A stretch of 64,000 nt of DNA, from the NCBI RefSeq assembly GCF_028830055.1, contig NZ_CP101655.1, positions 4,990,262-5,054,261 of the forward strand, given 5' to 3'. The notes under the pieces are model-generated. The model did no database searches. It saw only the letters and a program-made list of their open reading frames with translations, and was not told where the DNA came from. This DNA comes from Pseudomonas serboccidentalis (GTDB lineage: Bacteria > Pseudomonadota > Gammaproteobacteria > Pseudomonadales > Pseudomonadaceae). The position numbers and the translations under genes are program-made. Positions 1 to 64,000 of the stretch are shown piece after piece. Within the stretch, counting starts at the first letter, position 1; each line of letters begins with the position of its first letter.

Positions 1-10
1 GCTTCTTAAA

Positions 11-44
11 ATCAAAAGATCGCAGCCTGCGGCAGCTCCTACAG
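11..44. repeat. REP element (single half)
   Basis: One copy of the extragenic motif ATCAAAAGATCGCAGCC followed by TGCGGCAGCTCCTACA. The same unit occurs as inverted pairs at 10436-10518 and 13683-13766, so this is a member of the same REP family. The other half, if present, lies outside the window. Confidence 0.8.
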
Positions 45-71
45 GAAATGGGGGGTACCGGGAGATTGGAG

Positions 72-1052
72 TCAGGTCTGGAACCATTCGTGGCGTTCGT
101 TGAAGGTGTGCTGGATGAGTTCGACCAGCGTTTGCACTTCGGCCACGTCTCGGGATTCAACGTTGACTGCCAGCCATGCCTGTAGCTGCATCGCCTCAGT
201 AAACAGCCCCGGCAGCGCAATCAGCCCGCGATCGAAGCGGCTCATGTACGCCGGCAGCAAACCGATGCAGGCGCTGCAGCGGATCATTTCCAGCATCAGC
301 TCATAGGACTGCATCTGCACCACGCCGGCCAGACGTTGTTCGACCAGCTCATTCCACGGCCGGAAGCCGTCGATCTGCCTGTCGTGTTGCCATTGCACCA
401 GCATGAAATCACTCAGGTCGTCAGCGCTGGCGGGGCGTGCGGTGACGCGGGAATAGCGTTTGGCGATGTGCGGCAGGTAATCCAGGCGCGCCAGGGCTTG
501 CGGTTGGCTGGTGGCGAAGGTCGGGCCCGGGCTTGGGCTTTCGCCATGGGCCAGCCACAGCACCACGTCGGCGCTGACCGCGCGCAACGACAGTTCGCTG
601 TCCAGTGCGATGATTTCCAGGCGCACGCTGGCGTTGCGGCGCAACAGCGCGATCAGGTCGCGACCGAGGATGTCATGCAGGATCGACTCGGCGACGGCCA
701 ACCGAATCAGCGGCTGCTCGACCACCGGCAGTTTGCGTTCGTGGGCCAGCGCCACCAGTTGCGCCTGAAGTTGCTGGCCCTCGCGGGTCAGGCTCAGAGC
801 GCTGCCCTGAAAGGTGAACAGCGAGTGCTGCAGCGCTTGCTCCAGTTGCGCCAGTTGTTTGCGCAGCAAGGTCGAACGCACGTTAAGGCTGCGCGCCGCC
901 TGCATGAAACAGCCACAGCGGGCACTGACCAGAAAGTATTGTGCGACATCGGCATCGATGGTCGCGGCTTGCGCCAGCCACGGCTCGCGCTCGTCCTGTG
1001 CCCAGCGGTAATCGGGGCTACCCTGTCGTCCTGCGGGTTCGGTGAATGACAT
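72..1052 (-). CDS. LysR-family transcriptional regulator
   Basis: Predicted DNA-binding regulator of 326 residues. The N-terminal winged helix-turn-helix spans roughly residues 33-70 (FLVSARCGCFMQAARSLNV), followed by a divergent LysR effector-binding domain. The start MSFTEPAG was chosen because the longer open frame upstream only reads through a REPIN repeat (1101-1186). It sits downstream of the pdt-like operon on the same strand. From memory, the P. aeruginosa pdt cluster also ends beside a LysR gene (PA0701), so it may be a conserved neighbour. The HTH has unusual Cys residues (RCGCF) for the family. Its ligand cannot be read from the sequence. Confidence 0.8.
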   Translation of the reverse strand: MSFTEPAGRQGSPDYRWAQDEREPWLAQAATIDADVAQYFLVSARCGCFMQAARSLNVRSTLLRKQLAQLEQALQHSLFTFQGSALSLTREGQQLQAQLVALAHERKLPVVEQPLIRLAVAESILHDILGRDLIALLRRNASVRLEIIALDSELSLRAVSADVVLWLAHGESPSPGPTFATSQPQALARLDYLPHIAKRYSRVTARPASADDLSDFMLVQWQHDRQIDGFRPWNELVEQRLAGVVQMQSYELMLEMIRCSACIGLLPAYMSRFDRGLIALPGLFTEAMQLQAWLAVNVESRDVAEVQTLVELIQHTFNERHEWFQT

Positions 1053-1100
1053 CGATGACTCCCTGTCGATCTTTGTATTTAGACATTGCGCAGATCCCTT

Positions 1101-1186
1101 GTAGGAGTGAGCCTGCTCGCGATAGCGTCGGCACAGCTGACATCTCTTTGCTGACACACCGCTATCGCGAGCAGGCTCACTCCTAC
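1101..1186. repeat. REPIN (inverted REP pair)
   Basis: A perfect 27-bp inverted repeat: arms at 1101-1127 (GTAGGAGTGAGCCTGCTCGC plus GATAGCG) and 1160-1186, separated by 32 bp. This GAGCCTGCTCGC family is typical of fluorescent Pseudomonas intergenic space. It lies between the LysR gene and the parvulin gene and could fold into an RNA hairpin at the operon end. Confidence 0.9.
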
Positions 1187-1210
1187 AGGGGGTTGTGGTG
1201 TGCCGGTTTT

Positions 1211-2158
1211 CTAGAGCTTGGTTTCCATGACTTTGTTCAGCTCGGCCCCATCAATACTCAGCGTCGCCGTGTCAAGCATGCCATCCAGATACGCCTGGGC
1301 AATCTGCTCCTGACGCTGGGCGCGCAAGGCCTGGGTCAGTTGGTCGCGCAGCTCGTCGAGGGTCGCGGTGCGCGCCGGTTGCTGTTCGGTGAGTTTGATC
1401 ACATGGAACCCGGCGCCACTCTGCAGCGGCTCGGAAACACCGCCGACCTTGAGCCGCGCCACCGCGCCCCGCACCTGCGGCACCAGTTGCTGCAACGGTT
1501 GCAGGCCGGTATCACCGCCGCGCTCGGCGGTCAGTCGGTCCTGCGAATATTGGCTCGCCAGCGCGGCAAAATCCCCCGGCGCGGCCTGAGCCTTTTTGCT
1601 CAGCTCCATCGCCTGTTTGCGCACCGCTTCGAGGTTCTGCGGGTCATTCACGGCGAGGAAAATCTGGCTCACCCGGTACAACGCCGGGGTTTGCCATTCG
1701 GCCTTGCCGGCGTCGTAGGCCTGTTGCAACTCGGCCGCACTCGGGTAGTCCGACGGCACTTCGCTGACCGAGCGCAGGTAATCACGGAAGACGATCTGCT
1801 CGGTGGCCGCTCGGGTTTGCCGCACCACGTCAGGACGCTGCGCCCAGCCTTGGGCGTCAGCCTGCTCCAGCACAGCCTTCTCCGCCAGACGTGTGCGCAA
1901 CCAGCGCTCCAGTGCTTCACGGTTGCCGCGCAGTTGCTCGCGGGTTGCCGGCGGGACGGTCGCCAGCAACGCCTGCAACTCCTGCGGCGTTACCTGCTGA
2001 TTGCCCAACCGCGCCACTGCCGGACCCGCAGCAACCGCCGCCAAAGGCGACGATTGCTGCGCGGCGACCGGGCCTGTGCCCGGTCGCAGCACCAGCGCGA
2101 CGGCTACCACCAACAGCGCCACTGCTCCGGCGCCGATCACCATGGCAGGCTTTTTCAC
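1211..2158 (-). CDS. Parvulin-type peptidyl-prolyl cis-trans isomerase (PpiC domain), membrane-anchored
   Basis: Predicted periplasmic folding factor of 315 residues. One N-terminal membrane anchor covers residues 5-25. A SurA-like helical part with the motif NQQVTPQELQALL follows, and then a parvulin domain around residues 160-265 (SQIFLAV, GGDTGL, GAGFHVIKL). The start is GTG at 2158, which overlaps the TGA of the upstream YbjN gene (GTGA), so the two are translationally coupled. It is the last gene of the pdt-like operon; the matching P. aeruginosa cluster also carries a PPIase gene (PA0699, from memory). It probably helps the folding of the outer-membrane or secreted parts of this system. 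Confidence 0.88.
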   Translation of the reverse strand: MKKPAMVIGAGAVALLVVAVALVLRPGTGPVAAQQSSPLAAVAAGPAVARLGNQQVTPQELQALLATVPPATREQLRGNREALERWLRTRLAEKAVLEQADAQGWAQRPDVVRQTRAATEQIVFRDYLRSVSEVPSDYPSAAELQQAYDAGKAEWQTPALYRVSQIFLAVNDPQNLEAVRKQAMELSKKAQAAPGDFAALASQYSQDRLTAERGGDTGLQPLQQLVPQVRGAVARLKVGGVSEPLQSGAGFHVIKLTEQQPARTATLDELRDQLTQALRAQRQEQIAQAYLDGMLDTATLSIDGAELNKVMETKL

Positions 2159-2625
2159 AGCGCGACTTCCTCTTGCTCGGCGACAGCGACCTTGGCCGTC
2201 GAGGTTTGCGCGGCCTGGCTGAAATCACGCAGGTAGACGATGAACTCCTGCAGCAGGCGATCCCACAATTCCAGATTGCCGCGCAGGTGATCGTTGCTCA
2301 CCCCGGCCGCCACCACCACGTCCATTTCCATCACCAGAAACTCGCCCTGCAACGACAACCGCGCAAAACGCCGGGTGGCGTTCCACTGCTCGGCCACACC
2401 CTGTGGCAACTCACCTTGCACCCGCAGCGCGCAGCTGAAAGTGAAATCGACGTAGCTGCCCTCCTCCACCGCCGGGTTGCCGAAACGCACGGCATAGCCG
2501 ATGCCCTGGCTGGCGCTGAGCAACTGCACGATGCCGTTCTGTTCGGTCTGGTTGACGCGATAACCGGCCGCTTGCAGGACTTCGGTCAGCGATTGCGGGG
2601 AAACGTGGGTGATCAATTGAGTCAT
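2155..2625 (-). CDS. YbjN domain-containing protein
   Basis: A cytoplasmic protein of 156 residues with the alpha/beta pattern of the YbjN family, which is related in fold to type III secretion chaperones: VNQTEQNGIVQL near the start, YVDFTFSCAL in the middle and a helical end (LELWDRLLQEFIVYL). There is no signal peptide. It lies between the coiled-coil gene and the parvulin gene, overlapping the latter by 4 bases. A chaperone-like or adaptor role in the pdt-like system is inference from context. The last ~20 residues are low complexity (AAQTSTAKVAVAEQEE). Confidence 0.75.
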   Translation of the reverse strand: MTQLITHVSPQSLTEVLQAAGYRVNQTEQNGIVQLLSASQGIGYAVRFGNPAVEEGSYVDFTFSCALRVQGELPQGVAEQWNATRRFARLSLQGEFLVMEMDVVVAAGVSNDHLRGNLELWDRLLQEFIVYLRDFSQAAQTSTAKVAVAEQEEVAL

Positions 2626-2655
2626 GACTTCTTCCTTGTTTATCAGTCTTTTAAA

Positions 2656-3285
2656 TCAGTGCGCGAGCGCGGCTTGCGGCGCGTCGAATTGAGTCTTGTA
2701 GAGCTCGTCACCGAACCCCTGGGCCAGTTCCTCGAACTTGACTCGGGCGCTGCCCGCAAAGGGCTGGCGGATCTTCATCACCTCGGCCACATCGATGTTT
2801 TCGTAGGCGGTGAGGATCTGCTTGGCGACGCCGTACATCTGCTGATTCTTGACTGAACATTGCTGCACTTGTGTGTCACGTTCAGCCAATTGCGCCTGAA
2901 GCTTAGACCGTTCTGTCTCTTTGGCACGGGCCATGACCAGCAACTCGTCGTAGGCCTTCTTGAACTTGCCGACCTGCTCGTTGCTCGCCGCGACTTGCGC
3001 CTGGGCCTGGCTGTGCAGGTTCTGCTGCTGGTCGACCAACTGCTCGGCAACGCCCTTGGCCTTGGCCAGCTCGGCGGTCAATTGCTTGATCTGCGCCTGC
3101 GCGGCCCTGGCCTCGTTCTGCGCCGCCAGTTGCGCGGCGCTGGCCTGGGCCTGCTGGCTTTGCAGGGCCTGCAATTGCTGGGTGGTGCTGCGCAACTGGG
3201 TGCGCAGACGCTCCTCCATGCCTTCGGCACTGGCCCCCTGCGCGATGAACAGACTCAGCCCCAACAGTAAAACTCGTGCGTGCAT
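2656..3285 (-). CDS. Periplasmic coiled-coil protein
   Basis: 209 residues with a clear signal peptide (cleavage after GASA, near residue 20). A long Gln/Ala/Lys-rich coiled coil covers about residues 25-135 (LRTQLRSTTQQLQALQSQQA). The C-terminal third is more globular and ends FDAPQAALAH. No enzyme motif is seen. It sits between the porin and YbjN genes in the pdt-like operon, which suggests a structural or bridging role in the periplasm, perhaps with TonB or the barrel proteins. The function is not known. Confidence 0.75.
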   Translation of the reverse strand: MHARVLLLGLSLFIAQGASAEGMEERLRTQLRSTTQQLQALQSQQAQASAAQLAAQNEARAAQAQIKQLTAELAKAKGVAEQLVDQQQNLHSQAQAQVAASNEQVGKFKKAYDELLVMARAKETERSKLQAQLAERDTQVQQCSVKNQQMYGVAKQILTAYENIDVAEVMKIRQPFAGSARVKFEELAQGFGDELYKTQFDAPQAALAH

Positions 3286-3303
3286 GACCGTACTCCCGGC
3301 GCC

Positions 3304-5007
3304 TTAGAAGCGCGTATTGATCTCAAGCTGCAAGACGTCGATGTCGAACGGCGCGCCGTACACCGCCTCAGTACTCATCCAGCGGCCGGTGGCGTAGACG
3401 TTCTTCGCCAGACCGTAATTGCCGCCGAGGAAATAGCCCTTGGCGTTGGTGCCGCCGAGGTGGAACGAGGAATCGTTGAAGCCGTCCGGCAAGGCGTCCG
3501 GCTGGATGTACTTGTAGCCGGCGAACAGGTTCCAGTCGCCCTGCTTGTGCAGGTCCAGCGCGTTGCCGAGGGTGAACTGCACCATCCACGCGTTGGCGCC
3601 GCTTTCGATCTCGCCATTGCTGTTGAGGTTGTTGACGATCTGCCCCTCGGAGCGCTTGCGCATGTCGCCTTCGTCGTAACCGAGGTTGTGGATGTAGTTG
3701 CCCTGGCTGCGCAATTTGAAGTCTTGCGGCAGATCGGCGTCCCACACCAGGTTCAGGTCGAGCAGGTTGAACTCCGATGCGAGGCCGACGAATTGCGGCT
3801 GCGGCGTGGTGGTCGGGTTGGCCGGGTTCGGCGTGATGTCGCGCAGCAGGAACACGCTGTTGCCCTTCTGCATGAACGCTGCGCGGGTGCCGTCGGTGTC
3901 GCAGCCCGGGGCGCCGGCCCACGGTGTGCAGGGGCTGGAGCGCTGCCCCTGAATGTCGTCGAAACGGTAGTAGGCCAACGCACCTTTGAGACGGTTGTTG
4001 CTGTTGATCGCCCATTTGGCGCCGAGCTGCGCGCCATACAGCCACTTGTTGTCGCTTTCTTCCTTGTCGAAGCCGTTGCTGGTGGTGGTGTCGTTGGTGT
4101 AATCCACCGGGAACGCGCCGACGGTGCCAAACACCCCCCAGTCGCGGTTGAGCTTGTGGTCGAAAATCGCTGCCACGCCATCGAAGTTCAGGTCGTTGGA
4201 ATACAGCATGTCGGTGGACATGAACGGGTTGGCGAAGCGCCCGCCGGTCAGGGTCAGCTCATCCGTGGGTTTCCAGTTCAGGTAGCCCTGATCGAGCCAG
4301 ATGTCTTTCTTGGCGAAACCACCACCGAGGTTTTGGGTAGTCGACACCGGGTTGTTGTCCGAACCGGTGCCGATGCGAATGCCGGCGGTCCAGTCCGGCG
4401 AAATCACCGCTTTCATGCCCAGCCGCGCACGAATGCGGAACTGATTGGTGCGATCTTCGCGGGTGTTGAGCAACGGTGGCAGGCTGGTGCTGCTGTTGGG
4501 GTTCACGTCGTACGGGCCGTTGTTGTTGAGTTTGGCGAAGTCGACGATTTCGTTGCTGTTGCTGCCCGAGTAGTAGCGTGATTCGTCACGCAGGCGAATG
4601 TCGCCGTCGAAGCTGATGCGCGACGCCCAGTCCGGAAAAGTGTTGGGCGCCGCCCAGTTTTCCTGTTTGGCGGTAGCCATGACCTCAGCCTTGACCTGAT
4701 CGCGAATCTGATCGCGCACAGCGGCTGGCACGTACTGCACACGCACATCGCCCGGTGCGGCCACCGGACCGGCTGCGACCGCTGTGGACGCTGCGGCCTG
4801 TTTGGCCTGCGCGGCTTCGTTCTGGGCCTGGGCGATCAGCGCGTCGGCCTTGTCCTGTTTCAAAATGCCCTGCTCGACCAGCAAGCGGATCAGATTGATC
4901 GTGGCGTTCTCCGAGGGCGCAGGCGCTGCCACGGCCTGACCGACCAGGGTCGCGATGACCATGCCGACCGCCAGGGACAATCGATTCACATTGGAAATCA
5001 TCTGCAC
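3304..5007 (-). CDS. Putative outer-membrane porin
   Basis: 567 residues. A signal peptide ends near residue 28 (GQAVA). A short helical segment follows (QGILKQDKADALIAQAQNEA), similar to the periplasmic coiled-coil start of several Pseudomonas porins. The rest alternates polar and aromatic beta strands (SFDGDIRLRDESRYY, GYLNWKPTDELTLTGGRF) and ends in Phe (LEINTRF), as expected for a BAM-assembled barrel. It follows tonB after a 48-base gap on the same strand. It may be the outer-membrane partner energised by the local TonB/ExbBD, although no plug domain typical of TonB-dependent receptors is seen. Confidence 0.82.
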   Translation of the reverse strand: MQMISNVNRLSLAVGMVIATLVGQAVAAPAPSENATINLIRLLVEQGILKQDKADALIAQAQNEAAQAKQAAASTAVAAGPVAAPGDVRVQYVPAAVRDQIRDQVKAEVMATAKQENWAAPNTFPDWASRISFDGDIRLRDESRYYSGSNSNEIVDFAKLNNNGPYDVNPNSSTSLPPLLNTREDRTNQFRIRARLGMKAVISPDWTAGIRIGTGSDNNPVSTTQNLGGGFAKKDIWLDQGYLNWKPTDELTLTGGRFANPFMSTDMLYSNDLNFDGVAAIFDHKLNRDWGVFGTVGAFPVDYTNDTTTSNGFDKEESDNKWLYGAQLGAKWAINSNNRLKGALAYYRFDDIQGQRSSPCTPWAGAPGCDTDGTRAAFMQKGNSVFLLRDITPNPANPTTTPQPQFVGLASEFNLLDLNLVWDADLPQDFKLRSQGNYIHNLGYDEGDMRKRSEGQIVNNLNSNGEIESGANAWMVQFTLGNALDLHKQGDWNLFAGYKYIQPDALPDGFNDSSFHLGGTNAKGYFLGGNYGLAKNVYATGRWMSTEAVYGAPFDIDVLQLEINTRF

Positions 5008-5055
5008 ACAACTCCTTTTGGCAAAGCTTGAATGCTTGGCAATGAATAAATTGGG

Positions 5056-5763
5056 TTAACCCGGACGCCGCCCTTGCAGGGACAGGCGCACGGGCAAGGT
5101 CATGGAGGCCGGAGGCCGTTCGCTTAAATGCGGCGCGTTGCGCAGCGCCGCCAGCACCTGGGTGTCGATCTCGGGGTTGCCGCTGGACTTGATCAGCTCC
5201 ACGCGAGTGATCTCGCCAACGCTGCTCAGCCACACATCGGCCTGCAGCGAAAACGCGAGGTTGCGCAGGTCCGGGTTCTCACGCAGCAGCTTCTGAAAGG
5301 TGAACGCGAGGAACTGGCTGTAGGTGCCGGTGCCCAACCGCCCGCCTCCGGCACCGGCCATGCCGCCGCCCTTGCCCGCACCGATGTTGAACGCGTCGCT
5401 GCCGCTCTGGGCGTCGCCGTCCATTTGCATCGGGTTGGCCAGATCGTCCGCCGGCGATGGCGGTGCTTCCTCTTCGGGCTTGACCTCTTGCGGCTCGGGC
5501 GTGGGCTCGGGCTCGACGATTTTTTCTTCCACCGGGGTTTCCGGCTCCGGTGGCTTTTCCGGGGACGGCGGCGGTGGTGGCGGCAACGGAATGATCGTCG
5601 GCACCTTCGGCGCTTCACGGCGGATGCCGCTCATGTCGTTAGCCCACTGCCACAGCCAGTACGCGGCCAGCGCGCCGAGCAGCAGCCCGGCGCCCCACTT
5701 CACGTAACGCAGCGGCGAGCGTTTCACCGGCAGTGGCTCGATCGGAAGTTGTGCGGTCATCAC
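5056..5763 (-). CDS. TonB-family energy transducer
   Basis: 235 residues: one membrane helix (about residues 21-43), a Pro/Glu/Lys-rich periplasmic spacer (IIPLPPPPPPSPEKPPEPE and further PEP repeats to about residue 115), a Gly-rich linker (GAGKGGGMAGAGGGRLG), and a TonB C-terminal domain from about residue 145 (GEITRVELIKSSGNPEID). It carries proton-motive force from ExbB/ExbD to outer-membrane proteins. The ATG is adjacent to the stop of exbD, so the two are coupled. It belongs to a dedicated set with the barrel proteins of this operon rather than the general TonB. Confidence 0.9.
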   Translation of the reverse strand: MMTAQLPIEPLPVKRSPLRYVKWGAGLLLGALAAYWLWQWANDMSGIRREAPKVPTIIPLPPPPPPSPEKPPEPETPVEEKIVEPEPTPEPQEVKPEEEAPPSPADDLANPMQMDGDAQSGSDAFNIGAGKGGGMAGAGGGRLGTGTYSQFLAFTFQKLLRENPDLRNLAFSLQADVWLSSVGEITRVELIKSSGNPEIDTQVLAALRNAPHLSERPPASMTLPVRLSLQGRRPG

Positions 5764-6189
5764 TCAGCCCTGCGTCGGTTTGCCGGTCACCAGACCGACC
5801 TGGGACAGTTCGAGCCGGCGCAGCAGATCCAGCACTTCGATGACTTTCTGGTATTGCACCGTGGCGTCACCGCGCACGATCACCGGGAAGTCAGGGTTCT
5901 GCGCCTTCTCGATGCGCAGGCGTTCTTCCAGCTCGGCCAGGGTCACCGGGTAGGCATCGAGGAACACCTGACCGCCGTCGTTGACTGAAATCGCTTTGGT
6001 CTTGGCTTCGGACAGCGACACCGAAGCGCTGGCCTTGGGCAGGTTGATCTGGATCCCCGAGACCTGCGCGGTGGCGGTGAGGATGAACATCACCAGCACC
6101 ACCATCAGCACATCCACCAGCGGGGTGATGTTGATGCTGTCCACCGCTGCATCTTCGTCATCGTCGTGGGAGGCATTTACAGACGCCAT
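5764..6189 (-). CDS. exbD: ExbD/TolR-family proton-channel subunit
   Basis: 141 residues with one N-terminal membrane helix containing the conserved motif ITPLVDVLMV, in which Asp26 is the expected proton-carrying residue, then a periplasmic domain (VIVRGDATVQYQKVIEVLDLL). It pairs with the ExbB-like channel encoded 11 bases upstream and with TonB downstream. An acidic N-terminal tail (SHDDDEDAA) precedes the helix. The P. aeruginosa equivalent is PA0694 (exbD2), from memory. Confidence 0.92.
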   Translation of the reverse strand: MASVNASHDDDEDAAVDSINITPLVDVLMVVLVMFILTATAQVSGIQINLPKASASVSLSEAKTKAISVNDGGQVFLDAYPVTLAELEERLRIEKAQNPDFPVIVRGDATVQYQKVIEVLDLLRRLELSQVGLVTGKPTQG

Positions 6190-6200
6190 GTCAGTGCTCC

Positions 6201-8000
6201 TCAGGCCGGTACGGAGTGGTTGGCGTGATGACCGCGCTGATGCGCCGCTTCACTGGACTGGCCTTCGCCGTGCATCTCCGCCAGGCGCGTGATGAACTCG
6301 TCGACGAACACGCGCATGTCGGCGCTGACTTCCTTGTTGCGGGTGATCAGGCGGTTGTAGCCAAACAGCGCCGGGATCGCGACGAACAGGCCCATCGCGG
6401 TGGCGAGCAACGCTGCGGCCATACCCGGAGCGATGGCGTTGATGTTGACGTCACCGGCCATGGCGGTGCCGAGGAACACCACCATGATTCCCAGCACGGT
6501 GCCGAGAAGGCCGATGTACGGGCCGCCAGCGATCGCGTTGGACAGGGTCGAGAGTTTCGAGCTGAGGGCCTGGTTCTCGCGGGTGCGCACGCCGTCCATC
6601 GAACAGCGGATGGCTTCGATGGTTGCGGCAGACACAGAAGAGGTATCGGCGCCCTGCTCGCGACGGGTGCGGATCTCCTTGACCGCCACCGAGTACAGAC
6701 GCCACAGCGGCGAGTGCTGCAGACGCTGGGCCAGTTGTGCGTCGTCGGCGAACATTTCCAGGCGCGTGCCGACCTTGGCGAACTGTTCGCGGAAGTCTTC
6801 ATTGGCCTTGCTGACACGGCTGAGGGTGTGGTTCTTGCGCAGCATGATGATCCACGACTGGAACATCATCAGCACCAGCACGGCGATGATCACCCAGGCG
6901 TCCACCGGCACCGCGTTAAGCAGGAAACCGAGGCTGCCGAAGCCGAAACCGGACTGCTCTTCGTCAACGCCGTAGGTCACCAGTTTCGACTCGGCGCCTT
7001 GCGAGGTGGCATCAGCCAGCAGCAACGCCGCCGGGCGGGCGACTTTCGACAGGCGCAGTTCGTCGATGGCGCCCACGAACGGCTGGAACGGACCTTCGTG
7101 CAGATCCGCCCCCATGGCCATCACCGAGTTGAACGCCGGCATCGCCTGAGCGAGCGTCGCGCCTTCACGACCATTGATGAACAGGCTGACTTTCGCCCCC
7201 TCGGCGGTCAGCGCGACGTGTTGCCATTGGCCGGGATTCAGCGCCTGAGTAGCAACCGCGCGCTGGCCGTCGATCTCCACGAACGGCACGCCCTGATTCA
7301 CGCCGACCAACAGGCTGCTGGCGCCTTCACGACGGGCGAGGATCAGTTGCTCGCCATTGGCTTGATCCAGACGCAACCAGGCGCTGAAGGTGAACGCGCT
7401 ACCAGCGTTGTGCTGCAACGACGGGCTGGCCGGCAGCAGCAACGGCTGACCGCTGAACTGCAAGGCGCGCCCGACGACACCGTCAATCGCCGCGCCGGTG
7501 GCACTTTGCGCGGTGTTGCCGTAGGCGGTGGTGTCTTTGGCCGGGGTGCCGGTGGCGCCGTCAAAGTGATACAGCGCGGTGTAATTCGGATCGAACGTCA
7601 GTTGACCGTTGCCGGTAGCCGGGGCTTTCTGATTGCCGTAATACATCCAGATGTCCTGACGTTGCCCGCCCTCGACATTCGGCACATCGACCCAGATCAG
7701 CGCCATGCCCATCAGCGCATCGAAGCTTTCGATCTGGTGGTTGAGCACGGTTTTGTCATCGGCGGCGACAAAGCGCAGGTCCGAGCCGTCTTCCTTGACG
7801 CCATCGAAGGTGAAGTTGCCGGTGTGCAGACGCACCAGCAGCGCGGTGCGGCCCAGGGCCTGATTGATCCCGGCGCCTTGTGGCGTGGTGTCGACGGCGA
7901 TCTGTTTGCGGTAGTGCCAGTCGTCCTGCCACCAGGCCTGAGCCGTGGCCGGGAGCACGAAGCCCAGGCAGATCAACAACGAAAGAATGAGGCGCTGCAT
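6201..8000 (-). CDS. DUF2341 / LamG-like / MotA-TolQ-ExbB fusion protein
   Basis: 599 residues in two halves. After a signal peptide (LPATAQA, ~residue 20) comes a DUF2341 domain (WWQDDWHYRKQIAVD; IWVDVPNVEGG) and a LamG/concanavalin-like beta sandwich at roughly residues 170-330 (FTFSAWLRLDQANGEQLILARRE). The C-terminal half is an ExbB/TolQ channel: a membrane helix near residue 370, then the conserved GGPYIGLLGTVLGIMVVF and a final helix pair. A normal ExbB is about 240 residues; here a secreted carbohydrate- or protein-binding type domain has been added on the periplasmic side. It is the ExbB partner for the adjacent ExbD and TonB. Confidence 0.88.
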   Translation of the reverse strand: MQRLILSLLICLGFVLPATAQAWWQDDWHYRKQIAVDTTPQGAGINQALGRTALLVRLHTGNFTFDGVKEDGSDLRFVAADDKTVLNHQIESFDALMGMALIWVDVPNVEGGQRQDIWMYYGNQKAPATGNGQLTFDPNYTALYHFDGATGTPAKDTTAYGNTAQSATGAAIDGVVGRALQFSGQPLLLPASPSLQHNAGSAFTFSAWLRLDQANGEQLILARREGASSLLVGVNQGVPFVEIDGQRAVATQALNPGQWQHVALTAEGAKVSLFINGREGATLAQAMPAFNSVMAMGADLHEGPFQPFVGAIDELRLSKVARPAALLLADATSQGAESKLVTYGVDEEQSGFGFGSLGFLLNAVPVDAWVIIAVLVLMMFQSWIIMLRKNHTLSRVSKANEDFREQFAKVGTRLEMFADDAQLAQRLQHSPLWRLYSVAVKEIRTRREQGADTSSVSAATIEAIRCSMDGVRTRENQALSSKLSTLSNAIAGGPYIGLLGTVLGIMVVFLGTAMAGDVNINAIAPGMAAALLATAMGLFVAIPALFGYNRLITRNKEVSADMRVFVDEFITRLAEMHGEGQSSEAAHQRGHHANHSVPA

Positions 8001-8012
8001 GAACGTGCTCCT

Positions 8013-9611
8013 TTAGAAAGTGGCTTGAAGGTTGAAGTGCAGGCGCGATTCCTGCTTCGAGGTGTTCGGCCCTTCGAGCAGCGGATAGCCCCAGTCGACG
8101 CTGCCGGACAGCCATTTGCTGAGGCTGGCGCGGGTGCCGAGGCCGACGCTGGCCAGGGCGTAACTGGCGTCCTGGTCCGGCAGTTCGTCGCGCAGGTACA
8201 GTTGCGCGCCTTCGGCAAAGGCGTAGAAGCGCCACTCCTGCATCCAGCTGCCGGCGTATTTCGCGAGCGACGGGGTGCGCAGTTCCTGGCTGAGCAGCAC
8301 GCCGTCGTCAGCGGTGCGTTCGGCGGCCAGATAACCGCGCACCGAGGTCGCGCCGCCGGCGGAGAATTGCTCGTTGGAGACCAGTGGCCCCGACGCCAGC
8401 TGGAACGCGCCTTTGCTCGCGCTCTGCCAGTCGTTGTCGAAGGTCCAAGTGAAGTTGCTGTCGCCCTTGAGCACGGCAAAACTGGGCTTGGCGCGGTAGC
8501 GCTTGTAGTCGAAATCTTCGTCGGAGCTGCCGTAGCCGAAGAGGCTGCGGGTGGCCACCACCAGGCTCAGACCGAGGCCCAGCTGGCTCTTTTCGGTGTA
8601 GCGGAAGCCGTTGTAGGCGAAGGTGAACGGTGCGTATTTCAGCGGCACCTTGTCGCTCTCGCCAGACAGGGTCAGGCGTTCGTCGAAGTCCTTGAAGTCG
8701 ATGCCGGCCGACAACGAGTTCGACCAACTGCCGCTGGACGGCAGCGTGTAGATCGCCGACACGCCGTAGGAATGGCCCTTGCCCAACACGTTGCTGCCGC
8801 CGATGGTGGCGACGTTGCTGTCGGACTGGTAACCGGAGAACTGCACGCTCCAGCGATCGGTCAGGGGCGCGGTGTAGGAGCCCGACCAGACCTTGGCGTT
8901 GTCGGTGTCCTGCGGCGCGGTGAAGTACGTCAGGTTGATGCTGTGGCCGAGCTGCCAGAGGTTGTTGTAGCCGAGGCTGGTTACGGCGCGCAGTTTTTCG
9001 GTGTCGGCGCTGTAGTCGTTGTTGAGGCCGACGCTGGCGCTCCACGGGTTCTGGTCCTCGACCTGCAAATCGACGTCCATGGTGCCGGGGCGCTGGCCTT
9101 CGCGCACCAGCGGCATGACCTGGCGGCCCGGGGTTTTGTTCAGTTGCGCCAACTCGCCCTGGACCTTGGCGAAGTCCGGCACCTCGCCCTCTTTCAGCGC
9201 CGGGACGTTGTCGCGGATGTCCAGCGGCGAATAGTGTTTAGCGCCGACCACGCGCACCCGTCCGACCTTGGTTTCGCTGACTTGCAGGTAGACGATGCCG
9301 TCGGCCACCGCTTGCTCCGGCAGTTCGACGAACACCGATTGGTAGCCGCGTTCCTGATAGGCCTTCTGCAACGCATCGCGAGCGCCTTCGATGTCGCTCA
9401 TGGCCTTTTGCGGGCCGAGAAACGGGTAAACCGCCTCTTCAATCGCCCGGGCATCGAGCACGGTGTTGCCGCGCACGAAGTATTCGTTGACGTCCACCAG
9501 ACGCTGCGGCGCGGCGTTTTCGGTAGCCTCATCGGCGAACGCTGGCTGAGCGCCGGCCGTCACCAGCAGCCAGCCGCACAGCGCCAGCCGTGACGTGAAA
9601 ATCTGATCCAC
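8013..9611 (-). CDS. pdtB: Two-partner-secretion outer-membrane transporter (TpsB, PdtB-like)
   Basis: 532 residues of the ShlB/FhaC/HecB family: signal peptide ending AFADE, two POTRA domains at about residues 35-190 (EYFVRGNTVLDARAIEEAVYPF; KVGRVRVVGAKHYS), then a 16-strand barrel ending HFNLQATF. The hallmark VRGY motif of loop L6 is present near residue 423 (SVRGYLAAE). The start is GTG at 9611 behind AGGGGG. In this family the protein exports one large TpsA exoprotein. No tpsA is found next to it. In P. aeruginosa the pdtA gene lies beside phdA and pdtB (from memory). The symbol is by gene order. Confidence 0.85.
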   Translation of the reverse strand: MDQIFTSRLALCGWLLVTAGAQPAFADEATENAAPQRLVDVNEYFVRGNTVLDARAIEEAVYPFLGPQKAMSDIEGARDALQKAYQERGYQSVFVELPEQAVADGIVYLQVSETKVGRVRVVGAKHYSPLDIRDNVPALKEGEVPDFAKVQGELAQLNKTPGRQVMPLVREGQRPGTMDVDLQVEDQNPWSASVGLNNDYSADTEKLRAVTSLGYNNLWQLGHSINLTYFTAPQDTDNAKVWSGSYTAPLTDRWSVQFSGYQSDSNVATIGGSNVLGKGHSYGVSAIYTLPSSGSWSNSLSAGIDFKDFDERLTLSGESDKVPLKYAPFTFAYNGFRYTEKSQLGLGLSLVVATRSLFGYGSSDEDFDYKRYRAKPSFAVLKGDSNFTWTFDNDWQSASKGAFQLASGPLVSNEQFSAGGATSVRGYLAAERTADDGVLLSQELRTPSLAKYAGSWMQEWRFYAFAEGAQLYLRDELPDQDASYALASVGLGTRASLSKWLSGSVDWGYPLLEGPNTSKQESRLHFNLQATF

Positions 9612-9684
9612 ACTACCCCCTGAATTCGCGATGACCTGTTGGCGCTGTCGCGCGCCTTGTGTGTTGCGTCAATGGCTGGCGCGG

Positions 9685-10296
9685 CTAATTGCTGATGTGC
9701 GCGGCACCGCTGTGCCTGCCAAGCCAGGTGTGCAACAGCGCGAAGTTCAAGGAGAACTCGGGCATTTGCAGCAAGGCACCGCAGAACACTTCGCCGATGA
9801 TTTTTTGAATGAGCAGCACCGCACGCGGCTCGTTGAGCAGCGTGGCGATGTCGCGACTGAGGACGTTGAAGCTCCAGACTTTCTGGTTCAGACCGAGGCC
9901 GACGAACCAGCGGAACAGCAGGTTGTAATTGAGCTGTTCATATAACTGCTGCTCGCTGGGCACCGAATACAGCAGTTGCAGGAGCAGAATGTGCATGACC
10001 GTTTGCGCGGGAATGAGCATGCCGGGCTCGGCATTGAGGTCGTGCAGAAGGCCTTGGTGGGCGTCGAGCAAATCGTCGATCTGCGGGCGCAGCAACACCA
10101 GCGAGTGGCCTGGCGGAATGTAGCTGGAAACCTCTTTCAAGGCGCCCTGCCAGTCATCCTGCGACACGATCCAGACCCACGGCGCACCGTAGCGATACAC
10201 CGACACCGGCTTCTTGCGCGCCGCTTCGACGATCTTCGACAGGCGCTGATCAAGCTCCTGCATGCCCACTTTCGAGTAGCGTTCCATAGTCCCCAT
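9685..10296 (-). CDS. phdA: PhdA-like protein: Phd/YefM-type N-terminus fused to IS5 (InsH) transposase N-terminal domain
   Basis: 203 residues. Residues 5-60 resemble a Phd/YefM antitoxin fold (MQELDQRLSKIVEAARKKPV, WVWIVSQDDW). Residues 95-160 match the helical N-terminal domain of IS5-type transposases (SEQQLYEQLNYNLLFRWFVGLGL, VWSFNVLSRDIATLL). The catalytic DDE part is missing, so this is a domesticated fragment, not a live transposase. Gene order beside pdtB matches PA0691 of P. aeruginosa, named PhdA for prevent-host-death and linked there to phage-mediated lysis in biofilms (from memory). It is the first gene of the minus-strand operon. ATG at 10287 is an alternative start. Confidence 0.78.
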   Translation of the reverse strand: MGTMERYSKVGMQELDQRLSKIVEAARKKPVSVYRYGAPWVWIVSQDDWQGALKEVSSYIPPGHSLVLLRPQIDDLLDAHQGLLHDLNAEPGMLIPAQTVMHILLLQLLYSVPSEQQLYEQLNYNLLFRWFVGLGLNQKVWSFNVLSRDIATLLNEPRAVLLIQKIIGEVFCGALLQMPEFSLNFALLHTWLGRHSGAAHISN

Positions 10297-10435
10297 TGCC
10301 TCACTCCCGGCGTCCCGCCTCGGCTTGTGAAAAGCGCCCCGTTGGGCCCCTCAAGCGCGTTACATAGGCATGACCGGACTGGCTATGTGCTACCGAACTT
10401 TTGTCATAAAAGCTTCATTACTGAATGGGGATCAA

Positions 10436-10518
10436 GATCAAAAGATCGCAGCCTGCGGCAGCTCCTACATGGATCGCATTTCAATGTAGGAGCTGCCGCA
10501 GGCTGCGATCTTTTGATC
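10436..10518. repeat. REPIN (inverted REP pair)
   Basis: Arms at 10436-10470 and 10484-10518 are perfect 35-base reverse complements (core GATCGCAGCCTGCGGCAGCT), separated by 13 bases. This is the same REP family as at 11-44 and 13683-13766. It fills most of the gap between phdA and the PLP-fold gene; no other gene is seen in 10297-10526. Confidence 0.92.
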
Positions 10519-10526
10519 TTTGCTGT

Positions 10527-11810
10527 TCAGGTGTAGACCGGCCAGGTGTCGACGATCTTGCCGTTGCGCACGGCGAGCAGATCGCCGAATTGCAGAAGTA
10601 CGGCTTCGGTCTGGGTCGGGCGCAGGAAGACCTGGTCTTCCACAGTGAGTCCGACGGCGCTGGATCCGTTGACCATCTCCTGATTGGAACTGCGCCCGTA
10701 CACGCCGTTGCTCTGCAATCCCGGCGGCGATTCGAACTCGGCCATCCAGTTGCCGCCGTAGATGAAAAAGGTCTGGCGCTGGTTGGTGTCCCACCACGAG
10801 AACAGCTGCGACTTGTTGTCCAGCGCCGGGATGTTCACTGGGCCGGTGCTTTTTAGAACGGGCGTGGCGATGTAGACCGCGGGCACATGCTCGCTCAGCG
10901 ACGGCAGGTCATAGTGCGTCGGTTTGAGCATCGCGGTTCCGACTGAAACCTCGCTGCTGAGCTTTTCGTTTTCATGGATACGATAACTCGGGCTACCAGC
11001 GGTGTTCAGACACAAACCGTCATGCCACAACGCGGGAAACTGCTGCTGGGTGTAATCAACGCACCTTTGGTAAATCGCCATGACCTTGGCAAACAGTTCG
11101 TCGGGCGAGCCGAGAATCCCCGGCACGCCCATGCCCACGAACGGGTCGTAGCCCATGAGCCCGGAGAATTCCAGATGCTGCGGGTTGGCGCTGATCAGCG
11201 TGAGCATCTGCCCAAGCACCGTCACATCACTGATCCCGCCGCGGTGCAGGCCGACGTCCAGTTCGATGTTGATGCGCATCCGCGTACCCAAACCCTGAGC
11301 CAGCGCGAGGTATTGCTGCAATCGTTCGGGGCCGTCGAGCAGCCATTGCAGCTGTTTCGCGGGATCGAACGGGCCTTTGTGGGTTTGATAGAACAGCTCG
11401 GCCGAGCGCACCGGCAATGGCTTGCCCAGCAAAATGTCGGACTGCGGGAACACCTGCGCATCGTGATTGAGAAACGGCTGATGAAACGACATCAGTTTCT
11501 GCGTCCCGGCACGCTGCGCGATGTAGTTCAACAACCCCGGCGATGGCAGCGACTTTTCCACCAGGCGCAGCTGCTTGCCGCCGCGCCTGACCGACTGCAT
11601 CACCACATCAATGTTGTGATCGAGGCGATCCAGGTCGATCAGCAACACTGGGCGCATCGGGCCTTTGTCCTTCAACTCATTGTTCAGCGCACGAAAATAA
11701 TCGCTGTACGGCGCGCCATGATCGCCCGGTCGCAGCCATGCGCCAACGCCTGCCAGCAACGCACCGAAACCCAACGTGCCAAGCAGAAAATTGCGTCGAT
11801 TGACCGCCAT
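10527..11810 (-). CDS. Tat-exported PLP-fold protein (alanine racemase N-terminal / D-threonine aldolase-like)
   Basis: 427 residues. A twin-arginine signal (NRRNFLLGTLGFGALLAG) points to export of a folded, cofactor-loaded protein. The body is the TIM-barrel PLP-binding fold of the DSD1/alanine-racemase-N group: RPVLLIDLDRLDHNI, with the likely PLP lysine in RLVEKSLPSP, and INIELDVGLHRGG. The C-terminal beta domain ends GDLLAVRNGKIVDTWPVYT. Its ATG overlaps the stop of the upstream flavin oxidase by one base, so the two are co-translated. The substrate is unknown; a D-amino-acid or amino-alcohol is typical for relatives. Confidence 0.8.
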   Translation of the reverse strand: MAVNRRNFLLGTLGFGALLAGVGAWLRPGDHGAPYSDYFRALNNELKDKGPMRPVLLIDLDRLDHNIDVVMQSVRRGGKQLRLVEKSLPSPGLLNYIAQRAGTQKLMSFHQPFLNHDAQVFPQSDILLGKPLPVRSAELFYQTHKGPFDPAKQLQWLLDGPERLQQYLALAQGLGTRMRINIELDVGLHRGGISDVTVLGQMLTLISANPQHLEFSGLMGYDPFVGMGVPGILGSPDELFAKVMAIYQRCVDYTQQQFPALWHDGLCLNTAGSPSYRIHENEKLSSEVSVGTAMLKPTHYDLPSLSEHVPAVYIATPVLKSTGPVNIPALDNKSQLFSWWDTNQRQTFFIYGGNWMAEFESPPGLQSNGVYGRSSNQEMVNGSSAVGLTVEDQVFLRPTQTEAVLLQFGDLLAVRNGKIVDTWPVYT

Positions 11811-13204
11811 CAGTTCACCCCCAGAATCGACGACAAATGCGCATTGAGAAAGCGCCCGCTTGGATCGAGCGCCTGACGCACATCGATAAACTCGCGCCAG
11901 CGCGGATACAGCGGCTGTAGATTCTTCGCGTTGAGCGTGTGCAGCTTGCCCCAGTGCGGCCGGCCGTTGTACTTCCAGAAGATCGGCTCGACCGCCGCGA
12001 AGAAGTTGTGATGATCCATCTGGTAATGCTGGTGCACCGAGATCGAACAGCTGTCGCGGCCCTCGAACATGCTCAGCGGGATGTCGTCGGCCTTGACGTA
12101 GCGGTACTCGATGGGAAACCAGGTGCGCAGGTCCTTGTCCTGAATCAGCTTGAGGATTTCGCGCAGGCAGGCCGGGCCGTGTTCGGCGGGCACCGAGTAC
12201 TCCATCTCATTGAAACGCACGGTGCGCACGTTGGCGTAGATGTCGAACGAGTCGCCCACCCGATCATCGAAGCTGGCCAGATGGCGCAGGCTGTTGAGCA
12301 GCGTGCGGCGCATGTCAGGGAAGTCGCTGCCGTATTTGTCGATCTTCTCGATCAGGGTCACGAACTCGTTGCCGCCCTCCTCTTCGGGCGGAATCGGCGG
12401 TGTGGCCGGGTCGCTGGTTTCGTTGAGGGCGATGGACAGCGCATAGTCGGAATGGGTGACCACAAGCATTTCCCAGTGCTGGTTTTCCCGGGTGTTCTTG
12501 TCGAGGTCTTCCAGCAATTCTTCGGTCTTGGCGATCCACTGCCGTTCACGCAGACGATAGGCCGGGCGATTTTGCAGGCGGATTTTCGTCGCCACGCCCA
12601 GTGCACCGAGGGAGACGCGCGCGGCGTTGAATACCTCGGGATGGCGCTGGCTGTCGCAGTCGAGCACCTCGCCGCTGGCCGTCACCAGTTGCATGCCGCA
12701 GACGTGCGCCGAGTACGACTGAAAGGTTTTGCCGGTGCCATGGGTGGACGTGGCGATGGCTCCGGCGAGGGTCTGGTAATCGATGTCGGCCATGTTTTGC
12801 AGGGCCTGACCGACGCCCTTCAACGGCACGCCCATGCGCGACATCGGCGTGCCGGCGGCGAATTCGGCTTGCAGGGTTTTCGCGTCGTGATCAAGCAGCC
12901 CGTTGAAGTAGCTCAGCGACAGCAGCGTGCCATCGGTGGGCACCAGGGCGCTGAAGGAATGTGCCGAACCGACCGGGCGAATCTTGCCCTGGGCCTGGCG
13001 AATTACCGTCGTCAGTTCATCGAGATTTTTCGGCGCCAGTCGCGCTGCCGGCAGGCAACTCTGCCCGCCTGACCAGTTACGCCAGGGGATCAGTCGCGGT
13101 GCGCGCATCAACTGGCCCAATGCCGGGTTCGCCGCCAGTGCACTGAACGCGCCAACGATGCTTGCCCGTTGCAACAACTGACGCCGTGTCAGATCCATGG
13201 TCAT
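11810..13204 (-). CDS. Tat-exported FAD-linked oxidase of the D-arabinono-1,4-lactone oxidase family
   Basis: 464 residues. A Tat signal (TRRQLLQRASIVGAFSALAA) is followed by a VAO-type FAD-binding domain (KIRPVGSAHSFSALVPTDG; the His of GSAHS is the usual site of covalent flavin in relatives; LAGAIATSTHGTG) and an ALO-type C-terminal domain (RPHWGKLHTLN, DPSGRFLN). Such enzymes oxidise sugar lactones or similar alcohols. The cytochrome c gene directly upstream (10-base gap) and the PLP-fold gene downstream indicate a periplasmic three-gene unit in which electrons probably pass to the cytochrome. The ATG at 13204 was chosen for its AAGGGC ribosome site. Confidence 0.85.
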   Translation of the reverse strand: MTMDLTRRQLLQRASIVGAFSALAANPALGQLMRAPRLIPWRNWSGGQSCLPAARLAPKNLDELTTVIRQAQGKIRPVGSAHSFSALVPTDGTLLSLSYFNGLLDHDAKTLQAEFAAGTPMSRMGVPLKGVGQALQNMADIDYQTLAGAIATSTHGTGKTFQSYSAHVCGMQLVTASGEVLDCDSQRHPEVFNAARVSLGALGVATKIRLQNRPAYRLRERQWIAKTEELLEDLDKNTRENQHWEMLVVTHSDYALSIALNETSDPATPPIPPEEEGGNEFVTLIEKIDKYGSDFPDMRRTLLNSLRHLASFDDRVGDSFDIYANVRTVRFNEMEYSVPAEHGPACLREILKLIQDKDLRTWFPIEYRYVKADDIPLSMFEGRDSCSISVHQHYQMDHHNFFAAVEPIFWKYNGRPHWGKLHTLNAKNLQPLYPRWREFIDVRQALDPSGRFLNAHLSSILGVN

Positions 13205-13214
13205 GCGCGGGCCC

Positions 13215-13568
13215 TTACTGTGGGAGGGGCTGGTCGGCCATGAAGCCGATCAGTTGCAGGAATTGTTCTTCCGAACATTCGATGCACTGGCCCATCGGCG
13301 GCATGCCGTTGTAGCCATTGATGGCGTGGTCGAGCAGCGTGTCGACGCCCTGCCGAATTCGCGGTTCCCAGGCTTTGCGATCGCCAGTGAGCGGTGCGTT
13401 GGCGGCCGGGTTGGCGTGGCACAGCTGGCAGCTGTTGGTGTAGATCTGCGCCAGTGCCGGGTCGGACGGTGTGGCGTTGCGAGTGGTCGCTGGCGGCTCG
13501 GCTTTTTCGCCGCAGCCGCACAGCGTCATGGACAGCGCCAGCAGTAAAGTGAATCGGATGGCCCGCAT
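13215..13568 (-). CDS. Small c-type cytochrome, probable lipoprotein
   Basis: 117 residues from the ATG at 13568, chosen because TTGAGGATC gives a good ribosome site. The signal peptide ends in a lipobox-like LCGC. One heme site is CQLCH, with NGMPPMGQC supplying the axial Met region. The pair CIEC after it is unusual for such a small cytochrome. It is the first gene of the unit with the flavin oxidase and is the likely electron acceptor of that enzyme. Confidence 0.85.
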   Translation of the reverse strand: MRAIRFTLLLALSMTLCGCGEKAEPPATTRNATPSDPALAQIYTNSCQLCHANPAANAPLTGDRKAWEPRIRQGVDTLLDHAINGYNGMPPMGQCIECSEEQFLQLIGFMADQPLPQ

Positions 13569-13682
13569 AACGATCCTCAAGGGTGGCATCGCTTATTGTT
13601 GTGATCACACCTTAAGGCAGCGACGTCAGCGGGTTGAGGGCATTGCGGGACAACGAGGGGGCCATCCGGGGACATCCCCCCA

Positions 13683-13766
13683 GTAGGAGCTGCCGAAGGC
13701 TGCGATCTTTTGACTTTGTTTTTCAAGAGCTAGATCAAAAGATCGCAGCCTTCGGCAGCTCCTACA
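13683..13766. repeat. REPIN (inverted REP pair)
   Basis: Arms GTAGGAGCTGCCGAAGGCTG (from 13683) and its complement ending at 13766, with extended GATCTTTTGA ends. It is the TTCGGCAG variant of the family seen at 10436-10518. It lies in the 343-base gap (13569-13911) between the divergent cytochrome and dehydrogenase genes. Confidence 0.92.
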
Positions 13767-13802
13767 GGGTTGGGTGTGGGCATTGCCGCTCTGTTCCGGG
13801 CC

Positions 13803-13831
13803 TTCGCGTGACATTCGCGTGACATTCGCGG
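13803..13831. promoter_or_regulatory. 11-bp tandem repeat in the gapN-like upstream region
   Basis: Two exact copies of TTCGCGTGACA (13803-13813 and 13814-13824) and a partial third. On the minus strand this reads TGTCACGCGAA twice at an 11-base period. That is the period of PhoB boxes, although the non-TGTCA part differs from that consensus. It is about 85-110 bases before the dehydrogenase ATG. A direct-repeat operator is possible; no regulator can be named. Confidence 0.35.
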
Positions 13832-13911
13832 GTTTAAATTTCAACGTATTCAGGCGTATAACCTGTAAAGACTTTTTGATCTGTATGCGGACATCAACAC
13901 GGGGTAGCGAC

Positions 13912-15537
13912 ATGACCACAGCAAACATCCTTGGCAACCTGTTCCCTTCTGTCAGCGACATCCCGGAAAAATACCGCCTCGACGGTCAGGTCGAGCAACG
14001 CGAATACCTCGTCGATGGTCAGTTGCGGCGCTGGGACGGCCCGCTCGCCCAGGTGCGCAGCCCTGTGTACCTGCACAGCGAAAATGGCGCTGAACAAGTG
14101 ATCCTCGGCAGCACGCCGCTGCTCGACGCCGACACGGCCCTCACCGCCCTCGACGCCGCCGTGCGGGCCTACGATCGCGGTCAGGGCCTGTGGCCGACCA
14201 TGCGCGTAGCCGAACGCATCCAGCACGTTGAAGCGTTTCTCGGGCGCATGCGCCAGCAGCGCGATGCGGTGGTGAAACTGCTGATGTGGGAGATCGGCAA
14301 GAACCTCAAGGACTCGGAGAAAGAGTTCGATCGCACCTGCGACTACATCGTCGACACCATCAACGCACTGAAAGAACTCGACCGCCGCTCCAGCCGTTTC
14401 GAGCTGGAACAGGACACCCTCGGCCAGATCCGCCGCGTGCCGCTTGGCGTGGCATTGTGCATGGGGCCTTACAACTATCCACTCAACGAAACCTTCACCA
14501 CGCTGATTCCGGCGCTGATCATGGGCAACACCGTGGTGTTCAAGCCGGCCAAGCTCGGTGTGCTGCTGATCCGCCCGTTGCTCGAAGCGTTCCGCGACAG
14601 CTTCCCCACCGGCGTGATCAACGTGATCTACGGCAGCGGCCGCGAAACGGTCAGCGCGCTGATGGCCAGCGGCAAGATCGACATCTTCGCCTTCATTGGC
14701 ACCAACAAGGCCGCCAGCGACCTGAAAAAGCTGCACCCGAAACCGCACCGTTTGCGTGCTGCCCTGGGGCTGGATGCGAAGAACCCCGGCATCGTGTTGC
14801 CGGAAGTCGATCTGGACAACGCCGTCAATGAAGCGGTGACCGGTTCGCTGTCGTTCAACGGCCAGCGCTGCACCGCGCTGAAGATCCTCTTCGTGCATGA
14901 AGACGTGGTCGACGCCTTCATCGAGAAATTCAACGCCAAGCTGGCGACGCTGAAACCAGGCATGCCTTGGGACAGCGGCGTGGCACTGACACCCTTGCCG
15001 GAGTCGGGCAAGGTCGATTACCTGCACAGCCTGGTGGCCGATGCGCAGAGCAAGGGCGCGCAAGTGGTCAACCCGAACGGCGGCGAAAGTCGCGAATCGT
15101 TCTTCTACCCGGCCGTGCTGTACCCGGTAACGCCGCAGATGCGCGTGTACAACGAGGAACAATTTGGCCCGGTGGTGCCGATCGTGCCGTACCGTCACCT
15201 CGATACCGTAATCGACTACGTACTGGAATCGGATTTCGGCCAGCAACTGAGCCTGTTCGGCACCAACCCGGTGGCGATCGGCCGACTGGTCGACACCTTC
15301 GCCAACCAGGTCGGGCGGATCAACCTCAACGCCCAGTGCCAGCGCGGCCCGGACACCTACCCGTTCAACGGGCGCAAGAACTCCGCCGAGGGCACGCTGT
15401 CGGTACATGATGCATTGCGGGTGTTTTCGATCCGCACGCTGGTGGCGACCAAATTCCAGGACAGCAACAAGGATCTGCTCAGCGAGATCATTCGCGGCCG
15501 CGATTCGAGCTTCCTGACCACCGACTACATCTTCTGA
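13912..15537 (+). CDS. GapN-type NADP-dependent glyceraldehyde-3-phosphate dehydrogenase (aldehyde dehydrogenase superfamily)
   Basis: 541 residues. Likely oxidises glyceraldehyde-3-phosphate, or a similar aldehyde, to the acid with NADP. Visible features are the Rossmann segment (ALIMGNTVVFKPAKLG), the Gly-rich GSGRETVSAL, and the catalytic cysteine Cys320 in FNGQRCTALK. The ATG at 13912 follows GGGGTAG; the longer open frame upstream includes REPIN and repeat sequence and is rejected. Oddity: the general-base Glu of the usual LELGGK motif is replaced, as the sequence reads ALGLDAKNP, with Gly286 at the Glu position (34 residues before the Cys, the normal spacing). Confidence 0.85.
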   Translation: MTTANILGNLFPSVSDIPEKYRLDGQVEQREYLVDGQLRRWDGPLAQVRSPVYLHSENGAEQVILGSTPLLDADTALTALDAAVRAYDRGQGLWPTMRVAERIQHVEAFLGRMRQQRDAVVKLLMWEIGKNLKDSEKEFDRTCDYIVDTINALKELDRRSSRFELEQDTLGQIRRVPLGVALCMGPYNYPLNETFTTLIPALIMGNTVVFKPAKLGVLLIRPLLEAFRDSFPTGVINVIYGSGRETVSALMASGKIDIFAFIGTNKAASDLKKLHPKPHRLRAALGLDAKNPGIVLPEVDLDNAVNEAVTGSLSFNGQRCTALKILFVHEDVVDAFIEKFNAKLATLKPGMPWDSGVALTPLPESGKVDYLHSLVADAQSKGAQVVNPNGGESRESFFYPAVLYPVTPQMRVYNEEQFGPVVPIVPYRHLDTVIDYVLESDFGQQLSLFGTNPVAIGRLVDTFANQVGRINLNAQCQRGPDTYPFNGRKNSAEGTLSVHDALRVFSIRTLVATKFQDSNKDLLSEIIRGRDSSFLTTDYIF

Positions 15538-15586
15538 CGAGGACCTTGCACTGAGTATATTCAGCACCCACCGACTGCCACCGCTG

Positions 15587-16624
15587 TTGCGGCGAATCCT
15601 GCGTCCGCTGCTGGACCCGTACCGCCGCTACCAGCACGCCCGGCTCATTCACGCGGTGCGCGTGGCCTTGGGGTTGCTGGCGACCATCCTGCTGACCACC
15701 GGCATCAACCTGCCCCACGGTGAGTGGGCCTCGGTGACCATGCTGGTGGTGATCGGCGGTCTGCAACACCACGGCAACATCGGCAAGAAAGCCGCCGAAC
15801 GCGCCACCGGCACGCTGATCGGTGCCGGCGTCGGTCTGGTGCTGGTGGCGCAACAGGCGTGGCTGGGCCTGCCATGGCTGACGTACTTTGCCATGGCAGT
15901 GGTCTGCGGATTTTTCTCCTATCACGCCATCGGCAAGGGTGGTTATACCGCCCTGCTCTCGGCGATCACCGTGTTCATTGTCGCCGGGCATGGCGACAAT
16001 CCGATCACCGACGGCTTGTGGCGCGGGGTCGACATCCTGATCGGCATCGCCCTGGCCCTCGCATTCTCCTTCGCCCTGCCGCTGTACGCGGTGTATTCGT
16101 GGCGCTACAACCTGGCCGATGCCTTGCGCGACTGCGCCACGCTGTACGGGCGGATCATCAGCGGCCAACCGGTCAGCGCCGATGAACACCTGAAGCTGAT
16201 GGGCCGGGTGACCACGGTGATGGTGCAACTGCGCTCGCTGATGCCCTCGGTGTCCAAGGAAGTGAAGATTTCCATGACTGAGCTGGATGCGATTCAACGC
16301 AACCTGCGCATGTGCGTCAGCACCCTGGAAATCCTCGGCAACACTCGACCGGATGCCAATGACCCCGACGCCATGGCGCACCTGCAATCGGCGCTGCGGG
16401 CCGAGCACCGGGTGATTCGCGTGCAACTGATCGGCATGGCCCGGGCCTTGAAGTCCGGCGCGGCGCAACGCCTGGAACGCCCGCTCGAGTTGCCCGACGC
16501 CAGCCTCGACACGCCGGTCTACAGCACCCTGGACGGCTACCGTCTGCTGACCCGGCAACTGGCGGCCAACATCGGCGAACTGCGCCAACGCCTGGGGAAA
16601 ACCGCGCCGCGCTGGAACATCTGA
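15587..16624 (+). CDS. FUSC/YccS-like membrane protein
   Basis: About 345 residues with at least five membrane helices (VALGLLATILLTTGINL, MLVVIGGLQHHGN, IGAGVGLVLVAQQ, ALLSAITVFIVAG) and a helical cytoplasmic tail. It belongs to the fusaric-acid-resistance/aromatic-acid-exporter-like FUSC superfamily. The listed start is TTG at 15587. A CTG at 15551 reads LSIFSTHRLPPLL, lies 7 bases after AGGA and adds 12 residues, so it may be the true start. It follows the dehydrogenase stop by 13 (from CTG) or 49 bases, probably the same transcript. Confidence 0.78.
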   Translation: MRRILRPLLDPYRRYQHARLIHAVRVALGLLATILLTTGINLPHGEWASVTMLVVIGGLQHHGNIGKKAAERATGTLIGAGVGLVLVAQQAWLGLPWLTYFAMAVVCGFFSYHAIGKGGYTALLSAITVFIVAGHGDNPITDGLWRGVDILIGIALALAFSFALPLYAVYSWRYNLADALRDCATLYGRIISGQPVSADEHLKLMGRVTTVMVQLRSLMPSVSKEVKISMTELDAIQRNLRMCVSTLEILGNTRPDANDPDAMAHLQSALRAEHRVIRVQLIGMARALKSGAAQRLERPLELPDASLDTPVYSTLDGYRLLTRQLAANIGELRQRLGKTAPRWNI

Positions 16625-16704
16625 GTTCTCGGAAAAAACCCATGTAACAAAGCCGACATCATCACTACAATGCGGCTCACAACGGATGTGTACATGGATG
16701 CAAA

Positions 16705-18594
16705 ATGCAGTTCAGGACGAATATCAATGCGTTACGTGCGCTCGCCGTTTTGGCGGTCGTGCTGTTCCATTTCAGGATTCCAGGTTTTGAGGGCGGGTTC
16801 GTTGGCGTAGACGTGTTCTTCGTCATTTCCGGCTTCCTGATGACCGGCATCATCTTCAACGGCGTGCAACAACAGAATTTTTCCCTCCTCGGTTTCTACG
16901 CCTCGCGTGCCCGACGCATCATTCCCGCCCTGCTGACCCTGTGCATTGCGCTGCTGATCTTCGGCTACGTGTATCTGCCACTGGACGACTTGCGCGAGAC
17001 GATCCGCACGATCAAGAGCAGCCTGCTGTTCAGCTCGAACTTCAGCTTCGCCCAGAGCGGCAACTATTTTGCGGCGCCGCTGCATGAAAACTGGTTGCTG
17101 CACACCTGGTCGCTGTCGGTGGAGTGGCAGTTCTATATGTTGTATCCGGTGTTGATCATGGGCTTGCACCGGTTTTTCGGCGCCGACAGAACCCGCTTTG
17201 CCTTGATCGCCCTGGCGCTGACCTCGCTCTGTGCGTCCATCGTTGTGACTGGCCTCAACCCGACCTTCGCGTTCTACATGCTGCCCACCCGGGCGTGGGA
17301 AATGATCGCTGGCGGGCTGGTCTTTCTGTTTCCCCTGCGGCTCAGCCTGCGCGGCGGTTTGATCGGCGAGGTGCTTGGACTGGCGGCGATTGCCGCCAGT
17401 GTGCTGTGCTTCTCCGAACAGGATCTATGGCCGGGTTATCTGGCACTGGTTCCGGTGCTCGGGACGATGCTGGTGATTCACGGCAATACCCGGTCGCTGT
17501 TCAGCAGCAATCCTGCGCTGCAATTTATCGGGAGCATTTCCTACTCGGTGTACCTGTGGCATTGGCCGCTGGTGGTGTTGCTGTACCTGTGCGGGCTGTT
17601 GACCAGTTGGCCGCACGTGATCGGCGCGGTCATCGCGTCGCTCGCTCTCGGCGCCCTCTCCTTCTACCTGGTTGAATCGAAGGTGAGAAAAGGTCCGACA
17701 GCGACACGCACGGTAATCAAGTTCGCTTCGCTGACGGTGGGTGTGGTTGCCCTGTCGGCAGTGATGTCTTCGCTGGTCAAGCAACACCCCGATTGGCGCC
17801 CGGCGCTGGTCGAACTCGGCCAGCCGCAATACACCAGCAAACTGTATCCACAGGAGTGCTACGCCAACACCTATGCGGCGGCGGATTGCAAACTGGGCAC
17901 GGGCGAAGTGTCGGTGATTCTGTACGGCGACAGTCATGCACAATCCACGGCGGCGGCGGTGCAGATGGAAAACCCTCAGGCGGCACTGTCATGGTCGCGG
18001 GGCGGTTGCCCGACCCTGGCCCATTTTGCAATGCACGACAAAACCGTCGAAAGCCAATGCCGGGGCTTCAATCAGGAAAAGCTGCAGCAGCTCAAAACCG
18101 CCTACACGGGCATTCCCGTGGTGCTGTTCAGTCGTGCGGCGCTGTACGCGGATTCGGGTCGGGAAAACAGCTATCGGATTTCCTTTCCCGAGCGGCCGGT
18201 GCCGTTTGCCGAGGCTTACACCGAAGAGTACGTCAGCACCGTCTGCTCGATCGCAGAAAACCACCCGGTCTATATCGTCAAACCGATCCCGGAAATGCCA
18301 TTCAGCGTCTACAAGGGCTTGAACCTGAATCAGCGATTGTTTCGACAAATCAGCGACATTTCACTGCCGTTGCAGGCGTATGAGAAGCGCAACCGCATCG
18401 CCATCGCAACAATTGAAGAAGCGGCCAGGCGCTGCCACGCGACGGTAATCGACCCGACGCCGTATCTGTGCCCCGACGGCAATTGCATGGGTTCCAGGAA
18501 CGGCGTGCCGCTGTATTTTGATGACAACCATCTGGTGGATGCCGGCAACCAGCAGTTGAAAGGACTGTTCCGCGATCTGATCAAACCGATTTGA
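16705..18594 (+). CDS. Membrane O-acyltransferase with SGNH domain (OafA/YrhL type)
   Basis: 629 residues. The N-terminal ~350 form a ten-helix acyltransferase-3 domain with the conserved His22 region (VVLFHFRIPGFEGGFVGVDVF) and RARRIIPAL. After one more helix comes an extracytoplasmic SGNH hydrolase-like domain with the Ser motif GDSHA near residue 408 and the DxxH-type motif DDNHLVD near residue 608. Relatives acetylate O-antigen, exopolysaccharide or peptidoglycan. No polysaccharide cluster is next to it. The 3' end overlaps the convergent EamA gene by 14 bases. Confidence 0.88.
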   Translation: MQFRTNINALRALAVLAVVLFHFRIPGFEGGFVGVDVFFVISGFLMTGIIFNGVQQQNFSLLGFYASRARRIIPALLTLCIALLIFGYVYLPLDDLRETIRTIKSSLLFSSNFSFAQSGNYFAAPLHENWLLHTWSLSVEWQFYMLYPVLIMGLHRFFGADRTRFALIALALTSLCASIVVTGLNPTFAFYMLPTRAWEMIAGGLVFLFPLRLSLRGGLIGEVLGLAAIAASVLCFSEQDLWPGYLALVPVLGTMLVIHGNTRSLFSSNPALQFIGSISYSVYLWHWPLVVLLYLCGLLTSWPHVIGAVIASLALGALSFYLVESKVRKGPTATRTVIKFASLTVGVVALSAVMSSLVKQHPDWRPALVELGQPQYTSKLYPQECYANTYAAADCKLGTGEVSVILYGDSHAQSTAAAVQMENPQAALSWSRGGCPTLAHFAMHDKTVESQCRGFNQEKLQQLKTAYTGIPVVLFSRAALYADSGRENSYRISFPERPVPFAEAYTEEYVSTVCSIAENHPVYIVKPIPEMPFSVYKGLNLNQRLFRQISDISLPLQAYEKRNRIAIATIEEAARRCHATVIDPTPYLCPDGNCMGSRNGVPLYFDDNHLVDAGNQQLKGLFRDLIKPI

Positions 18595-19480
18595 GCTGAC
18601 GCCAGGCTTTCAGACCCCAGCCTTGCTGCATCCCGGCGGCGGCCAGCAGAATCGCGGCCACACCCAGCCATTGCAGCGGTTCCAGGCGATGGCCGAAGGC
18701 GAACCAGTCGACGAAGATCGCCGCAATCGGGTAGATGAACGACAGCGCACCGGTCAGGGCCGTCGGCAGTTTCTGGATCGCGCCGTACAGCAGCACGTAC
18801 ATCAGGCCGGTGTGGACGATGCCCAGCGTCACCAGGCTGGCCCACGCGCCGCCCGTTTGCGGCAAGCCATTGAAGTGCGCAAATGGCGCGAGCAACAACA
18901 CCCCGGTGCAGACCTGAATCAGCGCGATCAGATGCGGCGGCGTGCCGGTCAGGCGCTTGATGATCAGCGCCGCTATCGCATAGAGCAACGCCGCACCCAG
19001 CGCCAGCGCAATCCCCAACAGATAGTCGCCACCACTCTCGCCCTGCCCGCCGTGGGCGCTGACGATCGCCAACATGCCGAGAAAGGAAATCGCCAGCCAG
19101 AACAGCTTCTGCAGAGTGATCTTCTCACCGAGAAACAGCGCCGCCAGGCCGACCAGCATGAACGGCTGCACGTTATAGACCGCGGTGCCGATGGCAATCG
19201 AAGCCCGGGAATACGAGGCGAACAACAGCACCCAGTTGCCGACAATCGCGACGCCGCTGAGAACCGCCAACAGGAACGTGGTGCGGGTCAGAATGCCCGG
19301 GCGCAGGAAGCCGAACGCGGCGCAAATCAGCAGCAAGGTGCCGGCACCAAACACACAGCGCCAGAACACCACGTCCAGCACCGGTTGCCCGGACACCAGC
19401 ACGAACCAGCCGATGGTCCCGGAAATCAGCATGGCAGCGGTCATTTCAAACGAGCCGCGCCGGATTGTGTTGTCCATCAT
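18581..19480 (-). CDS. EamA/DMT-family transporter
   Basis: 299 residues, ten predicted membrane helices in two EamA repeats (GTIGWFVLVSG; ISFLGMLAIVSAHGG; second repeat LGIALALGAALLYAIAALIIKRL; ALTGALSFIYPIAAIFVDW). It probably exports small metabolites or amino acids. The start is one of two consecutive ATGs (19480/19477) after AGGGAGAACG; the second has better spacing. It is divergent from the Lrp-type gene, which may control it, as is common for exporter/Lrp pairs. Confidence 0.88.
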   Translation of the reverse strand: MMDNTIRRGSFEMTAAMLISGTIGWFVLVSGQPVLDVVFWRCVFGAGTLLLICAAFGFLRPGILTRTTFLLAVLSGVAIVGNWVLLFASYSRASIAIGTAVYNVQPFMLVGLAALFLGEKITLQKLFWLAISFLGMLAIVSAHGGQGESGGDYLLGIALALGAALLYAIAALIIKRLTGTPPHLIALIQVCTGVLLLAPFAHFNGLPQTGGAWASLVTLGIVHTGLMYVLLYGAIQKLPTALTGALSFIYPIAAIFVDWFAFGHRLEPLQWLGVAAILLAAAGMQQGWGLKAWRQLKSV

Positions 19481-19627
19481 CGTTCTCCCTAAGCGTTTGA
19501 CGAAAGCGTGGCAAAAGTATGCCAAGCCGACAGCGCACGCCTCCAGCGCAAAAAGCAGGCTAAACTCGATTTCTACCTTTTTTATCGCGGGTGGTTTCCT
19601 TCAAATGCCTAATACCGGAGTTACCCC

Positions 19628-20065
19628 ATGACCGACGATATCGACCAGATCCTCATCAGTGCCTTGATGGAAGACTCGCGCCGCTCGCTCAAGGCTTTGG
19701 CGCAGATCAGCGGCCTGTCGTCGCCCAGCGTGGCCGAACGATTACGCCGCCTGGAAGAGCGCGGCGTGCTCAAGGGTTATACCGTCGAAATCGACCCCAA
19801 ATGCTTCGGTTATCAATTGCAGGCCATCGTCCGGGTACGGCCACTGCCTGGGCAATTACAGGAAGTGGAGCGGCAGATTATGTCGATTCCGGAGTTCACC
19901 GAATGCGACAAAGTCACGGGCGAAGACTGCTTCATCGCCCGTCTGCACGTGCGTTCGATGGAGCAGTTGGACACCCTGCTTGACCGGCTCAACACCCTGG
20001 CAGAGACCAACACCGCGATCGTCAAGAAAACCCCGGTCAAACGCCGGTTGCCGCCGATGGCGTGA
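19628..20065 (+). CDS. Lrp/AsnC-family transcriptional regulator
   Basis: 145 residues: N-terminal HTH (DIDQILISALMEDSRRSLKALAQISGLSSPSV) and a RAM ligand-binding domain (GYQLQAIVRVRPLPGQ, CDKVTGEDCFIARLHVRS). Regulators of this type sense amino acids. It lies divergently from the EamA transporter with a 147-base shared upstream region, so control of that exporter is a reasonable inference. Confidence 0.9.
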   Translation: MTDDIDQILISALMEDSRRSLKALAQISGLSSPSVAERLRRLEERGVLKGYTVEIDPKCFGYQLQAIVRVRPLPGQLQEVERQIMSIPEFTECDKVTGEDCFIARLHVRSMEQLDTLLDRLNTLAETNTAIVKKTPVKRRLPPMA

Positions 20066-20123
20066 GTGCTTTTAACGCATGTTCGGCGTAGATTGAGGTT
20101 TTTCCGGCGAAGGATTGGCGGTA

Positions 20124-20450
20124 ATGAACATTCAGACAGTGCTACTGGCGGCATTGATGCTCACCGGGTGCGGGACGGTGCAGACCGTAGCATTCAGCGA
20201 CAAAGCCTCCGTCGACCAGTTGAAGGCAAAAAAAACCTACTGCGGCGCCGTACCGCGAATCTACAGCGGAGCAACCTACGACTTTTGCATGCTGCACGCA
20301 GAACGACCGGATGACGTCGATGCGTTCAACTACAACAACGCCTCCCCCGGCCTGGTGGTCGATGCAGCGGTGTCGGGGGTGCTCGATACCTTGTTGCTGC
20401 CCTACACGATTTACAAGCAACAGACCGATGGCAGCATCGTGATCAACTGA
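20124..20450 (+). CDS. YceK/YidQ-family lipoprotein
   Basis: 108 residues from ATG 20124 (AAGGA ribosome site). The lipobox is LMLTGC, so the mature protein is a lipid-anchored envelope protein. The family signature near the end reads GVLDTLLLPYTIYKQQ after an SPGLVVDAAV segment. Family function is unknown. A second, more divergent member lies at 31801-32040 inside the island. Confidence 0.85.
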   Translation: MNIQTVLLAALMLTGCGTVQTVAFSDKASVDQLKAKKTYCGAVPRIYSGATYDFCMLHAERPDDVDAFNYNNASPGLVVDAAVSGVLDTLLLPYTIYKQQTDGSIVIN

Positions 20451-20480
20451 TCGCGCCTGTTGTTTTTCGCAGACAACAAA

Positions 20481-20505
20481 AAACCCGCCTAAGCGGGTTT
20501 TTCGT
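20481..20505. terminator. Bidirectional rho-independent terminator
   Basis: Stem AAACCCGC / GCGGGTTT with loop CTAA, an A run before it and TTTTTC after it. It serves both the convergent lipoprotein gene (+) and the Bax-inhibitor gene (-). Confidence 0.9.
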
Positions 20506-20521
20506 TATTTCAGGACAGCGA

Positions 20522-21193
20522 TCAGTCGTCACGGCTCATGATGCCGAAGATCTGCAACAAGCTGATGAACAGGTTGTAGATCGATACGTACAGGCTGATG
20601 GTCGCCATGATGTAGTTACGCTCGCCACCGTGGATGATGGCGCTGGTCTGGAACAGGATGCACACCGACGAGAACAGCACGAAACCTGCGCTGATCGCCA
20701 GCTGCAGACCGCTGATCTGGAAGAACATGCTCGCCAGCGTTGCACCCAGCAACACGAAGAAACCCGCGGTGATGAAGCCACCGAGGAAGCTCATGTCCTT
20801 GCGGGTGATCAACACGTAAGCCGACAGACCGCCGAACACCAGCGCGGTCATCGCGAATGCCGAGCTGACCACTTCAGCGCCGCCCTGCATGCCCAGGTAA
20901 CGGTTGAGGATCGGGCCGAGCAGGAAACCCATGAAACCGGTCAGCGCGAACGCGGACACCAGGCCCCACGCGGAATCACGGAGTTTGTTGGTGAGAAAGA
21001 ACAGCCCGTAGAAACCGATCAGCACCACGAAAATGTTCGGGTAGCCGACGCGCATCTGCTGGGCCACGAAAGCCATCACACCGCTGAATGCGAGGGTGAG
21101 TGCGAGCAAGCCGTATGTGTTGCGCAGGACGCGGCTAACCTCTAGCTGCTCAGCCTGCACGCTGTTGTGAACTGCGTAATCCTGTTCGCGCAT
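20522..21193 (-). CDS. Bax inhibitor-1/YccA-family membrane protein
   Basis: 223 residues with seven predicted membrane helices (LALTLAFSGVMAFVAQQM; FVVLIGFYGLFFLTNKL; YNLFISLLQIFGIMSRDD at the end, typical of the family). E. coli YccA modulates FtsH proteolysis; related proteins are calcium-leak channels. The start follows AGGAGTGTCGCC. It is a monocistronic gene upstream of tRNA-Ser on the opposite strand. Confidence 0.92.
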   Translation of the reverse strand: MREQDYAVHNSVQAEQLEVSRVLRNTYGLLALTLAFSGVMAFVAQQMRVGYPNIFVVLIGFYGLFFLTNKLRDSAWGLVSAFALTGFMGFLLGPILNRYLGMQGGAEVVSSAFAMTALVFGGLSAYVLITRKDMSFLGGFITAGFFVLLGATLASMFFQISGLQLAISAGFVLFSSVCILFQTSAIIHGGERNYIMATISLYVSIYNLFISLLQIFGIMSRDD

Positions 21194-21270
21194 GGCGACA
21201 CTCCTGTTGGTTTGAAACGTTCAGTCGCAAAGATCATAACAGACGCTCTGTAACAAGCCATGCACAGAGT

Positions 21271-21298
21271 TTGACAGTGTGTTTCATTCAGGTATTAT
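21271..21298 (+). promoter_or_regulatory. Sigma-70 promoter of tRNA-Ser
   Basis: A perfect -35 TTGACA (21271-21276), 16-base spacer and -10 TATTAT (21293-21298), with the tRNA starting 18 bases later. This is the expected geometry for a stable RNA promoter. Confidence 0.75.
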
Positions 21299-21316
21299 GG
21301 CGCCCGCAACGCAAAC

Positions 21317-21404
21317 GGAGGTGTGGCCGAGTGGTTTAAGGCAACGGTCTTGAAAACCGTCGACTGTAACAGGTCCATGAGTTCGAATCCCATCGCCTCC
21401 GCCA
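21317..21404 (+). tRNA. tRNA-Ser(TGA)
   Basis: 88 bases including the encoded CCA. Acceptor GGAGGTG pairs with CGCCTCC. The anticodon stem-loop CGGTCTTGAAAACCG gives anticodon TGA, the long variable arm of class II serine tRNAs is present, and the T-loop is GTTCGAATCC. Its 3' half is the integration target of the island that follows; the gene was left intact. Confidence 0.96.
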
Positions 21405-21405
21405 T
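21345..21405 (+). repeat. attL: 3' half of tRNA-Ser
   Basis: A 61-base segment from the anticodon stem to the base after CCA. It is repeated in direct orientation at 33265-33325 with 57 of 61 bases identical, the last 28 exactly. This is the classic duplication left by a tRNA-targeting integrase. Confidence 0.85.
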
Positions 21406-21412
21406 CTTATGT

Positions 21413-21446
21413 ACGACAAAGCCCTGATTATTCAGGGCTTTGTCGT
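21413..21446. terminator. Terminator after tRNA-Ser
   Basis: A perfect 14-base stem ACGACAAAGCCCTG / CAGGGCTTTGTCGT with loop ATTATT, followed by TTCT. The rest of 21447-21762 holds no gene that I can support. Confidence 0.85.
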
Positions 21447-21762
21447 TTCTGGGGTTTGAGATTGTGGGTTCTCGCTTCCTGGATCGTTTCCGCATCTTTT
21501 CGGGCATTTCCGCAACCCTACATTCCAGACCGCCCTCTTCCCGTCAATTTTTCAAGCGCCAGATTTGATGAGATGGACGAGTTTAGAGTGAGGCGCAAGG
21601 CTACTTTCTGCTGTGGATTCAACCGGTCGACGCAACACGACTCCATAATTCCCACCCGAGCGTGCATCATCGCGCTCGCCACGATCCCGTCGTGGTATCG
21701 AAGCCATCAGTGCAGAACCTGCCCGCCCGCCAAAACGAGCCTTTTGAAATGGAAGTCATCTC

Positions 21763-22194
21763 ATGTTCGAACGTAACAAACTGATTCCGGAGTTATTGGT
21801 CACCAACCTGGATAGCAGCCTGGCTTTTTGGGTTTCTCGTTTGGGGTTCAAAGTAACTTATCAACGCCCGGAAGATGGATTTGCATATCTTGATTTGAAT
21901 GGTGCTCAAGTAATGCTTGAGCAGGTTGATTCGGACGCGGGTCAGTGGCTGACTGCGCCGTTGACCAAGCCGTTTGGAAGAGGCATCAACCTACAGATTG
22001 ATGTTGAGGCTGTCGCACCCATCATCCAAATACTTGATCAGGCTGGATGTCCGCTCTATCAAGAATGCAAGGACACCTGGTATCGGGCTGACAATGTAGA
22101 AGTAGGCCAGCGCGAATTCATCGTCCAAGATCCCGACGGTTATCTCGTAAGGTTGGTAGAGAGGTTGGGTGAGCGACCGGCTTGCTCAAAGTGA
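21763..22194 (+). CDS. VOC-family protein (glyoxalase/bleomycin-resistance fold)
   Basis: 143 residues with two beta-alpha-beta-beta-beta modules: PELLVTNLDSSLAFWVSRLGFKV then LNGAQVMLEQV, and GINLQIDVEAVAPIIQILDQAG then REFIVQDPDGYLVRLVERLG. The FIVQDPDGYLVRL ending is the usual metal-site strand of bleomycin-resistance-like proteins. It could be a drug-binding or small lyase/dioxygenase protein. First gene of the island, AT-richer than the RiPP operon, no clear operon partner. Confidence 0.85.
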   Translation: MFERNKLIPELLVTNLDSSLAFWVSRLGFKVTYQRPEDGFAYLDLNGAQVMLEQVDSDAGQWLTAPLTKPFGRGINLQIDVEAVAPIIQILDQAGCPLYQECKDTWYRADNVEVGQREFIVQDPDGYLVRLVERLGERPACSK

Positions 22195-22538
22195 ATCTGA
22201 ATCTGAGCCAAGCCGACCGTCAGCTTTGGGTCGAAAACGGTCTCTCCTGACCATTGGGGCCAACGAAAGCCGCGATCCGCGCCAACGGAACACCATGCGC
22301 AATCTGGCGTTTGCCTCGGTATTGACGCTGGTGACGGCTTTGCGTACTGGCTGCTGCCCCGGATGTTCTGCTCCGCACTTTTAAGCGCTATGTGTGAGGT
22401 GTCGCCCAGGGCCAGCAATAAGGAGCGGCCGAACTAATCGCTAATCGGTCTGACCCGGGCCCAATACGGGCAAAACGCCACACTACACTTCCTTTCCTCT
22501 GCTGATGGTTCAGCATTTCCAAGGAAAGGAGATCTGCA
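22195..22538. other. Leader region of the RiPP operon
   Basis: No supported gene. Around 22294 a short frame reads like a truncated lipoprotein start (MRNLAFASVLTLVTAL), probably a remnant. The last 50 bases form the operon's ribosome-site hairpin (separate entry). Confidence 0.4.
22490..22531 (+). promoter_or_regulatory. Hairpin that covers the ribosome site of the first RiPP-operon gene
   Basis: TCCTTTCCT (22490-22498) is fully complementary to AGGAAAGGA (22522-22530), and an inner stem TGCTGA/TCAGCA (22500-22505, 22510-22515) stacks on a TGGT loop. The right arm contains most of the AAGGAG ribosome site of the ATG at 22539. Translation of the operon's first gene could therefore be held off until the hairpin is opened. 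This is an RNA-level inference. Confidence 0.5.
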
Positions 22539-24218
22539 ATGACTGTTGCCGAAAAATCCGGAACCAACACCCCAACTATCACCGTGACCAACCAGAGCGG
22601 CGGCGACCTTGCCGTAGTCAGCGCCTACAGCGACGATGACGCCAGCGCCCAGCAGGTCTACAACCAGACCTTGAGCCTGCTGAAAACCAGCAGCGGCAAT
22701 AGCACCATCGCCAGCACCGCGGCCGCCGACGTAGTACTGGTCGGCGCAACTGGCCAGGTGATCTTCGACCTGCTGTATTCCCGCCCGGCCAACCTCTATC
22801 CGGTGTGTAATGCCTCGCTACTAGCCATCGGCAGCTCCCCCCAGGCGCTAACAGTGACGGCGCAAAACGCCGCCACCATGACCAACGCATTTACCTTCAT
22901 CCAGACCCTCTCCGCCTACCCGTCCTCGATCCTGGCGCAGAACTACGCGGCGGCGGCGCAGAGCGCCTCCAACAGCACCTCGAACCAGGGCATCGACTCG
23001 GCGATGAGCGCGTTCTTCGCCAGCACCAGCAAGTTCAAGGATCTCGACGTGGTCACAGTGACCACCGCCCAGACCTACCTCAGCGCCTTCCCTTTCGGCT
23101 GGGCGCAGAGTCAAGCCAAGTACACCTATTTCTTATACGCGCCCGGTACCGCCAGTAGTGGTAGTGACAGCGCTTCGCCTAGCCAGCTCGGCACCCTGAC
23201 CATGGTGCAGAAGAGCAACCTGCCAGTACCCGCCGACCCCACCGATCATTCCGGCGGCTACATCCTCAGCTTCATCGACAGTCACAAGCAGGTCACGCCA
23301 CTGTTCTATTCCAACGGACAGTTCGTTTCCAGCCTCACCGACGACGTGCCAGCGCTGTGCTTCAAGGGCCTGTTCACGGTGAAGAGCCAGATCAGCGGCA
23401 ACACCGACGACACCGAGGTGCTACCGATCCTGCACGGTTCGATCAACGGTGTCACGGTGCTCGGTCTGAACTTCCAGCTGCCGGCCAACGACGACAGCAA
23501 CGAGTGGTACGCGCTATTCCACCCGAAGAATTTCTACCAGTTCCTGCAATCGACCGCATTCATCGTCGGCGTGCTGATGGCCACCGAATGGATCGGCAGC
23601 AAGCTCGTCGCCCTGGGCAAATACATCAAGAACAAGTGGAACGGCGAAGTGCCTAAAACCCAGGAGCAGCAACTCAAGGAGGTCACCGACCGCCTGGAAG
23701 CCAACCAGAAGGAATTCTTCGACAAGATGGCCGAGCGCTTCGGCCCGCAGGACCCAGTGAACGTGCCAGAACCCGCAGCGCTTGGCCCAAGTATCGAGGA
23801 ACTGCGCGCCAACCAGGTTGCCGAGCTGTCGGACGTGCAGCGCGATCGTCTGAACGACTCCATCGATACCCAACTGGGGCAGATCGAGGATCTGGCGAGG
23901 ATCTCCGACACCCCGGCGCTCAACGAAGCGGCCAGCAAACTCGCCCAGGCGCGTGACGACCTGAACGATGCCTTCACTCCCGACGAGATGCAGCAAGCAC
24001 TGAACGAAGCCACCACCGCGGTGAATGACGCGCATACGACCATCGGCGAATCGATAGAGACCAATGCCCAGCACTTGAACCAGGAACTCAAGCAACAACT
24101 CGACGAGGCACAGATCGCGGTCGAAGACGCGCAGAAGCTGAACGAAGACACCGAAGCGGAAAAAGACGGCGTCAAGGACGGCGAGTTCGATGAAGACCTC
24201 AAGCCGATCGAAATCTGA
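22539..24218 (+). CDS. Unknown large protein, first gene of borosin-like operon
   Basis: 559 residues, not recognised. No signal peptide. It starts with a beta-rich module (ITVTNQSGGDLAVVSAYSDDD) that recurs in two other island genes. Residues ~60-310 are Ser/Thr/Ala-rich with beta strands. A hydrophobic helix spans about 333-352 (STAFIVGVLMATEWIG). The last ~190 residues are an acidic coiled coil (KEVTDRLEANQKEFFDKMAE; LNQELKQQLDEAQIAVEDAQ) ending DEDLKPIEI. The layout parallels the next gene, so the two are likely paralogues. It is co-transcribed with the N-methyltransferase, so it could be a substrate, scaffold or effector of that enzyme. AAGGAG ribosome site inside a hairpin. Confidence 0.8.
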   Translation: MTVAEKSGTNTPTITVTNQSGGDLAVVSAYSDDDASAQQVYNQTLSLLKTSSGNSTIASTAAADVVLVGATGQVIFDLLYSRPANLYPVCNASLLAIGSSPQALTVTAQNAATMTNAFTFIQTLSAYPSSILAQNYAAAAQSASNSTSNQGIDSAMSAFFASTSKFKDLDVVTVTTAQTYLSAFPFGWAQSQAKYTYFLYAPGTASSGSDSASPSQLGTLTMVQKSNLPVPADPTDHSGGYILSFIDSHKQVTPLFYSNGQFVSSLTDDVPALCFKGLFTVKSQISGNTDDTEVLPILHGSINGVTVLGLNFQLPANDDSNEWYALFHPKNFYQFLQSTAFIVGVLMATEWIGSKLVALGKYIKNKWNGEVPKTQEQQLKEVTDRLEANQKEFFDKMAERFGPQDPVNVPEPAALGPSIEELRANQVAELSDVQRDRLNDSIDTQLGQIEDLARISDTPALNEAASKLAQARDDLNDAFTPDEMQQALNEATTAVNDAHTTIGESIETNAQHLNQELKQQLDEAQIAVEDAQKLNEDTEAEKDGVKDGEFDEDLKPIEI

Positions 24219-24287
24219 CCCTCCCCCTTCATTTCCCCCAGATCGGCTACCTATCGGGTAGCTGGTCGCGCACATGGAAGCGCCAAC

Positions 24288-26084
24288 ATGACCAATACAA
24301 TGATCACAGTGGTCAACCAACTGGATTTTACCCTGGTTGTCTATGACACGATGTCACAACCCGTCGGCGATCCGCCAAGCACCAACCCCGCTGATTACTA
24401 CCCGGTGTACAAGCAACTGGGCACAGTCGCCCCCGGGCAGAGCGCGCAGATCCCCAGCCCGGAAATCCTCCCGCGGCTGGTAATGACCCGGCAGAGCGAT
24501 GATTTCCCGGTACAGCTGTTCGTTCCAGATCTGGTCCATGAGAACTTCAGCACCACCGTCACCAGCACCGACCTCGCCTCGACCAACGCCGCCTGGGCCT
24601 TCTACCAAAGCTATGTCAGCCAGCCCTATGGGCCGCTGGCGCTGCAGTTCAGTGCGCTGGTGACCGACCCGGCGAACATGCTCACGCTCGACCAGCAAGT
24701 CTCCGGGCTGCTCTCCACCAGCCCATACAAAGGCGCCGACTACGACGCCTTCAACATCGTCTCGTTCTGGGCCGGCAACTCGCTCTACGCCTGGAGCGGC
24801 ACCTACTACTGCTACGAACCGACCACCAATGGAGGGCAATTGGTACTCCCGCAAACCACGGTCGGCACCTTGCTAATCCAGGACGGCAGCGCGACCTTCA
24901 CCGACAGTCTCGGCGCCAAGACCAGCGTGACCTTGTATAACCTGCAACTCAGTTCCAGCGGCGCCGGTAAAACCTCCGGACTGATCGTCACCGGCACCCT
25001 GCGCGACCTCAGTTGGGAAGGCAAACCCGATCAGTTGGCGATGTGCTGGTCCGGTACCTACAACGGCAACGTATTCATCGCCCAGCCCTACCAGCAGCCG
25101 ACCATTCCCTGGTGGGCGGCGGCCTACGACATGGCCTTCATCGCCTTCGAGGGTGTGCAGATCGCCATGACCGTGGACATGGCCGTGCACGTGCTGCAAG
25201 GCGCAGCCAGTGGCCTGAAATGGCTGGGACAGAATGCCCAGACGCTTTACCAGAACGTGTCACAGCGCCTGCAGTCGGTGGGCGAAAACGCCAACCCGCT
25301 GGGCGATATCGGCGACCCGGTCGACCCAATCAACGTCGATGTGGATGTGGACGTCGACGTGGATATCGATATTGACGTGGACATTGATGTTGACGTGGAC
25401 ATCGACGTGGATATCGACATCGACATCGACATCGATGTGCTGGTGGTGGACATCGACGTGGACATCGATATCGACATCGACACCGACAACGTGGTGGACA
25501 ACGTTGACGTGACCGACACCGATGTCGACGTTGACATCGACACCGACGTCAACGTCGAACCGGGAATGGTCCAGGGCCTGGTCAACAAGGTCGGCAACTG
25601 GATCATGACCAAAGGCTTCCCGGCACTGGTCGAGAACCTCACCATTATGGTCGCCTTCCAGACCGCCGGGCAGTTGCTCAACGCCTGGAAAAGCTCCTCC
25701 GAGCAGTACCTGGCCTCGCTTGCGCCACAGCAGTCGACCGGCGTCGGCCTGCTGGTCAACAGCATGCTCAACGAAGCCAACTCGGTGCAGATACGCTGGA
25801 CCACCTTCGCCCAGTACGTCAAGGAAGCCGAGCCGGACAACACCACCCAGCAGATGAACATCGCCACTGTGCTGATGACCGCCAATGCTGCCGCCGACAA
25901 TGCCCAGCAGGCCTGGCGCTGGTCGAGTGATGACGAGAACGCGTTAGTCGGCCAGATGGCCGCCTGCAGCAGCGCCGACCAGGCCTACATCCTGCTCGGT
26001 GGCAACACCTACAAGGGCCAGGTGTTGCCGATCAAGGTCGGTTGCAGCGTCGCGCTCAAATACCTTAATCGGGTTGCCGGCTAA
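24288..26084 (+). CDS. Unknown large protein with Asp-Val/Asp-Ile repeat tract
   Basis: 598 residues, no known family. It starts with ITVVNQLDFTLVVYDT, as in the previous gene. The middle is beta-rich, with a repeated WSGTY motif (residues ~169 and ~254). A hydrophobic helical stretch (~278-305) is followed by a tract of alternating Asp and Val/Ile at residues ~349-423, about 75 residues with almost no other amino acid. A helical C-terminal domain then ends KYLNRVAG. The tract is strongly acidic and strand-forming; it may bind calcium or a basic partner, or be a modification target. It lies 69 bases after the first gene and 21 before the methyltransferase. Confidence 0.8.
   Translation: MTNTMITVVNQLDFTLVVYDTMSQPVGDPPSTNPADYYPVYKQLGTVAPGQSAQIPSPEILPRLVMTRQSDDFPVQLFVPDLVHENFSTTVTSTDLASTNAAWAFYQSYVSQPYGPLALQFSALVTDPANMLTLDQQVSGLLSTSPYKGADYDAFNIVSFWAGNSLYAWSGTYYCYEPTTNGGQLVLPQTTVGTLLIQDGSATFTDSLGAKTSVTLYNLQLSSSGAGKTSGLIVTGTLRDLSWEGKPDQLAMCWSGTYNGNVFIAQPYQQPTIPWWAAAYDMAFIAFEGVQIAMTVDMAVHVLQGAASGLKWLGQNAQTLYQNVSQRLQSVGENANPLGDIGDPVDPINVDVDVDVDVDIDIDVDIDVDVDIDVDIDIDIDIDVLVVDIDVDIDIDIDTDNVVDNVDVTDTDVDVDIDTDVNVEPGMVQGLVNKVGNWIMTKGFPALVENLTIMVAFQTAGQLLNAWKSSSEQYLASLAPQQSTGVGLLVNSMLNEANSVQIRWTTFAQYVKEAEPDNTTQQMNIATVLMTANAAADNAQQAWRWSSDDENALVGQMAACSSADQAYILLGGNTYKGQVLPIKVGCSVALKYLNRVAG
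25332..25556 (+). repeat. In-frame low-complexity tract encoding (Asp-Val/Ile)n
   Basis: About 225 bases made of GAC/GAT alternating with GTG/GTC/GTT/ATC/ATT codons. Synonymous codons vary from unit to unit, so the peptide pattern is kept without a perfect DNA repeat. That argues for selection on the protein rather than recent slippage. Confidence 0.9.
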
Positions 26085-26105
26085 GCCTTAGGAGAGGAAT
26101 TTCCC

Positions 26106-28532
26106 ATGATCCGTTCTACAGCAACGTCAGCCGAGGCGGCACCCGCCTATGCCAGTAAGCAGGAACACGCCCAGGCCTGGGAAGCCCTGGCCCGCGACAT
26201 CGCCCGCCAACTTCCGGCCTCGGAAACGCCGCCGGCCACTACCACGCGCCAAGCTGCCGGGCAGTTGACCATCATCGGCTCGGGTATCGAGGCCATGGGC
26301 TTCAGCGTCGGCGACGAAGCACTGCTCAAGGCTGCCGACAAGGTCTTCTATTGTGTCGCCGACCCGGCCACCACGGTCTGGCTCAAACATCTGCGCCCGG
26401 ACGCCTTCGACCTCTACGTGCTCTATGACGACAACAAGGTGCGCTATCACACCTACATGCAGATGAGCGAGGCGATGCTGCACCCGGTGCGCCAGGGCGA
26501 GAACGTGGTGGCTGTGTTCTATGGCCACCCGGGGATCTTCGTGCTGTCGACCCACCGGGCGATCGCCATCGCCCGCCGCGAGGGTTACAGGGCGGTAATG
26601 CGTGCCGGCATCTGCGCCCTTGACTGTCTGTGCGCCGACCTCGGCATCGACCCCTGTCATCCCGGCCTGCAAACCCACGAAGCCACCGACATGCTGGTGC
26701 GCGATCGGGTGCCGGACACTAGCCTGCATGTGGTGCTGTGGCAGGTCGGGCTGATCGGAGAAATGGGCTTTCGCCGTGAAGGCTACCTCAACGAGAACTT
26801 CTCGATTCTGGTGCAGTACCTGCAGCAGCATTATGGCGACGACTACTCGATCACCCATTACATCGCCTCTCGCTACCCGGGGGTCGCGCCGATCGTCGAG
26901 CATTTCCCGCTGAGTGCCCTGCATGACCCGCAAGTGCAAGTACGCTTTACCGGCATCTCCACCTTCTACATCGCACCCAAGGTCAGCCGGCCGAGCAACC
27001 GCGAGATGGCAATTCGACTGGGCCTGCTCAAGGACCACGAAATCCTCAAGACGCCGACCAACCCGCAGCGCGAGGTCGACCGCTATGGCCCGCGCGAGCT
27101 GGCCGCGATCCGCCAGTTCGAGAGTTTCAAGGTACCGCTGGACTATCACTGGCAGGAGTCTACCCCCGCCAGCCATTTCATCCTCGCCCTGAAAAACGAC
27201 ATCGGCCTGCGCCAGCGTTTTGCCGCCGACCCGCGAGGCACCGTCGACAGCGATGTGTTTCCCGGTCTGAGCGGGCGCGAGAAACGCCTGCTGGCCACCG
27301 GCGACCCCGGCGCCATGCAGATCGCCGCCAAGGGCGTGTTCGCCAAGGACTCGAACAACAAGGCATTCCTCTTGCAGATGCTTCGCAGCAAACGCCTCGC
27401 CGGCGAGGTGCGCAAGGCCTGCCTGGCCTGTGACAAGAGCACCGGCAGCCAGCACCTGGAAGAAGTCGCGCGCTTCCAGGGCTGGCAGTTCGATGCCGGC
27501 AGCCTGGCGCAGGACATCGTCCTGCTCAACCGTCACGACAGTCTGCCCTGGACCGGAGTCTATTTCAGCGCCGCGGCGCAGCGGCTGATCGTGATCATCG
27601 GCGACCTGGGCAAGCCCGAGCAGTGCTTGCTATACGTCGACGGCCAGCCGGTGTGTCAGGCGCGCTACGAGAAAGGCATTCTTAAGTGGACGGCGGCCAG
27701 CGGCAACCCGCATAACGGGTTCCTGCGCACGGACCTCGGGCCTGGGCGCAAGCGCCGGCTGATCGGCTCGATCTGGGGCGAGCAGGACAACCTGCCGGCC
27801 GAGCATGCGCTGATCGCCAACGAACTGCATCCGGGCGGGCTGACGCCGGTGCATCTGGTGGGCGCGCATCGCAACCAGTTGGGCGACTGCCTGCAGATTG
27901 CCGTGCGCGATCAGCAGGTGGTCGCCCAACTCAATGGCCGGCCGCTAGGTGCGGGGCTGAGTATCAGCGGCTGGTCGCTGTGCGTGGGTGACGCGCGCTT
28001 CGACCTGCAGGCACTGGGCGCGCCGCCGCAGCTGGGCCAGCTCTACCAGCGGCAGGCGCCGCTCGCCGATGAATACTGGGGCAGCTATGTGCTGAGGAAC
28101 CAGCTCGCTGACAGCCCGGCCGTCGTCCTCAACTGGTCGGAGCAGGGCCTGACGGTAAATAGCCAGGCCGTGGGGGAAAGCCGCTTCGCGGACTATCGCC
28201 TGAGTTGGAGCGGCGGCCCTGCGATGGCTGCCAGTGGCACGCTGGAGCTGCTCTGGGACCCGATCACCCTCGACGTGGTGCTGTTCGGTAGCATCGGCTT
28301 ACCGGCCAACGGCAAGGTCAACTGCATCGGCGCGCGGCTGGGCGCGCGGAGGCTGCCGACGGTTAATCCATGGTCCGATCAAGGGCTGTCCGCGCAGGCC
28401 TGGGAGTGGCTGTACCGGCTTTGCGCCGCGGCCAACAAGGAAGGCGGCGGGTTGATGCTCTGGCAGAAGTGGCAGAAGTATGCGTGCAGCACGGCGGTTA
28501 TGAACCGTCAGTTGCATGCCGTGCTGCGCTAA
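26106..28532 (+). CDS. Borosin-type peptide alpha-N-methyltransferase with fused RiPP-leader-like domains and beta-rich tail
   Basis: 808 residues. Residues ~51-290 closely follow the SAM-dependent tetrapyrrole-methylase fold used by borosin enzymes such as OphMA: LTIIGSGIEAMGF, ADKVFYCVADPAT, VAVFYGHPGIFVLSTHRAIA, HEATDMLVRDR. Tyr107, Arg113 and Tyr117 keep the spacing of OphMA Tyr66/Arg72/Tyr76 (numbers from memory). Residues ~353-410 resemble the helical borosin-binding domain of split-borosin precursors (FAADPRG, PGLSGREKRLLATGD). Residues ~417-470 resemble a Nif11-type leader (FLLQMLRSKRL, LEEVARFQGWQFDAGSLAQ). The last ~330 residues are beta-rich and unknown. It likely methylates backbone amides in cis or on the two upstream proteins. 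No hydrophobic core peptide is obvious at its C-terminus. Confidence 0.87.
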   Translation: MIRSTATSAEAAPAYASKQEHAQAWEALARDIARQLPASETPPATTTRQAAGQLTIIGSGIEAMGFSVGDEALLKAADKVFYCVADPATTVWLKHLRPDAFDLYVLYDDNKVRYHTYMQMSEAMLHPVRQGENVVAVFYGHPGIFVLSTHRAIAIARREGYRAVMRAGICALDCLCADLGIDPCHPGLQTHEATDMLVRDRVPDTSLHVVLWQVGLIGEMGFRREGYLNENFSILVQYLQQHYGDDYSITHYIASRYPGVAPIVEHFPLSALHDPQVQVRFTGISTFYIAPKVSRPSNREMAIRLGLLKDHEILKTPTNPQREVDRYGPRELAAIRQFESFKVPLDYHWQESTPASHFILALKNDIGLRQRFAADPRGTVDSDVFPGLSGREKRLLATGDPGAMQIAAKGVFAKDSNNKAFLLQMLRSKRLAGEVRKACLACDKSTGSQHLEEVARFQGWQFDAGSLAQDIVLLNRHDSLPWTGVYFSAAAQRLIVIIGDLGKPEQCLLYVDGQPVCQARYEKGILKWTAASGNPHNGFLRTDLGPGRKRRLIGSIWGEQDNLPAEHALIANELHPGGLTPVHLVGAHRNQLGDCLQIAVRDQQVVAQLNGRPLGAGLSISGWSLCVGDARFDLQALGAPPQLGQLYQRQAPLADEYWGSYVLRNQLADSPAVVLNWSEQGLTVNSQAVGESRFADYRLSWSGGPAMAASGTLELLWDPITLDVVLFGSIGLPANGKVNCIGARLGARRLPTVNPWSDQGLSAQAWEWLYRLCAAANKEGGGLMLWQKWQKYACSTAVMNRQLHAVLR

Positions 28533-28545
28533 AGGGTGGCAGGCC

Positions 28546-29226
28546 ATGGACCTGTTTCGTCACCAACGGGCCGGCGGGCCGGCTGGGGTGTGGATGGCCA
28601 GGGTAGAGTACGACACCGTGGCCTTCCCGTTTCAGCAGATCGTCGCGCGGGACATTTATGGCGTGAGCGAACTGGCCCTACTGCATCGGGCGCAGGCTGA
28701 GTGTGAACAGTGGCGCGGAGATGAGCGCGCCGGCTATCACGCCAACCTGCGCCTGCGCGAGCGGATGAAGGGGCTGGCCGAGGACTGCCAGTTGTACCAG
28801 GCCTACCATGGTTTTGCCCGGAGCGTGATTGCGGCCGCGTTTGGCGGAAAGATCGCCTATGCGAACCAGCCGAAATGGCGGGTGCACCTTGCGCATACCT
28901 GCAGTGTCAGTGCCTGGCACTGCGACGCCCAGGTTACCCGGCGCAGCGATCAGTTGACCGTGTGGGTGCCTTTTGTCGATGTTGACGAGGGTTGCGCGAT
29001 GCATGTCGAAACTGGGTATGGCCGGGGCGATTTCGCACCGGTAACACTGCGTTATGGGCAGGCGTTGATCTTCGATGGAGGGTATCTGGCGCATGGCACG
29101 GTGCACAACCATACCGAGGTCACGCGGGTAAGTATGGACATGCGCTTCGCCTGCCATCGCGGCACCACCGCGAGCTTTGAGCGCTTACGCGAAGCGCGGC
29201 CTTCGCCGCTGCCGACCTGGGCGTAG
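28546..29226 (+). CDS. 2-oxoglutarate/Fe(II)-dependent oxygenase (phytanoyl-CoA dioxygenase-like)
   Basis: 226 residues. The HxD...H iron triad is visible as His125 and Asp127 (SAWHCDAQVTRRSDQLTVWVPF) and a distal His183 (GYLAHGTVHNHTEVTR), with Arg194 or Arg200 for 2-oxoglutarate. It resembles StrG/phytanoyl-CoA-type hydroxylases. It starts 13 bases after the methyltransferase stop (AGGCC before ATG), so it is in the same operon and probably hydroxylates the methyltransferase's product or one of the two large proteins. Last gene of the operon. Confidence 0.82.
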   Translation: MDLFRHQRAGGPAGVWMARVEYDTVAFPFQQIVARDIYGVSELALLHRAQAECEQWRGDERAGYHANLRLRERMKGLAEDCQLYQAYHGFARSVIAAAFGGKIAYANQPKWRVHLAHTCSVSAWHCDAQVTRRSDQLTVWVPFVDVDEGCAMHVETGYGRGDFAPVTLRYGQALIFDGGYLAHGTVHNHTEVTRVSMDMRFACHRGTTASFERLREARPSPLPTWA

Positions 29227-30092
29227 ATTGCGGCGGCCCTGCTCGCTCCCATAGGAATAGTGCTGTACCTGTAAATACCGTCTTGACTCTCTCATCGCGC
29301 AAGCGCGAAGTTTGGATCAAACGGTACGCCTGACTTGAGCTCTCCATAGACCAAATGTTACAGCTTGCGCATCGCTGCGCAGAAGATCAGGTCAGCAGGA
29401 AGACGTTGCGCACGCGGCAGCACATGAGATCCACGCAACACCCGACTACCCTCCCCCGAACAAGTTCCGAGCGTACATGCTCGACAGCATCAACCCTCGC
29501 GCTGCGTCGGCGGCGACAAACACTTCGATCACCATCGCCCATCTCCTCTGCGTATAGCTACGGATAAATATACAAAGCTTTAGCTAATACTCAGATCGTG
29601 AGCGTGCTTCGTGTCGACCTATGCCAGGTTCTGTACGAAATCCCGAGAAACTCAATCGTCGCCCCTCGAACGCTGAGACCTTGGAACCAAGGGGCGCACT
29701 TGATCGACCCTGTCGGTGAAATTCACGGCGGGCATTCGTGAATAACGGCTGATATTGCTGCAGTAGGGGCTTGAGCAGTGCATAGGCCACGCAGGCCTGC
29801 TGATACGTCACGCCCCTGCGCCGGCCCTGATCGGCGCACTTCAACATGCCGGCAGACACCAAGACCGGGGAAAACCACAGAGCGCCTTGCATTCACTCGT
29901 ATATGGTCTTAACTGTGCAATGCAATAAAAGTTACAGGTTAAAAAAGCCACAGAAATGCATTCCATTTTTCCCTAGATAAAAGTCCTCGACGAGTCAACC
30001 TAACTACTGATTATCAGTGGAGATGACAAGTCTGCAGAATTTTAAATAGGGAGCCTACTCATGGAACACTCAATTCAAAAAGGAATATGAAT
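29227..30092. other. Gene-poor, lower-GC stretch after the RiPP operon
   Basis: No gene that I can support. A minus-strand frame at 29584-29892 (102 codons, QGRRRGVTYQQACVAYALL) has no recognisable homologue, no clear ribosome site and ends in Arg/Ser-rich sequence, so it is probably spurious or decayed. From about 29900 the sequence turns AT-rich, leading into the small gene at 30093. Confidence 0.4.
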
Positions 30093-30371
30093 ATGAGCAT
30101 CAAAATCACAAATGGGGCCACCAGAGAGGTCCAAGTCGCAGTCAGCTTTTGGTATACAGATAGTGACGTCAGTGATACCTATTACCCACTGAAGCCCGGC
30201 GATGGTGAAGGATGGAAACGCAATGACTCAAGAGGTTACTTGATGACCATAAAAGGCCAATCCCAAGCAGGTGTATATTACGTTGCCTTTGACAGCGAAA
30301 TCCTCATAGAAGACAACCGTGTAAAGGACCGCGGCGAAACCCTTACCCGACTATCTTTGCAGGCTCAATAG
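30093..30371 (+). CDS. Small beta-rich protein with ITN module
   Basis: 92 residues from ATG 30093, chosen over the ATG at 30087 because AAGGA is 8 bases before it. MSIKITNGATREVQVAVSFW, then TYYPLKPGDGEGWKRNDSRGY and GVYYVAFDSEILI: a compact all-beta protein without signal peptide or Cys. The first strand pair matches the start of the two large RiPP-operon proteins (I-T-V/I-x-N, then a V/A-rich strand). AT-rich codon use unlike the operon. Function unknown; a stand-alone version of that module is the best description. Confidence 0.65.
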   Translation: MSIKITNGATREVQVAVSFWYTDSDVSDTYYPLKPGDGEGWKRNDSRGYLMTIKGQSQAGVYYVAFDSEILIEDNRVKDRGETLTRLSLQAQ

Positions 30372-30408
30372 TATCGAAAAGCTTTAAAATCAATAAATAG
30401 ACATACCA

Positions 30409-30440
30409 AATGACCAACATCGTACATGATGTTGGTCATT
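30409..30440. terminator. Inverted repeat, probable terminator
   Basis: AATGACCAACATC (from 30409) pairs with GATGTTGGTCATT (to 30440) around a short loop, 38 bases after the small gene's stop. The T run is short, so it may be weak. Confidence 0.6.
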
Positions 30441-30537
30441 CCTGTGTGGAGTAACACTGAAGTCCCTCATCTGACTTACCCAGCAGGAGTTTTTTCGGCT
30501 GAGTGCTAAGATTTGGCATAATGTTCGAAAACAACTA

Positions 30538-31050
30538 CTACTTATCTGTGGCAACCTCTTTGACATAGGCTCGGCACGCGCCCAGTGCGATCAGTCCTTG
30601 GTCACCGTCGTCAGTGATGGCGATAATTCGTTGAGCATGCGCGGGGTCAAGTCGGGCGCGTACGGCTGCATGATCCACGCCGCCGGCACCAGCGGTGGCT
30701 GACACCCCACAGCCTTTGGCAGTGTCGGTTGCGTCGAGTAGGACTGACAGCCGCAGATCAGAAGTGGCAAGACGATCGCGCAGGCGATCCTGGTTCTTTT
30801 GAGCATCGGTCATTTTCTCGAAGTGGGTTTGCTCACTGACAGCCCGCCGCTGCTCAAGCGCCAAACGCTTGTCCTGCTCGACCTGCTGCACTGTCGCGGC
30901 GGTCTGGGTCAGTTGATTGAGGGTTTCGGCGTGCTGCTGGGCTTGCTGGGCCAATTGCTTCCCGTAGCGCCAGTCCTGAAACTGCCAGGCGCTGCCGGCA
31001 CCGATCAGCACCAGCACCACTGCGCCCACCGTCTTCCACGGAACGACCAT
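30538..31050 (-). CDS. Phage i-spanin (Rz-like lysis protein)
   Basis: 170 residues from ATG 31050. An N-terminal membrane helix (VGAVVLVLIGAGSAWQFQDW) is followed by a long periplasmic coiled coil (LAQQAQQHAETLNQLTQTAA) and the conserved Rz end (DRLRDRLATSDLRLSVLLDAT; VRARLDPAHAQRIIAITDDGDQGL). The inner-membrane spanin links to Rz1 to disrupt the outer membrane at the end of phage lysis. Its ATG overlaps the stop of the endolysin frame (ATGA). Remnant of a prophage or tailocin cassette. Confidence 0.85.
   Translation of the reverse strand: MVVPWKTVGAVVLVLIGAGSAWQFQDWRYGKQLAQQAQQHAETLNQLTQTAATVQQVEQDKRLALEQRRAVSEQTHFEKMTDAQKNQDRLRDRLATSDLRLSVLLDATDTAKGCGVSATAGAGGVDHAAVRARLDPAHAQRIIAITDDGDQGLIALGACRAYVKEVATDK
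30591..30806 (-). CDS. Phage o-spanin (Rz1-like lipoprotein), nested inside Rz
   Basis: 71 residues read in a different frame wholly within Rz: MLKRTRIACAIVLPLLICGC gives a signal peptide with lipobox ICGC, then a short Pro-containing mature part (QPTLPKAVGCQPPLVPAAW). Nested lipoprotein genes inside Rz are the standard arrangement in Pseudomonas phages and pyocins, which is why this frame is accepted despite the overlap. Confidence 0.75.
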   Translation of the reverse strand: MLKRTRIACAIVLPLLICGCQSYSTQPTLPKAVGCQPPLVPAAWIMQPYAPDLTPRMLNELSPSLTTVTKD

Positions 31051-31472
31051 CACGGCACATCCTTGAAGAAGACGTGCCCGCCCAGCTTGAGGGTCTGCTT
31101 CGCCTTCGCCGCCCAAGCTGGCGCCTCGATGCTGGTGGCGTAGTAATGCGTGGCGCCGCCGGTGGGATCTGGCACCTTGCCGTCGATCACCTGGTCAGCA
31201 GCGATCCGACATTGCGCCAGCTCGCGAAACGGGATTTCCTTCACGCCGATCAGGAACTGATAGTTCGGGTCGGTCTTGTTCCAGCAACTGAACTGATACG
31301 GCTTCTGGCAAACGCCGGCGTAGCCCTCGCCCCACCAAGACTTTTCCTTTCCATCAAATACACGGTTGCAGATCGTCCAGGCCACGGCCACTTGGCCGGC
31401 CGTCCCTTCGCCGCGAGCCTCGCCTCAGATTGCGCGAGCGAGGATGTCGCGGTCTTTTTCGGTGACAGCCAT
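31050..31472 (-). pseudogene. SleB-type cell-wall hydrolase (phage endolysin) with one nonsense codon
   Basis: The full frame starts at ATG 31472 (MAVTEKDRDILARAI), meets TGA at 31427-31425, then continues in the same frame GEARGEGTAGQVAVAWTICN to the stop at 31050. The stop sits where relatives have the Trp of WGEARGE, so a single TGG-to-TGA change explains it. The lost segment precedes the catalytic Glu. The downstream part (PYQFSCWNKTDPNY, GATHYYA) is otherwise intact. Read-through or restart could still give some product, but loss of function is the simple reading. Confidence 0.85.
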
Positions 31473-31800
31473 CACTTTTCTCCAGACAAAAAAATACCCG
31501 CTCAGTGGCGGGCAACTATTGGGGCGTTTAGCCTTGTTTCTACGGCTCAGACACAAGCCTGACGATACAATTCGCCGATTAAAATATGGCTTGGCATCGC
31601 GGATCGGCGTGTTGTCCAGATAGTTGTCGTATTTGTACTGCCGTGCCTAAGGATCAGGTGAGTACGATCGAGCCATGGCACACCGAAAACAATGACCTCC
31701 GATGGCCTTCCGTACAGGTCGCCTATAGGGCTACCCTTTCCGCCGAATGCCGGTTGAGCCCCGGACAAATCACCTCCCCCAGTGCGGCCGCCCCGGCAGC
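31473..31800. other. Phage-remnant intergenic stretch
   Basis: No intact gene. On the minus strand, about 31545-31645 reads QYKYDNYLDNTPIRDAKPYF after a stop, which looks like the tail end of a lost phage structural gene. It is followed by the terminator at 31488-31513. Confidence 0.4.
31488..31513 (-). terminator. Rho-independent terminator (minus strand)
   Basis: On the minus strand GCCCGC-CACTGA-GCGGGT is followed by ATTTTTTT. It would end transcription from whatever phage gene once lay to the right, just before the endolysin start. Confidence 0.8.
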
Positions 31801-32040
31801 TTAAAAGTTGCAGCTGTATTGATATTCGAAAGGGAAAAAGACGGTGTCGACCACCAAAGAAAACGGCGCATCGATTAGTAAAAAGGGAATCAGCTTTCCC
31901 TTGGATGTGCCTACCAGCCACCAGTCAAACCGCAATCCGATGTAGGGGCATCGGTGCTTGTCGTAATCCATCCGCATAGCGGTTGCCATGCACCCGCTCA
32001 AGCTGGCAATCAGCACCAGAAAAATCGCCTTTCGAATCAC
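31801..32040 (-). CDS. YceK/YidQ-family lipoprotein (island copy)
   Basis: 79 residues. Signal peptide with lipobox SLSGC (FLVLIASLSGCMATAMRM). The mature part carries the YceK signature IDAPFSLVVDTVFFPFEYQY after YIGLRFDWW. The E. coli YceK protein is of similar length. Function unknown. AT-rich; a distant relative of the chromosomal gene at 20124-20450 just outside the island. Confidence 0.78.
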   Translation of the reverse strand: MIRKAIFLVLIASLSGCMATAMRMDYDKHRCPYIGLRFDWWLVGTSKGKLIPFLLIDAPFSLVVDTVFFPFEYQYSCNF

Positions 32041-32526
32041 GTAACGTCCTTATTACTTCTTTGCGCAGAACTGCGTAGACGCAGCCACGCAAAGTTAGTC
32101 ACCCATCCCCGACACACTCCCCTCCGTGCCTAACGGCAACCAGCGGAGCGGATGAGTGCATCCGACTGTTGTAGGATCCCCCCCACTCTGGAGACGACCA
32201 TGTCAGCTCTACGCACGCCTATCCCGGAAGACGACTTTCTCGATACGTAGGCTGATCAGGTGGGAAGACGGCGGGATTTTGCACACCTGGCCGAGGTGTT
32301 CAAACATTCACCAGCGGTTGCCGATGATTCTGATCGGAGCCGATTTCGAAACTCGGGATTGGATGCTCAGGCGTGTCGCGACACCATATGAACCTGGCGA
32401 GAAAGTGTCACGAGCATTTCAAGATCGAGTCTGGCGGAACTACAGCGGGACCTGGGCGACGACGCGATTTTACACAACGCCCACCTTCGTTATCAAACCT
32501 TGCCACAACCGGTCACGGAACGACGC
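32041..32526. other. Decayed coding remnant
   Basis: An ATG at 32200 with a good GGAG site opens a frame (MSALRTPIPEDDFLDT) that hits TAG after 16 codons and then continues ADQVGRRRDFAHLAEVFKH. This suggests a broken small gene. The alternative 124-codon frame (32156-32530) has no recognisable features and is Arg/Thr/Pro-rich, so I do not annotate it as a gene. Confidence 0.45.
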
Positions 32527-32754
32527 CTAAACGGCCAGACCTACAGAAGCATCCTTTTTACCCCTCCCCACTACCTCCACCTGCGCGATTCTGATCTCGT
32601 TAATGATGTACAAGGCCTGACCGCCATCGTAGTTCTTCATCACGTCTCTTTCCGCTTGCTCAGCTAAAGCAAAGAGATCAATACCCAGCTCCTTTGCAGC
32701 TTCCATAAACGAAACCAGTGCCTTGGCACGCGCATCCGCGACAACATCACCCAT
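32527..32754 (-). CDS. Small hypothetical protein
   Basis: 75 residues from ATG 32754, chosen for the strong GAGGAG site 6 bases upstream. Mostly helical (ADARAKALVSFMEAAKELGI, LFALAEQAERDVMKNY), then QALYIINEIRIAQVEVVGRG. No signal peptide, no known family. Soluble and probably phage- or island-derived. The helical pattern and ribosome site make it a likely real gene. Confidence 0.65.
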   Translation of the reverse strand: MGDVVADARAKALVSFMEAAKELGIDLFALAEQAERDVMKNYDGGQALYIINEIRIAQVEVVGRGKKDASVGLAV

Positions 32755-33264
32755 AAATTCTCCTCGTTCCGGCTCCATGCCGGGCCGAACACAAATACCC
32801 TAATCCAAACCAAATTGCCACCATCGGTCACGGAGGGCGGCGCCTGGCTGGAGAAATCCATGAATAGCCCCCGCGCATACGTCCGACAGCACGATCAGGT
32901 GCCCACCGAAATTAGCCGCCGCGTCATCACTCGCAAGAACAGCATGTGCCTACCGGGGCCTCAGTGAAACGATCAATCAACCGGGCGCACCAGCGCTGCC
33001 GACAGACCTGGCCGGACTTCCGAAAGCGGCCTCGGAAATCAGCGATATGGGTGACACCAGCCTGCTGCTTGAGCACACAAAAGGCGACATTACTGAGCGA
33101 GTTCATTGCCGCGTCGGCGCCATCGCGAAGCCGTCAAAATAGACTAAAAAGAGTTCCATAACTCGAAACGTGCCCCTTGTAGAATGCGGCATGTAAAGGT
33201 GCTCGAAAATCAGAATAATGGAACGAAAAATCGCTATAAGCCGCGTATTTACTGGTTTCTATCG
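32755..33264. other. Possible frameshifted gene before the right attachment site
   Basis: ATG 32860 after GGAGAAA opens a 35-codon frame (MNSPRAYVRQHDQVPTEISR). A second frame then gives a more convincing protein to about 33140 (YRGLSETINQPGAPALPTDL, AASEISDMGDTSLLLE). One frameshift near 32945 would join them. No family was recognised. The remaining bases are AT-rich and hold no gene. Confidence 0.4.
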
Positions 33265-33325
33265 CGGTTTTGAAAACCGTCGTCTGTAACAGGTTCGTGA
33301 GTTCGAATCCCATCGCCTCCGCCAT
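33265..33325 (+). repeat. attR: partial tRNA-Ser copy
   Basis: A 61-base copy of the tRNA-Ser 3' half, with four mismatches to 21345-21405 and an exact 28-base end (TGAGTTCGAATCCCATCGCC then TCCGCCAT). It lacks the 5' half and cannot be a functional tRNA. Marks the right end of the island. Confidence 0.88.
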
Positions 33326-33360
33326 TCATCGATGGCAACGAACGACTCCCCTCATCTTCG

Positions 33361-34527
33361 TCACACCGCTGCGGCTTCAATCGCTCTGGAACGCCAGGCA
33401 AAAGCCAACACCATCAGCAGCCCCAGGCCTGCCATCGCCGCTCCGGCCAGGGAAATCGCCGGATAACCCAGACCCGCGTTGATCACCGCTCCGCCCAGTG
33501 CTGCGCCAATCGCATTGCCAAAATTGAAGGCGCCAATGTTCACCGCAGAGGCCAGATTGGGCGCGTCCTTCGCTGCTTCCATGACGCGCATTTGTAGCGG
33601 CGGCACCAGGGCAAAGCTGGCGCCCCCCCAAATCAGGATGGCTATGGCGGCCGGCAGCGGCCAACGCATCAGTACGGTGAACGCCAACAAGACGAGAATC
33701 AGCACGCTCAACGAGACAATCAAGGTGCGATCTATCGAACGGTCGGCGGCCTTGCCGCCCCACATGTTGCCCAGCGTCAACCCGACACCGAATAGCACCA
33801 GCATCGCGGTGATGAAGGCGGTGGACGCATGGGTCTCGCTGCTGAGGATCGGCGCGATGTAGGTGAAGACGGTGAACATGGCACTCGAACCGACGACGGT
33901 CAGGGCCAGCGCGCCCAGCACCGGGCCACGCCCCAACACCCGAATTTCCGCCATGGCTCCGACGCTTTGCGGCGTCTTCAGGTTAGGCAGGGCGAACCAC
34001 AGCGCGGCCATGGTCACCACGCCGAGGCCGGTAATACCCCAGAAAGCGGTGCGCCAACCGAACAGTTCGCCAAACCAGGCGGCCAGCGGCACACCGCCGA
34101 TGGTCGCCAGGGTCAGGCCCATGAACATCGCCGCAACCGCCCCGGCACGTTTCTCCGGGGCGACCACGCTGGCGGCGACGATAGAGCCAACGCCAAAAAA
34201 TGCACCATGGTTCAGTGAGGTCACCACCCTGGCGACCATGAGGCTGTAGTAATCGGTGGCCAGGGCTGACATCAGATTACCCAGGGTGAAAATCGCCATG
34301 AGCCCGATCAGCAGATAGCGCCGGGGAATCCTGCCGGTGGTCAGGGTCATCAGCGGTGCGCCGAGCAATACGCCCAGCGCGTAAGCGCTGACCAGCAAAC
34401 CGGCGGCGGGAATGGAAACGCCCAGATCCGCAGCGATACCCGGCAACATGCCCATGGGGGCGAATTCTGTTACGCCGATGCCAAAGGCACCGATTGCGAG
34501 TGCGACAAGTGGTGGATTGATACGCAT
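33361..34527 (-). CDS. MFS transporter (AraJ/drug-proton antiporter type)
   Basis: 388 residues, twelve predicted helices. MFS motifs: GAPLMTLTTGRIPRRYLL between helices 2 and 3 and SLNHGAFFGVGSIVAASVV in helix 5, as in the AraJ/NepI-like group. The start MRINPPLV at 34527 has AAGGAG; the much longer upstream open frame belongs to the divergent LysR region. It is divergent from the LysR gene at 34622, which is its likely regulator. Substrate unknown. Confidence 0.88.
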   Translation of the reverse strand: MRINPPLVALAIGAFGIGVTEFAPMGMLPGIAADLGVSIPAAGLLVSAYALGVLLGAPLMTLTTGRIPRRYLLIGLMAIFTLGNLMSALATDYYSLMVARVVTSLNHGAFFGVGSIVAASVVAPEKRAGAVAAMFMGLTLATIGGVPLAAWFGELFGWRTAFWGITGLGVVTMAALWFALPNLKTPQSVGAMAEIRVLGRGPVLGALALTVVGSSAMFTVFTYIAPILSSETHASTAFITAMLVLFGVGLTLGNMWGGKAADRSIDRTLIVSLSVLILVLLAFTVLMRWPLPAAIAILIWGGASFALVPPLQMRVMEAAKDAPNLASAVNIGAFNFGNAIGAALGGAVINAGLGYPAISLAGAAMAGLGLLMVLAFAWRSRAIEAAAV

Positions 34528-34621
34528 GGAAAGCTCCTTATCTATGCCGCTGATGCTACGATCCAGTCTTTTCAGGCGGTAGATAGTATTTTTGGCAACC
34601 ACCTTTGCGCAGGAGGCACAA

Positions 34622-35515
34622 GTGGATTTCAACGGCAGATCAGGTGAAATGAGCGTGTTCACCACCGTGGCGCAGGAAGGCAGCCTGTCGGCCGCCGCGC
34701 GTGCACTGGGCCTGACACCCTCGGCAGTCAGTCGGATCATCGCGCGTACCGAGCAACGTCTTGGCACCCGTCTGCTGTTGCGCACCACCCGAGCGATCAC
34801 CTTCACTGCCGAGGGCGAAGCGTTCCTGCGCGGCGCCCGGCGTATCCTGGCCGACATGAACGAGGTCGAAGAAGCCATCGCCGACCAGGGCGTACCCAAG
34901 GGGCGGTTGCGGGTCAGTGCCGCCCTTGGCCATGGACGGCTGGCCATCGTTCCCTTGGTCGCAGCATTTAGCGCCCGTTACCCGAACATCGTCGTCGACC
35001 TCACCCTCGGCGACGAAGTGGTCGACATTCTCGGCGGGCAGGCCGACGTCGCGATCCGCTTTGGCCATCTGCCCGACAGTCCGCTGACCGCGCGCAGGAT
35101 CGGCACCACCGGCCAGGTCGTGGTGGCATCGCCCGAGTACCTGCAGCGCCACGGCATCCCCCAGGAACCGGAAGACCTGCTACAGCACAACTGCCTGCGC
35201 TTCAACTTCCGGCGTGCCGAACCCAACTGGCCGTTCATCCGCGATGGAAAAGAGTTTTCCCTGAAGGTCAGCGGCAACATCGAATGCAGCAGCGGCGAAG
35301 CGCTGGCACAACTCGCGCGAGTCGGTGCCGGCATTGCACGTATCGGTGAGTTCAGCGTGAGCGAGGATCTGCAGCGCGGCGACCTGATTGCGCTGTTGGA
35401 AACCTCCAACCCCGGGGACCAGGAACCGATTCATGCGGTGTTCGTCGGCGGGTCGGCAATGCCGGCGCGGGTGCGATTGTTCGTGGACTTCTTGCTGGAA
35501 CATCACCGGATGTAA
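34622..35515 (+). CDS. LysR-family regulator, likely of the divergent MFS gene
   Basis: 297 residues starting at GTG 34622, preceded by AGGAGG at ideal spacing; the upstream ATG at 34592 would run into the promoter. HTH: FTTVAQEGSLSAAARALGLTPSAVSR. The effector domain has the usual LRVSAALGHGRLAIVPLVAAF and LRFNFRRAEPNWPF. Close in type to the LTTRs paired with MFS exporters. 94 bases separate it from the MFS start. Confidence 0.9.
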   Translation: MDFNGRSGEMSVFTTVAQEGSLSAAARALGLTPSAVSRIIARTEQRLGTRLLLRTTRAITFTAEGEAFLRGARRILADMNEVEEAIADQGVPKGRLRVSAALGHGRLAIVPLVAAFSARYPNIVVDLTLGDEVVDILGGQADVAIRFGHLPDSPLTARRIGTTGQVVVASPEYLQRHGIPQEPEDLLQHNCLRFNFRRAEPNWPFIRDGKEFSLKVSGNIECSSGEALAQLARVGAGIARIGEFSVSEDLQRGDLIALLETSNPGDQEPIHAVFVGGSAMPARVRLFVDFLLEHHRM

Positions 35516-35686
35516 GCACGCTCACTGGCCTGACCAAGGTGGCCATCGTCTTCCCCGAAAGCAGGCTCTCGCTGATGCAAAACCTACTCAGCGTTGGCGA
35601 AGGCCATTTCTCCCGCGGCGCTCAACAAGCCACCGATGTGGTCGGGTGCGCGTGAGCAAATCTCCAGCGATGCATGTCCACGTTAC

Positions 35687-36196
35687 TCATGACTGTAACT
35701 GCACGGTCATGGCGCGATATACATTCAGCCCCTGCAGATCGCTGGCCCTGGCCTGAGCGCAATCCAGTTTTGCCAGCCAGCGGTGTGCAGGGGTCTTGTC
35801 CAAGGCAACGGCGTGCAGCGCTAAAGGCGTAAGGCCTAACTCAATCAGCACGTGAGGGCCTTGTTCACTGATCAACAGGAATTCGTTCGTGCCCACGGCA
35901 ACTACCTGGTCCGGCCCGGCATAGAGGTTGCGTCTCCAATCAGTGATGTGCGACTGCCAGCGGGAAAAATTGCCACCTCCTTTTTGGCGATACTCGTCGC
36001 TTTGCAATACGGCGAGCGTATCGACTGAATGTAAAGCCAGGTAGGCCGGGCAAGTGCCGCTCAAGGCTTTGAAACGCTGTGAGGCGCTGAAACCGCTCAC
36101 CGAGATCAGCGCCGGCAGTTTTTCCAGGCTGTAAAAACCATTCCACTCGGCTTCGCTGGCGGGGTCAGCGTAGTTGCATTCGACTGTGTAAATCAT
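35687..36196 (-). CDS. Conserved hypothetical protein (EthD-like dimeric alpha/beta barrel suspected)
   Basis: 169 residues, cytoplasmic. MIYTVECNYADPASEAEWN followed by FYSLEKLPALISVSGFSASQ and YLALHSVDTLAVL resembles the ferredoxin-like strands of EthD/dimeric-barrel proteins. The C-terminal half (HVLIELGLTPLALHAVALDK) forms a second such unit. Divergent from the LysR gene at 36319, so it may be its target. No catalytic residues can be named. 35516-35686 holds no other gene. Confidence 0.65.
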   Translation of the reverse strand: MIYTVECNYADPASEAEWNGFYSLEKLPALISVSGFSASQRFKALSGTCPAYLALHSVDTLAVLQSDEYRQKGGGNFSRWQSHITDWRRNLYAGPDQVVAVGTNEFLLISEQGPHVLIELGLTPLALHAVALDKTPAHRWLAKLDCAQARASDLQGLNVYRAMTVQLQS

Positions 36197-36318
36197 AAAG
36201 TCACCTCACTGATTGATGTTCCATCATGCTAGTGGCACGGTAATGACCCTTAAAACGATTTTTCGGCACCACTTAGTGACCAAAAATCAAGGTGGCTGTC
36301 TTGACTCCAGGAAAGACC

Positions 36319-37206
36319 ATGCGTCGAAAACTCCCCAGTAACGCAGCACTGATTGCCTTTGAAACAGCAGCCCGCCATGGCAGCTTTGCCCGTGCCGCAA
36401 ACGAATTGGCCTTGACCGAGGGCGCAATCAGTCGGCAGATAGGCCGCCTGGAAGCCTTTCTGGGCGTCACCCTGTTCGAGCGCGTTGGCAACCGCGTGCG
36501 GCTCTTGCCTAACGGTGAGCGCTACGCGGCGCAAGTGCGCGAACTACTCGACCGCCTCGACAGGGACTGCCAGTATTTGATGGGCCAGCCCAGAAACGGC
36601 GCAAGCCTGGATATCGCCGTCAGCCCAACCTTTGCCCTGCGCTGGCTAATCCCGCGTTTGTCTGGCTTCAACCAGCAACACCCAAATATCTGCGTACACC
36701 TCTCGGAACGCATGGAACCGTTCGTACTTGCCGGCAGCGGCTTTGATGCCGCCATCCATTTTGAGCACCCGGCCTGGACAGGCATGCACACGCACCGCCT
36801 GTTGAACGAAGTGTTAATTCCGGTTTGTCACCCTGCCCTCCTGAATCAAGGCAAGCAGGCAACGGCTCTGGATTCACTGCCGCGATTACACCGACGACAG
36901 AACCCGGATGCGTGGCAGCGCTACGCTCAGGAAACCGGGATTATCCTGACCAACCCGGCGATGGGCGCGCACTACGATTTGCATGCGATGTTGATTGAGG
37001 CCGCACTGGCTGGTCTCGGTGTGGCACTCGTACCGCGACTGTATGTGGAAGCAGAGCTGGCGCAAGGCCGTCTGGTTGCACCATGGCCGCAGGAGAAGAA
37101 TGTCGCCAAGACCTTTTGTCTCGTGTTGCCTGAACCACTCAAGCTGAGCCGCGCGCCCGTCCAGGCCTTTGCACATTGGCTGTTGGAAGAGGCGCAGGTG
37201 AAGTAA
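36319..37206 (+). CDS. LysR-family regulator (GcvA-like)
   Basis: 295 residues. RRKLPSNAALIAFETAARHG followed by SFARAANELALTEGAISRQI is the GcvA/AmpR-type HTH. LDIAVSPTFALRWLIPRLSGF and DAAIHFEHPAW are the usual effector-domain landmarks. The ATG at 36319 is preceded by CAGGAAAG. Divergent from the EthD-like gene and upstream of the epimerase-like gene (109 bases). Which of the two it controls is not clear. Confidence 0.9.
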   Translation: MRRKLPSNAALIAFETAARHGSFARAANELALTEGAISRQIGRLEAFLGVTLFERVGNRVRLLPNGERYAAQVRELLDRLDRDCQYLMGQPRNGASLDIAVSPTFALRWLIPRLSGFNQQHPNICVHLSERMEPFVLAGSGFDAAIHFEHPAWTGMHTHRLLNEVLIPVCHPALLNQGKQATALDSLPRLHRRQNPDAWQRYAQETGIILTNPAMGAHYDLHAMLIEAALAGLGVALVPRLYVEAELAQGRLVAPWPQEKNVAKTFCLVLPEPLKLSRAPVQAFAHWLLEEAQVK

Positions 37207-37314
37207 GGTCCCGAATCTTTCTTTGCATTGAATGGCATTGCGTCACTTTTTGAGCTTGCTGAAACGTTTCATCACGTTTATAAAAAGGGCACAACTCCAA
37301 GAAAGGCTGCTGCC

Positions 37315-38529
37315 ATGACCCCGCTCAAACTCTTCGTTGCCCTCAGCGCACTGTCCGCTGCCTCCCACGCCATGGCTTGGGATTACGTCCTGCTCGATAC
37401 CGACAACGCCGCCCGGAACTGGCAGGTCACCAGCCAGCAACTCGGCATAAAAACCGACAAACCCTTCAGCGTGTCCCTGCGCACCTTGCATGGCGGTCGA
37501 CAGGAGGGCGTCAGCATTGTCGACATCGATAACGGCACGATGAAACTCTCGGTAGTGCCCACACGGGGAATGAACGTCTTGCAGGCCTCGGTCGGCAATG
37601 TGCGCATGGGCTGGGATTCACCGGTCAAGGAAGTGGTCAATCCGTCCTTCATCGAACTCAATGGCCGCGGTGGTCTGGGCTGGCTGGAGGGTTTCAATGA
37701 GCTGGTCACCCGCTGCGGATACGAATGGGTCGGCCACCCTGGCGTCGACAATGGCGAACTGCTGACCCTGCACGGTCGGGCCGCCAACATTCCTGCGAAC
37801 AAAGTCACCCTGCACATCGATGAAACACCACCGTACGCCATCACCCTGCGCGGCGAACTGAAGGAGCAGGCGTTCAAGAAGGTCGACTTCTCCGTCGCGA
37901 CCGAACTGGTCACCGCACCCGGCAGCGTAGCGTTCGCCCTCAACGACACCCTGACCAACAACGGCGACTATCCGAAGGAATACCAGGCGCTGTATCACAG
38001 CAACTTCAGCACCCCGTTCCTGGAACAGGGCGCTCGTTTCGCCGCGCCCGTGAAACAGGTGTCGCCGTTCAACGACAAGGCCAAGGGCGATCTGCCCGAC
38101 TGGCAAACCTACCGCGCACCGACCAAGGACTACGACGAAACGGTCTACAACGTGGTGCCGTATGCCGATGCCAAGGGCGATACGTTGGCCGTGCTGCACA
38201 ACAAGGCCGGCAGCCTGGGCGTTTCGGTCGGTTTCAATACTCAGACACTGCCGGTGTTTTCCCTGTGGAAAAACACCGATACCCAAGGTCAGGGCTATGT
38301 CACGGGGCTGGAGCCGGGGACCAGTTTTTCCTACAACCGCCGTTACCAGCGACCACTGAACCTGGTACCAACAATTGGGCCGAAGGAACACAAGCAGTTC
38401 CGCATCAGCTACAGCTTGTTGGCGGATAAGGCGGCTGTGGACAAGGCCTTGAAGCAGGTAAACGAGATTCAGGGTGGGCGCGAGACCGAGGTGCGGCAGA
38501 CGCCGCTGGTTGATCTGAGCAAGGGGTGA
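37315..38529 (+). CDS. Exported aldose-1-epimerase-like protein (DUF4432)
   Basis: 404 residues with a signal peptide (LFVALSALSAASHAMA). The rest is a galactose-mutarotase-type beta supersandwich: VVPTRGMNVLQA, GWDSPVKEVVNP, LEGFNELVTRCGYEWVG, LYHSNFSTPFLE with the expected His/Glu surroundings, and VTGLEPGTSFSYNRRY. DUF4432 proteins are usually cytoplasmic; here the signal peptide puts it in the periplasm. It probably interconverts anomers of a sugar or sugar acid. No transporter is next to it. Confidence 0.85.
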   Translation: MTPLKLFVALSALSAASHAMAWDYVLLDTDNAARNWQVTSQQLGIKTDKPFSVSLRTLHGGRQEGVSIVDIDNGTMKLSVVPTRGMNVLQASVGNVRMGWDSPVKEVVNPSFIELNGRGGLGWLEGFNELVTRCGYEWVGHPGVDNGELLTLHGRAANIPANKVTLHIDETPPYAITLRGELKEQAFKKVDFSVATELVTAPGSVAFALNDTLTNNGDYPKEYQALYHSNFSTPFLEQGARFAAPVKQVSPFNDKAKGDLPDWQTYRAPTKDYDETVYNVVPYADAKGDTLAVLHNKAGSLGVSVGFNTQTLPVFSLWKNTDTQGQGYVTGLEPGTSFSYNRRYQRPLNLVPTIGPKEHKQFRISYSLLADKAAVDKALKQVNEIQGGRETEVRQTPLVDLSKG

Positions 38530-38535
38530 TACTGG

Positions 38536-38676
38536 CTAGAGCATTGCCGGCCGATATTGCAGCGCCTCGGCCAGATGTTCGCGCCTGATCCCGTCAGCTG
38601 GTTCAAGGTCCGCCAGCGTGCGCGCGACCTTGAGCAGTCGATGGGCTGCTGTTTGCCTGATGACGTAATCGGTCAT
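38536..38676 (-). pseudogene. 3' fragment of a ComM/YifB-type AAA ATPase gene
   Basis: The 46 codons MTDYVIRQTAAHRLLKVART then LADLEPADGIRREHLAEALQ match the conserved C-terminus of ComM/YifB Mg-chelatase-like ATPases (VARTIADL, HLAEALQYR). The remaining ~450 residues are absent: upstream sequence to 38753 is unrelated. A stray gene fragment, presumably left by recombination. Confidence 0.75.
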
Positions 38677-38753
38677 TGTCCGCTCTGGCCGATTGCTGCC
38701 TGTCATGACTGACCGAAATCGACGCCTCACGGCAGACAGCCCGGCCACTGGTA

Positions 38754-39074
38754 TCAAGTGTCGGATTGATGAGCAGCCCAGTGCTTCATCTCTTCTGCAA
38801 TGAAGTGATTCACCAGGTCGCTGTACATTTTCTCGATTGCATCTGGATTCAGACCCTCGGCCTCTGCCCACTCGCGTCGAGTGACCAGCATGGCCTTGAA
38901 TCGCTCCGGCGCACGTACTGAAGTCGCCGAGGTCTTGAACTTCGAGGCCGCGAGTACGTAGTGAAAGCGCTTGCCCAACAGCTGGATGACAGCCTGATCA
39001 AGGGCATCGATCTCGCGCCGGATGTCCTCCATGCCTGCACACGCTTCGGGCTGCAAATGATTGATGACTTCCAT
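38754..39074 (-). CDS. AroQ-class chorismate mutase / PchB-like isochorismate lyase
   Basis: 106 residues, the length of PchB. The three-helix AroQ fold is clear: DIRREIDALDQAVIQLLGKR, YVLAASKFK, APERFKAML, REWAEAEGL, HFIAEEMKHW. Arg19, Arg36 and Lys47 align with PchB Arg14, Arg31 and Lys42, which hold the substrate. The fourth position, Gln90 in PchB (AEQIKYW), is Glu95 here. It makes either prephenate from chorismate or salicylate plus pyruvate from isochorismate. No pchA or other siderophore gene is adjacent, so the product is open. Confidence 0.82.
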   Translation of the reverse strand: MEVINHLQPEACAGMEDIRREIDALDQAVIQLLGKRFHYVLAASKFKTSATSVRAPERFKAMLVTRREWAEAEGLNPDAIEKMYSDLVNHFIAEEMKHWAAHQSDT

Positions 39075-39234
39075 GTAGGGACACTCCGTTTGTTGAAAAA
39101 ATCCTGGGACTTCACCGTCCGGTGACGACCGATTGCAGTGATCAAAGAGCGGTCGCCTTCAGCGCCTGCGCTATTTACGCCTCAATAAATGATAGTGACG
39201 AAGGCACCCATACGGATACCCCCGTCGTTTACGG

Positions 39235-40158
39235 CTATTCGGTTTGCGTGCCACGGGGAAGGACGCTGAGGATTTCCATCAGAAACTCGATAAACACATT
39301 AATCCGGCTGGAGCCACGGTGATTAGGCAAGTACAACGCGTTGATGCACGTGCTGGCACTGCCGGGATTGATCTCGTAATGCTCGAGCACCCGGGTCAAC
39401 CGGCCGGCTGCCACGTCTTCGCGCACCAGCCAGTCGGCCAGCAGCGTCACCCCACCTCCGCCGATGGCTGCTTCGCGCAGAATATCGGCGTTGTTGCTTT
39501 GCAGGCGGCCGTGGACGTTGAGCTGAATGGGCGCTTCCTCACTCTGAAAGGTCCAGTGCTGGTGTGTGCCGCCGTAATCGAAACGCAGGCATTGATGCTC
39601 GAGCAAATCCCGTGGGTGACATAGCGCCGCGCTACGGGCCAGATATTCGGGACTGGCCACCACCCAGCGTTCGAAATGCCCTACCCGTTTGCTGACGATG
39701 TCTTCACTGACCACGGAAGACCCCAGCCGGACCGAAACATCGATCTGTTCGCTGAGCAGGTCACTGACCTGATCGCTCAGCGACAGACTGATCTCAAGAC
39801 CCGGATGCCGCTCGAGCAAACGGCTCAGGTGCGGCGCGATAAGGCGTCGCCCGAATTCCACCGGCACGCTGATGCGCAGTCGGCCCTGCGGCTCGCTGCC
39901 ACGGTCAGCGACGACGGCATCGGCTTCGTCGATCGCGTCGAGAATCGCCACGGCTTTTTCGAAATAGGTCTGGCCGGCGACGGTCACGCTGGTGTTGCGC
40001 GTGGTGCGATTGAGCAGGCTCGCACCCAGCTCGTTTTCCAGCCCCGCAACTTGCCGTGTCACTGACGACGTTGAGATCCCGAGTTTGCGCGCGGCTGAGG
40101 AATAGCCCCCGCAGCGCACGGTTTCAACAAACATCTTCAGTGCCAGCAACTTGTCCAT
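39235..40158 (-). CDS. LysR-family regulator
   Basis: 307 residues from ATG 40158 (MDKLLALKMFVETVRCGGYS); the longer frame upstream is Arg-rich and spurious. HTH: SSAARKLGISTSSVTRQVAGL. Effector domain: GRLRISVPVEFGRRLIAPHL, LRFDYGGTHQHW. The ribosome site is poor. It lies 94 bases downstream of the same-strand MFS gene and could be read from its promoter, and may regulate it. Confidence 0.88.
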   Translation of the reverse strand: MDKLLALKMFVETVRCGGYSSAARKLGISTSSVTRQVAGLENELGASLLNRTTRNTSVTVAGQTYFEKAVAILDAIDEADAVVADRGSEPQGRLRISVPVEFGRRLIAPHLSRLLERHPGLEISLSLSDQVSDLLSEQIDVSVRLGSSVVSEDIVSKRVGHFERWVVASPEYLARSAALCHPRDLLEHQCLRFDYGGTHQHWTFQSEEAPIQLNVHGRLQSNNADILREAAIGGGGVTLLADWLVREDVAAGRLTRVLEHYEINPGSASTCINALYLPNHRGSSRINVFIEFLMEILSVLPRGTQTE

Positions 40159-40252
40159 AAGCGGGGTCCGGTCGTAAGGGATCCCGGACGATTGTGCATC
40201 ACTGCTCGCCCGTCGTCTTGTACCGGCGTGCTTGCACGCCCTCGCCCGGTGT

Positions 40253-41452
40253 TCAGACATCGGCCTTGCGGCTCACGAACAACCCGAGCGCAAGCGCTGG
40301 CAGCAACGCCACCGCGACGGCGGACAGGTTCCAGCCGAAATGCTCGTACAGCGGGCTCGCGACCAGAGACCCCAGCGCGCCGCCGACGAAAATGCTGGTC
40401 ATGTACACCGCGTTAAGACGCGCACGGCTGTGTGGATCAAGGGCGTACACCTCACGCTGACCGAGCACCATGTTCAATTGCACGGCGAAATCCAGCAGCA
40501 CCGCACACACCACCAGCCAGACATAGCCGCTGCCCGGTAGCGCGGCGATCAACAGCGACACCGGCGCCAGCAACAACGCGACCTGTGTGCCGCGACGACC
40601 ATGTCCGGCATCGGCCAGACGCCCGGCAATCGGCGCCGCAATGGCACCCACCGCACCGACCAAAGCGAAGATCGCCACGTGCGCCTGAGTGAAGCCGTGG
40701 TGCCGCATCAGTTCAATCGGGGCGAGGGTCCAGAACAGGCTGAAACTGGCGAACAGCAGCCCTTGGTACAACGAGCGCTGACGCAACACCGGATAACGCC
40801 GGGCCAAGGCAAACACCGACCCGATCAACGCAGCATACGTAGCTTTATGCGTCGGCAGCCGACGCGGCAATGCCACAGCGGTAATCAGCGCGATGAGCGC
40901 CATCAGGGCCGCAGCGCTGTAAAACACCCCGCGCCAGCCGAACACGTCGACCAACAGGCTCGACAGTGGCCGCGACAACAGAATGCCCAGCAGCAGACCG
41001 CTCATGATATTGCCGACCACGCGGCCACGGCTGGCCTCGGGTGCCAGGTGCGCCGCCAGCGGTACGAGGATCTGCACGGCCACCGAGGTGAGGCCGATCA
41101 ACAAGGACAGCACCAGGAACATCGACGGCGAATGGGTCAGTCCGGCGCACAACAGCGTGACACTCGCCGCGAGGGTGAAGCCGACCACCAGACGGCGGTT
41201 TTCCATCAGGTCGGCCAGTGGCACCAGCAGCAACAGACCCAGCGCGTAGCCAAACTGCGTGAGCGAAACGATCAGGCTGGCATTGGCGCTGGACAGACCG
41301 ATCTGCGGCGCAATCAGCTCAACGATCGGCTGAGCGTAATAAAGATTGGCCACGACCGCGCCACAGCAGAACGCAAGGAACGCGACCATCAGGCCGGAAA
41401 GTGAAGTTGGCTGTTCGGCGCTGGCCGCAACGGCCGGGTTGCCCGTGAGCAT
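40253..41452 (-). CDS. MFS transporter (YnfM/multidrug-like)
   Basis: 399 residues, twelve helices: FCCGAVVANLYYAQPIVELI, then YALGLLLLVPLADLMENRRL (MFS motif A) and VVGNIMSGLLLGILLSRPLS. The ANLYYAQP start is typical of a group of Pseudomonas exporters found beside LysR genes. Divergent from the molybdenum hydroxylase operon; the 295 bases between (41453-41747) hold no certain gene, although 41600-41698 reads LQHWRFLYALALGAAVYIG, perhaps the start of a lost DUF1345 membrane protein. Confidence 0.88.
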   Translation of the reverse strand: MLTGNPAVAASAEQPTSLSGLMVAFLAFCCGAVVANLYYAQPIVELIAPQIGLSSANASLIVSLTQFGYALGLLLLVPLADLMENRRLVVGFTLAASVTLLCAGLTHSPSMFLVLSLLIGLTSVAVQILVPLAAHLAPEASRGRVVGNIMSGLLLGILLSRPLSSLLVDVFGWRGVFYSAAALMALIALITAVALPRRLPTHKATYAALIGSVFALARRYPVLRQRSLYQGLLFASFSLFWTLAPIELMRHHGFTQAHVAIFALVGAVGAIAAPIAGRLADAGHGRRGTQVALLLAPVSLLIAALPGSGYVWLVVCAVLLDFAVQLNMVLGQREVYALDPHSRARLNAVYMTSIFVGGALGSLVASPLYEHFGWNLSAVAVALLPALALGLFVSRKADV

Positions 41453-41747
41453 GATGACACCTCATTGAGTTCAGGAACGTGCTGCCAAGGCTACGGCCGC
41501 GTGTCGATGAGCAGAATCCATGCGTCAGGCAACGCAGTGATGCGTCCCGCGCAACGTCGCAGCCGTTGCTTTTGGCGCAACGCGCTGTTGCGTGCGCCGG
41601 TGATTCTCCAGCACTGGCGGTTTCTCTACGCTTTGGCCCTTGGCGCAGCCGTCTACATCGGCGCCCTTCCCCGGCCGTTACAAGGAGCGTTGTCATGACC
41701 CGTATCCCCTCCGTTCTGCCATTGCCTGCCGCGTTTTTCTCTGTCCC

Positions 41748-43028
41748 ATGAGCCGCCCATTCCTGAAATCCAGAACGCTATGGATCAGCGTGGCAGCCGT
41801 CGCTGTGCTCGGCCTGATCGGCGCCGCATTGCTGATGTGGCGCCCGGCAATTGCGCCCATCGAACGCCCGGCGACGTTCGAGGCCACACAGTTGCAACGC
41901 GGGGCGCGAGTGGTCGAGGCCGGTGATTGCGCGGTCTGCCACACCCGCCCCGGCGGCGAATACTTGGCCGGTGGGCTGCCGTTGGTGACACCGTTCGGCA
42001 CGCTGTACAGCACCAACATCACCCCGGATGCACAGACCGGTATCGGCCAATGGTCCCTGCCGGCATTCGAGCGGGCGATGCGCCAGGGTATTGCCCGCGA
42101 CGGTCACTTTCTCTATCCGGCATTTCCGTACGTGCACTACCGGCGCATGAGCCAGGCGGACATCGCCGACGCCTATGCCTACTTGATGAGCGGCCCCGCC
42201 GTGCACGCGCCGGCCAGGCAGAACCAGATGAATTTCCCGATGAACATTCGCCCGCTGGTGTCGTTCTGGAACCTGCTGTTCCTGCACGGAGAACCACTGA
42301 CGCCAGTGGCACAGCGCAGCGAGGCGTGGAATCGCGGGCGTTATCTGGTCGACGGCCCGGGCCATTGCGCCGGTTGTCATTCGCCGCTGAACCTGATTGG
42401 CGCGGAAAAATCTTCGGAATATTTGCAAGGTGGCAGCGTTGACGGCTGGCAAGCGCCAGCGTTGGTCGGTATGGGCCAACGCGCCGCGCCGTGGAGTCGC
42501 GAGCAACTGGTTGGCTATCTGCGCGCCGACGTGGTCGATGGCCACGGTACGCCCGCCGGCCCGATGCGGCCGGTGAGTTTGAGTCTGGCACGCTTGCCCG
42601 CCAGTGAAGCCGAGGCGATTGCCGAATACCTGCTCAGCCTGGAGAACCCGAGTTCGGTGACAGAGACGACACTAAAGCCCCCCGCCAGTGAACCGGCAGA
42701 CCACTCGACCGGCGCCCTGCTCTTCAACAGTGCCTGCGCCGGATGCCATGGCCCGGCAGCGCCGATGCGCGCAATCGATGGTCGCCCGGGACTGCAAAGC
42801 ACCTCGGCGCTGCAAGCGGCCAGCTCGCGCAACTTTCTCAAGACCGTGCTCGAAGGCTTGCCTGCAACGCCCGGATCGCCCGGCCCGGTGATGCCACCGT
42901 TCGCCGCCAGCCTCGACAACACGCAACTCGGCGCACTCGCCGCGTATCTGCGCCAGCAAACCAGACCCGATCAGCCTTGGGCCGACCTCTCTTCCACTAT
43001 TGAAGCGTTACGTCAGGAGACGAAATGA
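41748..43028 (+). CDS. Triheme membrane-anchored cytochrome c subunit of a molybdenum hydroxylase
   Basis: 426 residues. N-terminal membrane anchor (LWISVAAVAVLGLIGAALLM), then three heme sites: CAVCH, CAGCH and CAGCH, each with a later Met region (GHFLYPAFPYVHY; PVMPPF). This is the electron-accepting subunit in nicotinate dehydrogenase, isoquinoline oxidoreductase and aldehyde dehydrogenase complexes of this type. Its stop overlaps the start of the 2Fe-2S subunit (ATGA). Confidence 0.9.
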   Translation: MSRPFLKSRTLWISVAAVAVLGLIGAALLMWRPAIAPIERPATFEATQLQRGARVVEAGDCAVCHTRPGGEYLAGGLPLVTPFGTLYSTNITPDAQTGIGQWSLPAFERAMRQGIARDGHFLYPAFPYVHYRRMSQADIADAYAYLMSGPAVHAPARQNQMNFPMNIRPLVSFWNLLFLHGEPLTPVAQRSEAWNRGRYLVDGPGHCAGCHSPLNLIGAEKSSEYLQGGSVDGWQAPALVGMGQRAAPWSREQLVGYLRADVVDGHGTPAGPMRPVSLSLARLPASEAEAIAEYLLSLENPSSVTETTLKPPASEPADHSTGALLFNSACAGCHGPAAPMRAIDGRPGLQSTSALQAASSRNFLKTVLEGLPATPGSPGPVMPPFAASLDNTQLGALAAYLRQQTRPDQPWADLSSTIEALRQETK

Positions 43029-43498
43029 GCCAGATCACTCTCAACGTCAACGGAGCCGCGCAACCGCTGGAGCTGGAGCCGGACATGCCGCTGCTGTATG
43101 CGCTGCGCAACCACTTGAACCTCAACGGCGCCAAGTACGGCTGCGGTCTGGGTCAATGCGGCGCCTGCACGGTGATCGTCGATGATCAACCGGTGTTCGC
43201 CTGCCTGACGCCCTGCGCCGGCCTCGAAGGCAAAAAAGTCCGCACCGTGGAAAGCCTCGGCAGCGCCGAGAAACCTGGGCCTTTGCAAGCGGCGTTCATC
43301 GAGAAACAGGCCGCGCAATGCGGCTACTGCATTGCCGGCATGCTGATGCGCGCGCAAGCGTTGCTCGAGCGCAATCCACACCCGGATGAGCAAACCATCC
43401 GTGAACACATGGCCGTCAATCTGTGCCGCTGCGGTACGCACTTGCGGATCATCGAAGCGATCAAACAGGTGGCCGGGATCAACGGGAGCCTGACATGA
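43025..43498 (+). CDS. (2Fe-2S)-binding small subunit of a molybdenum hydroxylase
   Basis: 157 residues. Plant-type ferredoxin cluster in the first half (YGCGLGQCGACTV, FACLTPC) and the second, four-helix cluster domain (AAQCGYCIAGMLM, NLCRCGTHLRI). All eight cluster cysteines are present. It passes electrons from the Mo cofactor to the cytochrome. Translationally coupled on both sides by ATGA overlaps. Confidence 0.93.
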   Translation: MSQITLNVNGAAQPLELEPDMPLLYALRNHLNLNGAKYGCGLGQCGACTVIVDDQPVFACLTPCAGLEGKKVRTVESLGSAEKPGPLQAAFIEKQAAQCGYCIAGMLMRAQALLERNPHPDEQTIREHMAVNLCRCGTHLRIIEAIKQVAGINGSLT

Positions 43499-45729
43499 GT
43501 GAGTCCAATGGTTTGAACCCGAGTCGGCGCGCCTTCCTGCGTGGCGGTGCGTTGCTGGTGGCGTTCACCCTGATGCCGGTGGCACGGCGGGTTTTGGCTG
43601 ATACGGAAGTCGATACGCTGGGCACCGTGATACTCGCGCCCGACCTCCCCGGAAGCCTGCGCACCAACCCCTGGCTCGACGCCTGGATCCGCATCGGTGC
43701 CGACGGCATTACGGTCTACACCGGCAAGGTCGAATTGGGCACCGGGGTGAAAACCGCACTGCTGCAAATTGCCGCCGAGCGTTTGCAGGTGCCGGCAACC
43801 GCTATCAACTTGCTCACCGCCGACACCGCGCTGACGCTCAACGAAGGCTACACCGCTGGCAGCCACAGCATTTTCGACAGCGGTACCGCGTTGTATAACG
43901 CTGCCGCGCAGGTGCGCGAAATGCTCGTCGATGCAGCTGCCCGCAGTTGGCAGGTTGAGGGGGCGCTGCTGAGCACTCGCGGCGGGGTGATCGAAGGCAC
44001 GGCCGATCAGCGGATGACTTACGCCGAGGCGGTCAAGCATGTCGATGTGCACCAATACGCCAAGGCAAAGTCACCGGCGATGGCCGCCGCAGACTTCAAA
44101 CTGATCGGGCATTCGTTGCCGCGCCTCGACATCCCGGCGAAAGTCAGCGGCGGTGCGGCATTCGTCCAGGACATGCGTCTGCCGGGCATGCTGCATGCGC
44201 GGGTGATCCGTCCGCCACGTCCGGGCTGCACGCTGCAAGCATTCGATGAGGCGTCCATCGAGGCACTGGCTGGCGTGGTCAAGGTGATCCGCGACGGAAA
44301 CTATCTGGCGGTGGTTGCCCGTGATGAGTGGCAAGCGATCAAAGCCATGCGCAGCGCCAGCGAAGTTGCGCAGTGGAGCGGCGGCGAGGCGATTCCCGAA
44401 GCCGCCGAGATTCATGGCCTGCTCAAACGTCTACCCTCGCGACGCTATCCGATCAGCAACGACGGCACGCCGAGCGGCAAGGCCGACACGCGTTTTCAGG
44501 CGCGGGTCACCAAGCAGTATCTGATGCATGGCTCGATAGGCCCCTCCTGTGCGGTGGCCTGGTTCAAGGACGGCATTCTCACCGTCTGGACCCATACCCA
44601 GGGCGTGTATCCGTTGCGCGCCGGCATCGCCGAAATGCTGCACCTGCCCCCTGAGCGGGTGCGTTGTATTCACACCGAGGGTTCAGGCTGTTACGGGCAC
44701 AACGGCGCCGACGATGCCGCCGCCGATGCGGCCTTGATTGCCATGCGCGTGCCCGGAACGCCGGTGCGCGTGCAATGGATGCGCGAACAGGAAAATCTCT
44801 GGGAGCCCTATAGCTCGGCGATGGTGGTCGAGGTCGACGCGGGGCTGATGAAAAATCGACTGCAGGATTGGACTTACGATCTATGGACGACGCCGCACAA
44901 CGAACGCATCGTCAACGCCGGGCGCCTGTTGCCGGCGCGCTTGCTCGCCCGGCCCTTCGCCTCGGCGCCATCAGTGCCGATCGCCCAGCCCGAAGGGGAT
45001 GGAGATCGCAACGCGGTGCCGCTGTATGACCTGAACTCGACGCGCATCAACATGAACTTCGTCACCGAAATGCCCTTTCGTACCTCGGCCATGCGTTCGC
45101 TCGGTGCGCACATCAATATCTTCGCCATCGAGGCGAGTCTCGACGAGTTGGCGATCAAGGCCGGAATCGACCCGGTCGCGTTGCGTCTTGCCCATCTGAG
45201 TGACCCGCGTGCCCGCGCGGTCGTGGAGCGTGTACGGGATGCGATCGGCTGGCCGCAAAAAAGCAGCGAGCCCGGCGCCGGCATCGGTTTCGCCTTTGCT
45301 CGCTACAAAAACATCATGGGTTACTGCGCCATCGCGGTGAAGCTGCGGGTGCATCCGCAGACCGGCGAGATCCGCATCGATCATGTGGTGACAGCGGTGG
45401 ACGTTGGCCAGATCGTCAGCCCCGATGGCCTGCGCAATCAGGTCGAGGGCGGCATCGTGCAGTCCGCGAGCTGGACCCTGTACGAAAAAGTCGCCTACGA
45501 CGCGGGGGGCATTCGCAGCTACGACTGGAGCGGTTATCCGATTCTGCGTTTCACCCAATTGCCGAACAAAGTCGATGTGCATTTGCTTGACCAGCCGGGA
45601 GAACCCTTCCTCGGTGCCGCTGAAATCGTCCAGGGTCCGATGGCCGCCGCCCTTGGTAACGCCGTCGCCAACGCCACCGGCCGGCGCTGGCTGAACCTGC
45701 CGCTGACCCGTTCGAACCAACCCGTCTGA
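43495..45729 (+). CDS. Molybdopterin-binding large subunit, Tat-exported (IorB/NicB/aldehyde-dehydrogenase type)
   Basis: 744 residues. A Tat signal (SRRAFLRGGALLVAFTLMPV) shows that the complex works outside the cytoplasm. Mo-cofactor landmarks: GKVELGTGVKTALLQIAAE, GCYGHNGADDAAADAALIA, MRSLGAHINIFAIE, and the base Glu in GAAEIVQGPMAAAL. With the cytochrome and Fe-S subunits it oxidises an N-heterocycle or aldehyde and feeds electrons to the respiratory chain. The small first domain typical of xanthine dehydrogenase is absent. The exact substrate cannot be read from the sequence. No dedicated maturation factor is in this operon. Confidence 0.88.
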   Translation: MSESNGLNPSRRAFLRGGALLVAFTLMPVARRVLADTEVDTLGTVILAPDLPGSLRTNPWLDAWIRIGADGITVYTGKVELGTGVKTALLQIAAERLQVPATAINLLTADTALTLNEGYTAGSHSIFDSGTALYNAAAQVREMLVDAAARSWQVEGALLSTRGGVIEGTADQRMTYAEAVKHVDVHQYAKAKSPAMAAADFKLIGHSLPRLDIPAKVSGGAAFVQDMRLPGMLHARVIRPPRPGCTLQAFDEASIEALAGVVKVIRDGNYLAVVARDEWQAIKAMRSASEVAQWSGGEAIPEAAEIHGLLKRLPSRRYPISNDGTPSGKADTRFQARVTKQYLMHGSIGPSCAVAWFKDGILTVWTHTQGVYPLRAGIAEMLHLPPERVRCIHTEGSGCYGHNGADDAAADAALIAMRVPGTPVRVQWMREQENLWEPYSSAMVVEVDAGLMKNRLQDWTYDLWTTPHNERIVNAGRLLPARLLARPFASAPSVPIAQPEGDGDRNAVPLYDLNSTRINMNFVTEMPFRTSAMRSLGAHINIFAIEASLDELAIKAGIDPVALRLAHLSDPRARAVVERVRDAIGWPQKSSEPGAGIGFAFARYKNIMGYCAIAVKLRVHPQTGEIRIDHVVTAVDVGQIVSPDGLRNQVEGGIVQSASWTLYEKVAYDAGGIRSYDWSGYPILRFTQLPNKVDVHLLDQPGEPFLGAAEIVQGPMAAALGNAVANATGRRWLNLPLTRSNQPV

Positions 45730-45898
45730 GCCACGCCCGTGTTCATCGCTGATGAGCACGGGCGCCGTTGCGTAGCGCGCAAAACAGCGTAGCGCCGGCC
45801 ACGGATTATCACACCCGCTGCCCCCGGTTAATTTACCTGCACTGAGTCGCAGCCCTGCTGCTGCGTTTGAATCCCGTTGATTGAATCTGGAGCTACCC

Positions 45899-47011
45899 AT
45901 GACACGTCGTCTGTTCCAACCCATCGCACTGGGTCCTTACACCCTCGCCCATCGCGTCGCCATGGCGCCGTTGACTCGCTCACGCGCCGGTCAACCGGGT
46001 GATGTGCCAACGACGATGAACGCCGAGTACTACCGCCAACGTGCCAGCGCGGCGCTGATCATCACCGAAGCCACACAAATCTCCCGCCAGGCTCAGGGCT
46101 ACGCGTGGACGCCGGGCATCTACACCCCGGAACAGGTCCAGGCGTGGCGCGCAGTCAGCACCGCGGTGCATGAGGCCCACGGGCTGATCTTCATGCAACT
46201 GTGGCACGTCGGTCGTGTTTCCCATCCCAGCTTTCAACCCGACGCCGGCCTGCCCGTGGCGCCTAGCGCTCTGCCGGTGCCCGGCAAGACGTTTATCGTC
46301 GATGAAAACGGCAACGGCGTCTGGGGTGATGTGCCCGTGCCGCGCGCTCTGGAAACGGCGGAAATCGCAGACATCGTCGAGGACTATCGCGTGGCCGCGC
46401 GCAACGCGTTGAATGCGGGCATGGACGGCGTGGAAATTCATGCCGGCAATGGCTACCTGCTCGACCAGTTTCTTAACAGCAACAGCAACCAGCGTGACGA
46501 TGCCTATGGCGGCAGCGTGGAGAATCGCGCGCGTTTTCTGCTGGAAGTGGTTGCGGCCGTTGCTGAAGAAGTCGGTGCCGAACGGGTTGGCGTACGCCTG
46601 ACGCCGATGGGGCGCTTTATGGGCATGGGCGATGACACCCCAGAGGCGACGTTCGGGCACCTGGTCGAAGCGCTCAATCAATGGAATCTGGCGTACCTGC
46701 ACCTGGTCGAGCCTGCGATGGTCGGCACGGTGAAAGACGAAAACTTCGACCCGCGCTGGGACGCGATCATTGCCCAGTTGCGCAAGACCTGGAACGGCGT
46801 GCTGATCCTGGCTGGCGGTTACGATGCGCAATCTGCCGAACAGGCGCTGATCTCCGATCGTGCCGACATCATTGCGTTCGGCCGACCATTCCTGGCCAAC
46901 CCTGACCTGCCGCGTCGGCTTCACGATGGCCTGACACTCAACACGCCAGACCCAGGCAGCTTTTTCGGCGGGGATCAGCGTGGCTACATTGACTATCCAT
47001 TTCATGCCTGA
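45899..47011 (+). CDS. Old-yellow-enzyme family ene-reductase (NemA/xenobiotic-reductase type)
   Basis: 370 residues. FMN TIM barrel with RVAMAPLTRSRA, FMQLWHVGRVSHPS, the substrate HxxN pair in GVEIHAGNGYLLDQFLN, DAYGGSVENRARF and GRPFLANPDLP. It reduces activated C=C bonds or nitro compounds with NAD(P)H. The start is at 45899. It follows the Mo hydroxylase by 169 bases on the same strand; both suit detoxification of electrophiles or aldehydes, but an operon link is not proven. Confidence 0.92.
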   Translation: MTRRLFQPIALGPYTLAHRVAMAPLTRSRAGQPGDVPTTMNAEYYRQRASAALIITEATQISRQAQGYAWTPGIYTPEQVQAWRAVSTAVHEAHGLIFMQLWHVGRVSHPSFQPDAGLPVAPSALPVPGKTFIVDENGNGVWGDVPVPRALETAEIADIVEDYRVAARNALNAGMDGVEIHAGNGYLLDQFLNSNSNQRDDAYGGSVENRARFLLEVVAAVAEEVGAERVGVRLTPMGRFMGMGDDTPEATFGHLVEALNQWNLAYLHLVEPAMVGTVKDENFDPRWDAIIAQLRKTWNGVLILAGGYDAQSAEQALISDRADIIAFGRPFLANPDLPRRLHDGLTLNTPDPGSFFGGDQRGYIDYPFHA

Positions 47012-47199
47012 CAAGCACATGCCGGCACGGGTTTCATGACTTTCAAGGTTTGCTTGAGGACCTTGAAGGTCGGCAGCGGACAGACTTTCCCGAATGATCA
47101 GGAAAGCCGCCACGCTAGACGAAACCAAGCTATCACTGACTGCGCGAGAGCCATCATGTTATAGCTTGGTCGTGCTGCATCATCTCCTGTCGTCAATCC

Positions 47200-47487
47200 T
47201 CAATGTAGAAACTTTACCCAGCCAGCAACTGCAAGTGACGCAAAACAGGTCCAGCCTGAGAAAAGCCAACGCCACACGAGCATCCGCGGGACAAAACCCA
47301 CACCTCTCACGAAGGCCACACTCATGGCTGCGAACAATGCAGTTGCCAGAGCATGGTCAGGCTTCCCGTCAGGGGCGGCCATCATGGGGGGATAGAGCGT
47401 GCAGGCGAGCATGATGACTAAAGCGATTACCAGACTCAGCAAATGAATTTGTGAGGATGGTGGTGGGTTAGCCACACGCGGCATCAT
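47200..47487 (-). CDS. ybgE: Cyd operon protein YbgE
   Basis: 95 residues, three predicted membrane helices (LLSLVIALVIMLACTLYPPM; ALATALFAAMSVAFVRGVGF; RWLFSGWTCFASLAVAGWVKF). The GVGFVPRMLVWRWLFS motif is the YbgE signature. Last gene of the cytochrome bd operon; its ATG overlaps the cydX stop (ATGA). Role in bd oxidase assembly or stability is not well defined. Confidence 0.88.
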   Translation of the reverse strand: MMPRVANPPPSSQIHLLSLVIALVIMLACTLYPPMMAAPDGKPDHALATALFAAMSVAFVRGVGFVPRMLVWRWLFSGWTCFASLAVAGWVKFLH

Positions 47488-47606
47488 GACCGTGTCTCGT
47501 CGTTGTCGCTCAAGGCTCGGCCAGCTTCGTTCTCGCCCCACATCGCATTCAATATGGCCAGTAGCAATGCAAAACCGACCCCCAGCATCCAGGCGAAATA
47601 CCACAT
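47484..47606 (-). CDS. cydX: Cytochrome bd small subunit CydX
   Basis: 40 residues: MWYFAWMLGVGFALLLAILN then AMWGENEAGRALSDNDE. A single membrane helix and the WYFAWxLG start are diagnostic of CydX, which stabilises the heme pair of CydAB. It starts 23 bases after cydB. Confidence 0.93.
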   Translation of the reverse strand: MWYFAWMLGVGFALLLAILNAMWGENEAGRALSDNDETRS

Positions 47607-47629
47607 GCTTATTACTCCTTTGCCATCAC

Positions 47630-48766
47630 TTAGTAGGCGGAATGTTCGTTGGCTTTGATCTGTGCGGCGGTGACCTTGCCCCTCATGACGCGATACGCCC
47701 ACGAGGTGTAAATCAAGATCAGAGGCATGAAGATCAACGTGGCCCAGAACATGATGGCCAGGCTTAAGTGACTGGAGACGCTGTCCCACACGGTAAGACT
47801 TGCCGCAGGCATCGTGGATGACGGCATGACGAACGGAAACATCGATACGCCTGCCGTGCTGATAACACCGATTACCGAAAACGATGACGCGATAAACGCT
47901 GAAAGCGTGCGGCGCACCATCAGCAACAGGGCGGCACCTGCTGCGCCACTCAATCCCAGTGCGGGCAGCAGCCACAACAAAGGATAGTGACCGTAGTTGG
48001 CCATCCAGGCTCCAGCTTCGCGTACCACGGACTTGCTGAGAATGTCAGGCAGTCCGGCTGTATCAACGACCGATGTAATCCGATAGCCATCGATCCATTG
48101 CAGCCAGATGCCGGCAACAATAAATGAACACACCAGGACAATCGCCGCACCAACCCCGCCTTTGATTGCCCTTGCCTGGATAACCCCTTCAGTGCGATGC
48201 GCCAGATAAGCACCGCCCTGCAAGGTGATCATTGCACTACTCACAACGCCGGTCAGAAGCGCAAAGGGATTCAGCAGTTGCCAGAAGCTACCGGTGTAAG
48301 TTGATACCAGAAGGTCGTTGAAGTGGAACGGTACACCTTGCAACAGGTTGCCAAACGCAATCCCGAACACCAGAGGCGGCACTGCCCCACCCACAAAGAG
48401 CCCCCAATCCCAAGTGCTGCGCCAGGTGGCGTTGTGAATCTTGCTGCGATAGTCAAAACCCACCGGGCGGAAGAACAGCGCCCAGAGGACCAGAATCATC
48501 GCCCAGTAGAACCCGCTGAATGCCGTGGCATACACCACAGGCCACGCCGCGAACAATGCGCCGCCCGCGGTGATGAACCACACCTGATTCCCATCCCAAT
48601 GCGGACCAACGGTGTTGATGACAACGCGGCGCTCCATGTCATTGCGGCCAACAAAGGGCAGCAGCGTACCTACCCCCATATCGTGGCCATCCATGATGGC
48701 GAAGCCGATCAGCAATACACCAACCAGTGCCCACCAGATAATTTTCAGAGTGAAGTAATCAAGCAT
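47630..48766 (-). CDS. cydB: Cytochrome bd ubiquinol oxidase subunit II
   Basis: 378 residues, eight or more membrane helices. Begins MLDYFTLKIIWWALVGVLLI then GFAIMDGHDMGVGTLLPFVG, the conserved CydB start; NTVGPHWDGNQVWFITAGGA and SGFYWAMILVLWALFFRPVG follow. Its start overlaps the cydA stop by 8 bases. With CydA it reduces oxygen at high affinity and, as known for bd oxidases, is resistant to sulfide and cyanide. Confidence 0.96.
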   Translation of the reverse strand: MLDYFTLKIIWWALVGVLLIGFAIMDGHDMGVGTLLPFVGRNDMERRVVINTVGPHWDGNQVWFITAGGALFAAWPVVYATAFSGFYWAMILVLWALFFRPVGFDYRSKIHNATWRSTWDWGLFVGGAVPPLVFGIAFGNLLQGVPFHFNDLLVSTYTGSFWQLLNPFALLTGVVSSAMITLQGGAYLAHRTEGVIQARAIKGGVGAAIVLVCSFIVAGIWLQWIDGYRITSVVDTAGLPDILSKSVVREAGAWMANYGHYPLLWLLPALGLSGAAGAALLLMVRRTLSAFIASSFSVIGVISTAGVSMFPFVMPSSTMPAASLTVWDSVSSHLSLAIMFWATLIFMPLILIYTSWAYRVMRGKVTAAQIKANEHSAY

Positions 48767-50330
48767 GGTGGAGCTCCTTCAAATGGGCATCGTGAACATA
48801 ACGGCCGGTACCGAGGCTGCCAGGACCCTGACGGGCAAACTTGACCATCAGGAACATTTCAACCACCAGCAGCACGGTGTAGAAAACGATGAATCCGGCC
48901 AGCGAGCCATAGAGATTGTTGACGCTAAGCGTGGATACGCTCATGTGGGTCGGCAGCACGCCGTAAATGGTCCAGGGCTGGCGGCCGTACTCAGCGACGA
49001 ACCAGCCCAATTCGCAGGCAATCCATGGCGCAGGCAGCATGCAGAGCGCCCAACGCAGTAACCAGCGGCGTCGCGTGCAGGTCGACTTCAAGGTATTCCA
49101 GAAGGCAAGCCCGAAGAGCATAAGCATGGTAAAGCCAAGGGCTACCATGATCCGGAACGCCCAGAACATAGGTGTCACGCGCGGTACGGTATCGTTTACG
49201 GCCTTTTCGATAATGGCCGGCGTGGCCTGGTTGACGTCCTCGACATATTTCTTGAGCAGCAGACCAAAGCCCAGATCGGCTTTGTATTCTTCGAATGTCT
49301 TGAGAGCTGCCGAATCGGTGCGATCGGCCCTGACGGCTTCAAGGGCATTTACGGCACTAATGCCTCGGAGAATTCGAGCGCGGTTCTTTTCTTTAATCTC
49401 ATGAATGCCTGGAATTTGTTTGCTGACTGATCGTGTGCCGATCAGGCCCATCAGCCATGGCACTTCAACTTCCCAGTTATTTTTGGACTCGGCTTCATTA
49501 ATACTGGCTACCAATGTCAGGCCCGCCGGAGCAGGCTTCGTTTCCCACATGGCCTCCATGGCAGCCATCTTGGTTTGCTGCGCTTCACCCACCGTGTAAC
49601 CCGACTCATCACCCAGCACGATCACGCTCAGCACTGAAGCCAGACCGAAGGCCGCCGCCACCCGAAAACTTCGTTTGGCAAACTCGACATCCCGATTCTT
49701 GAGCAAGTACCAACTCGAAATCGACAGCACAAACATCGAACCGGTGACGTAGCCGGCTGAGACGGTGTGGACAAACTTGGCCTGTGCTACCGGATTGAAA
49801 ACCACCGCCCAAAAATCCACCATCTCCATACGCATGGTGATGTAACTGAATTCTGAACCCACCGGGTTCTGCATCCAGCCATTGGCGATCAAAATCCACA
49901 AGGCTGAAAGGTTTGTACCCACCGCCATCAGCAGCGTGACCAGCAAGTGGTGCTGTTTCTTCAGGCGATCCCAACCAAAAAAGAACAGGCCGATCATGGT
50001 CGATTCAAGAAAGAACGCCATCATGCCTTCGATTGCCAGTGGCGCACCGAAGATGTCGCCGACATAGTGCGAGTAATACGCCCAGTTGGTGCCGAACTGA
50101 AATTCCAGGGTAATGCCCGTTGTCACCCCCAGGGCGAAGTTGATGCCGAACAACTTGCCCCAGAAGCGCGTCATATCTTTCCAGATAACATTACCGGTCA
50201 TCACATAGACGCTTTCCATGATGACCAGTAGCCAAACCATGCCAACCGTGAGTGGTACAAAAAGAAAGTGGTAAAGCGCTGTGGCTGCAAACTGCAGCCG
50301 AGACAAATCCACCAGGTGTTCTGAAATCAC
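48759..50330 (-). CDS. cydA: Cytochrome bd ubiquinol oxidase subunit I
   Basis: 523 residues starting at GTG 50330 (MISEHLVDLSRLQFAATALY), which overlaps the cydP stop (GTGA) and has AAGGGG upstream. Conserved His ligand regions (ALYHFLFVPLTVG; FVHTVSAGYVTG), a quinol loop (KIGTRSVSK-like GLIGTRSVSKQIPGIHEIKE) and the signature GRQPWTIYGVLPT are all present. Catalytic heme-bearing subunit of the bd oxidase. Confidence 0.96.
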   Translation of the reverse strand: MISEHLVDLSRLQFAATALYHFLFVPLTVGMVWLLVIMESVYVMTGNVIWKDMTRFWGKLFGINFALGVTTGITLEFQFGTNWAYYSHYVGDIFGAPLAIEGMMAFFLESTMIGLFFFGWDRLKKQHHLLVTLLMAVGTNLSALWILIANGWMQNPVGSEFSYITMRMEMVDFWAVVFNPVAQAKFVHTVSAGYVTGSMFVLSISSWYLLKNRDVEFAKRSFRVAAAFGLASVLSVIVLGDESGYTVGEAQQTKMAAMEAMWETKPAPAGLTLVASINEAESKNNWEVEVPWLMGLIGTRSVSKQIPGIHEIKEKNRARILRGISAVNALEAVRADRTDSAALKTFEEYKADLGFGLLLKKYVEDVNQATPAIIEKAVNDTVPRVTPMFWAFRIMVALGFTMLMLFGLAFWNTLKSTCTRRRWLLRWALCMLPAPWIACELGWFVAEYGRQPWTIYGVLPTHMSVSTLSVNNLYGSLAGFIVFYTVLLVVEMFLMVKFARQGPGSLGTGRYVHDAHLKELHHA

Positions 50331-50503
50331 TTGCTTGCCCCTTGAGTCGAGGTGGGTACACCGAAACGGTTGCCGATGGTGTTCGAGTCGACACTGACGT
50401 GCGAATCCCGGATGAACAGCCACCACAACACTGTCAGCACCAGTAGCTTGATCACTACTGCCGTGAGCAGATGGCGTCGCAGTCGTTTGTCGGAAATGGT
50501 CAT
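50327..50503 (-). CDS. cydP: Cytochrome oxidase putative small subunit CydP
   Basis: 58 residues from ATG 50503: MTISDKRLRRHLLTAVVIKL then LVLTVLWWLFIRD, one membrane helix, followed by VSVDSNTIGNRFG. The family precedes cydA in several proteobacteria. First gene of the bd operon. There is no clear ribosome site, and the predicted sigma-54 start point lies only a few bases upstream, so translation may be nearly leaderless or begin mainly through coupling at cydA. Confidence 0.85.
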   Translation of the reverse strand: MTISDKRLRRHLLTAVVIKLLVLTVLWWLFIRDSHVSVDSNTIGNRFGVPTSTQGASK

Positions 50504-50515
50504 GTCTATGCAGTT

Positions 50516-50531
50516 AGCACACCGCATGCCA
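50516..50531 (-). promoter_or_regulatory. Candidate sigma-54 promoter of the cyd operon
   Basis: The minus strand reads TGGCATGCGGTGTGCT. The -24 GG and -12 GC have the required 10-base separation; only the first T of TTGCT differs from the consensus. It is 12 bases upstream of cydP. Confidence 0.5.
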
Positions 50532-50544
50532 AGGGGGAGCAATC

Positions 50545-50566
50545 TTGTTTTATCGTGTTAAAACAA
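50545..50566. promoter_or_regulatory. Inverted repeat upstream of cydP
   Basis: TTGTTTTA-TCGTGT-TAAAACAA, 8-base perfect arms. AT-rich and just upstream of the sigma-54 candidate; could be an operator or a bend site. Not an Anr/FNR box (TTGAT-N4-ATCAA). Confidence 0.4.
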
Positions 50567-50602
50567 TTAGTTAGACAATAATCCAGCGATGCGCGGAACG
50601 AG

Positions 50603-50653
50603 TTGGCAGGTCAGTGCGCTGCCAATCTGCCAGGGGCTGGCAGTCATTGGCAG
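50603..50653. promoter_or_regulatory. Cluster of CTGCCAAT/ATTGGCAG inverted repeats (likely FisR-type enhancer sites)
   Basis: TTGGCAG (50603-50609) with CTGCCAAT (50619-50626); CTGCCAG (50627-50633) with CTGGCAG (50637-50643); and ATTGGCAG (50646-50653). All are the half-site of the palindrome at 52060-52074 on the other side of the activator gene. The cluster is 70-120 bases upstream of the cyd sigma-54 candidate, the usual enhancer distance. The nested arms could also act as a terminator hairpin for the activator gene, but no T run follows. Confidence 0.6.
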
Positions 50654-50676
50654 ACTAGTGGCATGAGCGCTGGCTA

Positions 50677-52002
50677 CTAGGCCAGCCCCTGCTCTTTCAG
50701 GCGCCTGTACAGCGTTCGTTCGCTAATTCCCAAGTGCTTGGCCAACTCACCGCGGGTACCTTTGAAAGTAGCCAGTGCCTGTACCAGCGAGCTGCCGTCG
50801 AACGGAGTTGAAGGAGAGGCATGAGCAGGTGCCAGCACGGATGCCTGGGGCAAATGTATGGAGCGGATCACACCATCGTCAGCGAACAGACTGGCTCTTT
50901 CCAGAACATTGCGTAATTCACGGATATTCCCGGGCCAGGAAAACCGCTGTAATTGCGCCAGAGCATCCGCATCTATCGTTAGCCGACGCTTACCTGTACC
51001 GGCACGTTGCAGAAATGAATCCACCAGCAAACCAATGTCTTCAACGCGGTTGCGCAACGGCGGCAATTGAATTGGAAAGGCGCTGATGCGGTAGTACAGG
51101 TCCTGCCTGAACTCGCCCTTCTCCATCATTTTTTCCAGGGGTTTGTGGGTCGCCGCAATTAACCGGAAGTTGGCATGTAGCGTCTCGACACCGCCCACAC
51201 GGCGATAGGTGCCCGATTCGATCAGGCGCAACAGTTTCACCTGCATGGCCAACGGAACATCGCCAATCTCATCGAGAAACAACGTGCCGCCTTGGGCCGT
51301 TTCAACCAGGCCAGGCTTACGCGTGGTGGCACCGGTAAATGCTCCTTTTTCATGACCGAACAGTTCGCTCTCAAATAACGTTTCGGTCAATCCAGAGCAA
51401 TCAACGACGACAAAGGGTCCAGTGGCCCGGTCGCTGGTTTCATGTACCGCACGGGCGAACAGCTCTTTGCCCGTACCGGACTCGCCCAGCAGCAGCACCG
51501 GCAGCATTGATGGTGCGACCCGCTGCAGCTCCGAAAGGGCACGGTTAAAGGCTGGTGAACAGCCAACCAAGCCTTCGTTGCTGGGTCGCGCTGAGGCGCT
51601 GCGGACCAGGGTGAGACGCTCCACATAGGCGGTAATAACTCCGTGCTCGTCTAGAATCGGACGCAATTCAACGTCGACATGCTCGGGGCCCCGAGGTGTG
51701 TGGTGAATGTGCAAAACGCGATCCGGTCCGCGCATTTCCTGCGCCTTTTTCATCGGGCAGTTCTCACCCGCCTGATCACACGGTACGTCGTAATGGTGCG
51801 AGATTTGATAACACTTATGGCCGATAAAAGGTTTATCAGCGCTGCCAAACTGACGCTGATAGGCCGTATTGGCAGCCAGAATGTTGTAGTCCGGATCGAG
51901 CACGATCATCGGCTGGGGTTCGTGCTCAAGGAACGAAACAAGTGACTGCACTTGATCCGAGTGCGGGAGTGAATTGCTTGGGATGGGCAGGATAGTCTTC
52001 AT
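50677..52002 (-). CDS. fisR: FisR-like sigma-54-dependent activator (sulfane-sulfur sensor)
   Basis: 441 residues from ATG 52002 (AGGAG site). An N-terminal PAS-like sensor carries Cys64, Cys75 and Cys82 ([20 protein letters not shown] then NCP) with the same 11- and 7-residue spacing as Cys53/64/71 of FisR, which senses sulfane sulfur in Cupriavidus (from memory). The AAA+ domain has GESGTGKE, the sigma-54 loop [13 protein letters not shown] and [12 protein letters not shown]. The C-terminal Fis-type HTH is [20 protein letters not shown]. It lies between the divergent persulfide dioxygenase operon and the bd operon. Confidence 0.88.
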
Positions 52003-52059
52003 CGTGGCTCCTGAGAATCCGTCCATCCTGTTATGGCACTGCCACCGCTGTCAATACGG

Positions 52060-52074
52060 ACTGCCAATGGCAGT
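52060..52074. promoter_or_regulatory. Perfect palindrome ACTGCCAATGGCAGT, likely activator site
   Basis: A 15-base palindrome about 96 bases upstream of the sigma-54 promoter at 52170-52185. A second, looser copy (CACTGCCACCGCTGTCA) is at about 52038-52054. The half-site recurs five times at 50603-50653. Confidence 0.65.
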
Positions 52075-52169
52075 AAATCAAGGATGATGCAGAAAAAACA
52101 AAACCACTTATAGAAAATTAAACCAATAAAATCATATAGATATGATCCTTACTCTGTACAACTCTAGCC

Positions 52170-52185
52170 TGGCAGGCTTATTGCT
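52170..52185 (+). promoter_or_regulatory. Sigma-54 promoter of the persulfide dioxygenase operon
   Basis: TGGCAGGCTTATTGCT: -24 GG and -12 GC with 10 bases between them, close to consensus TGGCACG-N4-TTGCW. The expected start is near 52196, about 42 bases before the ATG at 52238. Confidence 0.8.
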
Positions 52186-52237
52186 ATGTCAGTCCTTAGT
52201 GTGAGCGGCTTGGTAAAAGCCCCTAAGGAGACAGGTC

Positions 52238-53116
52238 ATGAGCGTCAAACTTCACGTCGAAGGATTCTTCGATTCTGCTACCAATACCGTCAGCTATCTT
52301 GTGCTGGATGAGGCTACCCACCACTGCGCGTTAATCGACAGCGTACTTGATTACGACCCTAAGTCCGGCCACACCGCCACAACGTTTGCCGACAAGTTGA
52401 TTGCGAGGGTGAACGAACTCAATGCGAGGGTCGACTGGATTCTCGAGACCCACGTCCACGCGGACCATCTCACGGCAGCGCCCTATCTGAAGGAAAAGCT
52501 CGGTGGACAAATAGGCATCGGCAGCCAGATTTCCACGGTGCAGGAAGTGTTTGGCACGCTGTTCAATACGGCTGGCGATATGCCCCGCGACGGAAGTCAG
52601 TTCGATCATCTGTTCGTCAATGACGAACCGTTTGCCATTGGCTCGCTGCAATGTCACGCGCTCCATACACCGGGCCATACACCCGCCTGCATGACTTATG
52701 TGATCAGCGATGGAACCGAAACGGCTGCATTCGTCGGTGACACCTTGTTTATGCCTGACTACGGTACTGCACGCTGTGACTTTCCCGGTGGAAATGCCCG
52801 CACGCTGTTCCAGTCAATTAACAAGGTGCTGAGCCTTCCGGCCAATACGTTGCTTTACATGTGCCACGACTACCAGCCAGGTGGGCGCGAGGTGCAATTC
52901 GTCAGTACCGTGGCCGACCAGCGCGCGCACAACGTTCACGTGCGTAATGGCATCAGTGAGGAGGAGTTCGTGGCGATGCGCACAAAGCGCGATGCATCGT
53001 TGGAAATGCCGACGCTGATCCTGCCTTCGGTTCAGGTCAACATGCGCGCCGGGCACTTGCCTGAGCCCGAATCGAACGGGACGCGCTACCTGAAAATCCC
53101 GCTCAACGTCGCCTGA
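52238..53116 (+). CDS. Persulfide dioxygenase (ETHE1/PDO-like metallo-beta-lactamase fold)
   Basis: 292 residues. Metal site THVHADHLTA (His72, His74, Asp76, His77), ALHTPGHTPACMTY, FVGDTLFMPDYGTARCDFPG and MCHDYQPGG. ETHE1-like enzymes use one iron to oxidise glutathione persulfide to sulfite. The DYGTARCDFPGG element is typical of the bacterial Blh/PDO branch. The AAGGAG site and sigma-54 promoter place it as the first gene of a sulfide-detoxification operon. Confidence 0.92.
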   Translation: MSVKLHVEGFFDSATNTVSYLVLDEATHHCALIDSVLDYDPKSGHTATTFADKLIARVNELNARVDWILETHVHADHLTAAPYLKEKLGGQIGIGSQISTVQEVFGTLFNTAGDMPRDGSQFDHLFVNDEPFAIGSLQCHALHTPGHTPACMTYVISDGTETAAFVGDTLFMPDYGTARCDFPGGNARTLFQSINKVLSLPANTLLYMCHDYQPGGREVQFVSTVADQRAHNVHVRNGISEEEFVAMRTKRDASLEMPTLILPSVQVNMRAGHLPEPESNGTRYLKIPLNVA

Positions 53117-53167
53117 CGTTGCCTTCCCCAAATTACACATAAGAAAAAACCCATAACGGAGTCACTT

Positions 53168-54838
53168 ATGGACATTCGCCCCCTTGCGCCTGGACTGTCG
53201 GTATCCGAACAGATTTTTCCCAACCAATTGGCCGAACTGAAAGAGGCCGGCTTTCGTACCGTCGTGTGTAACCGTCCCGATGGCGAAGGCAGTGATCAAC
53301 CCTTGTTTGCCGAAATCAAACGAGCCGCCGAAGCCGTCGGCATCGAAGCGCACTACCTTCCTGCGGAATCAGGCAAAGTCACCGACGAACAAGGTATCGC
53401 CTTCGGCAAGCTTCTTGAATCGCTTCCAAAACCGGTGTTGGCCTATTGCCGTTCCGGCATGCGCTCGACAACGATGTGGGCACTTTCACAAGCGGGTAAA
53501 CAATCCTTGCCACACATCGTCGAGACGGCCAAAAAAGCCGGGTTCGATATGAAAGGTGTCATTCGCCGGATTGCCAATCAGGGCCGCACGCCGGTCGAAG
53601 TGGCTGAGGCGCAGCATACCGTGGTCATCATCGGAGGCGGTGCGGCAGGTATCGCGACTGCATCCAGTTTATTGGCGCGAGATCCTGGGCTCGACGTTGC
53701 CATCATCGACCCGGCAGATGTGCACTACTACCAGCCTGGCTGGACACTTGTCGGCTGTGGAGTCTTCGATGCGCCGCAAACTGCGCGCACAATGGGCACG
53801 ACCATCCCCCGCGGTGTGCATTGGATCAAGTCGGCGGTCGCCGCTTTCGAACCCGAGAGAAATGCCGTCATTCTGGATGGATGCAGAGTCGTCAAATACG
53901 AGCAACTGGTCGTGTGTCCTGGCCTGAAGCTCAATTGGCATGCCATCGAGGGTTTGTCGGACACCCTGGGCCGCAACGGCGTGACTTCAAATTACCTGTA
54001 TCACCTTGCGCCTTATACGTGGGAACTGGTGCAGCAACTGCGTGGTGGCCGTGCGGTTTTCACGCAACCGCCCATGCCAATCAAATGTGCGGGGGCACCG
54101 CAAAAAGCAATGTACCTGTCTGCCGATCACTGGAAACGTACCGGTGTACTGGACAACGTCGAGATCGAGTTTTGCAGCGCCGGCGCGGTGCTGTTCGGGG
54201 TTCCCGACTATGTGCCCGCACTGATGGAATACATCACGGCCTATGGTATCGACCTGAATTTCGGCAACACACTCACCAGCGTGAATGGACCCGCACGGAC
54301 TGCAACGTTCAACTGCGTGAATCCGGATGGCAGCTCCCAACGTGTTACGCGCGACTTTGATCTCCTTCATGTGGTGCCACCGCAGATTGCGCCGGATTTC
54401 GTTCGGGTCAGCCCTCTCGCTGACGCGGCTGGCTGGATCGATGCCGATCCTGCCACGTTGCGCCATAAGACCTGGGTCAATATTCATGCATTGGGAGACG
54501 CCATCAATACCAGCAACGCCAAAACCGCGGCAGCAGCACGCAAGCAGGCGCCCGTCGTTGCCCATAACGTGTTGGCGGCAATGGGTAAAGCAAAAGGCAG
54601 CGCCCATTACGACGGTTACGGCTCCTGCCCGCTGACGGTTGAACGCGGCAAGATCGTACTGGCTGAGTTCACCTATGGCGGCAAGGTCGCCCCCAGCTTT
54701 CCATCCTGGCTGATTGACGGTACCCGGCCATCGCGGCTGGCATGGCTGCTCAAAGAGCGGATTCTTCCACCGCTGTATTGGAAGGGAATGCTCAAGGGCC
54801 ATGAGTGGATGGCGAAACCTGAGATGGCCGACGTATGA
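53168..54838 (+). CDS. Fusion of DUF442 phosphatase/rhodanese-like domain and SQR-type flavoprotein
   Basis: 556 residues. Residues 1-110 are a DUF442/BLH domain with the active-site loop AYCRSGMRSTT (Cys94, Arg99). From about residue 150 a sulfide:quinone oxidoreductase-like flavoprotein begins (VVIIGGGAAGIATASSLLAR), with the redox-type cysteines in VGCGVFDAP and KCAGAPQKA and a VNIHALGDAINT flavin motif. It would oxidise sulfide to sulfane sulfur on the membrane quinone pool and hand it to the dioxygenase upstream (51-base gap). Such fusions are common in proteobacterial sulfide operons. Confidence 0.88.
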   Translation: MDIRPLAPGLSVSEQIFPNQLAELKEAGFRTVVCNRPDGEGSDQPLFAEIKRAAEAVGIEAHYLPAESGKVTDEQGIAFGKLLESLPKPVLAYCRSGMRSTTMWALSQAGKQSLPHIVETAKKAGFDMKGVIRRIANQGRTPVEVAEAQHTVVIIGGGAAGIATASSLLARDPGLDVAIIDPADVHYYQPGWTLVGCGVFDAPQTARTMGTTIPRGVHWIKSAVAAFEPERNAVILDGCRVVKYEQLVVCPGLKLNWHAIEGLSDTLGRNGVTSNYLYHLAPYTWELVQQLRGGRAVFTQPPMPIKCAGAPQKAMYLSADHWKRTGVLDNVEIEFCSAGAVLFGVPDYVPALMEYITAYGIDLNFGNTLTSVNGPARTATFNCVNPDGSSQRVTRDFDLLHVVPPQIAPDFVRVSPLADAAGWIDADPATLRHKTWVNIHALGDAINTSNAKTAAAARKQAPVVAHNVLAAMGKAKGSAHYDGYGSCPLTVERGKIVLAEFTYGGKVAPSFPSWLIDGTRPSRLAWLLKERILPPLYWKGMLKGHEWMAKPEMADV

Positions 54839-54866
54839 AATCAGACCTGAAAGCAAGGAGACTGAG

Positions 54867-55667
54867 ATGATCGTTGTCTTACTGCTCGGGCTTACTGTCG
54901 GGGTCATCCTGGCTCTGACCGGTGCCGGAGGAGGAATACTGGCTGTTCCTTTACTGGTATTCGGCGTGGGGTTGAGCATGGCCGAGGCAGGGCCAATCGG
55001 TTTACTGGCTGTCGGTCTGGCCGCGACCCTGGGTGCCGTAATGGGGCTCAAAAACGGCACCGTCCGTTATAAAGCCGCGCTTCTGATTGCAGGAGCGGGG
55101 ATCGTGTGTTCCCCCCTTGGCCTTTGGCTGGCACAGCGCACCCCTAACCGTCCGTTGACGATCATGTTTGCCTTCGTGCTGATGTACGTTGCATTTCGGG
55201 TATATCAACGGTCGCTCCCGCCCTCCACGGAGTCAAAGCCCCCCGTCACATCCAAACCGCCGCCTTGTCTATTGGACGTGAACCGGGGAAAGCTTAACTG
55301 GACGCGTCCGTGTGCGTGGGCACTCGCCGTCTCTGGCGTTGTCGCGGGCGGGCTTTCGGGCTTGCTCGGTGTGGGCGGTGGCTTTGTGATGGTGCCGGCG
55401 CTGCAGCGATACACCAATTTGACAGCGCAGTCAGTGCTTGCGACGTCACTTGCCGTTATTGCGCTGGTTTCAATTTCCGGCGTTGCGGCAAGCTCCGCAG
55501 CCGGGCACTTGCAGTGGGCAGTCGCCATTCCGTTTTCCACTGGCGCACTGGTCGGAATGCTCGGTGGGCGTCTGATTGCGGCCCGGCTGGCGGGGCCACA
55601 CTTACAAAGAGGCTTCGCCGCGGTTTCCATGGTGGTGGCGGTGGCCTTGCTGGTGAAAGCCGTTTAG
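54867..55667 (+). CDS. TauE/SafE-family sulfite/sulfur exporter
   Basis: 266 residues, about eight helices in two repeats: LALTGAGGGILAVPLLVFGV and GGLSGLLGVGGGFVMVPALQ are the paired TauE/SafE motifs. It starts 28 bases after the SQR-like gene (AAGGAG site). It likely exports sulfite or a related anion made by the dioxygenase. Confidence 0.9.
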   Translation: MIVVLLLGLTVGVILALTGAGGGILAVPLLVFGVGLSMAEAGPIGLLAVGLAATLGAVMGLKNGTVRYKAALLIAGAGIVCSPLGLWLAQRTPNRPLTIMFAFVLMYVAFRVYQRSLPPSTESKPPVTSKPPPCLLDVNRGKLNWTRPCAWALAVSGVVAGGLSGLLGVGGGFVMVPALQRYTNLTAQSVLATSLAVIALVSISGVAASSAAGHLQWAVAIPFSTGALVGMLGGRLIAARLAGPHLQRGFAAVSMVVAVALLVKAV

Positions 55668-55779
55668 TCATGTACATGAGCTGCCGTGACGTAAAGCAGG
55701 TGTTCTATCGCATCAGTCGTCACGCAGCATTGGCAACCCTCCAAACCCGTTACCAACAATTTTTCGCCGGAGAAACTTC

Positions 55780-56214
55780 ATGAATGTCGACTGGCTCAAC
55801 TTCACTCCCTGGTCCTCCCTTGCCGGTGGCGCTTTGATAGGCCTGGCGGCCAGTCTGTTCGTGGTCGCCAATGGACGTATCGCAGGCATCAGTGGCCTCA
55901 TCGGCAGTGTTTTACAGCGCGGGAGCGAGGGGAGAAATGAGAAGGCACTTTTTCTCCTGGGCCTGCTTATCGCGCCGCTTCTGTGGGGAGTGTTCGGCAC
56001 GCTGCCACACATTGAGTTCAAAAGTGGCTGGTTCGGACTGATCGTCGCCGGTGTATTGGTGGGCATCGGCACACGATACGGATCAGGTTGCACCAGTGGT
56101 CATGGCGTCTGCGGCATATCGCGCCTTTCGCCGCGATCGATGGTCGCCACTGTGTGTTTCATGTTCAGTGGTTTCGTCACGGTGTTTGTCTTGCGTCATC
56201 TGATGGGGGGGTGA
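55780..56214 (+). CDS. YeeE/YedE-family sulfur transporter half (PmpA-like)
   Basis: 144 residues, four helices. The signature GTRYGSGCTSGHGVCGISRL contains the two cysteines proposed to relay thiosulfate in YeeE. Works with the adjacent gene as a two-part transporter. The 112 bases before it hold no other gene. Confidence 0.88.
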   Translation: MNVDWLNFTPWSSLAGGALIGLAASLFVVANGRIAGISGLIGSVLQRGSEGRNEKALFLLGLLIAPLLWGVFGTLPHIEFKSGWFGLIVAGVLVGIGTRYGSGCTSGHGVCGISRLSPRSMVATVCFMFSGFVTVFVLRHLMGG

Positions 56215-56216
56215 AC

Positions 56217-56636
56217 ATGACCAGACTGACCGCGTTCATTGCTGGCCTGCTGTTCGGCCTGGGCTTGCTTCTGGCCGGCATGGCCAACCCGAGCAAAGTA
56301 CTCGCTTTCCTGGATCTAACCGGTGCCTGGGACCCTTCCTTGGCGCTGGTCATGGTCGGCGCAATTGGCTTGGCCTTTGGCCCGCTAACCTGGGCGCGAC
56401 AACAATCCAGTTCGGTGCTGGGAAGGCCAATGCAGCTACCGATCAAGCGTGAGTTGGACCCGCGATTGATTGGCGGGAGCCTGTTGTTCGGCATCGGTTG
56501 GGGCATCGCCGGCATCTGTCCGGGCCCCGCAGTGGCAATTTTGCTGACAGGACACTGGCAAGTGATCGTATTCATATTGGCCATGCTGGCCGGCATGTTG
56601 TTGTTTACTGCGCTGGAGACCCGGCGCAGCCATTGA
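56217..56636 (+). CDS. YeeE/YedE-family transporter second half (DUF6691, PmpB-like)
   Basis: 139 residues from ATG 56217, 2 bases after the previous stop. Four helices, LLAGMANPSKVLAFLDLTGA and GIGWGIAGICPGPAVAILLT, the latter with the conserved Cys of this half. Coupled to the first half; together they make one eight-helix sulfur channel. Confidence 0.88.
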   Translation: MTRLTAFIAGLLFGLGLLLAGMANPSKVLAFLDLTGAWDPSLALVMVGAIGLAFGPLTWARQQSSSVLGRPMQLPIKRELDPRLIGGSLLFGIGWGIAGICPGPAVAILLTGHWQVIVFILAMLAGMLLFTALETRRSH

Positions 56637-56649
56637 TCGGGAGATTGCC

Positions 56650-56838
56650 ATGAAAGCGAACATTGGAACCATTGACCGTAGCCTGCGCATTATCACCGGT
56701 CTGCTTCTCATTGGCCTCAGTCTGTCCGGTGTGATCGGCGTGTGGGGTTGGATAGGTTTAGTGCCGCTGGCCACTGGCATCTTCCGTTTCTGCCCCGTCT
56801 ATACAGTGCTAGGGATCAAAACCTGTAACCGTTGCTGA
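56650..56838 (+). CDS. DUF2892 (YgaP-TM-like) small membrane protein
   Basis: 62 residues, two helices with the DUF2892 pattern NIGTIDRSLRIITGLLLIGL and GIFRFCPVYTVLGIKTCNRC. The same fold anchors rhodanese YgaP to the membrane. Three cysteines near the end fit sulfur chemistry. Last gene of the sulfide operon, 13 bases after the transporter. Confidence 0.88.
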   Translation: MKANIGTIDRSLRIITGLLLIGLSLSGVIGVWGWIGLVPLATGIFRFCPVYTVLGIKTCNRC

Positions 56839-56897
56839 GCGACCACCATTGCACGCTTGCGGGTGCCTGAAGGTGCCCGTGGTGGGTGGCTGGCGCA

Positions 56898-58658
56898 TCA
56901 ATCCAGCAGGTGCTTTAGCGCAGCGACGCCAACAGGCGGCTCCGCGGCCCAGGGCACCAAAATGACAGCATGGCTGGTTTGCTCCGCGACTCGATTCATC
57001 TGTTTTTGCTCACTATCCAGACGCGCTCGCAGCAGCGGATCGGTGGTGTCTGTGGCCAATAGCGACTTATTGACCACCCAGGCAAACGGTTCGATGCTGG
57101 CTCTGCGCAAGTCATCCTGCAGCGCTGCGGCCTGAGACACGGGTGTGGCTTCGGGCAGCGTCACGAGAATGATTTTGGTGTAGTCCGCATCTTGCAGGCG
57201 CATCAATGGCGTGACGATATGGTCCGAGGCTTGGCCTTTGAATTCTCGAAGCATCTGACGGTGATAGGCGCCTGTGGCATCCATCAATAGCAGCGAATGC
57301 CCTGTGGGAGCGGTGTCCAGCACCACGAACGAGGTTCTGGCTTGAGAAACCACGCGGGAGAAAGCGTGGAACACAGCGACCTCTTCGGTACAGGGCGAGC
57401 GCAGATCCTCGATAAGCAAGGCTATTTCATCTTCAGTCAGGGCCGAAGCGCGGGAAGCCACGATCTTGTCGACGTATTTTTGGGTTTCGACCTTCGGGTC
57501 GATGCGGCCGACGCTGAGCCCTTGAACATCGGCGTTGAGGGTCATCGTCAGATGCGCCGCAGGGTCCGTCGTGCTCAAATGCACGGACTTGCCGTGCTGC
57601 ACCAGGCCAAGTGCGATGGCGGCGGCAATGGTGGTTTTGCCTACTCCCCCTTTGCCCATGACCATGATCAACCCGCGTTCGTCAGTCGCAAGCTCGGCAA
57701 CCAGTTCCGAGAGCGTGTGATGTTCCAAGGGTGAGCGTGCTTGTGGTGCAGTCGTTGTTGGCCTCTCAAGTTCCGGGGAAAGCAGACCGCGGAGCGCGGG
57801 CAAGCCAACGGAATCTATGGCCTTGAGCGAAATGTAGTCAGTTGAAAGCTGGCGCAGCGACGTGGGCATCTCGTCGAGCGCTTGCTGGCCGATCGCTTCG
57901 ATGGCGGCTGCGATCGGGTCATTCAAGTCGCTGCGTTTGAACACAGCGTTCACCACTAAACGCTGATTTTCCAGACCCAGCTCACGGAGTTCATCGGAGG
58001 AACGCGCGGCCTCGCCCAGTGCGCCTTTGTCCGGTCGAGCCACTAGCACGACGGTGGTCAGGGCTGGATTGTTGAGCGCCGCCAATGCCTGATTGAACAG
58101 TTGCTCCTGCATTTTCAACCCCGAGTGCGGCCCCAGGCATGACGCACCGCGATCATTGCCTTCCAGAAATCCGCTCCACGCTTTGGGCAGGCTCAACAGC
58201 CTGAGCGTGTGCCCCGTGGGGGCGGTATCGAACACAACATGATCATAGGCCGCGCCGCCCTGTGACAGGAGGTGGGAGAACTCATCAAAAGTTGCGATTT
58301 CGGTCGTGCATGCTCCCGAGAGTTGCTCACGCACCAGCGCAATATCTTGATCGCTGGCCTGGGGGCCCATTTGCTCGACCACCCGGGCCCGGTAGTCGAT
58401 GGCAGCGGTCCCGGGGTCGATGTTGAGCACGAACATTCCAGGCACATTCGGCACCGCGACAGGCTGATTACTCAGCTCGACATTGAGCATCTCATCAAGG
58501 TTCGAGGCCGCGTCTGTGCTAACCAGCAGCACCTTCTTGCCTGAATCAGCCAAGGCGATTGATACCGCTGTGGAAACCGACGTTTTGCCAACCCCGCCCT
58601 TGCCAGTGAAGAACATATATTGGGTGGGCTGAGCGAGCAGTTTGAGGGTGGACTGCAT
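56898..58658 (-). CDS. arsA: ArsA-type arsenite-stimulated ATPase (two nucleotide-binding halves)
   Basis: 586 residues with two P-loops: MFFTGKGGVGKTSVSTAVSI near residue 18 and MVMGKGGVGKTTIAAAIALG in the second half. Each half has the DTAPTGH switch. The metal-binding cysteines of E. coli ArsA (113, 172, 422) are all kept: Cys117 in SGACTTEIATFDEF, Cys174 in GASCLGP, and the Cys of SPCTEEVAVF. It normally drives the ArsB efflux channel; no arsB, arsD or arsR is in the window. Convergent with the sulfide operon. Confidence 0.9.
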   Translation of the reverse strand: MQSTLKLLAQPTQYMFFTGKGGVGKTSVSTAVSIALADSGKKVLLVSTDAASNLDEMLNVELSNQPVAVPNVPGMFVLNIDPGTAAIDYRARVVEQMGPQASDQDIALVREQLSGACTTEIATFDEFSHLLSQGGAAYDHVVFDTAPTGHTLRLLSLPKAWSGFLEGNDRGASCLGPHSGLKMQEQLFNQALAALNNPALTTVVLVARPDKGALGEAARSSDELRELGLENQRLVVNAVFKRSDLNDPIAAAIEAIGQQALDEMPTSLRQLSTDYISLKAIDSVGLPALRGLLSPELERPTTTAPQARSPLEHHTLSELVAELATDERGLIMVMGKGGVGKTTIAAAIALGLVQHGKSVHLSTTDPAAHLTMTLNADVQGLSVGRIDPKVETQKYVDKIVASRASALTEDEIALLIEDLRSPCTEEVAVFHAFSRVVSQARTSFVVLDTAPTGHSLLLMDATGAYHRQMLREFKGQASDHIVTPLMRLQDADYTKIILVTLPEATPVSQAAALQDDLRRASIEPFAWVVNKSLLATDTTDPLLRARLDSEQKQMNRVAEQTSHAVILVPWAAEPPVGVAALKHLLD

Positions 58659-58722
58659 GGCACGCTAGCCTCGCTGCGGAGCACAATTGAGGCTCAGAGT
58701 TTAGACCGATGTTCGGCACCTA

Positions 58723-58992
58723 TCACTTTATCTTATGAATCAAGCGGAAAGTTTTAGCCCGCATTGCCAGACCGAGACAATGAATGCGCGCGCGCGTGGT
58801 GCCGGCGCTGGATCCGGACAAGATGATTGAACCACCCCGCCCCATCAGCGGCAGCGCTTTCTGGACCGTGAAAATCCGGCCCTTCACGTTAGTGCCCGAG
58901 ACTTCATATAAAGCCCCTTGCGGTAACGCCTGATTTATAAAGATAACGACCAGCGTGCCGATACTCCAAAAGCACTCAAGGTCACTGCACAC
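58723..58992 (-). pseudogene. Short-chain dehydrogenase (SDR) fragment
   Basis: The middle of this frame reads TNVKGRIFTVQKALPLMGRG followed by GSIILSGSSAGTT, the NxKG and catalytic-Ser region of SDR enzymes. The Rossmann start and the YxxxK motif are missing, and the ends are unrelated. A decayed gene piece beside the promoter of the GGDEF gene. Confidence 0.7.
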
Positions 58993-59021
58993 TGTTTTTG
59001 GCGATGAGCAAGGAACACAAA

Positions 59022-60569
59022 ATGATGTCTACTCGTCAGAACGCACTCAAAGCATCAGACGTGGCCCTTTGCGGTCTGGTGTGCCTGGCTGGGGTGGCCG
59101 TCACGTTCTTGGTGCTGATCCTGTTCGTAAGGTCGGAGCAACGTACCGTTAACGTTGCGTTCCAACTGGAGGTCGACGAAAGATTCAGTCGCCTGCAACG
59201 ACGCTTCAATACCCAGGTCTTGAAACTGGACGTTGTGAGGCGTTTCTTTATCAACGCTGACGATGTCACTGAAAAAGAGTTTCTGGGATTCGTTACGCCT
59301 CTGGTTGGAGAGGACGAAGCCTATAGCTGGGTATCAAGGATTCTCGAGAAGGATCTCCAAGCGTTCCGCGCCAAGGCGCTTCGCAACGGCACCAGCGATT
59401 TTTCATACCATGAAATCAATCCCGACACTGGCGAAAGAGTCCCCCTCACCCGCCGGCCCGAACACTGGATATTGCTCTACTTATTGAAGCGCGATGACGT
59501 AAAGATCATACCCGGCATGGATGTTCTGGCTCGCCCGGGTCGCCAGGCCTTGATGAGCAAGGCACGAGAAACACGTCAGATCGTTGTGTCGCAACCATTG
59601 AAAATGACCAATGGGCAGTCGGGAATTTTCTTTGTCGCACCTGTATTCCAGGAGCTCTCTGGGGTTCCATTGAGCGATGATAATTTGCAGGGGTTCGTTG
59701 TCTCCACCGTACGCCTGGCTTCTTTGATGGAACAAGGCATTCCATTGCCAAGTCTGCAACGACTGAACGTGACGCTTTCATTGATCGACACGCAGCATCA
59801 AGGGGAAAACATTTATCAGAGTTCGGCCCCTGCTGCCCCTTCAGCGCTGTACGCGCAGCGGCTGCTGAAAGTAGCCGACCAAAATTACTTGATCCGGTTC
59901 AGACCCAGCTCAACCTTTCTGGTCGCCAACAGCTACACACTGTCCATCAGCCTGATTATCGTATTCGGATCAGGATTGACGCTGCTGCTGACCCTGATGG
60001 TGTACTTGCTGATTACGCAGCGCGCCCGCGCGCTCTCGCTGGTTGATGAACGCACGCAAGACTTGCGCTTGTTGAACATTACCGATCACCTGACCGGAGT
60101 CTATAACCGCCGATACTTCGAAGAGTTGATGGAACGCCTGCTCATCGAGGCTAACGTGCAATACCGCCCTCTGTCGCTGATCATGTTTGACGTCGATCAC
60201 TTCAAACAGATCAACGACCGCTGGGGCCATCAGTGCGGCGATAACGTTCTGAAGTCGTTGTGCGCACGGATACGTTCGGCAACACGCAAAACCGATCTAC
60301 TGTGCAGAACCGGCGGAGAAGAGTTTGCATTGATCTGCCCCGATACCGAACTGAATAACACAAGACTGCTGGCCGAAAAGCTTCGAGCTCTGATAAGCAC
60401 CCTGCCATTCGATGAAGTTGGGCAGGTGACTTGTAGCTTCGGCGTTGCGACGTGGATTCCATCAGAATCGTTTGACGCCTTCATTCGACGTGCCGATTCC
60501 GCGATGTACCGTGCAAAAGCAAGTGGTAGAGATCAAGTCCAACTTGCCGATATGGAGCAGATCGGCTAG
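59022..60569 (+). CDS. CHASE-domain diguanylate cyclase
   Basis: 515 residues from ATG 59022 (AAGGA site; upstream ATG/TTG are less good). First helix DVALCGLVCLAGVAVTFLVL, a periplasmic CHASE sensor (~60-270, DVVRRFFINADDVTEKEFLG), a second helix (~310-335), then a GGDEF domain: DHLTGVYNRRYFEELM, DVDHFKQINDRWGHQCGDNV, active site RTGGEEFALI. The inhibitory RxxD site (RKTD, five residues before GGEEF) is kept. It makes c-di-GMP in response to an external signal. Stand-alone gene. Confidence 0.93.
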   Translation: MMSTRQNALKASDVALCGLVCLAGVAVTFLVLILFVRSEQRTVNVAFQLEVDERFSRLQRRFNTQVLKLDVVRRFFINADDVTEKEFLGFVTPLVGEDEAYSWVSRILEKDLQAFRAKALRNGTSDFSYHEINPDTGERVPLTRRPEHWILLYLLKRDDVKIIPGMDVLARPGRQALMSKARETRQIVVSQPLKMTNGQSGIFFVAPVFQELSGVPLSDDNLQGFVVSTVRLASLMEQGIPLPSLQRLNVTLSLIDTQHQGENIYQSSAPAAPSALYAQRLLKVADQNYLIRFRPSSTFLVANSYTLSISLIIVFGSGLTLLLTLMVYLLITQRARALSLVDERTQDLRLLNITDHLTGVYNRRYFEELMERLLIEANVQYRPLSLIMFDVDHFKQINDRWGHQCGDNVLKSLCARIRSATRKTDLLCRTGGEEFALICPDTELNNTRLLAEKLRALISTLPFDEVGQVTCSFGVATWIPSESFDAFIRRADSAMYRAKASGRDQVQLADMEQIG

Positions 60570-60816
60570 CCGGATGTCACTGCGCAAACGCCAGGCTCGA
60601 CAGCTTCGGATCATCCCATTGTCCGATACGCCTTCCTGGTAATGAGCGGCAGAAGACGAACCAAATCTACCCTTTGGGAAGCTCTCGTCGATGGTTTCAA
60701 TGCGCTTTGATATCAGGTAAAGAAAACGATATGCCACTGCTCCGGGAAATTACTGGCGTGGGATGAGGTGATTTGTGAGGTAACGCTGTCGTTCCGAAAA
60801 ATGCGGGCCCGCCACA

Positions 60817-61779
60817 TTACTTCCTGTCACGCCATCGACTTCGGGCGTGGAGATACGCCGTCAAATCGCTGTAGCCTAGTTGAGCAGCAATCTCCGTTAA
60901 CGACTCTCCTTGTAATTCAAGATGCAGTTCCAATTCTGCGCGAATCTGATCGAGCAATTGTCTGAAGGTTGTACCTTCCTCTTCCAGTCGTCTGCGTAAG
61001 GTCCTTGGCGTCTGGTGCAGCGCCTTCGCCAGAGGGGCCAGATTGGGCGTTTCACCTCTCGCTAGAGAGCGTCGCGCGCCTTCAGCGACCTTGGCTGACC
61101 AACCGCTGAAATTCCTATGCGCGGCGATCCGTCGATCCAGTTCCTGGGTCAATAACTCAAGCATCCCGTGATGATGAGTCTGCATCGGCAGGCTCAAGCT
61201 CCGAGCATCGAAATAGAAGCAGTTAATCGGGCAGTCAAACTCGACATGGCTCCCAAACCATTGGGTGTATTGCTTGTAATACGACGGACGTGAGTGGGTA
61301 AATCTTGCCAGGACCGGCTGCACCATCTGCCCTGTTCCCCGCCGCATCTGTGCGATGGACATTGCGCCGTAGTGCTCAATGACATAGCGCGCCAGCTCAC
61401 TGGGTGCATCGACGCACAGCTCGATGCCGACGCCGTTTTCATCATTGAGCAGTCGCACCGTGTCCGTGTCTGACGCAAGCCGCGCGTAGCGGGCCCAAAG
61501 CTTCATGGAGGATAAAACGTCGGGGCTGTACAAGCACAGATAGGCCAGAACGTGCCAGTCCTGAGGCGTGAATAGCGTGAACAGTTTCAAGCCGATCGCC
61601 GGATCGATGCGCGCCGCCTCGCGCCAAAGCTGATCCAGCTCGATCAGGCTGTAATCGCTGTTTTCTCTCAAGGCCTGGCTATCCAGGAAACGCTCCAGCA
61701 CCTGGCCCAATTTGCCGCGGTGAAAGCGCTGGGGGAAACGATTGGCCTGTTCTCGCTCAATTTTGTCCGTTTCGCGCAT
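60817..61779 (-). CDS. AraC-family regulator (arabinose-binding-like N-terminus)
   Basis: 320 residues. N-terminal domain of the ArgR/OruR type (LWREAARIDPAIGLKLFTLF) and a C-terminal AraC HTH (LAPLAKALHQTPRTLRRRLE; SLTEIAAQLGYSDLTAYLHA). The protein stops at SRWRDRK, about 10-15 residues short of relatives, which usually continue past the final helix; a frameshift near 60840 may have shortened it. Divergent from the fatty-acid-hydroxylase gene, its probable target. 60570-60816 holds no gene. Confidence 0.85.
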   Translation of the reverse strand: MRETDKIEREQANRFPQRFHRGKLGQVLERFLDSQALRENSDYSLIELDQLWREAARIDPAIGLKLFTLFTPQDWHVLAYLCLYSPDVLSSMKLWARYARLASDTDTVRLLNDENGVGIELCVDAPSELARYVIEHYGAMSIAQMRRGTGQMVQPVLARFTHSRPSYYKQYTQWFGSHVEFDCPINCFYFDARSLSLPMQTHHHGMLELLTQELDRRIAAHRNFSGWSAKVAEGARRSLARGETPNLAPLAKALHQTPRTLRRRLEEEGTTFRQLLDQIRAELELHLELQGESLTEIAAQLGYSDLTAYLHARSRWRDRK

Positions 61780-61846
61780 TGGGATGGCTTACTCGTTGGC
61801 TTCTAATGAAATGGCATTGCCCGCAGGGGCCTGAATCGAGAGTGCC

Positions 61847-62704
61847 ATGAATACAATAATGCTCGTCAACAATCCTTCCGTCATAGTGGCCGGGATATTC
61901 CTTGCCTTCATCTTGCTGGAACTCGCGTGTTCTTCGCTCCGACAGCCGTCGAGCGGGAAGCGCGATGTACTGATCGAAGTCATAGGCTCCGGGATCCTGG
62001 TTGCAATCACGTTCCCCAGTGTCATGTGGCTCAGTGGAAAAATCATGAGCCTGGCTGTTCCGGAAATGAAAGGCGCCCTGGCCACCATTCCCTGGGTCGC
62101 AGGGTTCGTGTTGTTTCTAGTACTGGATGACATGACTCAATACTGGTGGCATCGACTGACACATCGGGTCCCGGCACTTTATGCGCTGCACCGCGCTCAC
62201 CACTCCGCGCCCTACATGAGTGTCCGCATCGTTTATCGAAACAACAGCTTCTACTACATGCTGATGCCCAGCATCTGGCTGTCCGGCATACTGATCTATC
62301 TAGGGCTTGCGCATATTTACTATGTTTATCTGATCCTGAAGATGATCGTCATCTTCGCAGCGCACAGCAGCGTTGCGTGGGATGACAAACTGTATGGCAT
62401 CCGTGTGTTGCGTCCTGTTGTCTGGGTTCTGGAGCGAACGATCTCCACCCCCTCCACTCATTCAGCCCATCACGGCTTGACTGCCGAGGATGGTGTCACG
62501 CATTACAAGGGCAACTTCGGCAACCTGTTGTTCTTCTGGGACATCCTGTTCGGAACGGCCAAAATTACCCGCCGGCGCCCGCCCTTATACGGTATCGAAC
62601 ACTTGTCGCCGATCAGCTGGAAAGAAGAGTTGTTCTGGCCCATCGTGCGTTCACGCCGCGTCGCCCCCAAAGCACACAACGCTAAACAGAAGGTGGCGCA
62701 ATGA
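61847..62704 (+). CDS. Fatty-acid-hydroxylase / sterol-desaturase family membrane enzyme
   Basis: 285 residues, several helices and the three His motifs that hold the di-iron site: WWHRLTH, HRAHHS and HSAHHG, plus HSSVAWD. Family members hydroxylate or desaturate lipids in the membrane. It has 67 bases to the divergent AraC gene and its stop overlaps the next ATG (ATGA), so the FMN reductase may supply its electrons. Confidence 0.9.
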   Translation: MNTIMLVNNPSVIVAGIFLAFILLELACSSLRQPSSGKRDVLIEVIGSGILVAITFPSVMWLSGKIMSLAVPEMKGALATIPWVAGFVLFLVLDDMTQYWWHRLTHRVPALYALHRAHHSAPYMSVRIVYRNNSFYYMLMPSIWLSGILIYLGLAHIYYVYLILKMIVIFAAHSSVAWDDKLYGIRVLRPVVWVLERTISTPSTHSAHHGLTAEDGVTHYKGNFGNLLFFWDILFGTAKITRRRPPLYGIEHLSPISWKEELFWPIVRSRRVAPKAHNAKQKVAQ

Positions 62705-63294
62705 GCCGTCATATCGTTCTGCTGTCTGGATCGAATAGAGCAAACAGCCAATCACTCAAAGTCGCTAAATATTTGCGCGACCGATTAGAGCTACTTGGTC
62801 TTTGTGATTCAGGCGAACTGCTGAACCTGGCTTCTAGTCGGCTACCGCTGTGGCCAGAAGAAGACATTGATGGAATCTGGAGTGTCCAGCAATCCATCCT
62901 CAAAAAAGCAACCGCACTGATCGTGATCAGCCCGGAGTGGAATGGCATGGCTTGCCCGGCGCTGAAAAATTTCTTTTTATACGCGGGACTCGGCGAACTT
63001 GGACACAAGCCAGCGCTCCTGGTGGGGGTTTCGGCTGGGCTCGGGGGAGCCTATCCAATGACTGAATTGCGTGCTTCGAGCTACAAAAACAGCCGGATCC
63101 TGTATTTGCCTGAACAACTCATCATAAGAAATGTTGAATCGATGTTGAATGGCGAAATTCCCTCAGACGAAAATGATATTCGCATCCGCACACGTACCGA
63201 CTGGGCTTTGCATTTACTTTGTCAGTACGATAATGCCTTGCGCACGATACGACCTTCAATCAAACACCCACCTGAGTTTTCTACGGGGATGTAA
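62701..63294 (+). CDS. NAD(P)H-dependent FMN reductase (flavodoxin-like)
   Basis: 197 residues. FMN phosphate loop LLSGSNRANSQSLKVA and the flavin-ring loop SPEWNGMACPALKNFF are clear. Translationally coupled to the fatty-acid hydroxylase, which suggests a redox partner role. AT-richer in its last third. Confidence 0.88.
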   Translation: MSRHIVLLSGSNRANSQSLKVAKYLRDRLELLGLCDSGELLNLASSRLPLWPEEDIDGIWSVQQSILKKATALIVISPEWNGMACPALKNFFLYAGLGELGHKPALLVGVSAGLGGAYPMTELRASSYKNSRILYLPEQLIIRNVESMLNGEIPSDENDIRIRTRTDWALHLLCQYDNALRTIRPSIKHPPEFSTGM

Positions 63295-63318
63295 AACCGT
63301 CGCTGTTACGGAGTAACT

Positions 63319-63352
63319 ATGAGACAGCCCCGAATACTCAGGGCTGTCTCAT
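63319..63352. terminator. Rho-independent terminator
   Basis: A 12-base perfect stem ATGAGACAGCCC / GGGCTGTCTCAT with a 10-base loop, followed by TTCT. It lies between the convergent FMN reductase and TonB-receptor genes and can serve both. Confidence 0.82.
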
Positions 63353-63383
63353 TTCTGACGCGTGAGATTTGCCTTCCTCCCTT

Positions 63384-64000
63384 TTACAAGGTGTAGGAAA
63401 CACCCACTTGCACGGTTCGCGGCGCCCCCGGGTAGGCGTAAACGTTGCCGAATGCACCTTCTTCATAATCACGATCAAACAGGTTTTTCACGTCAAGGTT
63501 GAGCCGCACCTTGTCATTGATCTTGTAAAAGCTGAGCAAGTCGACAACGGTGTAGCTGCCCATCGAGAACGCGGTGTTGGCGGTTTGTCCGGCGCGCTCG
63601 TCGACGTACTTGAGGCCAGTGCCCAGACCCAATCCCTTGAGGGTGCCGTCCTGGAACTCATACATATTCAGCAGGCTGAAGCTGTTTTTCGGGATGTTCA
63701 GTAGCCGCGTGCCAGAGCGCAGCACGTTGTCCTTGGTCACTTCGGCATCGACATAGGCGTAGCCGCCAATCACGCGCCATTCGGGCGTGAGGTTGCCGGC
63801 AACGTTGACGTCGAAACCACGGCTGCGTACCTCACCGGCCGCAACGCTGAAGGTCGAATCAACAGGGTCGGTGGTCAACACGTTACGCTTTTCGATCTGA
63901 TAGACCGCCGCATCAACACTCAACTGCTGATCCAGTGCTTCCCACTTGATACCCATTTCGTAAGACTTGCCCTTCTCCGGCGCAAATCCACCACCCTGGC
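63384..64000 (-). CDS. TonB-dependent siderophore receptor, C-terminal part (gene continues beyond the window)
   Basis: About 205 residues of the barrel are visible, ending FGNVYAYPGAPRTVQVGVSY then TL. EKGKSYEMGIKWEALDQQLS and RNVLTTDPVDSTFSVAAGEV are typical of FpvA/FoxA-type receptors (GLELxxxGxLxPxW-like segment: RGFDVNVAGNLTPEWRVIGG). It imports a ferric siderophore with TonB energy. The N-terminal plug and the start are outside the window, so the ligand cannot be guessed. Confidence 0.92.
   Translation of the reverse strand, partial: QGGGFAPEKGKSYEMGIKWEALDQQLSVDAAVYQIEKRNVLTTDPVDSTFSVAAGEVRSRGFDVNVAGNLTPEWRVIGGYAYVDAEVTKDNVLRSGTRLLNIPKNSFSLLNMYEFQDGTLKGLGLGTGLKYVDERAGQTANTAFSMGSYTVVDLLSFYKINDKVRLNLDVKNLFDRDYEEGAFGNVYAYPGAPRTVQVGVSYTL

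What the first reader, a model, noticed from the sequence alone, without database searches (positions are those of the whole stretch)
22539..29226. Borosin-like N-methyltransferase operon with an unknown pair of large proteins and a 2OG oxygenase
The 808-residue enzyme at 26106 carries the borosin alpha-N-methyltransferase fold with the OphMA-type Tyr/Arg/Tyr spacing. It is co-transcribed with a 2-oxoglutarate oxygenase and two large paralogous proteins that match no family I know. There is no short precursor gene and no exporter. So either the enzyme modifies itself, or the large proteins are the substrates, which would be backbone N-methylation of whole proteins rather than small peptides. 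I know of no described system with this make-up.
Basis: partly seen in the sequence, partly recalled or inferred. Interest (0 to 1): 0.95.

Follow-up and report, generated by a model that had tools for sequence, protein, structure and literature searches.

The report
Backbone-methylating operon with giant precursor
A four-gene bacterial cassette encodes a borosin-type enzyme predicted to methylate the backbone of a long alternating aspartate/valine-isoleucine strand carried inside a large neighbouring protein, so it is a variant of a known peptide-modifying system rather than an unknown kind.

Summary
The operon is real and the 808-aa enzyme (M) is a borosin alpha-N-methyltransferase by sequence, predicted structure and catalytic residues. 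Alternating acidic cores are described for type III borosins, and type VIII split borosins are said to have ~160 aa after the core (172 here). A (22539-24218) is a core-less paralogue of B's N-domain; O is a 2OG oxygenase. The set recurs in several phyla, on plasmids, and here in a probable tRNA-Ser-bounded island. Of 33 full-length M-class loci, 27 have an array ORF within 3 kb, against 0 of 50 other loci fetched. In two loci without B's N-domain, A is missing too, yet an array on another carrier stays beside M. Most likely M (and O) modify B's array; A is a structural partner. Self-modification is unlikely. Known kind (split borosin); apparently new are the partnership with A and O and the internal core. 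No chemistry was tested, and the papers defining types V-X could not be read.

The parts
22539..24218 (+). A: 559-aa core-less paralogue of B's N-domain; N-domain, then (read by eye) a hydrophobic helix and a coiled-coil-like tail
   Evidence: no array in 21 of 21 A proteins aligned
24288..26084 (+). B: 598-aa split-borosin precursor protein: folded N-domain (1-340), core (~350-424), helical C-domain (427-598)
25335..25559 (+). core: residues 350-424 of B, Asp alternating with Val/Ile/Thr; residues 349-419 have pLDDT under 50
26106..28532 (+). M: 808-aa borosin alpha-N-methyltransferase; residues 45-411 align with OphMA; then helices, three strand-rich stretches within 484-745 (read from the secondary structure) and a C-terminal helical pair
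28516..29226 (+). O: Fe(II)/2-oxoglutarate oxygenase (PhyH/StrG-like)
21317..21404 (+). tRNA-Ser(tga), island boundary
21345..21405 (+). 61-bp direct repeat, copy 1 (3' end of tRNA-Ser), putative att site
33265..33325 (+). 61-bp direct repeat, copy 2 (93% identical), putative att site

Best explanation
A split-borosin cassette. M, as a dimer, binds the precursor protein B and transfers methyl groups from SAM to backbone amide nitrogens within B's ~75-residue Asp-Val/Ile/Thr array, probably mainly on the Val/Ile/Thr residues and iteratively. O hydroxylates residues of the same array, most likely Asp. A, which shares B's N-terminal domain but lacks the array, pairs with B through that domain as a scaffold or delivery partner and is not itself methylated. 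No protease or exporter gene was seen to recur with the cassette, so the product may stay embedded in B as a protease-resistant polyanionic strand. Shown here by sequence: M's family and active-site residues, the array in B, its conservation, the co-occurrence, the A/B homology, O's active-site residues. Inferred: that methylation happens, on which residues, that O acts on the array, that A binds B, and any biological role.
For: M is closest to OphMA/dbOphMA/MroMA/SonM in the PDB (E 9e-80 to 1e-41; structure). The array is in B and in 61 of 61 B hits (three of these, P0183-P0185, have E 2e-5 to 5e-4 and may match only through the repeat), in 0 of 21 A proteins, and in 0 of the 120 M homologues listed of 369 found. 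22 of its 32 Asp are kept in at least 90% of 31 aligned rows. It uses mixed codons (11 codon-pair types in 30 pairs), so it is held at protein level. It is the only stretch of the B model with pLDDT under 50, between two well-predicted domains. Of 33 loci with a full-length M, 27 have an array ORF on the same strand within 3 kb by one fixed rule; 0 of the 50 other loci do. Natural swaps: Pseudoalteromonas L021 has the array near the end of a 99-aa ORF, Enhygromyxa L070 on a different carrier, both next to M and O and without A; three actinobacterial loci have ORFs of 103-188 aa (stop to stop) with a short array just upstream of M. A is found in 22 of the 25 fetched loci that have B's N-domain; the other three reach a contig end close to B. 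Alternating acidic cores are described for type III borosins, with up to 11 modifications in residues 742-796 of bacterial KchMA (nonpolar residues preferred, some on Asp), and ~160 aa after the core for type VIII (PMC11395268).
Against: No chemistry was tested. M keeps the clasp/BBD-like region of fused enzymes, unlike the lone SonM-type enzyme, so how B docks is not obvious. L025 has a full-length M and no array nearby by either rule; L006 and L009 are cut by contig ends; L035, with a broken M of this class and an O fragment, has no array (its upstream ORF resembles the tail of the L005 B protein, so B may be decayed). The primary papers on types V-X (Imani 2022, Cho 2022) are not held, so type VIII membership rests on one secondary description. 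O's substrate is a guess, and O-like hits also occur beside MTs outside the full-length set (L034, L035, L037, L039, L068). Absence of an exporter is not firm: in Azospirillum two ABC transporter genes lie just upstream of A.
Confidence: 0.85

Rival explanations
1. M modifies itself, as fused borosins do, at its own C-terminus; A and B are unrelated partners.
For: M has the OphMA-like clasp and BBD-like region, which in OphMA leads into a fused core.
Against: No array in M or in the 120 homologues listed; M's C-terminus is predicted folded; an array ORF sits beside M in 27 of 33 loci, on several kinds of carrier.
Confidence: 0.05
2. Both A and B are substrates, so whole proteins are N-methylated along folded regions.
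For: A is a regular neighbour and shares B's N-terminal domain.
Against: A lacks the array (0 of 21). A is absent together with B's N-domain while an array and M stay (L021, L070). That borosin enzymes act on extended peptide segments is recalled, not tested here.
Confidence: 0.06
3. The array is a simple DNA repeat or an acidic linker unrelated to M.
For: TRF finds degenerate 6-51 bp periods there; DLDLDL repeats exist elsewhere in Pseudomonas.
Against: Mixed codons, longest exact repeat 17 bp; alternation kept in B homologues at 37-55% identity; association with M on different carriers.
Confidence: 0.03

Closest known systems
Split borosins of types VII/VIII (described in PMC11395268, citing earlier work)
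   Same: Separate methyltransferase and precursor; related to type III enzymes; about 160 aa follow the core in type VIII (172 here).
   Different: I could not read the primary papers, so I cannot say whether A and O were noted there. The cassette of L093 (its B is nearly identical in the compared parts to a protein labelled Pseudomonas mosselii, P0130) lies in another branch of the M tree than this one; that the published PmoM is that cassette is a guess from its name.
Type III fused borosins (AboMA, bacterial KchMA; PMC11395268)
   Same: Core of alternating acidic and other residues; OphMA-type enzyme.
   Different: There the core is fused to the enzyme (KchMA residues 742-796); here it is inside a separate protein.
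OphMA / omphalotin pathway (type I, recalled)
   Same: M's residues 45-411 align with OphMA; catalytic residues kept.
   Different: No fused core; extra ~400 C-terminal residues; core acidic and internal to another protein.
SonM/SonA (type IV split borosin, PMC8429565)
   Same: Separate enzyme and precursor.
   Different: The SonM chain is ~262 aa and SonA small (recalled); here the enzyme is 808 aa and the precursor 598 aa.
PhyH/StrG-like 2OG oxygenases
   Same: O has H-x-D...H...R; the Azospirillum homologue is annotated StrG.
   Different: O scores just under the PhyH cut-off (21.0 vs 22).

Membership tests
Borosin (alpha-N-methyltransferase) | Methyltransferase domain of the OphMA/SonM family rather than tetrapyrrole methylases | tested here: met
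   [not shown]
Borosin (alpha-N-methyltransferase) | Catalytic residues equivalent to OphMA Y63, R72, Y76, Y98 | tested here: met
   Y104, R113, Y117, Y139; mapped by eye, invariant; roles recalled, and in part from PMC11395268
Borosin (alpha-N-methyltransferase) | Ribosomal precursor with a core region next to the enzyme | tested here: met
   array in B; (a core by likeness, not by shown modification)
Borosin (alpha-N-methyltransferase) | Backbone N-methylation of the core | not testable with these tools
   needs mass spectrometry
Split borosin type VIII | Enzyme and precursor are separate proteins | tested here: met
Split borosin type VIII | About 160 aa after the core | tested here: met
   core ends near residue 424-426 of 598; definition from a secondary description (PMC11395268)
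Split borosin type VIII | Definition in the primary paper (Imani 2022) | not tested
   paper not held
Type III fused borosin | Core fused to the enzyme itself | tested here: not met
   no array in M, nor in the 120 homologues listed
Fe(II)/2OG oxygenase | HxD...H triad and 2OG-binding Arg | tested here: met
   H135, D137, H193, R204 invariant in 28 chosen sequences
PhyH (PF05721) | Score above the Pfam cut-off | tested here: inconclusive
   21.0 vs 22 bits

The most novel reading that the evidence does not exclude
The end product is not a released peptide but a stable A-B protein complex holding a long backbone-N-methylated, beta-hydroxy-aspartate-bearing strand, a ribosomal polyanionic chelator or membrane-active filament spread by horizontal transfer. 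To my knowledge this would be the first natural system where backbone N-methylation serves a folded protein rather than a small peptide.
Probability: 0.25. Interest if true: 0.9.

Novelty: new variant of a known kind. Interest (0 to 1): 0.6.

Why it matters
It shows where the substrate most likely is, which turns an open guess into a simple co-expression test. It also points to a mobile four-gene cassette in which the borosin enzyme is tied to a core-less twin of its precursor and to an oxygenase. If the product stays in the protein, it would extend backbone N-methylation from small peptides to folded proteins and offer a route to long N-methylated polyanionic strands.

Tried and rejected

Other conserved neighbours: (best 22 clusters printed) was mostly shadow frames and an ABC-ATPase-like cluster in 4 loci. 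A cleaner run with A, B, M, O and array ORFs masked (33 loci, 369 ORFs of 100 aa or more) gave five clusters in 3 or more loci, none in more than 4: one overlapping ABC transporter genes (L003, L004, L025, L094), three in near relatives, and a gene beside M in L010, L014 and L019. No peptidase cluster was recognised, by eye only; Pfam was not run on these ORFs.

An empty insertion site was not shown: Pseudomonas relatives match up to and just past the tRNA-Ser, but the downstream flank lies elsewhere in them, and parts of the glyoxalase stretch match elsewhere in two (G002, G016). The rule that finds the three short actinobacterial arrays was loosened after seeing them; under it 1 of 49 other loci examined (L029, whose MT is cut by the contig end) also has one; L028 could not be placed. 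HMM counts for A can include cross-hits to B, so the A counts rest. For the O alignment I chose 27 loci ORFs plus the window; L019, whose ORFs are broken there, and the O-like hits beside other MTs were left out.

Literature: 'borosin' is in 32 held papers, 30 listed. One search listed 12 of 878 papers, none of which held 'borosin'; one search listed 15 of 52,583; one search listed 15 of 18. The core strings appear in four unrelated papers. Papers seen: PMC11395268 parts 1-2 of 5 and passages; PMC8429565 abstract and passages; PMC11285071 passages; the rest as search listings.

Full report
WHAT IS THERE. Four ORFs run in one direction at 22539-29226 with gaps of 69 and 21 bp and one 17-bp overlap. 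I call them A (559 aa), B (598 aa), M (808 aa) and O (236 aa). The genome is probably a Pseudomonas: the nearest M outside the window is 99% identical and labelled Pseudomonas koreensis.

THE MISSED CORE. Residues ~350-424 of B read as Asp alternating with Val, Ile or Thr. In 31 aligned B proteins this stretch is 47-98 residues long (median 78), 41.5% Asp, 28.8% Val, 11.8% Ile, 9.5% Thr; 22 of the 32 Asp of the window's B are Asp in at least 90% of the rows. Codons are mixed and the longest exact DNA repeat is 17 bp, so this is not a young microsatellite. In the B model (31 sequences) 349-419 is the only segment with pLDDT under 50, between a folded N-domain and a helical C-domain. A carries no such array (0 of 21), nor do the 120 M homologues listed of 369 found.

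WHY THE ARRAY IS THE LIKELY SUBSTRATE. I took 80 loci from the genome collection by M similarity (the best 80 of 570 confirmed) plus three others. By one fixed rule 33 of the 83 have a full-length M, and 27 of these have an array ORF on the same strand within 3 kb; 0 of the other 50 do. Of the six without, L006 and L009 are cut by contig ends, L022, L023 and L033 are actinobacterial, and L025 is Paenibacillus. The three actinobacterial loci turned out to have ORFs with a short array right before M, found after loosening the rule. L025 stays unexplained. L035, outside the 33 because its M is broken, has an O fragment and no array; an ORF before it resembles the tail of the L005 B protein, so its B may be decayed (by eye). 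In Pseudoalteromonas (L021) the array lies near the end of a 99-aa ORF, and in Enhygromyxa (L070) it sits on a different carrier. The carrier changes, the array stays with the enzyme.

A AND O. The N-terminal ~310 residues of A and B are homologous (probability 99.4, E 2.5e-21). A was found in 22 of 25 fetched loci that have B's N-domain; the other three (L004, L015, L018) reach a contig end 0 to 1.9 kb before B. In L021 and L070, where B's N-domain was not found, neither was A. I infer that A pairs with B through this domain. O was found near 28 of 33 full-length M (not in L005, L022, L023, L025, L033) and keeps H135, D137, H193 and R204 in 28 chosen sequences, so it should be active; that it acts on the array is inference. 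O-like genes also lie beside five MTs outside the 33. In L010, L014 and L019 a further shared gene is present, and an ORF of like wording lies between O and A in L093 (by eye).

SPREAD. Of 298 Pseudomonas genomes searched, own included, 2 have a true B gene, and 1 of 398 genomes across the phylum at E 1e-30 (its own). Yet full-length M loci come from records titled Pseudomonadota, Cyanobacteriota, Bacillota, Bacteroidota, Myxococcota and Actinomycetota (titles of bins can mislead). The cassette lies on a conjugative Azospirillum plasmid with an IS630 element downstream and ABC transporter genes upstream, and between IS elements on a Mycetohabitans megaplasmid. The window's M and that of L093, another Pseudomonas, sit in different supported branches of the M tree. 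Here the cassette lies between tRNA-Ser (21317-21404) and a second 61-bp copy of its 3' end at 33265-33325, 93% identical; the Pseudomonas relatives searched match up to the tRNA and their matches stop within about 120 bp after it. A spanin gene and an endolysin fragment lie in the same interval. This looks like an integrated, partly phage-derived island; an empty site was not shown.

COMPARISON WITH THE KNOWN. PMC11395268 describes 11 borosin types: type III cores alternate acidic and other residues, type VIII split borosins are said to have about 160 aa after the core, and bacterial KchMA carries up to 11 modifications in its fused core, preferring nonpolar residues with some on Asp. B fits a split precursor of that sort with 172 aa after its core. 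So the system is of a known kind. The papers that defined types V-X are not held, so I cannot say whether A and O were noted. In the papers I could search, I found no description of this four-gene set (only a few of these papers were opened).

VERDICT. Borosin enzyme: near certain. B's array as substrate: likely. O acting on the array and A as partner: plausible. Biological role: open; polyanionic metal or cation binding by a protease-resistant strand is my best guess.

Noticed in passing
window 21317-33325: An 11.9-kb interval bounded by a tRNA-Ser and a 61-bp, 93% copy of its 3' end, holding the cassette; probable genomic island.
   Followed up: partly
window 30538-31424, - strand: Phage lysis genes inside the island: Rz-like spanin (E 4e-54) and an endolysin fragment (E 1e-17).
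   Followed up: partly
L022 9441-9944, L023 9368-9931, L033 9502-9810: Actinobacterial full-length M homologues have upstream ORFs with a short Asp-Val/Ile array followed by repeated Pro-Gln-Val motifs: possible short precursors.
   Followed up: partly
L010 12178-13821, L014, L019; L093 10619-11794 on its reverse strand: A further gene beside M or O with a 'HYGP-G-N' stretch is shared by three loci and, by eye, L093: perhaps an optional fifth member.
   Followed up: no
P0126, P0167, L004, L005, L008, L070: Some B proteins carry extra C-terminal modules: F5/8 type C (P0126), mannose-binding lectin (P0167), or repeats that look like a propeller (by eye in L004, L005, L008; weak Kelch/DUF6923 hits in L070).
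   Followed up: no
L036, L072, L073: Other large borosin-type enzymes carry Ala-Glu/Val-rich or Asp-rich C-terminal stretches, perhaps fused acidic cores.
   Followed up: no
L083-L088, L091, L092: DLDLDL frames in other Pseudomonas genomes look like simple DNA repeats, not genes.
   Followed up: yes
[not shown]
   Followed up: no
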